A stretch of DNA of 20,237 bases from a virus. This document shows, piece after piece, positions 1 to 20,237 of the stretch. Within the stretch, counting starts at the first letter, position 1. Every line of letters begins with the position of its first letter. Made by a program: the position numbers and the translations under genes. The notes under the pieces are model-generated. The model saw only the letters and a list, made by a program, of their open reading frames with translations, was not told the origin of the DNA and did not search any database. The stretch spans positions 1 through 20,237 of the IMG/VR virus record IMGVR_UViG_3300025168_000896. The stretch is one strand, 5' to 3'.

Positions 1-333
1 ATATGTGTATTATTCAAACCTGCACACATCAATCATCCCTCTACCATTTGGACAAGAGAAACCAATGAGCAGTATCTATGGCATTATGAACTATATGTTG
101 AGATGTGTAAAGAATATACCCGCCGGTATGGAAAAATACACGGCAGTTCAAGATTCATTGGTGTGATAAATAATCCACCGGAAGATTTAGGCACAGGTTG
201 GAGAGAACCTCCACAGTGTATGCCTGAACAATACAAATGCGAAGATACGATACAAGCGTATCGCAACTATTACATTGCAGAAAAGAAACATTTTGCAAAG
301 TATAAATTAGGAGGAAGACCAGAATGGCTTTGA
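1..333 (+). CDS. Conserved phage-type protein of unknown function, 5' end outside window
   Basis: The frame is open from the first base to the stop at 331-333, giving at least 110 residues of a protein whose N-terminus lies upstream. Visible blocks are HPSTIW, EYTRRYGKIH, a PPQCMPEQYK block, and a C-terminal AYRNYY...K..FAKYK..RPEW stretch. I recognise this order of motifs from a family common in tailed phages, where the missing N-terminal half usually contains a conserved HCDKHVVKM-like segment. I know no established function for it. The next gene begins inside its last codons. Family recognition is from memory; function is unknown. Confidence 0.75.
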   Translation: MCVLFKPAHINHPSTIWTRETNEQYLWHYELYVEMCKEYTRRYGKIHGSSRFIGVINNPPEDLGTGWREPPQCMPEQYKCEDTIQAYRNYYIAEKKHFAKYKLGGRPEWL

Positions 334-497
334 AAAAAATAAACGGCGGCGTGGTAAAACACATTGAATGTAAAAAGAAATGCGGAACGGGTTGGCTTAC
401 TGACCTGAGAATTTATGAGAACAGACCGAATGTTTGGTGCTTAGTATGTCCACGGTGTCACGAGTCTTTTAAAATTAGAGTAGGTGAACGAAATTGA
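324..497 (+). CDS. 57-residue zinc-ribbon-like microprotein
   Basis: The ATG at 324 follows a strong AGGAGGAAG ribosome-binding site at 309-317 and overlaps the end of the preceding gene by 10 nt. The product carries a CKKKC pair near residue 16 and a CLVCPRC cluster near residue 39, a plausible single zinc ribbon, with a basic N-terminus. It has no recognisable family. It overlaps the next gene by 4 nt, so the two are probably translationally coupled. The zinc-binding role is inferred from cysteine spacing only. Confidence 0.6.
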   Translation: MALKKINGGVVKHIECKKKCGTGWLTDLRIYENRPNVWCLVCPRCHESFKIRVGERN

Positions 498-808
498 TAA
501 TAAAAAATTATGAAATAACAAGCGGGGTAGCCCCCACCCAAATAGAAGGAAAATTAATTGACGGTAGGGAATTTTATATTCGTTACAGAAATTGTATCTT
601 TTATGCAGAAATAAATGGAGAAGAAATATCCCGTGTTCAACTATGGGATAGAATGGGAGACTACCATAGAGAAGTATTCATGGAAACCGAAGAGGCTTTC
701 CGATTAGCAGGAATGAAGACGGCTATCAAATGCCGAAGACCTATAAAACATAGGCCAGAATTTGAAGCAAAACAACATTGTAAAACATGCGAAGGTGAAG
801 AAGAATGA
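494..808 (+). CDS. Hypothetical protein, 104 aa
   Basis: The likely start is TTG at 494 (ATTGA overlap with the upstream stop), preceded by AGGTGA at 482-487 with suitable spacing. The first two thirds look beta-rich (IEGKLIDGREFYIRYRN, then IFYAEINGEEISRVQLW) and the tail is basic, ending in HCKTCEGEEE. I do not recognise a family. It lies in a tightly coupled run of small genes. Confidence 0.55.
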   Translation: MIIKNYEITSGVAPTQIEGKLIDGREFYIRYRNCIFYAEINGEEISRVQLWDRMGDYHREVFMETEEAFRLAGMKTAIKCRRPIKHRPEFEAKQHCKTCEGEEE

Positions 809-927
809 ACAGAAAATTGAGATGTATATGCGGCGTAGATACTTGGTATGAAGATAGTAGTAATGTCTACTATGTAGACGCATGGCGAACATTACAGGAA
901 AAATGTAAGTGTGGTGGCGATGAATGA
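805..927 (+). CDS. 40-residue Cys-rich microprotein
   Basis: The ATG at 805 overlaps the upstream TGA (ATGA) and the gene's own stop overlaps the next ATG in the same way. The product has RCICG near the start and KCKCGG at the end, two CxC pairs separated by about 25 residues, which could coordinate one zinc ion. It is very short, so the coding call rests on the two ATGA junctions and the cysteine pattern. Confidence 0.5.
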   Translation: MNRKLRCICGVDTWYEDSSNVYYVDAWRTLQEKCKCGGDE

Positions 928-1184
928 AAGATGAATGGCAAATTGAAGAAGAAATGAAAGAATATCTTACAGATTTACTGGAAAATAAAATGTCAATGCA
1001 AGACGCTATGAAGATTGCCCTAATGCTTGATGTTGAAATGGATAAAGCATATGATATTGCTGTAAAGGCAATAATTAAGGCGGCCTTCGATAACAGTGAC
1101 GATTTGACAGTTGAAGAGGTTGAAAAGGCACATGAAATGTGTGAGAAAGTAGACATTACTTGGTGGGGGAATAGACTTGAGTAG
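924..1184 (+). CDS. Acidic helical protein, 86 aa, unknown
   Basis: The ATG at 924 sits in an ATGA overlap with the preceding stop, with GGTGGCGATG just upstream. The product is strongly acidic and predicted mostly helical (for example EEEMKEYLTDLLENKMSM and DAMKIALMLDVEMDKAY), with a short WWG motif near the C-terminus. No family recognised. An acidic small helical protein beside zinc microproteins could be a protein-binding factor, but that is speculation. Confidence 0.55.
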   Translation: MKDEWQIEEEMKEYLTDLLENKMSMQDAMKIALMLDVEMDKAYDIAVKAIIKAAFDNSDDLTVEEVEKAHEMCEKVDITWWGNRLE

Positions 1185-1608
1185 AAATAGAAGAACAGTG
1201 ACTGTAGACAATAGGGTAATTGAAGAAGAAGAACTTTGGGACCTAATGGTGACAGCCTTTGAAGGTGGTAGTAACTATTGGATTGGCACTGTAAATGTAA
1301 GTGTGGAAACGAGAAAACTTCACAGTATTTTTGCTAGTGAATTCGGTAATACAATTACTTCTTGGAGATGGTATCATCAAGTTCCTTTTGTATTGGCTGG
1401 AACTTCGGGTTACAAGGGACATGAATTAGAAATGGACACTCCAGCCGGGAAGTTTTACTTAACAATTAATAAATTGTTCGACGGGTTAAAATTAATGCAC
1501 GAGGAGGCTTCCACACATTACAATAATTTTATCAGCGAGAATTGGGATGCAATTACAGCAGATGTTTTCCTACAATATGCCCTATTTGGCGAGGTGATTT
1601 TCGGATGA
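1177..1608 (+). CDS. Conserved phage protein with EGGSNYW and ADVFLQYALFGEV motifs
   Basis: Translation probably starts at TTG 1177, overlapping the upstream gene, with GGTGGGGG at 1161-1168 as ribosome-binding site; a GTG at 1198 is an alternative. The protein has an N-terminal LWDLMVTAFEGGSNYW block and a C-terminal ISENWDAITADVFLQY block ending in GEVIFG. I recognise this pair of blocks as the signature of an uncharacterised family widespread in tailed phages. The middle (about residues 45-95) appears lineage-specific. No catalytic motif is apparent. It supports a viral origin rather than telling us a function. Confidence 0.65.
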   Translation: MSRNRRTVTVDNRVIEEEELWDLMVTAFEGGSNYWIGTVNVSVETRKLHSIFASEFGNTITSWRWYHQVPFVLAGTSGYKGHELEMDTPAGKFYLTINKLFDGLKLMHEEASTHYNNFISENWDAITADVFLQYALFGEVIFG

Positions 1609-1718
1609 TTATTACAATGCTTTTGACAATAATTTTCTCTCTTTTTGTCTGGTTTTTACTAGAACTTTTTAGAGAGGACACAATCTACGGCGTTACTAAC
1701 AGGAGATGGTGGAAGTGA
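1605..1718 (+). CDS. 37-residue single-pass membrane peptide
   Basis: The ATG at 1605 forms an ATGA overlap with the previous stop, and its stop forms a GTGA overlap with the next start. The first 20 residues (MIITMLLTIIFSLFVWFLLE) form one hydrophobic membrane segment, followed by a short charged tail ending RRWWK. Being short it could be spurious, but both junctions follow the coupling pattern of this region. Role unknown; small phage membrane peptides can modulate the envelope or lysis. Confidence 0.5.
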   Translation: MIITMLLTIIFSLFVWFLLELFREDTIYGVTNRRWWK

Positions 1719-1936
1719 ACTGTCATGTCTGTGATTCAGTTGCTGAAGTAATACTTACTGAAGGTAGACTTAATATACTCGAAGTTCACTCATTAAAAGG
1801 TCAGTTAATACATGATTGGACCGGTGGTGGTAGTCTCGCTACACACTTTTGTTTGGACTGTTTTAAAGGGTTGGCAAAACAAATATACCGTGAAGGTTAC
1901 TATGCCGACCACACACTAAGGAGAGATGAAGAATGA
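1715..1936 (+). CDS. Zinc-binding protein with two CxxC pairs, 73 aa
   Basis: I place the start at GTG 1715 because it overlaps the upstream TGA (GTGA) and lies 9 nt after AGGAG (1701-1705); the in-frame ATG at 1706 directly abuts that AGGAG and would leave no spacer. The protein begins MNCHVCD and later has HFCLDCFKGL, giving CxxC...CxxC about 42 residues apart, a plausible zinc-binding fold. No specific family recognised. Confidence 0.6.
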   Translation: MNCHVCDSVAEVILTEGRLNILEVHSLKGQLIHDWTGGGSLATHFCLDCFKGLAKQIYREGYYADHTLRRDEE

Positions 1937-2067
1937 ATGGAATAAATACAAACTGCGTAATATGTGGAGGGTCGCTTCTGCACCCCGATGAAATCAAACT
2001 TGGCTACCACGAAGAATGTGCGAAATTACAAAATCGCAAAGTTTTCTCAATGAGGGGTGGCAAGTAA
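1933..2067 (+). CDS. 44-residue zinc microprotein
   Basis: ATG 1933 overlaps the upstream TGA (ATGA) and the stop overlaps the next ATG (TAATG). The product contains CVICGG near residue 8 and GYHEEC near residue 29, a CxxC...HxxC arrangement typical of small treble-clef or zinc-knuckle peptides. No family call is possible. It is one of several consecutive cysteine-rich microproteins here. Confidence 0.55.
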   Translation: MNGINTNCVICGGSLLHPDEIKLGYHEECAKLQNRKVFSMRGGK

Positions 2068-2309
2068 TGGCGCAAATTAGAAAAAGAAACTGGTGTAGAG
2101 AATTTTTGAGAGAAAATGGCCCATCAACTACACAAGAAGTTCTCAATTATATTGAGAAAAAAACGACTGGACTTGGCGGTGCAACTGCTAGAAGTTTAGG
2201 CATGATTATGAAGTGCGATTCTATGATTCGCAAGATTGATAAGGTAACACTCACAGGAGAAACTGGAGTCAAATACTCCGTTAACCTATGGGCAATAAAG
2301 GAGGAATAA
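2067..2309 (+). CDS. Small winged-helix-like DNA-binding candidate, 80 aa
   Basis: The start at ATG 2067 (TAATG overlap, GAGGGGTGG upstream) is preferred over an upstream in-frame ATG at 2016. The basic N-terminus RKRNWCREFLRENG is followed by PSTTQEVLNYIEKKTTG, an arrangement that fits the first helices of a small winged helix, and the chain ends in a V.LWAI strand. A second protein at 4381-4698 shows the same layout (T.(E/D)(V/I), then T..G, then I..V.K, then V..W), suggesting paralogous DNA-binding proteins. A regulatory role is inference. Confidence 0.5.
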   Translation: MAQIRKRNWCREFLRENGPSTTQEVLNYIEKKTTGLGGATARSLGMIMKCDSMIRKIDKVTLTGETGVKYSVNLWAIKEE

Positions 2310-2311
2310 AT

Positions 2312-2611
2312 ATGAATGAAGAAGGATATATGAAGCAATTGGATGGAATGATGAAAATGGGTCTAATAGACCAAAAAGACATTGAGAAAATGTTGAAGAA
2401 AGCAACGGGTGGTCTTTGGCTCGATGCTGAACAACAGGCTCAATTGGAAACTGCGATGGAAACTTACATGGGGATGATTGATTCTCTCCATGCTATCGAC
2501 ATCATTTCAGACGCAAGAATAACAAGCACAAAGAAGAAAACTCGCAAAGTCGTTAGCGAGAGAATTAGTAACGGCGCAAAGGTAACAGAAAATGGAACAT
2601 TGGAGGAATAA
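2312..2611 (+). CDS. Hypothetical protein, 99 aa, directly upstream of the ubiquitin-like gene
   Basis: The start is ATG 2312, placed by the strong AAAGGAGGAATAAAT leader; the same GGAGGAATAAAT leader precedes the next gene. The product is helical (MKQLDGMMKMGLIDQKDIEK, then LETAMETYMGMIDSLHAI) with a basic lysine/arginine stretch (TSTKKKTRKVVSERI) toward the C-terminus. I recognise no family. Because it is separated by only 2 nt from the beta-grasp gene and shares its leader, the two are probably co-expressed; it could be a partner or substrate, which is speculative. Confidence 0.6.
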   Translation: MNEEGYMKQLDGMMKMGLIDQKDIEKMLKKATGGLWLDAEQQAQLETAMETYMGMIDSLHAIDIISDARITSTKKKTRKVVSERISNGAKVTENGTLEE

Positions 2612-2613
2612 AT

Positions 2614-2820
2614 ATGGTAAAAGTAACAATTTTAAATCAGACAGGACACACAGAACTTGATTTGTCGGCAGACGAAGCAATTCAGCAAATTTTGGACCAC
2701 CCCACACACTGGGCTTACATTAATGGTGAATTGGTTTCTCACGAAGAAATCGCAAATATGAACGCAGAAGACATTACAGATGTAGTGCTAACTCAAGCAA
2801 TTGTTGGAGGTTGCTATTGA
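2614..2820 (+). CDS. Ubiquitin/ThiS/MoaD-like beta-grasp protein with C-terminal Gly-Gly-Cys-Tyr
   Basis: The 68-residue product reads as a beta-grasp fold: strand 1 VKVTILNQ (2-9), strand 2 HTELDLS, helix ADEAIQQILDH (about 19-29), a strand with the ThiS/MoaD-like YINGELV (35-41), then a final strand DVVLTQAIVGG leading to Gly65-Gly66. ThiS, MoaD and ubiquitin-like modifiers end in GG and are adenylated by an E1-type enzyme; here two extra residues, Cys67-Tyr68, follow the GG, so trimming would be needed before activation. The same strand encodes an E1-like protein (9051-9608) and a JAMM protease (9624-10358), the expected activator and trimming enzyme. A strong GGAGGAATAAAT ribosome-binding leader precedes the ATG. 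Fold and motif are seen by eye; conjugation or sulfur-carrier function is inference. Confidence 0.72.
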   Translation: MVKVTILNQTGHTELDLSADEAIQQILDHPTHWAYINGELVSHEEIANMNAEDITDVVLTQAIVGGCY

Positions 2821-2926
2821 ATAGGTAATCTTCTGTTACCAACCTAAATTGCAGGTATAGCAATTACCCAACTTGGGTCTAAAAAGTACAGTTTCGGGTC
2901 TGTTCAAAACCCGCCTTTTTTATTTT
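2821..2926 (+). ncRNA. Four-hairpin non-coding element, possible structured RNA
   Basis: Between the beta-grasp gene and the ATG at 2941 lies the longest untranslated stretch in the window. It contains four consecutive inverted repeats: GGTAA/TTACC (2824-2828 with 2836-2840), AATTGC/GCAATT (2847-2852 with 2860-2865), ACCCAA/TTGGGT (2866-2871 with 2873-2878) and CGGGT/ACCCG (2895-2899 with 2909-2913), then a T-run. No start codon with a good ribosome-binding site occurs inside. It could be a small RNA, a 3'-end processing element or a regulatory leader for the next gene; the sequence cannot separate these. Confidence 0.45.
2895..2926 (+). terminator. Hairpin plus T-run terminator candidate
   Basis: A CGGGT/ACCCG stem with a 9-nt loop is followed two bases later by TTTTTTATTTT (2916-2926). 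Archaeal transcription often terminates on T-runs, with or without a hairpin, and this one falls in the only sizeable gap between tightly packed genes. It would separate the left block of small genes from the tRNA/reductase block. Confidence 0.55.
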
Positions 2927-2940
2927 AATTGAGGATTGTT

Positions 2941-3306
2941 ATGACAATAAAAATGCCGTGGAGAGCCGAATACTGGCCTAAAATAATAGATGAACTTACA
3001 TTAAAGAATAAAAAAGAGAAAGATAATGGTGGTTGGCCCTATTTTTACGATAGAAACCGGATTCTAAGAGAACAATTAGAAATATCAGGTGAAATTAATT
3101 CAATGCACCGAAATAATAACTATGTATATGTTAACGACAGTAGAATTATAGTTAGTATTATCGAAGCGTGGAACACTTTTGACGATTACTCTCTAAAAGA
3201 TTTTACTAGAAGGATGAAAGCATATGAAAGAGTATATATGCACAAAGTAATTTACGATAAAAGAAAGGAGGAATTCGATGCACTGGACTCTGAAACTAAT
3301 TCTTGA
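2941..3306 (+). CDS. Hypothetical protein, 121 aa
   Basis: I prefer ATG 2941, 6 nt after GAGG (2931-2934), over the in-frame TTG at 2929. The N-terminus contains MPWRAEYWPKIIDELTLKNK and the middle LREQLEISGEINSMHR followed by YVYVNDSRIIVSIIEAW; the protein is charged and mixed alpha/beta, without a motif I recognise. It is the first gene after the hairpin and T-run element, so its expression may be controlled there. It overlaps the next gene by 29 nt. Confidence 0.6.
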   Translation: MTIKMPWRAEYWPKIIDELTLKNKKEKDNGGWPYFYDRNRILREQLEISGEINSMHRNNNYVYVNDSRIIVSIIEAWNTFDDYSLKDFTRRMKAYERVYMHKVIYDKRKEEFDALDSETNS

Positions 3307-3610
3307 TTTACCTAAAGCAATTCTTGAATTTAGAAGAAATCACATAAAGGCCGCCCGTCTTCATAAAATTGAAAAGAAACACGGGTCGATTGCTGGGTTT
3401 AAAGCCATGTTAGAAGACCCTGAATTTTCTCATGCTGAGGAACACATATACATGGATATGTTGCCTGAAATTTTAGAATGTAAAGACGATTATTCATTTT
3501 CAGAAATAGAATGGTTTCTCAGCAAAGGTGAAGAATACGGTGTTTTACAAAGAGTAGATGATATGCCTGTTGAACCCGATGAAAGTTGGAGGAAGTGGGA
3601 AGAAGAATGA
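3278..3610 (+). CDS. Hypothetical protein, 110 aa
   Basis: ATG 3278 follows AAAGGAGGAATTCG, an excellent ribosome-binding site located inside the end of the previous gene. The product has a hydrophobic/basic N-terminus (MHWTLKLILDLPKAILEFRR) then an acidic helical remainder ending SWRKWEEE. No family recognised. It is immediately followed by the tandem tRNA genes, only 7 nt downstream. Confidence 0.6.
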   Translation: MHWTLKLILDLPKAILEFRRNHIKAARLHKIEKKHGSIAGFKAMLEDPEFSHAEEHIYMDMLPEILECKDDYSFSEIEWFLSKGEEYGVLQRVDDMPVEPDESWRKWEEE

Positions 3611-3617
3611 ATAACTT

Positions 3618-3692
3618 GGGCATATGGTGTAATGGATAGCATTTTGGCCTTCTAAGCCGAAGATTCGGGTTCGATTCCTGATATGCCCGCCA
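3618..3692 (+). tRNA. tRNA-Arg (anticodon TCT)
   Basis: Full cloverleaf by eye: acceptor GGGCATA/TATGCCC, D arm GTGT/GCAT with a GG-containing loop, anticodon stem TTGGC/GCCGA with loop CTTCTAA (anticodon TCT), T arm TCGGG/CCTGA with loop TTCGATT, discriminator G and a genome-encoded CCA at 3690-3692. It reads AGA, a codon used heavily in this AT-rich sequence. It is separated from the next tRNA by only 2 nt. Confidence 0.93.
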
Positions 3693-3694
3693 AT

Positions 3695-3769
3695 GGACAA
3701 TTAGCATAGTATGGTTAATGCCTCCGGCTCATAACCGGAAGACCATCGGTTCAAATCCGATATTGTCCA
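3695..3769 (+). tRNA. tRNA with CAT anticodon (Met elongator or AUA-reading Ile2)
   Basis: Cloverleaf: acceptor GGACAAT/ATTGTCC, D arm GCAT/ATGC, anticodon stem TCCGG/CCGGA with loop CTCATAA, T arm ATCGG/CCGAT with loop TTCAAAT, discriminator A. CCA is not fully encoded (CCT follows). The anticodon stem lacks the GGG/CCC run of initiator tRNAs, so it is not an initiator. A CAT anticodon may be tRNA-Met or an Ile tRNA whose C34 is modified to read AUA; sequence alone does not decide. Confidence 0.9.
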
Positions 3770-3772
3770 CCT

Positions 3773-3791
3773 TTTCGAGGTAATTAAAATG
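3773..3791 (+). repeat. Post-tRNA ribosome-binding cassette, copy 1
   Basis: TTTCGAGGTAATTAAAATG runs from just after the CAT tRNA into the start codon of the next gene. A second copy at 4365-4383 after tRNA-Leu matches at 17 of 19 positions. Both contain GAGGT and the ATG, so they act as translation start regions as well as possible tRNA trailers. Confidence 0.6.
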
Positions 3792-3971
3792 ATGATAAAA
3801 TGTTTTAACTGCGATACAGTATTAATACTGAAGAAGACCCTACGGGGTTATAGAATATGTAAGTGTTGTAACTTGCAGGTTGATAATAATATCAACCAAA
3901 TTTATGCAACAGAATGGAAATTTATCGCCATCAAAAAGGATAAACAAATAATTTGGAGGAATATAATATGA
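3789..3971 (+). CDS. 60-residue zinc-ribbon-like protein
   Basis: Start at ATG 3789 (or the adjacent ATG 3792), preceded by CGAGGT. The product has CFNCD near residue 5 and CKCCN near residue 25, a compact four-cysteine zinc ribbon, then a polar C-terminal half. It sits between the tRNA pair and another cysteine-rich gene, and overlaps that gene by 4 nt. No family recognised. Confidence 0.6.
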   Translation: MMIKCFNCDTVLILKKTLRGYRICKCCNLQVDNNINQIYATEWKFIAIKKDKQIIWRNII

Positions 3972-4261
3972 TGAAATATAAAAAATTTGTAAGTAAAAAT
4001 AAGAGAAATGTGCAAGAAGTTCTTGGGACCAGATTGGAACTAAAGAAACCGTGGGCAAATTGTGAAAGACAACTTTGTGCTTGTTCAAAGCCAGATGCTC
4101 CCGTTTTCCGTTATCAATGTGAAAATGGTGGAGGCTGTGGAACTTTTCAAAGAATGGATTTTGGTTGCTATCGACTCGCTGTTGGTAAAGCACCAGTAAA
4201 AGTTTGCGAAGATTCATGTCCTTGTAACTGTCACCCCAAAGTTGAAGGTGAAGAAGAATAA
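3968..4261 (+). CDS. Cys-rich protein with about ten cysteines, 97 aa
   Basis: ATG 3968 is chosen because it follows TTTGGAGGAATATAAT. After a basic N-terminus, cysteines occur in clusters: CERQLCAC, CENGGGCG, a single GCY, and near the end CEDSCPCNCH. This many cysteines suggests two or more metal sites, probably zinc. No family recognised. The gene lies between two tRNA loci, typical of a variable cargo slot in viral genomes. Confidence 0.6.
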   Translation: MMKYKKFVSKNKRNVQEVLGTRLELKKPWANCERQLCACSKPDAPVFRYQCENGGGCGTFQRMDFGCYRLAVGKAPVKVCEDSCPCNCHPKVEGEEE

Positions 4262-4264
4262 TTG

Positions 4265-4366
4265 AATAATAAGGGCGGGGTTCCCAAGTACGGTCAAAGG
4301 GGCCGGGCTTAAATTCCGGTGCGTATTGCTTCGTGGGTTCAAATCCCACCCCCGCCACTTATTATT
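4265..4366 (+). repeat. Inverted repeat flanking tRNA-Leu
   Basis: AATAATAAG at 4265-4273 is a perfect 9-bp reverse complement of CTTATTATT at 4358-4366. The two arms directly flank the mature tRNA, leaving only discriminator A4357 unpaired, so the primary transcript could extend the acceptor helix by 9 bp. Confidence 0.7.
4274..4357 (+). tRNA. tRNA-Leu (anticodon TAA)
   Basis: Acceptor GGCGGGG/CCCCGCC, short D arm CCC/GGG with a GGTCAAA-type loop, anticodon stem CCGGG/TCCGG with loop CTTAAAT (anticodon TAA), a long class II variable arm, T arm GTGGG/CCCAC with loop TTCAAAT, discriminator A. CCA is not encoded. It reads TTA, a favoured codon in AT-rich genes. Confidence 0.93.
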
Positions 4367-4383
4367 TCGAGGTGATTAATATG
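4365..4383 (+). repeat. Post-tRNA ribosome-binding cassette, copy 2
   Basis: TTTCGAGGTGATTAATATG, 17 of 19 identical to copy 1 at 3773-3791, again placing GAGGT and ATG immediately after a tRNA gene. It also provides part of the tRNA-Leu trailer arm (CTTATTATT). Confidence 0.6.
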
Positions 4384-4698
4384 AATAATAGAAGATTAAA
4401 ACTACATGAAAGACCAGCACCTGCTGTTGGTAATAATAAACACGCAAATACTATCCGCAATATAGTTCATTTAATGGACATGTATGGTGGACAAGCAAAT
4501 ACTTTAGATATATATTACTGGTTAAATGATAATACCAAATACGGAGTGCCAATGACCGCTCTCATAAATGTATTATCAAAAGGGCCATTTATATCCGTTG
4601 GTAAAGAGTCAGCCACCAACGCATTAGCAGTAAAAAGAATGGTTAAAGTTTGGAAAGTAAAGGTTGATAAAGTAGAAGAAAGGAGTGAAAAAGCATGA
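4381..4698 (+). CDS. Small winged-helix-like protein, 105 aa
   Basis: ATG 4381 follows CGAGGTGATTAAT. The region HANTIRNIVHLMDMYGGQAN followed by TLDIYYWLNDNTKYG resembles a helix-turn-helix/winged-helix start, and the chain continues with SKGPFISVGKES and VKVWKVKVDK strands. Layout parallels the 80-residue protein at 2067-2309. The basic C-terminus fits nucleic-acid binding. It overlaps the reductase start by 4 nt, so it could be co-regulated with or regulate that gene; this is inference. Confidence 0.5.
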   Translation: MNNRRLKLHERPAPAVGNNKHANTIRNIVHLMDMYGGQANTLDIYYWLNDNTKYGVPMTALINVLSKGPFISVGKESATNALAVKRMVKVWKVKVDKVEERSEKA

Positions 4699-6572
4699 AT
4701 AAAGAAACAGACATTTTAAGCGACATTACAGTTCACATGAAGTATGCCAAGTATCAAAAAGACCTTTTACGAAGGGAAACTTGGGAGGAACTATGTAATA
4801 GAAACATGAATATGCACATTCAGCATTACCCTCAACTTGAGGGAGATATACGAAAACTATACGAAAACTATGTGTTGAAGAAGAAAGTATTACCTTCAAT
4901 GCGTAGTCTACAATTTGGTGGAAAGTCAATTGAAATTTCACCAAACCGTATCTACAACTGTGCATATATGCCTGTTGATTCTTTGGAATGTTTTTCCGAA
5001 GCCATGTTTCTACTTCTTGGTGGAACTGGTGTTGGTTATTCTGTTCAAAGACACCATGTTGAAAAGTTGCCTGAAATCCGAAAGCCAAATCCTGAGAAAA
5101 AGCGACGATATTTAGTCAGTGATTCTATTGAAGGTTGGGCAGATGCAGTTAAGATTCTATTGAAGGCTTACATGGGACAAAATCTAAGCACTCCGGTATT
5201 TGATTACTCAGATATTAGAGTCAAGGGTTCTCTATTAGTTACAAGTGGTGGAAAAGCCCCCGGACCTGCTCCCTTGCGTGAATGTTTAGTTAAGATTGAG
5301 AATCTTTTGTTGGCAAAACCTGATGGTTATTCGTTGAGACCTATTGAAGTTCACGACATGATGTGCCATATTGCAGACTCAGTTCTTGCAGGTGGTATTC
5401 GTAGAGCCGCATTAATTTCATTATTTAGTGCCGATGATAAAGATATGATTTCATGTAAAAGTGGAACATGGTGGGAACAAAATCCTCAACGAGGGAGAGC
5501 AAACAATTCAGCAGTTTTAATTCGTAACCGTGTAACAAAACCATTCTTTTTACAACTGTGGAAAAGAATTCAAGAGTCTGGTGCTGGAGAACCGGGGATT
5601 TACTTTAGTAACGACAAAGATTGGGGAACTAATCCTTGCTGTGAAATTGCACTAAGACCATATCAATTCTGTAACCTTACAGAAATTAACGCTTCATCAG
5701 TAGAATCGGAATTAGATTTTTATGGTCGATGTGAAGCCGCCGCACTCTTGGGAACTATTCAGGCTGGTTATTCTGATTTCCATTATTTGAGAGATTGTTG
5801 GAGAAAAGCAACAGAAAAAGATGCACTTTTGGGTGTAAGTATGACAGGAATTGCTTCAAATACTTATGAAAAACTTGGTGTAAATCCTGAAACTTTATTG
5901 ACTTATGGGACAGAAATTATCAAGAAAACTAATATAATATTTGCAGAAAAAATTGGAATAAAACCTGCAAGTAGACTGACATGTATCAAACCTGCTGGAA
6001 CAACTTCCTTAGTTCTGGGAACTTCGTCAGGAATTCACGCTTGGCATGATGATTTTTATATCCGCCGTATTCGTGTTGGAAAGAATGAAGCAATTTATTC
6101 TTATCTTGCTAATGAACACCCTCAACTTGTTGAAGATGAATACTTCTCGCCACATGATACAGCGGTAATTAGTATTCCTCAAAAAGCACCCGAAGGTTCT
6201 ACAACTCGTAAAGAATCGGCACTTTCGCTTCTTGAAAGAATCCGTTTGTTCTCAAAGACTTGGGTTCGTAATGGACATGTTGATGGTATTAACACACATA
6301 ATGTTTCTGCTACGGTTTCACTTCGAGAAGGAGAATGGGATTTTGTGGGAGAATGGATGTGGAATAACCGTGAATACTATAATGGACTTTCAGTTCTTCC
6401 TTATGACGGTGGAACATATAAACAAGCACCGTTTGAAACAATCACCGAAGACGAATACAATGAACTTGTAGGAACTTTGAATAAGGTAGACTTAACACAG
6501 ATAACTGAACTTGAGGACAATACAGACCTTAAGGGAGAAATTGCTTGTGCTGGTGGAGTCTGTGAAATTTAA
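4695..6572 (+). CDS. nrdJ: Class II (adenosylcobalamin-dependent) ribonucleotide reductase, monomeric type
   Basis: This 625-residue enzyme would reduce ribonucleoside triphosphates to dNTPs, using adenosylcobalamin as radical source. The key residues of the Lactobacillus leichmannii RTPR are all visible with the right spacing: NCAYMP with Cys89 (RTPR C119), NPCCEI with Asn313, thiyl Cys315 and Glu317 (N406, C408, E410), Cys326 eleven residues later (C419), and the C-terminal relay pair Cys618/Cys623 in CAGGVCEI (C731/C736). It also has MRSLQFGG and LLLGGTGVGYSVQ. It is shorter than RTPR (739 aa), with 226 rather than 289 residues between the first and catalytic cysteines. The start is supported by AAAGGAGTG. 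The cofactor must come from the host. The residue after the catalytic cysteine is Cys where Gly or Ala is usual. Confidence 0.95.
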   Translation: MNKETDILSDITVHMKYAKYQKDLLRRETWEELCNRNMNMHIQHYPQLEGDIRKLYENYVLKKKVLPSMRSLQFGGKSIEISPNRIYNCAYMPVDSLECFSEAMFLLLGGTGVGYSVQRHHVEKLPEIRKPNPEKKRRYLVSDSIEGWADAVKILLKAYMGQNLSTPVFDYSDIRVKGSLLVTSGGKAPGPAPLRECLVKIENLLLAKPDGYSLRPIEVHDMMCHIADSVLAGGIRRAALISLFSADDKDMISCKSGTWWEQNPQRGRANNSAVLIRNRVTKPFFLQLWKRIQESGAGEPGIYFSNDKDWGTNPCCEIALRPYQFCNLTEINASSVESELDFYGRCEAAALLGTIQAGYSDFHYLRDCWRKATEKDALLGVSMTGIASNTYEKLGVNPETLLTYGTEIIKKTNIIFAEKIGIKPASRLTCIKPAGTTSLVLGTSSGIHAWHDDFYIRRIRVGKNEAIYSYLANEHPQLVEDEYFSPHDTAVISIPQKAPEGSTTRKESALSLLERIRLFSKTWVRNGHVDGINTHNVSATVSLREGEWDFVGEWMWNNREYYNGLSVLPYDGGTYKQAPFETITEDEYNELVGTLNKVDLTQITELEDNTDLKGEIACAGGVCEI

Positions 6573-6795
6573 GAAGAAACACTCACTGATACCAATTGAT
6601 ACTGTTATGAAGGATGGGGAACCTCGTAGCAATAAACAAATAATATCAGCAGTAATAGATTTGCCTACGCATGGAGGGCGAATACGAAGAATAATACCTA
6701 CTACACAGGAGGTAGCCATGTATGTAAAAAATAACCCAAAGTATGAAAAAGTAAATGAAAAAGGAGATGAAAAAATATGGAAGATGAAAATATAA
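6562..6795 (+). CDS. Hypothetical basic protein, 77 aa
   Basis: I place the start at GTG 6562, after GGTGGA and overlapping the reductase stop by 11 nt; ATG 6607-6609 would be the shorter alternative and an upstream ATG at 6511 seems too far into the reductase. The product is basic (KFKKKHSL, GGRIRRIIPTTQEVAMYVK) with no recognised family. Its position directly behind the reductase suggests co-transcription. Confidence 0.5.
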   Translation: MKFKKKHSLIPIDTVMKDGEPRSNKQIISAVIDLPTHGGRIRRIIPTTQEVAMYVKNNPKYEKVNEKGDEKIWKMKI

Positions 6796-6977
6796 TTTTT
6801 AGAGTGACGAGTTTTAAATCAAACGGTTCTGTTTGGACAAAGACTTACGAAGATGAACAGAAATTACTTGAGGTATTACCGGTTTTATATAACCAGTTTC
6901 CCCATGTAATGGTTAGCAGACAAACATTAAGGAAGCCTCATTTGGAATACCTTAAGGAACTGGGGGATAAAGTATGA
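6777..6977 (+). CDS. Hypothetical protein, 66 aa
   Basis: ATG 6777 follows AAAAAGGAGATGAAAAAAT and overlaps the previous gene by 19 nt. Mixed alpha/beta with FRVTSFKSNGSVWTKTYEDE then QKLLEVLPVLYNQFPHVMV; no family recognised. Short, but the ribosome-binding site and the ATGA junction to the next gene support it. Confidence 0.55.
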   Translation: MEDENIIFRVTSFKSNGSVWTKTYEDEQKLLEVLPVLYNQFPHVMVSRQTLRKPHLEYLKELGDKV

Positions 6978-7213
6978 GAATCGAATTTCACATTGTAGAT
7001 GATGCCGAACTACCACCAATTACTATTGCTATGGATAACGAAGCCCTACACCCTGTTTTGTTTATTAACAATCATCATCGCATTTGGTTGGGATTGATGA
7101 GAAACGCAATACCGGGAATGGCACAACAAATGCAAGAGAAACTTACACTTCTATGTGACGGTTTCTTGAAAGAACAGATTAGATTTGCACAAGAGGATGA
7201 AGAACATGAGTGA
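6974..7213 (+). CDS. Hypothetical protein, 79 aa
   Basis: ATG 6974 overlaps the upstream TGA (ATGA) after GGGGGATAAAGT. The product begins with a beta stretch MRIEFHIVDDAELPPITIAM and ends with a helical acidic tail (AQEDEEHE). No motif recognised. It overlaps the next gene by 8 nt. Confidence 0.55.
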   Translation: MRIEFHIVDDAELPPITIAMDNEALHPVLFINNHHRIWLGLMRNAIPGMAQQMQEKLTLLCDGFLKEQIRFAQEDEEHE

Positions 7214-8483
7214 TGAAAAACTAAAAAATAGAGTAATAAAGGTTAGACATGTGGGAGGGAATTGCCACCAAGTAGTGTTATCTACTCGTGCAAGACAATT
7301 AACTACCTTTATGTCCACAGTTTCTACTCATACTGAATATATCGGCCACCGGTATTATAGGCGACATAATAGCAACGCCCATTCAGTGAGAGAAGGAAAC
7401 GACCAAACAGTTAATTACTTTGGAAAAGCGTGTGTCAAAATATTAAATAATGCCTTTAAGAGAGCAAATACATTTGCTTTCTTTAACGCTTACGGCACTC
7501 TCATCTTTCAAAAATTGGATAAGAAATACTTCCTTAACGGCAACATGTTAACCAAGACAAAATTAAATTCTGTTTTGCCAAGTATTTTGATGAGATTACC
7601 TATCGTAAAAGACTCAGAAAAATTTGATATTTTCGTGGATAACATTTTAACTACCGACCCAGTAATTACCTCGGCTATTGTAAATAAAATAGAATATACA
7701 TTCTACGACAATGGGGCAAAAGTTGTGACACTTCTAAATGTAGAGAAGACGGGAAGGGAAAGGTCTGCTATCGAGTTATATGAGGGACTTTGGGTTGATT
7801 TCAAAGACTCTCAAATGAAATCTTTCATCAACTCGTGTAAAGGTAATAAAAATAAGTTCTTAGCAATAAGTCCTGAAGAACTATACTACCTCTCTCGTGG
7901 GGAATTTTTATCCCCGTTAGAAATTAAAACGGTGTATGCTTTCTTGGAACAGAATCGCAAGTCTTCATTAGTGGAAAAGCGTAGTATGGAATTGTTTAAA
8001 GACCTTACAGAAAGGTTCAAGGGTAAAATATTTGAAAAGGCGATGATTGTTGATGATGACAAAAAACAATGTATGGCTGTAAAAGGAAAACAGTTAGATT
8101 GGATAGTCGTAGATAGGGGTTATAAAGCGGGTAGGCAAGATGTTTCTACATATTTAATAATCCCTACAAGTAATTTTAAGTATGAGCGTAGTCGTAAAGT
8201 CTATATCCCTCTTGGAGAAACACAGGGTTTGAATAATTTGAATATTAATAATGTATGGTTTGACAAATCCAATAAGAACAAATACCTTCTTCTCGGACCA
8301 ATATGTATCGACCAAGCACATACGGGTATTTCAATTGGAGACCAATTTGCTGCAAGGTCTATGGCATTACTAAACGATGTCCATAGTTTTGAACAAGTAT
8401 CTACGCTAAGAGGGTATGCAAAAATGAAACCTGTTGATAGGATTGATTGGGATGCCGTGTCTACTTTGTTCCGGAAGCAATAA
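7206..8483 (+). CDS. Unidentified 425-residue protein
   Basis: The start at ATG 7206 (GAGGATG upstream, overlapping the previous gene) is preferred over the in-frame ATG at 7185. It is one of the largest genes here and I cannot place it. Visible features: a His/Arg-rich N-terminal region (HTEYIGHRYYRRHNSNAH), LNNAFKRANTFAFFNAYGTL, a central FIDVFVDN-like hydrophobic strand region, YYLSRGEFLSPLEIKTVYAF, and a C-terminal LLLGPICIDQAHTG segment. No P-loop, nuclease DEK or polymerase motif is evident. It overlaps the TFB-like gene and leads into the E1/JAMM pair, so it may belong to that unit. Confidence 0.75.
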   Translation: MSDEKLKNRVIKVRHVGGNCHQVVLSTRARQLTTFMSTVSTHTEYIGHRYYRRHNSNAHSVREGNDQTVNYFGKACVKILNNAFKRANTFAFFNAYGTLIFQKLDKKYFLNGNMLTKTKLNSVLPSILMRLPIVKDSEKFDIFVDNILTTDPVITSAIVNKIEYTFYDNGAKVVTLLNVEKTGRERSAIELYEGLWVDFKDSQMKSFINSCKGNKNKFLAISPEELYYLSRGEFLSPLEIKTVYAFLEQNRKSSLVEKRSMELFKDLTERFKGKIFEKAMIVDDDKKQCMAVKGKQLDWIVVDRGYKAGRQDVSTYLIIPTSNFKYERSRKVYIPLGETQGLNNLNINNVWFDKSNKNKYLLLGPICIDQAHTGISIGDQFAARSMALLNDVHSFEQVSTLRGYAKMKPVDRIDWDAVSTLFRKQ

Positions 8484-9054
8484 ATTCAACAAAGAGATAA
8501 ACCTCTATGTTTGTCAGAGTTGTAACTTAATCAATGTATCGAGGATTATGGAGATAAATAATTCCGTTACAGTGGACAGAAATTTAGTCGAATTATCATT
8601 ACTTTGTAGTGAATTTAATATAGAAAAAACAGAAGAAATTAAAAAAATGTTTCGTTCATCTTATGTTGCCCTTCTCAAGGGTAATTATACTATGTCGGAA
8701 CTATCAGTAGCAGTAGTGTTCCTTAACAACAAGTCGCTCAACATAGCAAAGTTGGGCGGCTTCATGGGGGTTAAAACACGCAGGGCTAAAACCGTTGTTA
8801 AAAGATTACAGGATATTTTCAACATAGACTTAGTTTATTCAGTTGAAGAGGCGCATGAATTCTGTGATACACATAATTTGAATGCGAAGGAAAAAATTAC
8901 GAATGTATCTAAAGACATGGAACTTACAAAAGAAGTTCTAATGTCTTGTATATATTTGGCTACCGATTTGTCACACGGTAAGGTAGCAGAAATGTTTCAT
9001 GTAAGTGGAAATACTGTGTGGCGACATGTAAAAAAAATGGAGGAATATGAATGA
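8452..9054 (+). CDS. Minimal TFB (TFIIB)-like transcription factor
   Basis: The 200-residue product starts with a zinc ribbon, Cys3-x2-Cys6-x14-Cys21-x2-Cys24 (MPCLLC, then YVCQSCNLI), the N-terminal signature of TFIIB/TFB, which recruits RNA polymerase to TBP-bound promoters. The remainder fits two degenerate cyclin-like repeats: about residues 45-115 (LSVAVVFLNN, then GVKTRRAKTVVKRLQDIF) and about 125-200, closing with YLATDLSHGKVAEMF and VSGNTVWRHVKKM, like the helix-turn-helix of the second TFB repeat. Host TFBs are about 300 residues; the B-reader/linker is almost absent. ATG 8452 is preferred over an in-frame TTG at 8434 since the ribbon begins immediately after it. It overlaps the upstream gene by 32 nt. 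Could redirect host polymerase to viral promoters. Confidence 0.72.
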   Translation: MPCLLCSGSNKFNKEINLYVCQSCNLINVSRIMEINNSVTVDRNLVELSLLCSEFNIEKTEEIKKMFRSSYVALLKGNYTMSELSVAVVFLNNKSLNIAKLGGFMGVKTRRAKTVVKRLQDIFNIDLVYSVEEAHEFCDTHNLNAKEKITNVSKDMELTKEVLMSCIYLATDLSHGKVAEMFHVSGNTVWRHVKKMEEYE

Positions 9055-9608
9055 AAAAAAATAAAATAATGATTATTGGATGCGGTGGAATTGGTTCTTT
9101 TCTAATCCCACTACTTGACCGAGTAGCGATGTATGACATTACGGTTTATGACCCCGATGTTGTAGAGACAAAAAACCTAACATATCAAAACTTTGATTAT
9201 GATGATGTAGGAGTAAATAAAGCAGAAGCACTATCACAAAGATTTAACTTTGAACCTCAACCCTATAAGGTTCTTACACCTTCTCAAATTGAAGGTTACG
9301 ATTTAGTTATATGCTGTGCTGATAACTTAGATGTGCGAAAGATGCTTTATAAATCGGGTATTAGATGGCTTGATTTGAGAGCGCAGGGTCGAGCCGGTTT
9401 GCTTGTAAGTTCGGATGAAGACCCTAAACTTTACACGACATTAACAGCAGGGCCGGAAGGTTCTTTTTCATGTCAAGGTGATAATTGGGATAGAAGTAAT
9501 CAAGGAGTTCACTTTACTCATGTAGCGGTTGCAGGTTATGGCGCACAATGGGTTCAAAGATTCTTTGCTGGAGATTATACTCCAAAACATATTATGGTGA
9601 ACGCATAA
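9051..9608 (+). CDS. ThiF/MoeB/E1-like protein, minimal form
   Basis: The Rossmann nucleotide-binding motif GCGGIGS is at residues 10-16; the acidic adenine-ribose strand is YDPD (Asp34, Asp36), followed by Asn42, Gln46, Lys57 (GVNKAEAL), and Asp91...Arg96 in the CCADNLDVR segment, all in the order known for E1-type activating enzymes that adenylate the C-terminal Gly of ubiquitin-like, ThiS or MoaD proteins. The usual NLxRQ arginine is Tyr45. Cys141 in SFSCQG is the best candidate catalytic cysteine. At 185 residues it is shorter than MoeB/ThiF (about 250) and lacks the CxxC zinc sites. ATG overlaps the TFB stop (ATGA) after GGAGGAATATGA. It is followed 15 nt later by the JAMM protease, so they form a pair. 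Confidence 0.82.
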   Translation: MKKNKIMIIGCGGIGSFLIPLLDRVAMYDITVYDPDVVETKNLTYQNFDYDDVGVNKAEALSQRFNFEPQPYKVLTPSQIEGYDLVICCADNLDVRKMLYKSGIRWLDLRAQGRAGLLVSSDEDPKLYTTLTAGPEGSFSCQGDNWDRSNQGVHFTHVAVAGYGAQWVQRFFAGDYTPKHIMVNA

Positions 9609-9623
9609 AGAGGATGATGAAAA

Positions 9624-10358
9624 ATGGATAAAATAGTAAGAGAAGAAATAATTGGACACGAAGAAGAAGTTACTGAGGACATGGTAGATTTATTCTACGA
9701 AACTTGGGAACCCCAAACAGATGCAGAATACATCGACGAATTGGTTATCAACTCAAGGTATGAAGTTGTAGCAGTAATTCGTGAAGAAAATAACACTGAT
9801 TGGGTTCAAGAAACCCTACAAACTTACGGTGCTAAAGTTGAACCTAAATACGAAGGTGGGGCTATGAGTTCCTTTTTCCGTGGAACAGAACCAAAAGGTC
9901 CACTAAATGTTCAACATACAGATATTCCTGCTGAAGTCTGGCAAAAAGAAATCAATGAAGTTTGGGGACATTTATTGCGAAAAGGAGAAGATATTCCTCG
10001 TGACCGTAGATTTTTAGATGCAATTTGGAATGCTTCTACCAGTATTTTACCGGGTCTTGAAGTATCAGTTATTGTAGACCGTAAAGGAAAACTATTTATG
10101 AATAGTGGGAGTCCGGGCTATGTAGATTATGGTGGAGTAAATGTTACAGGAATGAGTATTCCTATCCGTTGTTGGATTCATACTCATCCCTTTGGCTATG
10201 CCTTTTGGTCTGGAACAGACAATAGAACTTTGCGTAACTGGCGACCAATTAATAAGGAAGCAATTGTTATCGGAAAGGGGGAACATATGATATGGGAGAA
10301 AACACAAACAGGGGAAAGAATGACGAAGATAGTAGACCGAGAAGCCTTCGAGTTGTAA
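9624..10358 (+). CDS. JAB/JAMM-motif metalloprotease
   Basis: The JAMM signature is intact: His186-Thr-His188-Pro, then six residues, Ser196-Gly-Thr-Asp199 (HTHPFGYAFWSGTD), with Glu146 in LEVSVIV as the probable general-base glutamate 40 residues earlier. JAMM proteins are zinc isopeptidases/peptidases that remove or trim ubiquitin-like proteins. The JAB domain fills the C-terminal 110 residues; the first 130 residues are acidic and unassigned (EEEVTEDMVDLFYETWEP). It has AGAGGATGATGAAAA as ribosome-binding site and follows the E1-like gene by 15 nt. Likely partner: the GG-CY-tailed beta-grasp protein at 2614-2820. Tail-assembly JAB proteins are an alternative but no tail gene lies here. Confidence 0.85.
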   Translation: MDKIVREEIIGHEEEVTEDMVDLFYETWEPQTDAEYIDELVINSRYEVVAVIREENNTDWVQETLQTYGAKVEPKYEGGAMSSFFRGTEPKGPLNVQHTDIPAEVWQKEINEVWGHLLRKGEDIPRDRRFLDAIWNASTSILPGLEVSVIVDRKGKLFMNSGSPGYVDYGGVNVTGMSIPIRCWIHTHPFGYAFWSGTDNRTLRNWRPINKEAIVIGKGEHMIWEKTQTGERMTKIVDREAFEL

Positions 10359-10717
10359 GGTTTCCTACATTTGGTGATAGAGAAATTGAGTGTCCCGTAT
10401 GCGAGGGAAATAAATGTATCGTATGTAATGGAACAGGATTTTTTGAAATAAGTGGTGAAGTGTGGGCGAGTATTCAACAGCCGCATATAGTTCAATATGT
10501 GCATGATAACTTGCCTACACTTTCTAAGGAATACAATACTATGTATGGTTCCGGAATGATTATGAAAACATTGGGCATTCTCAAAAAGAATTGGGAAGTA
10601 TTAGAGGTCAGTAGTCTAATAGGTTCAATGTGGATATGTATTAATATCCAAACTGCTGAAACAAAACACTTTTATAAAGAAGGAGGACTGAAAAAATGGT
10701 TAGTATTAGAGAAATAA
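10292..10717 (+). CDS. DnaJ-type zinc-finger protein, 141 aa
   Basis: Residues 34-49 (CPVCEGNKCIVCNGTG) form a CxxC-x4-CxxCxGxG cluster like one zinc site of the DnaJ cysteine-rich domain; there is no J domain. The rest (KEYNTMYGSGMIMKTLGI, SSLIGSMWICINIQ) is unassigned. ATG 10292 follows GGGGGAACATATGAT but overlaps the JAMM gene by 67 nt, which is long for this window; no better in-frame start exists before the cysteine cluster. Proximity to the chaperonin genes is suggestive but 3 kb away. Confidence 0.65.
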   Translation: MGENTNRGKNDEDSRPRSLRVVRFPTFGDREIECPVCEGNKCIVCNGTGFFEISGEVWASIQQPHIVQYVHDNLPTLSKEYNTMYGSGMIMKTLGILKKNWEVLEVSSLIGSMWICINIQTAETKHFYKEGGLKKWLVLEK

Positions 10718-10998
10718 TGAGAATGTGGAAAGGAAAGCGTGGTGTCACAACAGATGCGGCAATTGAATTTCAAGAAAGAGCGAAGCAATTGATTGAAGCA
10801 TTGGTTAACTTGTCAAACTTTGAAGCACAAAGGCGTGGTAATAATTCCCGCCTAAGAGCAACAGATGTTCGATTGGCATACCTTACAATGTTGGATAATC
10901 GTGTGGATGAAATAGATGAAGAAGCCTATACAGGTGAAGTAATTTCAAGAGAACATGAAATGACAGAAGAAGAGTTTGGTGATTGGAATGCTGAATAA
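10696..10998 (+). CDS. Histone-fold protein with acidic C-terminal tail
   Basis: Residues 4-66 fit the archaeal histone fold: short helix IREIMRMWK, loop RGVTTDAA, long helix about 20-47 (AIEFQERAKQLIEALVNLSN), then SRLRATDVRLAYLTML, matching the K..DI.LA loop-helix of HMfB. Asp57 aligns with HMfB Asp59, but the partner arginine (HMfB Arg52) appears to be Asn50. Typical archaeal histones end there; this one adds about 34 residues, very acidic (DEIDEEAY, MTEEEFGDW). It may wrap or cap viral/host DNA, or act like TAF/NF-Y-type histone-fold transcription factors. GGAGGACTGAAAAA precedes the ATG; it overlaps its upstream neighbour by 22 nt. Confidence 0.68.
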   Translation: MVSIREIMRMWKGKRGVTTDAAIEFQERAKQLIEALVNLSNFEAQRRGNNSRLRATDVRLAYLTMLDNRVDEIDEEAYTGEVISREHEMTEEEFGDWNAE

Positions 10999-11140
10999 TT
11001 TAATATTACAATTAGATGAAGCAATCGAGATGGCAAATAAATCAAGTCAAAAGGCTTTGGTTGCGAAACTTACACTGATTCGTAACTATACTTTAGGATT
11101 TACTCATGCACTTTGGGGTGAAAAGATTGTCGAGGATTAA
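10988..11140 (+). CDS. Hypothetical helical protein, 50 aa
   Basis: ATG 10988 lies inside the end of the histone-fold gene. The product is one or two amphipathic helices (MLNNLILQLDEAIEMANKSS, then ALVAKLTLIRNYTLGFTHAL). No family recognised. Without it a gap of about 130 nt would be left in an otherwise packed region, which supports it; the ribosome-binding site is weak (GGTGATTGGA). Confidence 0.45.
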   Translation: MLNNLILQLDEAIEMANKSSQKALVAKLTLIRNYTLGFTHALWGEKIVED

Positions 11141-11366
11141 GACAGTGACCCACGGTGAATATGAAATCCTACAAGCATTACTCGACTCTTCAGTAATTGC
11201 TGAAGCAATTGAGCGTGTAAAGTATGACATGGTTCCCGCTAATGATGATGTAGCGGAAAAAAGATTCGGTCAATCAGTAGCAAGTGTGGCACAATATATG
11301 CAAAATATGTGTGACCGTCGCCTACATAGATTGCCAAACAATCATCCAAATTATAAGGAGAAATAA
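11127..11366 (+). CDS. Hypothetical protein, 79 aa
   Basis: I place the start at TTG 11127 because GGGGTGA lies 5 nt upstream; an in-frame ATG at 11106 is the alternative. Helical and basic, with SVIAEAIERVKYDMV and RFGQSVASVAQYMQNMCDRR. No family recognised. Confidence 0.55.
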   Translation: MSRIKTVTHGEYEILQALLDSSVIAEAIERVKYDMVPANDDVAEKRFGQSVASVAQYMQNMCDRRLHRLPNNHPNYKEK

Positions 11367-11368
11367 TT

Positions 11369-11566
11369 ATGAAAAGCGAAGAAGAAGTAAGAGCAATGTT
11401 ACTACAAGCAGAAGGAGAAGCAAAGTTTTGGCGTGACCGCTTTCATTCACGAACAATGGACACAAAAGAAAACGCAGAATGTTTGCGTAACTATACAGCG
11501 TTGCGTGGAGTTTTAAAAACCCTACGCTGGATTTTAGAAGAAATTACTTCTTCACCATTGAGTTGA
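11369..11566 (+). CDS. Hypothetical coiled protein, 65 aa
   Basis: AAGGAGAAATAATT directly precedes ATG 11369, a strong start. The product is charged and helical throughout (EEEVRAMLLQAEGEAKFWRD, CLRNYTALRGVLKTLRWILE) and could form a short coiled coil. No family recognised. Confidence 0.55.
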   Translation: MKSEEEVRAMLLQAEGEAKFWRDRFHSRTMDTKENAECLRNYTALRGVLKTLRWILEEITSSPLS

Positions 11567-11570
11567 TATT

Positions 11571-11885
11571 ATGTATGATAATGAAGACGCACCAAAGAAT
11601 GTTGAAGAAGGAATTGAAAGACTTTTAGACAGCATTTTGTGGGAGGTTTTGGAAGAAGATATGGGACTATATAAAAAGTCCCCTTTTAGTAATTATCCTT
11701 CATGGAAAGATGCAGATAAAAAAAGATACGATAGGGCAGCAAAAGTTTTACATAAAAGGTTAAAAAATATGATGGATAATAAAGTGGAAAGTAAAATCGT
11801 GAAAACGAAAGTTCTCTCCTCACCTGATGCAAAGTATAATAAGAATAAAACTCTCAGGGAATACATGAGAGAACATGTGGGATGA
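11571..11885 (+). CDS. Hypothetical protein, 104 aa
   Basis: Starts 4 nt after the preceding stop; the ribosome-binding site is poor (GAGTTGATATT). The N-terminal half is acidic (NVEEGIERLLDSILWEVLEE) and the C-terminal half basic (YDRAAKVLHKRLKNM, KTLREYMREH). No family recognised. Confidence 0.55.
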   Translation: MYDNEDAPKNVEEGIERLLDSILWEVLEEDMGLYKKSPFSNYPSWKDADKKRYDRAAKVLHKRLKNMMDNKVESKIVKTKVLSSPDAKYNKNKTLREYMREHVG

Positions 11886-12099
11886 TGATTTAGACCAAGA
11901 ACCTATCGAAGAAGGTAACATCGTAGATATTATAAGTCACGATGGAGTAAAGAAAGGTAGTGAAATAGTTGCTGTTCATTGTTTTATATGTGGAGAAAAA
12001 TTCGTAGGCCCTAAAGATAAGGCCGGAATGTTTATTAAAGGACACAAAGAGTTCCACCAGTGGGAAATCGTATTATACGATACCCTCGGTGGACCATAA
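11875..12099 (+). CDS. C2H2-like zinc-finger protein ending in Gly-Gly-Pro, 74 aa
   Basis: ATG 11875 overlaps the previous gene by 11 nt. An acidic N-terminus is followed by HCFICGEKFVGPKDKAGMF and GHKEFH, a CxxC...HxxxH single zinc finger. The chain ends LYDTLGGP. The stop overlaps the next start (TAATG). A C-terminal GG plus one residue is noted because the window encodes ubiquitin-type enzymes, but the body is a zinc finger rather than a beta-grasp fold. Confidence 0.6.
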   Translation: MWDDDLDQEPIEEGNIVDIISHDGVKKGSEIVAVHCFICGEKFVGPKDKAGMFIKGHKEFHQWEIVLYDTLGGP

Positions 12100-12512
12100 T
12101 GACATATACAGAAGGACAGATTCAAGGAATACTTTTGCTTGCAGGAATACCACAGTTCAAAGTCGTGGGTATTATTAGTAAAAGAGGTTGGGAACCGAGG
12201 TATGATATTAAATTAAGAATACCTGAACAGATGTTATTACCAACAGTCCAAGCCCTCGAAAGACTACAAGTTAGTTGTCAGTTAAAAAGAGAAAGAGGGC
12301 GTAGAGTAGATACCATAGTAATTCGTAGAAGACTTGATGTTTTACGGATATGTGATATTTTTCCCCGAAATGTTCCATCAAAGAGCAAAGTGTGGGGTAA
12401 ATTTATCCGGTTAATGGAAATGGTTCGCAACGGTGAACATATGAACAATGATAGTAGATATGAGTTCGAGATGATTTTAAATGAAGAAAACAATAGAGAA
12501 AAAGAAACCTAA
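12099..12512 (+). CDS. LAGLIDADG-fold protein, apparently catalytically dead
   Basis: From ATG 12099 (TAATG overlap, GGTGGA upstream) the 137-residue product opens with IQGILLLAG (8-16), which aligns position for position with the LAGLIDADG helix but has Ala for the metal-binding acidic residue. The rest follows the domain: strands YDIKLRIPEQMLLPTVQALE, a basic hairpin (KRERGRRVDTIVIRRR), then IFPRNVPSKSKVWGKFIRLM with the usual P...K spacing, and NGEH. Single-motif LAGLIDADG proteins dimerise; homing endonucleases need the acidic residue, so this one is likelier a DNA-binding protein, as in the WhiA lineage. Not in an intron or intein. Assignment is by eye. Confidence 0.58.
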   Translation: MTYTEGQIQGILLLAGIPQFKVVGIISKRGWEPRYDIKLRIPEQMLLPTVQALERLQVSCQLKRERGRRVDTIVIRRRLDVLRICDIFPRNVPSKSKVWGKFIRLMEMVRNGEHMNNDSRYEFEMILNEENNREKET

Positions 12513-13320
12513 AATATTTGTGGGTAAAGCCGGAACAGGTAAGACTTTCAGTGCGATAGCCGCTTTGGAAACTAAAGAACATGTCCGTTATCAAGCCGAT
12601 AATATACCAATCGACGATGTATATTCTTGGCCTATGGATGTAAGTATTATTATTGAGGATGTGCATTACAAACCAGAAAAAGAAAAGATTATGGATTTAA
12701 TCTATTCTGGTAGAAAGGTAGTGCTTACATCTTACAATAAAAAAGATGTTCCCAAAGTAATTATCAATGCCTGTCAAGTTAAACTGTGTGGTAAAACCAA
12801 CAGAAATCAGTTAATGATTAAAACACTACATGCTAAAAATTGCGAAGAGGTTAAAACCTTTGAGGCAAATATGTGGTCGCTTACGAGCAATTACATTAAG
12901 ATGAAAGACCGTGATGATTTCTACAAAGGTGTTCGCTTAACTGAGCCTCCACCTATGCAGATATTGTCTTGGGTTTCAGCATCAATGCCCAACAATAACA
13001 AATTAGCATTTGTAGCATCAACGCTACATAGATGGCCGAAGGACTATTTCTATGCGCTATTGGCTTACTCTTGGGAAGGTGGTTATATTACTATGACTCC
13101 ACCTAAGAGAAAGTCGTCGAGTTTGTTTCCGTCTATTTGTCTCAAGTTGGGACTTAAGGAAACAGATGGCTATTTAGTGAGAAGTCTTGTGAGAGACCCT
13201 CAATATGCTAGATGGGCCGCTAAGAGACTATTACCCGAAGAATGTAAAGTTTTGGGTATAAGTAAGGAAAGAAAAAAGAGAATAACAAAAAGAAAAATGA
13301 AAGGATTGGAGGATTTCTAA
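12481..13320 (+). CDS. Short P-loop (AAA-like) ATPase, 279 aa
   Basis: Walker A GKAGTGKT is at residues 15-22, Walker B SIIIEDVH with Glu59-Asp60, and a possible sensor-1 in VVLTSYNKKDVP (about 80-91). The ATPase core is compact (about 120 residues); the remainder is a helical basic domain (about 165-279) with WPKDYFYALLAYSWEGGY and a Lys/Arg-rich C-terminus. The layout recalls clamp-loader or helicase-loader type ATPases, but no RFC box or SRC motif is present. It overlaps the LAGLIDADG-like gene by 32 nt and lies upstream of the chaperonin and replication block. Possible roles are helicase loading or DNA-dependent ATPase; unproven. Confidence 0.75.
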   Translation: MKKTIEKKKPKIFVGKAGTGKTFSAIAALETKEHVRYQADNIPIDDVYSWPMDVSIIIEDVHYKPEKEKIMDLIYSGRKVVLTSYNKKDVPKVIINACQVKLCGKTNRNQLMIKTLHAKNCEEVKTFEANMWSLTSNYIKMKDRDDFYKGVRLTEPPPMQILSWVSASMPNNNKLAFVASTLHRWPKDYFYALLAYSWEGGYITMTPPKRKSSSLFPSICLKLGLKETDGYLVRSLVRDPQYARWAAKRLLPEECKVLGISKERKKRITKRKMKGLEDF

Positions 13321-13472
13321 TGAGGAAAGGAAAAGGAATAGCGTTCACAAAATGGGCTGGGGAAATGCTTAATAGGCTACCCTATAAGTTTCTGCGTGAA
13401 TGCTACGAGAAAGAGATGAATTTAGACGAGGCGGTGAAAGAGTATGAAAGAAGACATGAAGACTCTAATTGA
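13320..13472 (+). CDS. Hypothetical basic protein, 50 aa
   Basis: ATG 13320 overlaps the ATPase stop (TAATG), preceded by GGAGGATTTCTA. Basic N-terminus (MRKGKGIAFTKWAGEMLNRL) followed by a charged helix. No family recognised; support is the ribosome-binding site and coupling. Confidence 0.5.
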   Translation: MRKGKGIAFTKWAGEMLNRLPYKFLRECYEKEMNLDEAVKEYERRHEDSN

Positions 13473-13584
13473 ACTGACTGAAAAAATGGCAAATGAACTT
13501 CACATTACAAATAAAATTGCTATAAGCGTTTCAATTGTAAATGTGATTACCCTTGTAGTGATTGCTTGGGGACTAATGAGGTGA
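13444..13584 (+). CDS. 46-residue protein with C-terminal membrane segment
   Basis: ATG 13444 follows GAGGCGGTGAAAGAGT within the end of the preceding gene. The N-terminal half is charged and helical, the second half (IAISVSIVNVITLVVIAWGL) is a single hydrophobic membrane segment, giving a tail-anchored topology. Unknown role. Confidence 0.5.
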   Translation: MKEDMKTLIELTEKMANELHITNKIAISVSIVNVITLVVIAWGLMR

Positions 13585-13589
13585 AAAAA

Positions 13590-13814
13590 ATGAAACAAAT
13601 GAATGACTATGTGTTAATAAAAAATGAAAGAAGAACGACCACCGATAGTGGAATTGTATTGAATGCGAACCAAAACGGAGGAATCGTTTATGATTCTCCT
13701 GTTGGGGATATGGTTGGAAGATATGTCTATTACAAAAATGGATATACTTTCCACGATGAAGGGGTAGAATATATTGCTATCAAATTAGAAGATGTAGTGG
13801 CGGTGAAAGGATGA
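13590..13814 (+). CDS. groES: GroES-like co-chaperonin (Cpn10), short form
   Basis: ATG 13590 follows GAGGTGAAAAAA. Residues 1-13 (MKQMNDYVLIKNE) match the first strand of Cpn10, and 16-28 contain SGIVLN, the mobile-loop tripeptide region that docks on GroEL. The remainder (YVYYKNGYTFHDEG, then YIAIKLEDVVAVKG) matches the closing strands ending in the usual ED(I/V)(L/V)A(V/I). At 74 residues it is about 20 shorter than bacterial GroES, probably by shortening of the dome loop. It overlaps groEL by 4 nt (ATGA), the usual gene order. Confidence 0.85.
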   Translation: MKQMNDYVLIKNERRTTTDSGIVLNANQNGGIVYDSPVGDMVGRYVYYKNGYTFHDEGVEYIAIKLEDVVAVKG

Positions 13815-15343
13815 AGATTTTACATGGAGATAAAGCAAAAGAAAAGTTAATTGAAGGTGTGAATGCTGTTGCCGAGGCTGTTGGTGTAACTTTCGGTCCT
13901 GCAACAAGAAGTGTAATTATTGATAGAAGAGATGGTTTGGCTCCATTAGTTGTAAATGATGGTGTAACCGTTGCTAAGAGTATTGTTCTCGAAGATAAAA
14001 TGGCTAATGCAGGTGCTAAACTTGTTATTGAAGTCGCATCAAGAGCGCAAGAAAATGCTGGAGATGGCACTACAAGTTCAACAATTATGGCACAGTCGCT
14101 CATCCAAAGAGGTAAAGAACTTTTAGGTAAGCATACAGGAGTTGCTATCCGAACAGAACTTGAAAGATTGTGCAAGGTAACTTGTAATGAATTAGATGCT
14201 TTATCCTTAGAAATTGAAGGTAGGGGCATTTATAATGTGGCAAAAATTAGTGCAAATAACGACGAGCAAATGGCAGAACTAATATACCAAGCCGTTGAAA
14301 AAATAGGATACGATGGAGTTATTTCAGTTGAACCTTCACCTACGGGTGAAGACACTGTTTCCTTTATCGAAGGCTTTGAATGTGACAAGGGATATATTAA
14401 TCCTGTTTTATCAAAAATATTTGGTGAAAGTAAGACATTTGATAAACCATTGATAATGGTTTCTAATGCGGATATTAATGACTTTGCTCAACTCATCCCT
14501 GCACTTGAATATGCTAAGGGTAAAAACCGACCTTTGATTGTTCTATGCACTTCTATTGGGGCAGTTGCACTAAACACATTTGTAATGAATCAAGTGAACG
14601 GGAATATCAACGCTTGTATTGTTCAAGCCGAAGATATTTCATTCTGGCAGACTGAAAAGTTAAACGACTTGGCTATATTTACAGGTGCTAAAATGATTAA
14701 CAAAGAATTAGATATGTCAATTGCAGATATTAATGCCTCATACTATGGGCAATGTAATAAGGCAATTATCTCATCTAAGAAGGCCGCATTCTTGGGCTTT
14801 ATGGGTAGTGATAATTTACTACTCGAAAGACTTGAGGAAATTGAAACCGAAGAGTCTATGGCTGAGAATGATTACTATAAAAAGAAACACTCGGTTCGCT
14901 ATGGAAAACTACAAGGCAATGCCGCAGTTATCGGTATTAGTGGTTTGTCGGAACAAGAGATACAAAACAAATTAGAAAGAGTTGACGACGCTTTGAATGC
15001 TACAAGAGCCGCTATCGCTGAAGGAGTTATTCGTGGTGCTGGTGTGGAATTATATAGCATAGGACTAATGTTTAGCCACGAAGATACAAACGAGATTGAA
15101 GATGTTTTCTATAGAACATTGAAGACCCCCCTTCAAAAAATCTATTACAACATTAACGGTTTGGAGTTATACACTGAACAAGACGGTGCTATTACTGATG
15201 GTCTCCTTTATGATGGGAATACTAATACTTTTACAGGTGATGCAGAAGTTTATGACCCTGTTCGAGTTGTTAAGTCTTCTCTACGCTCGGCAGTAAGTGT
15301 AGCAGGATATGTGTTAACAGCAGATTGTTTGATAGGTGAGTAG
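13811..15343 (+). CDS. groEL: GroEL-like group I chaperonin
   Basis: The 510-residue product folds client proteins in an ATP-driven ring capped by GroES. It has the group I hallmarks: VTFGPATRSV in the position of GPKGRNV, NDGVTVAKSI, GDGTTSST with Asp85 (GroEL Asp87), VDDALNATRAAIAEGV with catalytic Asp393 (GroEL Asp398), and C-terminal DPVRVVKSSLRSAVSVAG. It is about 38 residues shorter than E. coli GroEL and lacks the GGM tail. It is not a thermosome (group II), which most archaea use. The middle apical domain is divergent, as expected for an adapted viral chaperonin. Start ATG overlaps the GroES stop. Confidence 0.95.
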   Translation: MKILHGDKAKEKLIEGVNAVAEAVGVTFGPATRSVIIDRRDGLAPLVVNDGVTVAKSIVLEDKMANAGAKLVIEVASRAQENAGDGTTSSTIMAQSLIQRGKELLGKHTGVAIRTELERLCKVTCNELDALSLEIEGRGIYNVAKISANNDEQMAELIYQAVEKIGYDGVISVEPSPTGEDTVSFIEGFECDKGYINPVLSKIFGESKTFDKPLIMVSNADINDFAQLIPALEYAKGKNRPLIVLCTSIGAVALNTFVMNQVNGNINACIVQAEDISFWQTEKLNDLAIFTGAKMINKELDMSIADINASYYGQCNKAIISSKKAAFLGFMGSDNLLLERLEEIETEESMAENDYYKKKHSVRYGKLQGNAAVIGISGLSEQEIQNKLERVDDALNATRAAIAEGVIRGAGVELYSIGLMFSHEDTNEIEDVFYRTLKTPLQKIYYNINGLELYTEQDGAITDGLLYDGNTNTFTGDAEVYDPVRVVKSSLRSAVSVAGYVLTADCLIGE

Positions 15344-15345
15344 TA

Positions 15346-15555
15346 ATGGGTGATAAACCGTATTACTTTACAAATTTTACTTCACATACTAAATACCCCA
15401 ATACTCCGGAAACGGATATGATGGAAACAGTAGTGCATGTTGTAAAATTTAAAATAAATGGAGAAGAAAAAATAGTCGAAGTGATGGCAACTGACCCATC
15501 AAATGCGATAAATATAGTAAGGAGAGATTTGAATGAATTGGACAGAAAAGTATAG
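15346..15555 (+). CDS. Hypothetical protein, 69 aa
   Basis: ATG 15346 is 2 nt after the groEL stop, with AGGTGAGTAGTA upstream. The C-terminal 45 residues (VVHVVKFKINGEEKIVEVMA, then TDPSNAINIVRRDLNEL) form a small beta-beta-alpha unit of a kind common in phage hypothetical proteins. No function. It overlaps the clamp-loader start by 23 nt. Confidence 0.6.
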   Translation: MGDKPYYFTNFTSHTKYPNTPETDMMETVVHVVKFKINGEEKIVEVMATDPSNAINIVRRDLNELDRKV

Positions 15556-16438
15556 ACCGAATGTGATAGGAGATTTAATTGGGCAACATAAGTTTGTTGC
15601 CGATGCAGAAACATGGATAAGTAAAGGCGATTTACCACCGGTTCTTTTGTATGGAGTTCCGGGGATTGGTAAAACAACTGCGGCCCATGTATTGGCTAAT
15701 CACTTTCTTGGTGATGATAAAGATACAGACTTCTTAGAAATTAATGCGAGTCAAGACCGTAAGTTGGAAACAGTACGACAGACAATTACAAACTTTGTCA
15801 ACACTCGTTCTGTTTCTGGTAATAAGTTTAAGATTTGTTTTCTTGACGAATTGGAAGGAATGACCCGTGATTCACAGCGAGCATTGAAAAGAGTAATGGA
15901 GCGAGCGATAAATGTTCGATTCGTTATTGCTTGTAATGACCCGTATGCTGTTGATGATGCTATCCGTTCCCGATGTGCAAATTATTTCTTTACACCAATA
16001 CCTGAAGACATTCAGGTAACTCGTTTAATGGAAATTATTGCTGAGAATAATGCAGAATTTACTGAAGAAAACGCTCGCAAAATTGTAGATATTTGTGGGG
16101 GAGATATGCGTCGTGCAATCAACGAATTACAGGCGTGTATATATTCCGGTAAAACACCGGATAATCTACTTGATGAACACATGGGGCCTTACAAGTTTTG
16201 TTTAGAACAACTTCTTGATAAGAACCCCAACGCATTAGAATTTTTACATAGGCTTGTTTTTGCAGGTCATACTGTAAAAGATATATGTGGTAAACTCCTA
16301 CAATGTGTTTTAGATATGGAATTATCTGCTACCGAGAAGTTTAAGGTAGTAGGTGCAGTAGGAGAAATGGAGTGGAGAAGCAGAAGTGTGACTCCTAAAG
16401 TGCTTGTGGCTTGGTTCACAGCACAGTTTATGAAATAA
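15533..16438 (+). CDS. rfcS: Replication factor C small subunit (clamp-loader AAA+ ATPase)
   Basis: The protein opens with the RFC box WTEKYRP (3-9), Walker A GVPGIGKT (41-48), Walker B with Asp-Glu-Leu-Glu (105-108), sensor-1 around IACND (132-136), the SRC arginine-finger motif (146-148) and sensor-2 GGDMRRAIN. At 301 residues it has the AAA+ core and a shortened collar domain. Clamp loaders open the PCNA ring and place it on primer-template DNA; the window encodes a PCNA-like protein at 19101-19874. GGAGAGATTTG precedes ATG 15533. No large RFC subunit is visible; it may form a homopentamer or use a host or distant viral subunit. Confidence 0.93.
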   Translation: MNWTEKYRPNVIGDLIGQHKFVADAETWISKGDLPPVLLYGVPGIGKTTAAHVLANHFLGDDKDTDFLEINASQDRKLETVRQTITNFVNTRSVSGNKFKICFLDELEGMTRDSQRALKRVMERAINVRFVIACNDPYAVDDAIRSRCANYFFTPIPEDIQVTRLMEIIAENNAEFTEENARKIVDICGGDMRRAINELQACIYSGKTPDNLLDEHMGPYKFCLEQLLDKNPNALEFLHRLVFAGHTVKDICGKLLQCVLDMELSATEKFKVVGAVGEMEWRSRSVTPKVLVAWFTAQFMK

Positions 16439-16467
16439 AAAAAAAGAAAAAAAAGGAAAGTGAAAAT

Positions 16468-17706
16468 ATGATTGAAAGAGTAGAAAAAGAACTGAACAGT
16501 TTGGCGACCCGACTAAGTATTGAAGTCGGAGAAATGAATGAAAAATACACGGAGATTGGCAGTAGCAATAATCTCGACTTAGAGGATGAGCGACAACAAC
16601 TTGTTGCTTTGACTTTGACTCGTAATTATGTTCGTGGCCGTCTTGCATCTAATAGAACTGCCTCAACAGGCTTCGGAGATGCGGGAACAGGTTTCTTTAT
16701 TGGTATCGAACCAGCCCGTGATGTAATGGAATGGAAGCGAAAGAATGTGTTGAGCAAGTTTAACAGCGATTCATCACAAGCATTGAAAGATGAAATCCTT
16801 GCAGAAGTTACACTAAACGACAAGGGAGAATACGAAAAGACTCAAGTTAAGAACAGTGAATGGGACACAAGAGTTATTCCTCAACTTCCGGCTTCGGCTA
16901 TGGAAGTTGGTGAAAACAATTGGATTGTTCCTGTTGACCCTGTTAAGTCTTGGGCATCAGGCGATGTTAATAAGAATTACGGAAAGCCTTTGCCTAAAGA
17001 AGAGTTTAAACTTCGAGCGCATTTCATTGGAATGAAGGATGATGGCGATATGCAACTTTGGTCGCTTCAATTGAAGAACGACCAAGCAAAGAACTTTAAT
17101 GTCGAAACATTCCGTTGGACTACCATTTATGGTTTGTTTAATGAAGAAAGAAATGCAATTTACGGTATTCGCAACAAGACTCTATCGAGTATGAATTATC
17201 TCGATGTTCTTGATGAAGAAGACCCTCGATGGATTGATGTTTCCGGTGAATCTATGGAAGATATTCTTGTTGAACATACAGCAGAATACCTTGCAGATAT
17301 GATTGAATTGGATTCTTACCATGACTTGATTTCTCAACAACAAGGTTTGCGCCTTGTCGTCACTGATGGAATTGTCACAAGTATGAATCTAACACCTAAT
17401 GAGCGAAGTGGTAATAGAGTAATTTGGGTTGAACCTGTGGATGCTAATTACGGTTTCGATGAAGACGATATTCCTGAATCAACTCCGATTTGGGTTCCTT
17501 CTCATGTTGATATTAACTTTGGAGTTGGTTCCGATGTTATTATTGTTGGTCGAACAAACCAAACGCAAAAGAAGGATGATGATGGAATGCCTATTGACGG
17601 TGAATATAACCCTGTAACAATTAACTTGTATGGAGTTTATGCCCGAAGTGCAACAGGTGTTGTCGTTGAAGAAGTTGTAGAAGGCGAATCAATGGAGTTT
17701 TGGTGA
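16468..17706 (+). CDS. Probable OB-fold single-stranded DNA-binding protein, 412 aa
   Basis: Start ATG 16468 is set by AAGGAAAGTGAAAAT; an in-frame ATG at 16411 would translate a lysine homopolymer and lies inside the clamp-loader gene. The product starts with a helical segment (RVEKELNSLATRLSIEVGEM), is beta-rich in the middle (FKLRAHFIGMKDDGDMQLWS), and has near the C-terminus GVGSDVIIVGRTNQTQ, then D-rich loop and INLYGVYA, like an RPA-type OB strand pair. It ends in an acidic tail with terminal aromatic residues (EEVVEGESMEFW), reminiscent of ssDNA-binding protein tails that recruit partners. Position between RFC and RecA-like genes fits. No zinc finger seen. Assignment is inference. Confidence 0.5.
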   Translation: MIERVEKELNSLATRLSIEVGEMNEKYTEIGSSNNLDLEDERQQLVALTLTRNYVRGRLASNRTASTGFGDAGTGFFIGIEPARDVMEWKRKNVLSKFNSDSSQALKDEILAEVTLNDKGEYEKTQVKNSEWDTRVIPQLPASAMEVGENNWIVPVDPVKSWASGDVNKNYGKPLPKEEFKLRAHFIGMKDDGDMQLWSLQLKNDQAKNFNVETFRWTTIYGLFNEERNAIYGIRNKTLSSMNYLDVLDEEDPRWIDVSGESMEDILVEHTAEYLADMIELDSYHDLISQQQGLRLVVTDGIVTSMNLTPNERSGNRVIWVEPVDANYGFDEDDIPESTPIWVPSHVDINFGVGSDVIIVGRTNQTQKKDDDGMPIDGEYNPVTINLYGVYARSATGVVVEEVVEGESMEFW

Positions 17707-17711
17707 TTTAA

Positions 17712-17867
17712 ATGAATTACAAGAAAGCAGGTTTGATTACAAGCGTGGCCTCGATTTTACTGAGTATCGGTGTTTATGCCGCATATGATGAAAACTTGGG
17801 TATTTTCGTTGGTCTGTGGGCTTCAACATTGTTGTTGCTCTCGGACAAGATTGAAGATATGCTTTGA
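17712..17867 (+). CDS. 51-residue protein with two membrane segments
   Basis: ATG 17712 lies 5 nt after the previous stop. The product has two hydrophobic stretches, about 7-24 (GLITSVASILLSIGVYAA) and 29-44 (LGIFVGLWASTLLLLS), joined by a short acidic loop, with lysines at the N-terminus. The topology resembles small phage membrane proteins such as holins, but its place in a replication block gives no support for lysis. The ribosome-binding site is weak. Confidence 0.5.
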   Translation: MNYKKAGLITSVASILLSIGVYAAYDENLGIFVGLWASTLLLLSDKIEDML

Positions 17868-17894
17868 TTTAACTTCCGTGTAAATGTTGGCGGC

Positions 17895-17925
17895 TGAATG
17901 ACATTCAAATAGGTGCGAAGCCTAT
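17895..17925 (+). other. Twin hairpins in a 76-nt intergenic gap
   Basis: TGAATG-A-CATTCA (17895-17907) and ATAGG-TGCGAAG-CCTAT (17909-17925) are two adjacent inverted repeats in the untranslated gap between 17867 and 17944. No T-run follows. They could be an RNA-processing signal or leader element for the RecA-like transcript. Confidence 0.35.
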
Positions 17926-17943
17926 ACTTTAAAAGGTGAAAAG

Positions 17944-18132
17944 ATGATAATTAAGATGAATGAAATACTACTAGACCTCGAAGAGGTAGAAACAATAGAA
18001 TGGAAAGAAGACGATAACGAATACGACAGATATAGTGTTCGTTTTCACATGAAAAGCGGTAAAATGTTCACACGCTTAGTGCATGAAAAACAACTAAAAA
18101 TATTAAGTGAACAATTCAAGGAGGAAGAATAA
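17944..18132 (+). CDS. Hypothetical acidic protein, 62 aa
   Basis: AAAAGGTGAAAAG precedes ATG 17944. The product shows alternating beta strands and charged residues (EVETIEWKEDDNEYDRYSVR, then FHMKSGKMFTRLV) ending in an acidic helix. Its stop overlaps the next ATG (TAATG), so it is coupled to the RecA-like gene. No family recognised. Confidence 0.55.
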   Translation: MIIKMNEILLDLEEVETIEWKEDDNEYDRYSVRFHMKSGKMFTRLVHEKQLKILSEQFKEEE

Positions 18133-19040
18133 TGAGTTTGAAAGGAAAAGGAAAGGCGAGTAATCTCGTAAAGAATGCAAAAGAAGAAGATGTGAAAAGT
18201 GCTTTCGCAAGTGCAAAGGCTAAGGCTTTTAATCAACGAAAGCGACTAATGGATAATGAATCGGCATACATGTTGTGTGGAATTAGTGGTGACCCCGGAA
18301 CGGGAAAAACTGGTTTAGCAATTGATTGCAGAACTGATGAAGAAAAAGAAACCCATTGGGTTTTTATTCTTGATTTCGATGAAGGTGCAGAACCTACATG
18401 GAGGCAACATTGGTCGAGTGATGATAAAGTGTTTATCTACAATCCCCATGTCTATAAAGAAGATATGACCGTAGATTATTTGGCTACTGCTGATATGGCT
18501 CGTTTCTTTATGGGAATGGTTAAGGAAGCAATTGAGACAAAGAAAATTGAATACGGTGAAGAGACTATTGAAGTTGAAGGCGTTAAAGCAATTGTTTTTG
18601 ATGGATTAGATACATGGCTTGATACTACAAATATGATTGCCAGATTAAACCACATCAAAGGTAAGGACCCACGAGCCGCAGATAAAGTGAAAATGGTTCC
18701 CACCCAATGGTATGCAAGAACAGAAGAATACAAGCGATTGTTTAAGGCCGCTTGTCAACTTCAATGCCATAAGTTTTTCATCACGCATATGAAAGAAGTG
18801 CATGATGGATTTGAAGTGGTTGGACAAAAACCCGATTGGGAAAAGTCTACTACCGCAAAGTTGTTTCAACACATTCACACATACCGTGAAGAAAGAAACA
18901 ATACTACAAAGTTACACGCTAAGGTTCTTAAGTCAAAGACCAATGCAGACAATGAGGGGCAATCCTTCTTATTGTTTGAAAACGAAAAAGGTAAGGTTAC
19001 TTGGAACGGCTTAGTGCCAATCAAAGAAAACAACCTTTGA
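18132..19040 (+). CDS. RecA-fold ATPase of the Sak4/RadA-like phage type
   Basis: Walker A GDPGTGKT is at residues 53-60 and Walker B AIVFDGLDTW with Asp157. The single RecA core carries a lysine-rich N-terminal extension (KGKGKASNLVKNAKEED) and lacks the helix-hairpin-helix domain of RadA. The long segment after Walker B (WYARTEEYKRLFKAACQL, then KFFITHMKEVHDG) and the C-terminal beta region match the Sak4-type phage ATPases that promote single-strand annealing and recombination with a partner ssDNA-binding protein. That partner could be the 412-residue protein just upstream. GGAGGAAGA precedes the ATG. A host-type RadA role is less likely. Confidence 0.8.
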   Translation: MSLKGKGKASNLVKNAKEEDVKSAFASAKAKAFNQRKRLMDNESAYMLCGISGDPGTGKTGLAIDCRTDEEKETHWVFILDFDEGAEPTWRQHWSSDDKVFIYNPHVYKEDMTVDYLATADMARFFMGMVKEAIETKKIEYGEETIEVEGVKAIVFDGLDTWLDTTNMIARLNHIKGKDPRAADKVKMVPTQWYARTEEYKRLFKAACQLQCHKFFITHMKEVHDGFEVVGQKPDWEKSTTAKLFQHIHTYREERNNTTKLHAKVLKSKTNADNEGQSFLLFENEKGKVTWNGLVPIKENNL

Positions 19041-19100
19041 GTGTAATGGTTTTTGAAATAGGGGTGCTGTTATGTTATGTTATATTATGGAGGAATTTAA

Positions 19101-19874
19101 ATGGAATTTAGAATGAATGGAAAAGAATTGAAAGAAGCAATAAATATTTGTAGACTACGGGGTAAATATAATGAAGGTATTGGTAGTAAAACCAGTGTTC
19201 TCTGTGATGATTTATTCATTGAAGTTGAGGAAGGGATGGTATATATTCAAAATGCCAATAACTATACCTATGTAGTTTATAGACATACAGATGTAGAGGC
19301 AGTTAACGGGATGGTTAATTTGTCCGGCTCAATACTTGAGAAGTATTTAAGTGATACTGATTTAGTATTTAAGAGCGATGATGGAAAAATTGAATTGACT
19401 ACTAATAACAGTGTGGTAACTTTACCTGTCTTAGGTAGGCATGAAGAACTTCATGTTATTTATAGACTGAAGGATAAGTTAAGAAACTTAAGTCGAAGGG
19501 CTATTAGAAAAATGTCGAGAGAGGGTGTAGAAATTAAAGTAACTGAAACACTTGCTCTTAAAACTATGCTTGATGTTGAATCGGAAGAACTTATGGGTGC
19601 GATGACACTTGCTGAAAAGGTAGGTAATTCAATATACAAGATTGATTGGGATGGAGAAAAACTTCTCGTAAGTTCAACTAAGAATAATGAAAGTGTTTTT
19701 ACCGAAGTAACCGCTTCTGGTAATGATAGAAAGGCTACGGTTGAAATTTCTTTACCGATTAGCAAACTTGTAAGCAGGGATAAAGAAGTTATGATTCTTT
19801 ATGATGATGAAAAGCCTGTAGTGTTTGCTAATGAAAAAGTTACGGTGCTTCGTGCGCCGAGGTTGGGTGCTTAA
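19101..19874 (+). CDS. pcn: PCNA-like DNA sliding clamp
   Basis: At 257 residues it matches the usual length of archaeal/eukaryotic PCNA (about 250) rather than the three-domain bacterial beta clamp (about 370). Two repeated halves are visible, each ending in beta hairpins; the first half ends near VVTLPVLGRHEEL and the second closes with VTVLRAPRLG, resembling PCNA's terminal YLAPR(I/V). Basic residues cluster at LKDKLRNLSRRAIRKM, possibly facing DNA. Sequence is divergent, so identification relies on length, the ending and the RFC/RecA neighbourhood. TATGGAGGAATTTAA precedes ATG 19101. It would tether the viral polymerase, which is not in this window. Confidence 0.75.
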   Translation: MEFRMNGKELKEAINICRLRGKYNEGIGSKTSVLCDDLFIEVEEGMVYIQNANNYTYVVYRHTDVEAVNGMVNLSGSILEKYLSDTDLVFKSDDGKIELTTNNSVVTLPVLGRHEELHVIYRLKDKLRNLSRRAIRKMSREGVEIKVTETLALKTMLDVESEELMGAMTLAEKVGNSIYKIDWDGEKLLVSSTKNNESVFTEVTASGNDRKATVEISLPISKLVSRDKEVMILYDDEKPVVFANEKVTVLRAPRLGA

Positions 19875-19875
19875 A

Positions 19876-20088
19876 ATGAATGGATTAAGAGATACAATAA
19901 ATGAATTAAATGCAAGAATACAAGAACTACTACAAAGTAAGAACATGGATGAAGCCGAGTTTTTAAGAATGTATGCTAAGAGTAAGTCTGTTCAAATCGC
20001 ATTTGCTATGGGTAGTCGAAGTATGGCTACAATGATGGCAAAAAGTATATTAGACACTTTAGAAGAAGTGGAGAGTGAAGAAGAATGA
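19876..20088 (+). CDS. Hypothetical helical protein, 70 aa
   Basis: I take ATG 19876, just after the clamp stop, rather than an in-frame ATG at 19825. The product is helical (MNGLRDTINELNARIQELLQ, AFAMGSRSMATMMAKSILDT) with an acidic tail (EEVESEEE), possibly a short coiled coil. No family recognised. ATGA overlap with the next gene. Confidence 0.55.
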   Translation: MNGLRDTINELNARIQELLQSKNMDEAEFLRMYAKSKSVQIAFAMGSRSMATMMAKSILDTLEEVESEEE

Positions 20089-20237
20089 GCAATAAGAGAA
20101 ATAACACAGACCAATATCCAAAACCTGTTCAAATAATAATAGATAAAGAATTGATGAAAGTTCTCCCCCCAATACTAAGTGCGTGGAAAAGAGTGCAAAA
20201 TCAAGTTAGTATTCACCATAGGGTGCATTATATCGAA
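20085..20237 (+). CDS. Partial CDS, 3' end outside window
   Basis: ATG 20085 overlaps the previous stop (ATGA). Fifty-one codons are open to the window edge. The visible part (YPKPVQIIIDKELMKVLPPI, then LSAWKRVQNQVSI) has no recognised motif. Function cannot be judged from this fragment. Confidence 0.55.
   Translation, partial: MSNKRNNTDQYPKPVQIIIDKELMKVLPPILSAWKRVQNQVSIHHRVHYIE

Follow-up and report, generated by a model that had tools for sequence, protein, structure and literature searches.

The archaeal SAMP/UbaA/JAMM1 system comprises a beta-grasp modifier ending in Gly-Gly (GG), a single E1 and a JAMM protease, and has no dedicated E2. Sets of a ubiquitin-like protein (Ubl), an E1 and a JAMM are known from cells, and some of the bacterial ones act against phages (PMC10097602). 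The type II CBASS, Bil, PRTRC and class 6 operons of bacteria combine the same three parts (PMC1779556, and partly general background), and the TAPI protein and JAB-containing TAPK of phages Lambda and T1 bring a Ub-like domain together with a JAB domain (PMC1779556). Furthermore, a gene annotated "MoeB (ThiF family)" was described as frequent in archaeal viral genomes and tied to ubiquitination (RaFAH, PMC8276007).

Here, we analyzed a stretch of 20,237 nucleotides from IMG/VR record IMGVR_UViG_3300025168_000896 (the window). It carries genes for a putative 68-aa modifier, a minimal 185-aa E1 and a 244-aa JAMM protease, all on the plus strand, with only 15 nt between E1 and JAMM and the modifier 6.2 kb upstream of E1. 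This set resembles SAMP/UbaA/JAMM1 in its predicted beta-grasp modifier with GG, its single E1, its JAMM and the absence of a recognised dedicated E2. However, it is encoded by a virus, its modifier has no SAMP-family sequence match in the libraries used, and its E1 has only 185 aa. In contrast to the bacterial operons, it has no recognised E2, belongs to a virus rather than to a host defence island, and has its modifier several genes away. TAPI and TAPK lie among tail-assembly genes, with no E1 described in the relevant sections, whereas the genes studied here lie in a replication cluster and include an E1. The "MoeB" of RaFAH probably represents this type of E1 gene, although the relevant sections name no modifier or JAMM and give no sequence analysis. 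We found no report of the modifier and JAMM of these viruses in the literature searched. The claim of a reading made from sequence alone (the sequence-only reading) that the system is undescribed thus nearly held, the E1 alone having been published as "MoeB".

The modifier gene (2614..2820, plus strand) has GGAGG 7 bases 5′ of its start codon, as does the E1 gene, and its product ends in AIVGGCY, that is, Gly65-Gly66 followed by CY. The GG was kept in 47 of 47 distinct homologues, the window not counted. These were selected with a 68-position profile which itself includes the GG. All four glycine codons occur at both GG positions. Beyond them the proteins vary freely: 26 different tails were seen, counting the absence of any; seven of the 47 stop at the GG and 40 continue for 1-9 residues. 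Lysine is nearly missing from the modifiers (none in 10 of 46, one in 35 of 46), while it makes up 7.9% in the window genes.

The beta-grasp fold, which the sequence-only reading had proposed, held as a prediction: the AlphaFold2 model has the order b-b-a-b-b-a-b (pLDDT 82.4, pTM 0.65). Its matches in fold databases were middling at most. Foldseek gave none at or below 0.001 (best E 0.051), and VIA reached Z 4.7, the top rows being antibody-complex chains of the protein L type (4hjg, Z 4.7, which we take to be of this type by inference, and 1mhh, Z 4.6). SAMP2 with P. furiosus JAMM1 also appeared among the fold matches. At the sequence level, one homologue matched ThiS (E 0.0014). A better score came from the Pfam family PF10465, to which the T4 Lon inhibitor PinA belongs and which matched 8 of 39 modifiers at E <= 1 (best 1.4e-4), and PHROG 2167, inhibitor of host Lon protease, matched one member (E 0.0085). 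The window modifier itself matched neither PF10465 nor PHROG 2167. The 68-aa protein is probably a beta-grasp modifier of the ubiquitin-like or ThiS/MoaD kind; this rests on a predicted fold, and covalent transfer or thiocarboxylate formation at the GG is inferred.

The second component, the E1 (9051..9608, plus strand), scored 59 bits against Pfam ThiF (cut-off 28.1). Its nucleotide loop GxGGIGS at residues 10-16 is invariant in our alignment, as are N42, Q46, K57, D91 and C141 in 55 of 55 sequences. Cys141 (codon 9471-9473) sits in a low-confidence loop of the model (136-151). The MoeB-type catalytic residues are N, R, Q, K and D; here the arginine of NLxRQ is replaced by a tyrosine (Tyr45) in at least 90% of E1s, according to the 55-sequence alignment and the alignment with MccB. 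Two CxxC zinc pairs typify MoeB and ThiF, and some E1s lack that site; the 185-aa protein has no CxxC, so these pairs are absent. The closest fold match of the model was UBA5 (E 6.6e-11), the E1 of a protein modifier, with Cap2 also high and AclA among the matches; ThiF and MoeB matched nearly as well as UBA5. When the sequence profile was compared with solved structures, AclA came first (1.4e-10), followed by MccB (9e-10) and UBA5 (4.5e-9); neither AclA nor MccB is, to our knowledge, a modifier E1. The best NCBIfam model was ThiF at 54 bits, far under its cut-off of 159, and the window E1 met neither the NCBI model of the SAMP-activating, UbaA-type E1 (29.9 of 450 bits required) nor the PRTRC ThiF model (49.3 of 144.75). 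We are confident that this protein belongs to the E1/ThiF superfamily, its adenylating activity being inferred from sequence and fold.

The third component (9624..10358, plus strand) has the residues E146, H186, H188, S196 and D199 of the motif E...HxH-x7-S-x2-D, which are invariant in 58 of 58 sequences (the window and 57 of the 67 distinct homologues available). The window protein itself matched Pfam Prok-JAB only weakly (E 0.053, 13.8 bits, cut-off 25), and this model found 51 of the 58 aligned members at E <= 1 (best 2.2e-4). Against the PDB, the family profile matched the AMSH-like deubiquitinase AMSH-LP (E 5.6e-5 over 34 positions); true deubiquitinases were closest, AMSH first and archaeal Rpn11 second. 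These residues and profile matches leave little doubt that the protein is a JAMM/MPN+ metalloprotease, with its MPN fold and activity inferred. The motif was intact in all six loci whose modifier ends at the GG (6 of 46). This suggests that JAMM also deconjugates the modifier rather than only maturing it.

The features listed by the sequence-only reading thus held: the three ORFs with their coordinates and strand, the GG-CY end, the GxGGxG loop of the E1, the intact JAMM site, the 15-nt gap and the distance of about 6 kb. Neither loss of the GG in homologues nor E1/JAMM pairs consistently lacking the modifier, either of which would have refuted it, was found; every pair lacking a modifier lay on a contig that breaks off 0 to 5.7 kb upstream of E1.

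It is useful to trace the trio across related viruses. Among 19 large RFC-anchored viral contigs it is complete in five, wholly absent in 14 and partial in none, and 38 of 38 loci show the same gene order and strand, with 2.3-8.3 kb between modifier and E1. The carriers form one clade on the RFC tree. This suggests that the trio was retained as a unit rather than gained repeatedly; for the same reason the all-or-none pattern is no independent evidence of a functional link. In one common set of 32 distinct loci, the proteins shared with their window counterparts a median identity of 56.9% (modifier), 56.6% (E1), 51.2% (JAMM) and 43.5% (RFC). The sequences show three protein families with their catalytic residues, an invariant GG whose tail is free to change, and joint retention, and it is very probable that the three proteins form one pathway. 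From their consistent retention, these viruses seem to depend on the set.

The carrier also had to be amended from the sequence-only reading. We compared the gene set of the window (read from ORFs, with RFC by search) with the description of magroviruses (Magrovirales), which have archaeal-type replication genes, GroEL/GroES, opposed gene clusters and genomes of about 90-110 kb (PMC10768690). Relatives of the window have genomes of 90-96 kb, and one of them has two opposed clusters by ORF calling and carries PolB, terminase, capsid and ligase genes. The window is probably part of a magrovirus-like genome, judged by gene-set resemblance with no ICTV exemplar or marker tree behind it. These are marine viruses that, by analogy with magroviruses, probably infect archaea, probably Poseidoniales.

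The neighbourhood also holds more conserved genes than had been listed, as counted by tblastn at 1e-3, which may miss short divergent genes, over 44 distinct loci chosen for the trio. A 424-aa protein of no known family (7209..8483, plus strand; 432 aa from an upstream TTG at 7185) is encoded at 44 of 44 loci, and a 79-aa protein of unknown function (6974..7213, plus strand) at 42; neither gene occurs in any of the six trio-less genomes, and in some distant members the latter lies close upstream of the modifier. The gene for a 141-aa protein (10292..10717, plus strand; 41 of 44 loci) overlaps the 3′ end of the JAMM gene. Its CPxC-x4-CxxC knuckle, DnaJ-like by eye, keeps its cysteines in 64 to 67 of 68 alignment rows. 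The other genes between modifier and E1 occur at 2 to 27 of the 44 loci.

Could one of these be an E2? The 424-aa family has an invariant Cys366 (codon 8304-8306) within a GPICID motif (61-sequence alignment). The best local match of an E2 (UBC) profile placed GPICID on GSICLD over 7 columns (E 0.066); 0 of 20 and then 24 of 400 shuffles scored equally high. The family has no convincing Pfam match (25 of 30 families covered) and no PDB match, so it remains a weak E2-like candidate at best. PF00179 (UQ_con) was found in none of 12 large records, and 14 control genomes also had none over the cut-off, leaving no positive control. Six other window proteins did not match the PADLOC E1-E2 models, and no Pfam E2 family was listed for ten window proteins or for 92 of 118 ORFs of a near relative, G001. 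The earlier statement that no E2 is recognised holds in all likelihood for known E2s, with the GPICID protein not excluded.

On balance we favour a viral SAMP/Urm1-like pathway with reversible single attachment, in which conjugation is inferred. The modifier would emerge either as a precursor, with a short variable tail, or directly in its mature form. JAMM would remove the tail and expose the Gly-Gly, and the minimal E1 would adenylate its carboxylate, with a thioester on Cys141 probable. The activated modifier would then be joined to lysines on proteins of the virus or its host, perhaps with the help of a divergent transfer protein (the GPICID candidate), and JAMM would subsequently take it off. 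Since the modifier nearly lacks lysines, single addition is expected, not lysine-linked chains. Cleavage after the GG, adenylation and conjugation, as proposed earlier, are still inferences, and the same holds for the target and for what the virus gains; the evidence supports a ubiquitin-like gene system, not its chemistry. With no activity data, protein conjugation as the main output is only modestly favoured. A bolder version seems improbable: a complete, self-sufficient reversible cascade in which the GPICID protein (Cys366) would be the E2-equivalent and two small conserved proteins would take part, the one with the zinc knuckle possibly as a substrate adaptor, for single tagging of replication or transcription proteins during infection. 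If true, a conjugation system would be core to a virus clade and not a host defence.

The main rival, a sulfur carrier, is less likely. In it, E1 would adenylate the GG, a host donor would yield the thiocarboxylate, and sulfur would be delivered, for example, to tRNA, as by TtuB or Urm1; JAMM would merely mature or recycle the modifier. Such a virus might still draw on host sulfur enzymes. ThiF, MoeB and TtuB among the structural matches support this reading, as do ThiF as the best named NCBIfam line for E1 and the description of sulfur-linked prokaryotic ThiS/MoaD-JAB-E1 clusters (PMC1779556). Against it, no rhodanese, PP-loop thiolase or cysteine desulfurase Pfam was found in the 92 of 118 G001 ORFs (25 of 26 families in one list), JAMM is retained even without a tail to trim, and it is closest to deubiquitinases. 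Counter-defence is less plausible still. Here the viral JAMM would strip a SAMP-like modifier of the host, with viral modifier and E1 as decoy or competitor, and such a role has been proposed for many JAMM-fold proteases in archaeal Borg elements (PMC12660748). However, a decoy needs no E1 with nearly all nucleotide-site residues kept, and the clade retains all three genes. It is very doubtful that the 68-aa protein inhibits a protease in the manner of T4 PinA, with an unrelated E1/JAMM pair acting on another target. The PF10465 and PHROG 2167 matches speak for it, their matched stretch being uninspected, but the window protein has neither, and the invariant GG before a variable tail would be left unexplained, as would its constant association with E1 and JAMM. 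That three unrelated genes merely share a genome block by inheritance is highly improbable. The single RFC clade and the separation of modifier from E1 would allow it, but by tblastn over loci chosen for the trio the intervening genes, save those for the 79-aa and 424-aa proteins, are inconstant, and each part of the trio shows features needed by the other two.

A marine virus clade thus keeps a Ubl-E1-JAMM set among its core genes, with a modifier more conserved than the clamp loader. If the preferred conjugation reading is right, the virus would possess a ubiquitin-like system of its own, whose E1 is unusually small and which works without an E2 or with a new type of one, so that simple reconstitution should be possible, and then we can ask: What must such a virus tag? 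Outside these viruses, nothing in the phages collection matched the window modifier or JAMM, whereas ThiF-like proteins of crAss-like phages shared 27-33% identity with the E1 (40 listed of 63 records).

The sequence-only reading had placed three genes on the same strand of the window: a 68-residue candidate ubiquitin-like modifier (2614-2820), a ThiF-like E1 (9051-9608) and a JAMM protease (9624-10358). All three positions held among the ORFs of the window, with lengths of 185 residues for E1 and 244 for JAMM, and we refer to these genes together as the trio. Reading of the other ORFs gave ribonucleotide reductase, GroES/GroEL, an RFC small subunit (whose identity is also backed by search), a RadA/AAA-type ATPase and a PCNA-like protein. 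On this reading, supported by search for RFC only, the window as a whole resembles a magrovirus replication cluster. Its gene set agrees with the ICTV profile of the Aoguangviridae, where GroEL/GroES, TFB, RFC-S and PCNA are listed together with a layout of two opposed clusters (PMC10768690); ORF calling showed such a layout in a 92-kb close relative. We term the carrier only "magrovirus-like" because no comparison with a named magrovirus was possible. DNA and protein look-ups among GenBank phages gave no match to the window, the modifier or JAMM, and in 25 of the 1067 phage records with an RFC match, the matches were all below 60% identity, with haloviruses first.

How consistently do the three genes travel together? 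The order modifier-E1-JAMM and their strand are identical in 38 of 38 loci, with the modifier 2.3-8.3 kb upstream of E1 (median 5.4) and a gap of 10-1803 bases between the E1 and JAMM matches. This count left out the IMG/VR records G003 and G021, where the genes lie at opposite contig ends, and G022, which has two copies. In a JAMM-anchored set of 35 hand-chosen virus records, each 40 kb or longer and with at least one trio member, the modifier was detected in 32, E1 in 33 and JAMM in 34. Each absence (modifier in G010, G025 and G026, E1 in G026 and G033, JAMM in G033) is close to a contig end.

RFC was used as an anchor so that records would not be picked by the trio itself. Among 16 RFC-anchored records, 5 had the modifier, 11 had E1 and 11 had JAMM. 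Six (G036, G038, G040, G046, G047 and G048) carry E1 and JAMM without the modifier, and their contigs end 0-5.7 kb upstream of E1, which is itself truncated in G036. None of the trio was found in G037, G042 and G045 (contigs of 27, 19 and 11 kb) or in G049 and G050 (about 101 and 109 kb). Contig ends are the likely cause of the absences in the JAMM-anchored records, in the six modifier-less contigs and in the three short ones. In G010, G025, G033, G040 and G047 more sequence is left (about 3.7, 2.8, 3.9, 4.6 and 5.7 kb) than the shortest distance seen between modifier and E1, therefore truncation in these five is likely, not proved.

A wider RFC scan, in which the best 80 of 416 matches were kept, gave 22 records with a length of 67 kb or more. 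We counted 19 of them, G049 and G050 being common to this set and the set of 16; the other three (G015, G018 and G029) had already been searched in the JAMM-anchored set and all have the trio. All three genes were present in 5 of the 19 records and none in 14, and no record had only one or two. ThiF of any kind (PF00899) was not found in the two trio-less genomes tested. In a tree of 32 RFC sequences, a branch with full support separates the 18 trio-bearing rows from the others. The history of the trio thus probably includes one gain or one loss, after which no separate loss of any member was seen, though many neighbouring genes vary across the clade. The large trio-less RFC-bearing genomes (G049, G050 and 12 further records) lie on the other side of this tree and make a natural comparison group. 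The record with two copies, G022 (IMGVR_UViG_3300021958_000021, 184,733 bases), has two differing versions of every trio gene, about 90 kb from one another, and could be an assembly that merged the genomes of two viruses.

The modifier homologues, collected by an IMG/VR scan and from related loci, comprise 47 distinct sequences, and Gly-Gly is present in all of them. It is followed by no residue in 7 sequences, one in 8, two in 28 and four to nine in 4, which gives 26 tail variants if absence of a tail is counted as one. A second count, with starts trimmed differently, had 46 distinct sequences, 6 of them tail-less. Both glycine positions use all four glycine codons, therefore the constraint acts on the protein. 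Further invariant residues in a 39-sequence alignment are N8, G11-H12-T13, I26, H29-P30-T31, W33, L59, A62 and V64. Lysines nearly disappear from the modifiers (none in 10/46, one in 35/46, two in 1/46), as against a lysine share of 7.9% in the genes of the window.

The AlphaFold2 model of the modifier has the order b-b-a-b-b-a-b and a low-confidence tail from residue 66. Fold matches were middling: TtuB, MoaD, SAMP2, SUMO, Ufm1, ThiS and ubiquitin variants occur among 50 rows of the VIA comparison (Z up to 4.7), where rows of protein L type rank ahead of them, and Foldseek returned no match at E <= 0.001. Scanned by itself, the window modifier matched no family in Pfam, PHROGs or PADLOC; NCBIfam gave a single line (E 0.1). 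Members scanned singly against Pfam touched 11 families, the best lines being a weak ThiS match in 1/39 (E 0.0014) and a weak but recurrent similarity to PinA, the T4 inhibitor of host Lon protease (8/39, best E 1.4e-4); PinA itself could be beta-grasp-like. Against PHROGs they gave three weak lines, with PHROG 2167 in 1/39.

The E1 belongs to the ThiF family (Pfam). Invariant in 55 sequences are the GxGGIGS loop, D34, D36, N42, Q46, K57, D91-N92, R96, the WLDLR-Q-R motif and C141 within SFSCQ. C141 falls inside residues 136-151, the sole long low-confidence stretch of a model with pLDDT 87.5; by inference, a catalytic cysteine could sit there on a mobile loop. CxxC pairs are lacking from the protein, and its NLxRQ motif has a tyrosine in place of the arginine. 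Its closest solved folds are UBA5, then AclA, Cap2, NEDD8 E1, ThiF and MoeB. The sequence profile ranks AclA and MccB first, ahead of UBA5 and Cap2, so modifier E1s are not set apart by sequence alone. ThiF-like genes of crAss-like phages (e.g., MT774378, 47685-48152), whose annotations read thiamine biosynthesis or just hypothetical protein, are 27-33% identical to this E1.

For JAMM, the best 80 of 229 IMG/VR matches were kept, and the alignment consisted of the window protein and 57 of 67 homologues. E146, H186, H188, S196 and D199 are invariant in 58/58 sequences; the N-terminal part varies. Against solved structures the profile found AMSH-like proteases first (E 5.6e-5) and an archaeal Rpn11 homologue next (0.028), with matches confined to the active-site stretch.

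A Gly-Gly with a free tail, a JAMM and an E1 would be the three parts needed for maturing, activating and removing a modifier. On balance we lean towards reversible protein conjugation rather than plain sulfur carriage, the chemistry being inferred, because the JAMM motif is intact in 6/6 loci whose modifier needs no trimming, and because the JAMM profile is nearest to deubiquitinases and the E1 fold to UBA5. Two points speak against conjugation. No known E2 was recognised with PADLOC models or by a PF00179 (UQ_con) scan of the large records, although in archaea SAMP conjugation can proceed with an E1 alone. Also, the profile and fold of E1 leave ThiF-like or peptide-modifying roles possible. 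The main rival, a sulfur carrier that delivers sulfur rather than being conjugated, appears less likely: Pfam families for 92 of the 118 ORFs in a relative's genome include no sulfur-relay enzyme, although the virus could borrow such enzymes from its host.

For neighbour counts, 57 trio loci were merged to 44 distinct ones after removal of repeated contigs. Across the 32 of these 44 loci that also show RFC, the proteins share with their window counterparts a median identity of 56.9% (modifier), 56.6% (E1), 51.2% (JAMM) and 43.5% (RFC); ribonucleotide reductase, present in 27/44, is higher (68.9%). Three neighbours, all on the plus strand, accompany the trio: a protein of 424 residues, or 432 from an upstream TTG (7209-8483, 44/44), a 79-residue protein (6974-7213, 42/44) and a 141-residue zinc-knuckle protein (10292-10717, 41/44). 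The last overlaps the end of the JAMM gene and has the motif CPxCxGxxCxxCxxTG, resembling half a DnaJ zinc finger. Six trio-less genomes, cut into pieces and searched with profiles, showed no member of the six families (trio and three neighbours). Eight trio genomes had all six, save the zinc protein in one, where the searched stretch may stop short of it. In G068, G064 and G066 the 79-residue gene lies directly before the modifier, unlike in the window.

For the 424-residue protein, searches of Pfam, PDB, PADLOC and PHROG brought up no noteworthy relative. Its invariant C366 is inside a GPICID motif resembling the GxICLD of E2 enzymes, and hhalign comparison with E2 lands exactly on this motif. 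The match looked promising against 20 shuffles, but 24/400 column shuffles score as high, so we do not claim an E2 and keep the protein only as a lead. Between it and E1 lies a protein (8434-9054) that has two CxxC pairs near its N-terminus and a helix-turn-helix near its C-terminus; this protein, conceivably a divergent TFB, is present in only 17/44 distinct trio loci. Just upstream of the modifier, a DUF3860 (PF12976) protein (2016-2309) scored above the Pfam cut-off.

The trio is likely of the prokaryotic Ubl-E1-JAMM kind, but it is not placed in SAMP, PRTRC, CBASS or Bil. The E1 gene alone has been reported: the RaFAH paper (PMC8276007) counts it, as MoeB/ThiF, among the auxiliary genes with the highest prevalence in archaeal viral genomes and links it to ubiquitination. 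Our literature search found no description of the trio and no paper with both "magrovirus" and "ubiquitin"; the main magrovirus papers (Philosof 2017, Zhou 2023) were outside this search, and an earlier mention there is not excluded. The words "ubiquitin", "JAB" and "ThiF" are absent from the main text of PMC10160649, PMC5332604 and PMC12999244, while a jumbo phage paper (PMC7824862) uses "ubiquitin" twice, both times in other senses, and lacks "Ubl", "JAB" and "ThiF". The nearest mobile-element parallels met were lambda-type TAPI/TAPK (PMC1779556) and Borg deSAMPylases (PMC12660748).

A genome scan for a cellular home of the modifier, not aimed at Poseidoniales genomes, revealed none; its only matches were three contigs from a single MAG that bears the bacterial label Altibacter sp. 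These contigs (NZTP01000016, NZTP01000027 and NZTP01000030) carry differing viral modifier copies and are most likely magrovirus-like virus contigs that were wrongly binned.
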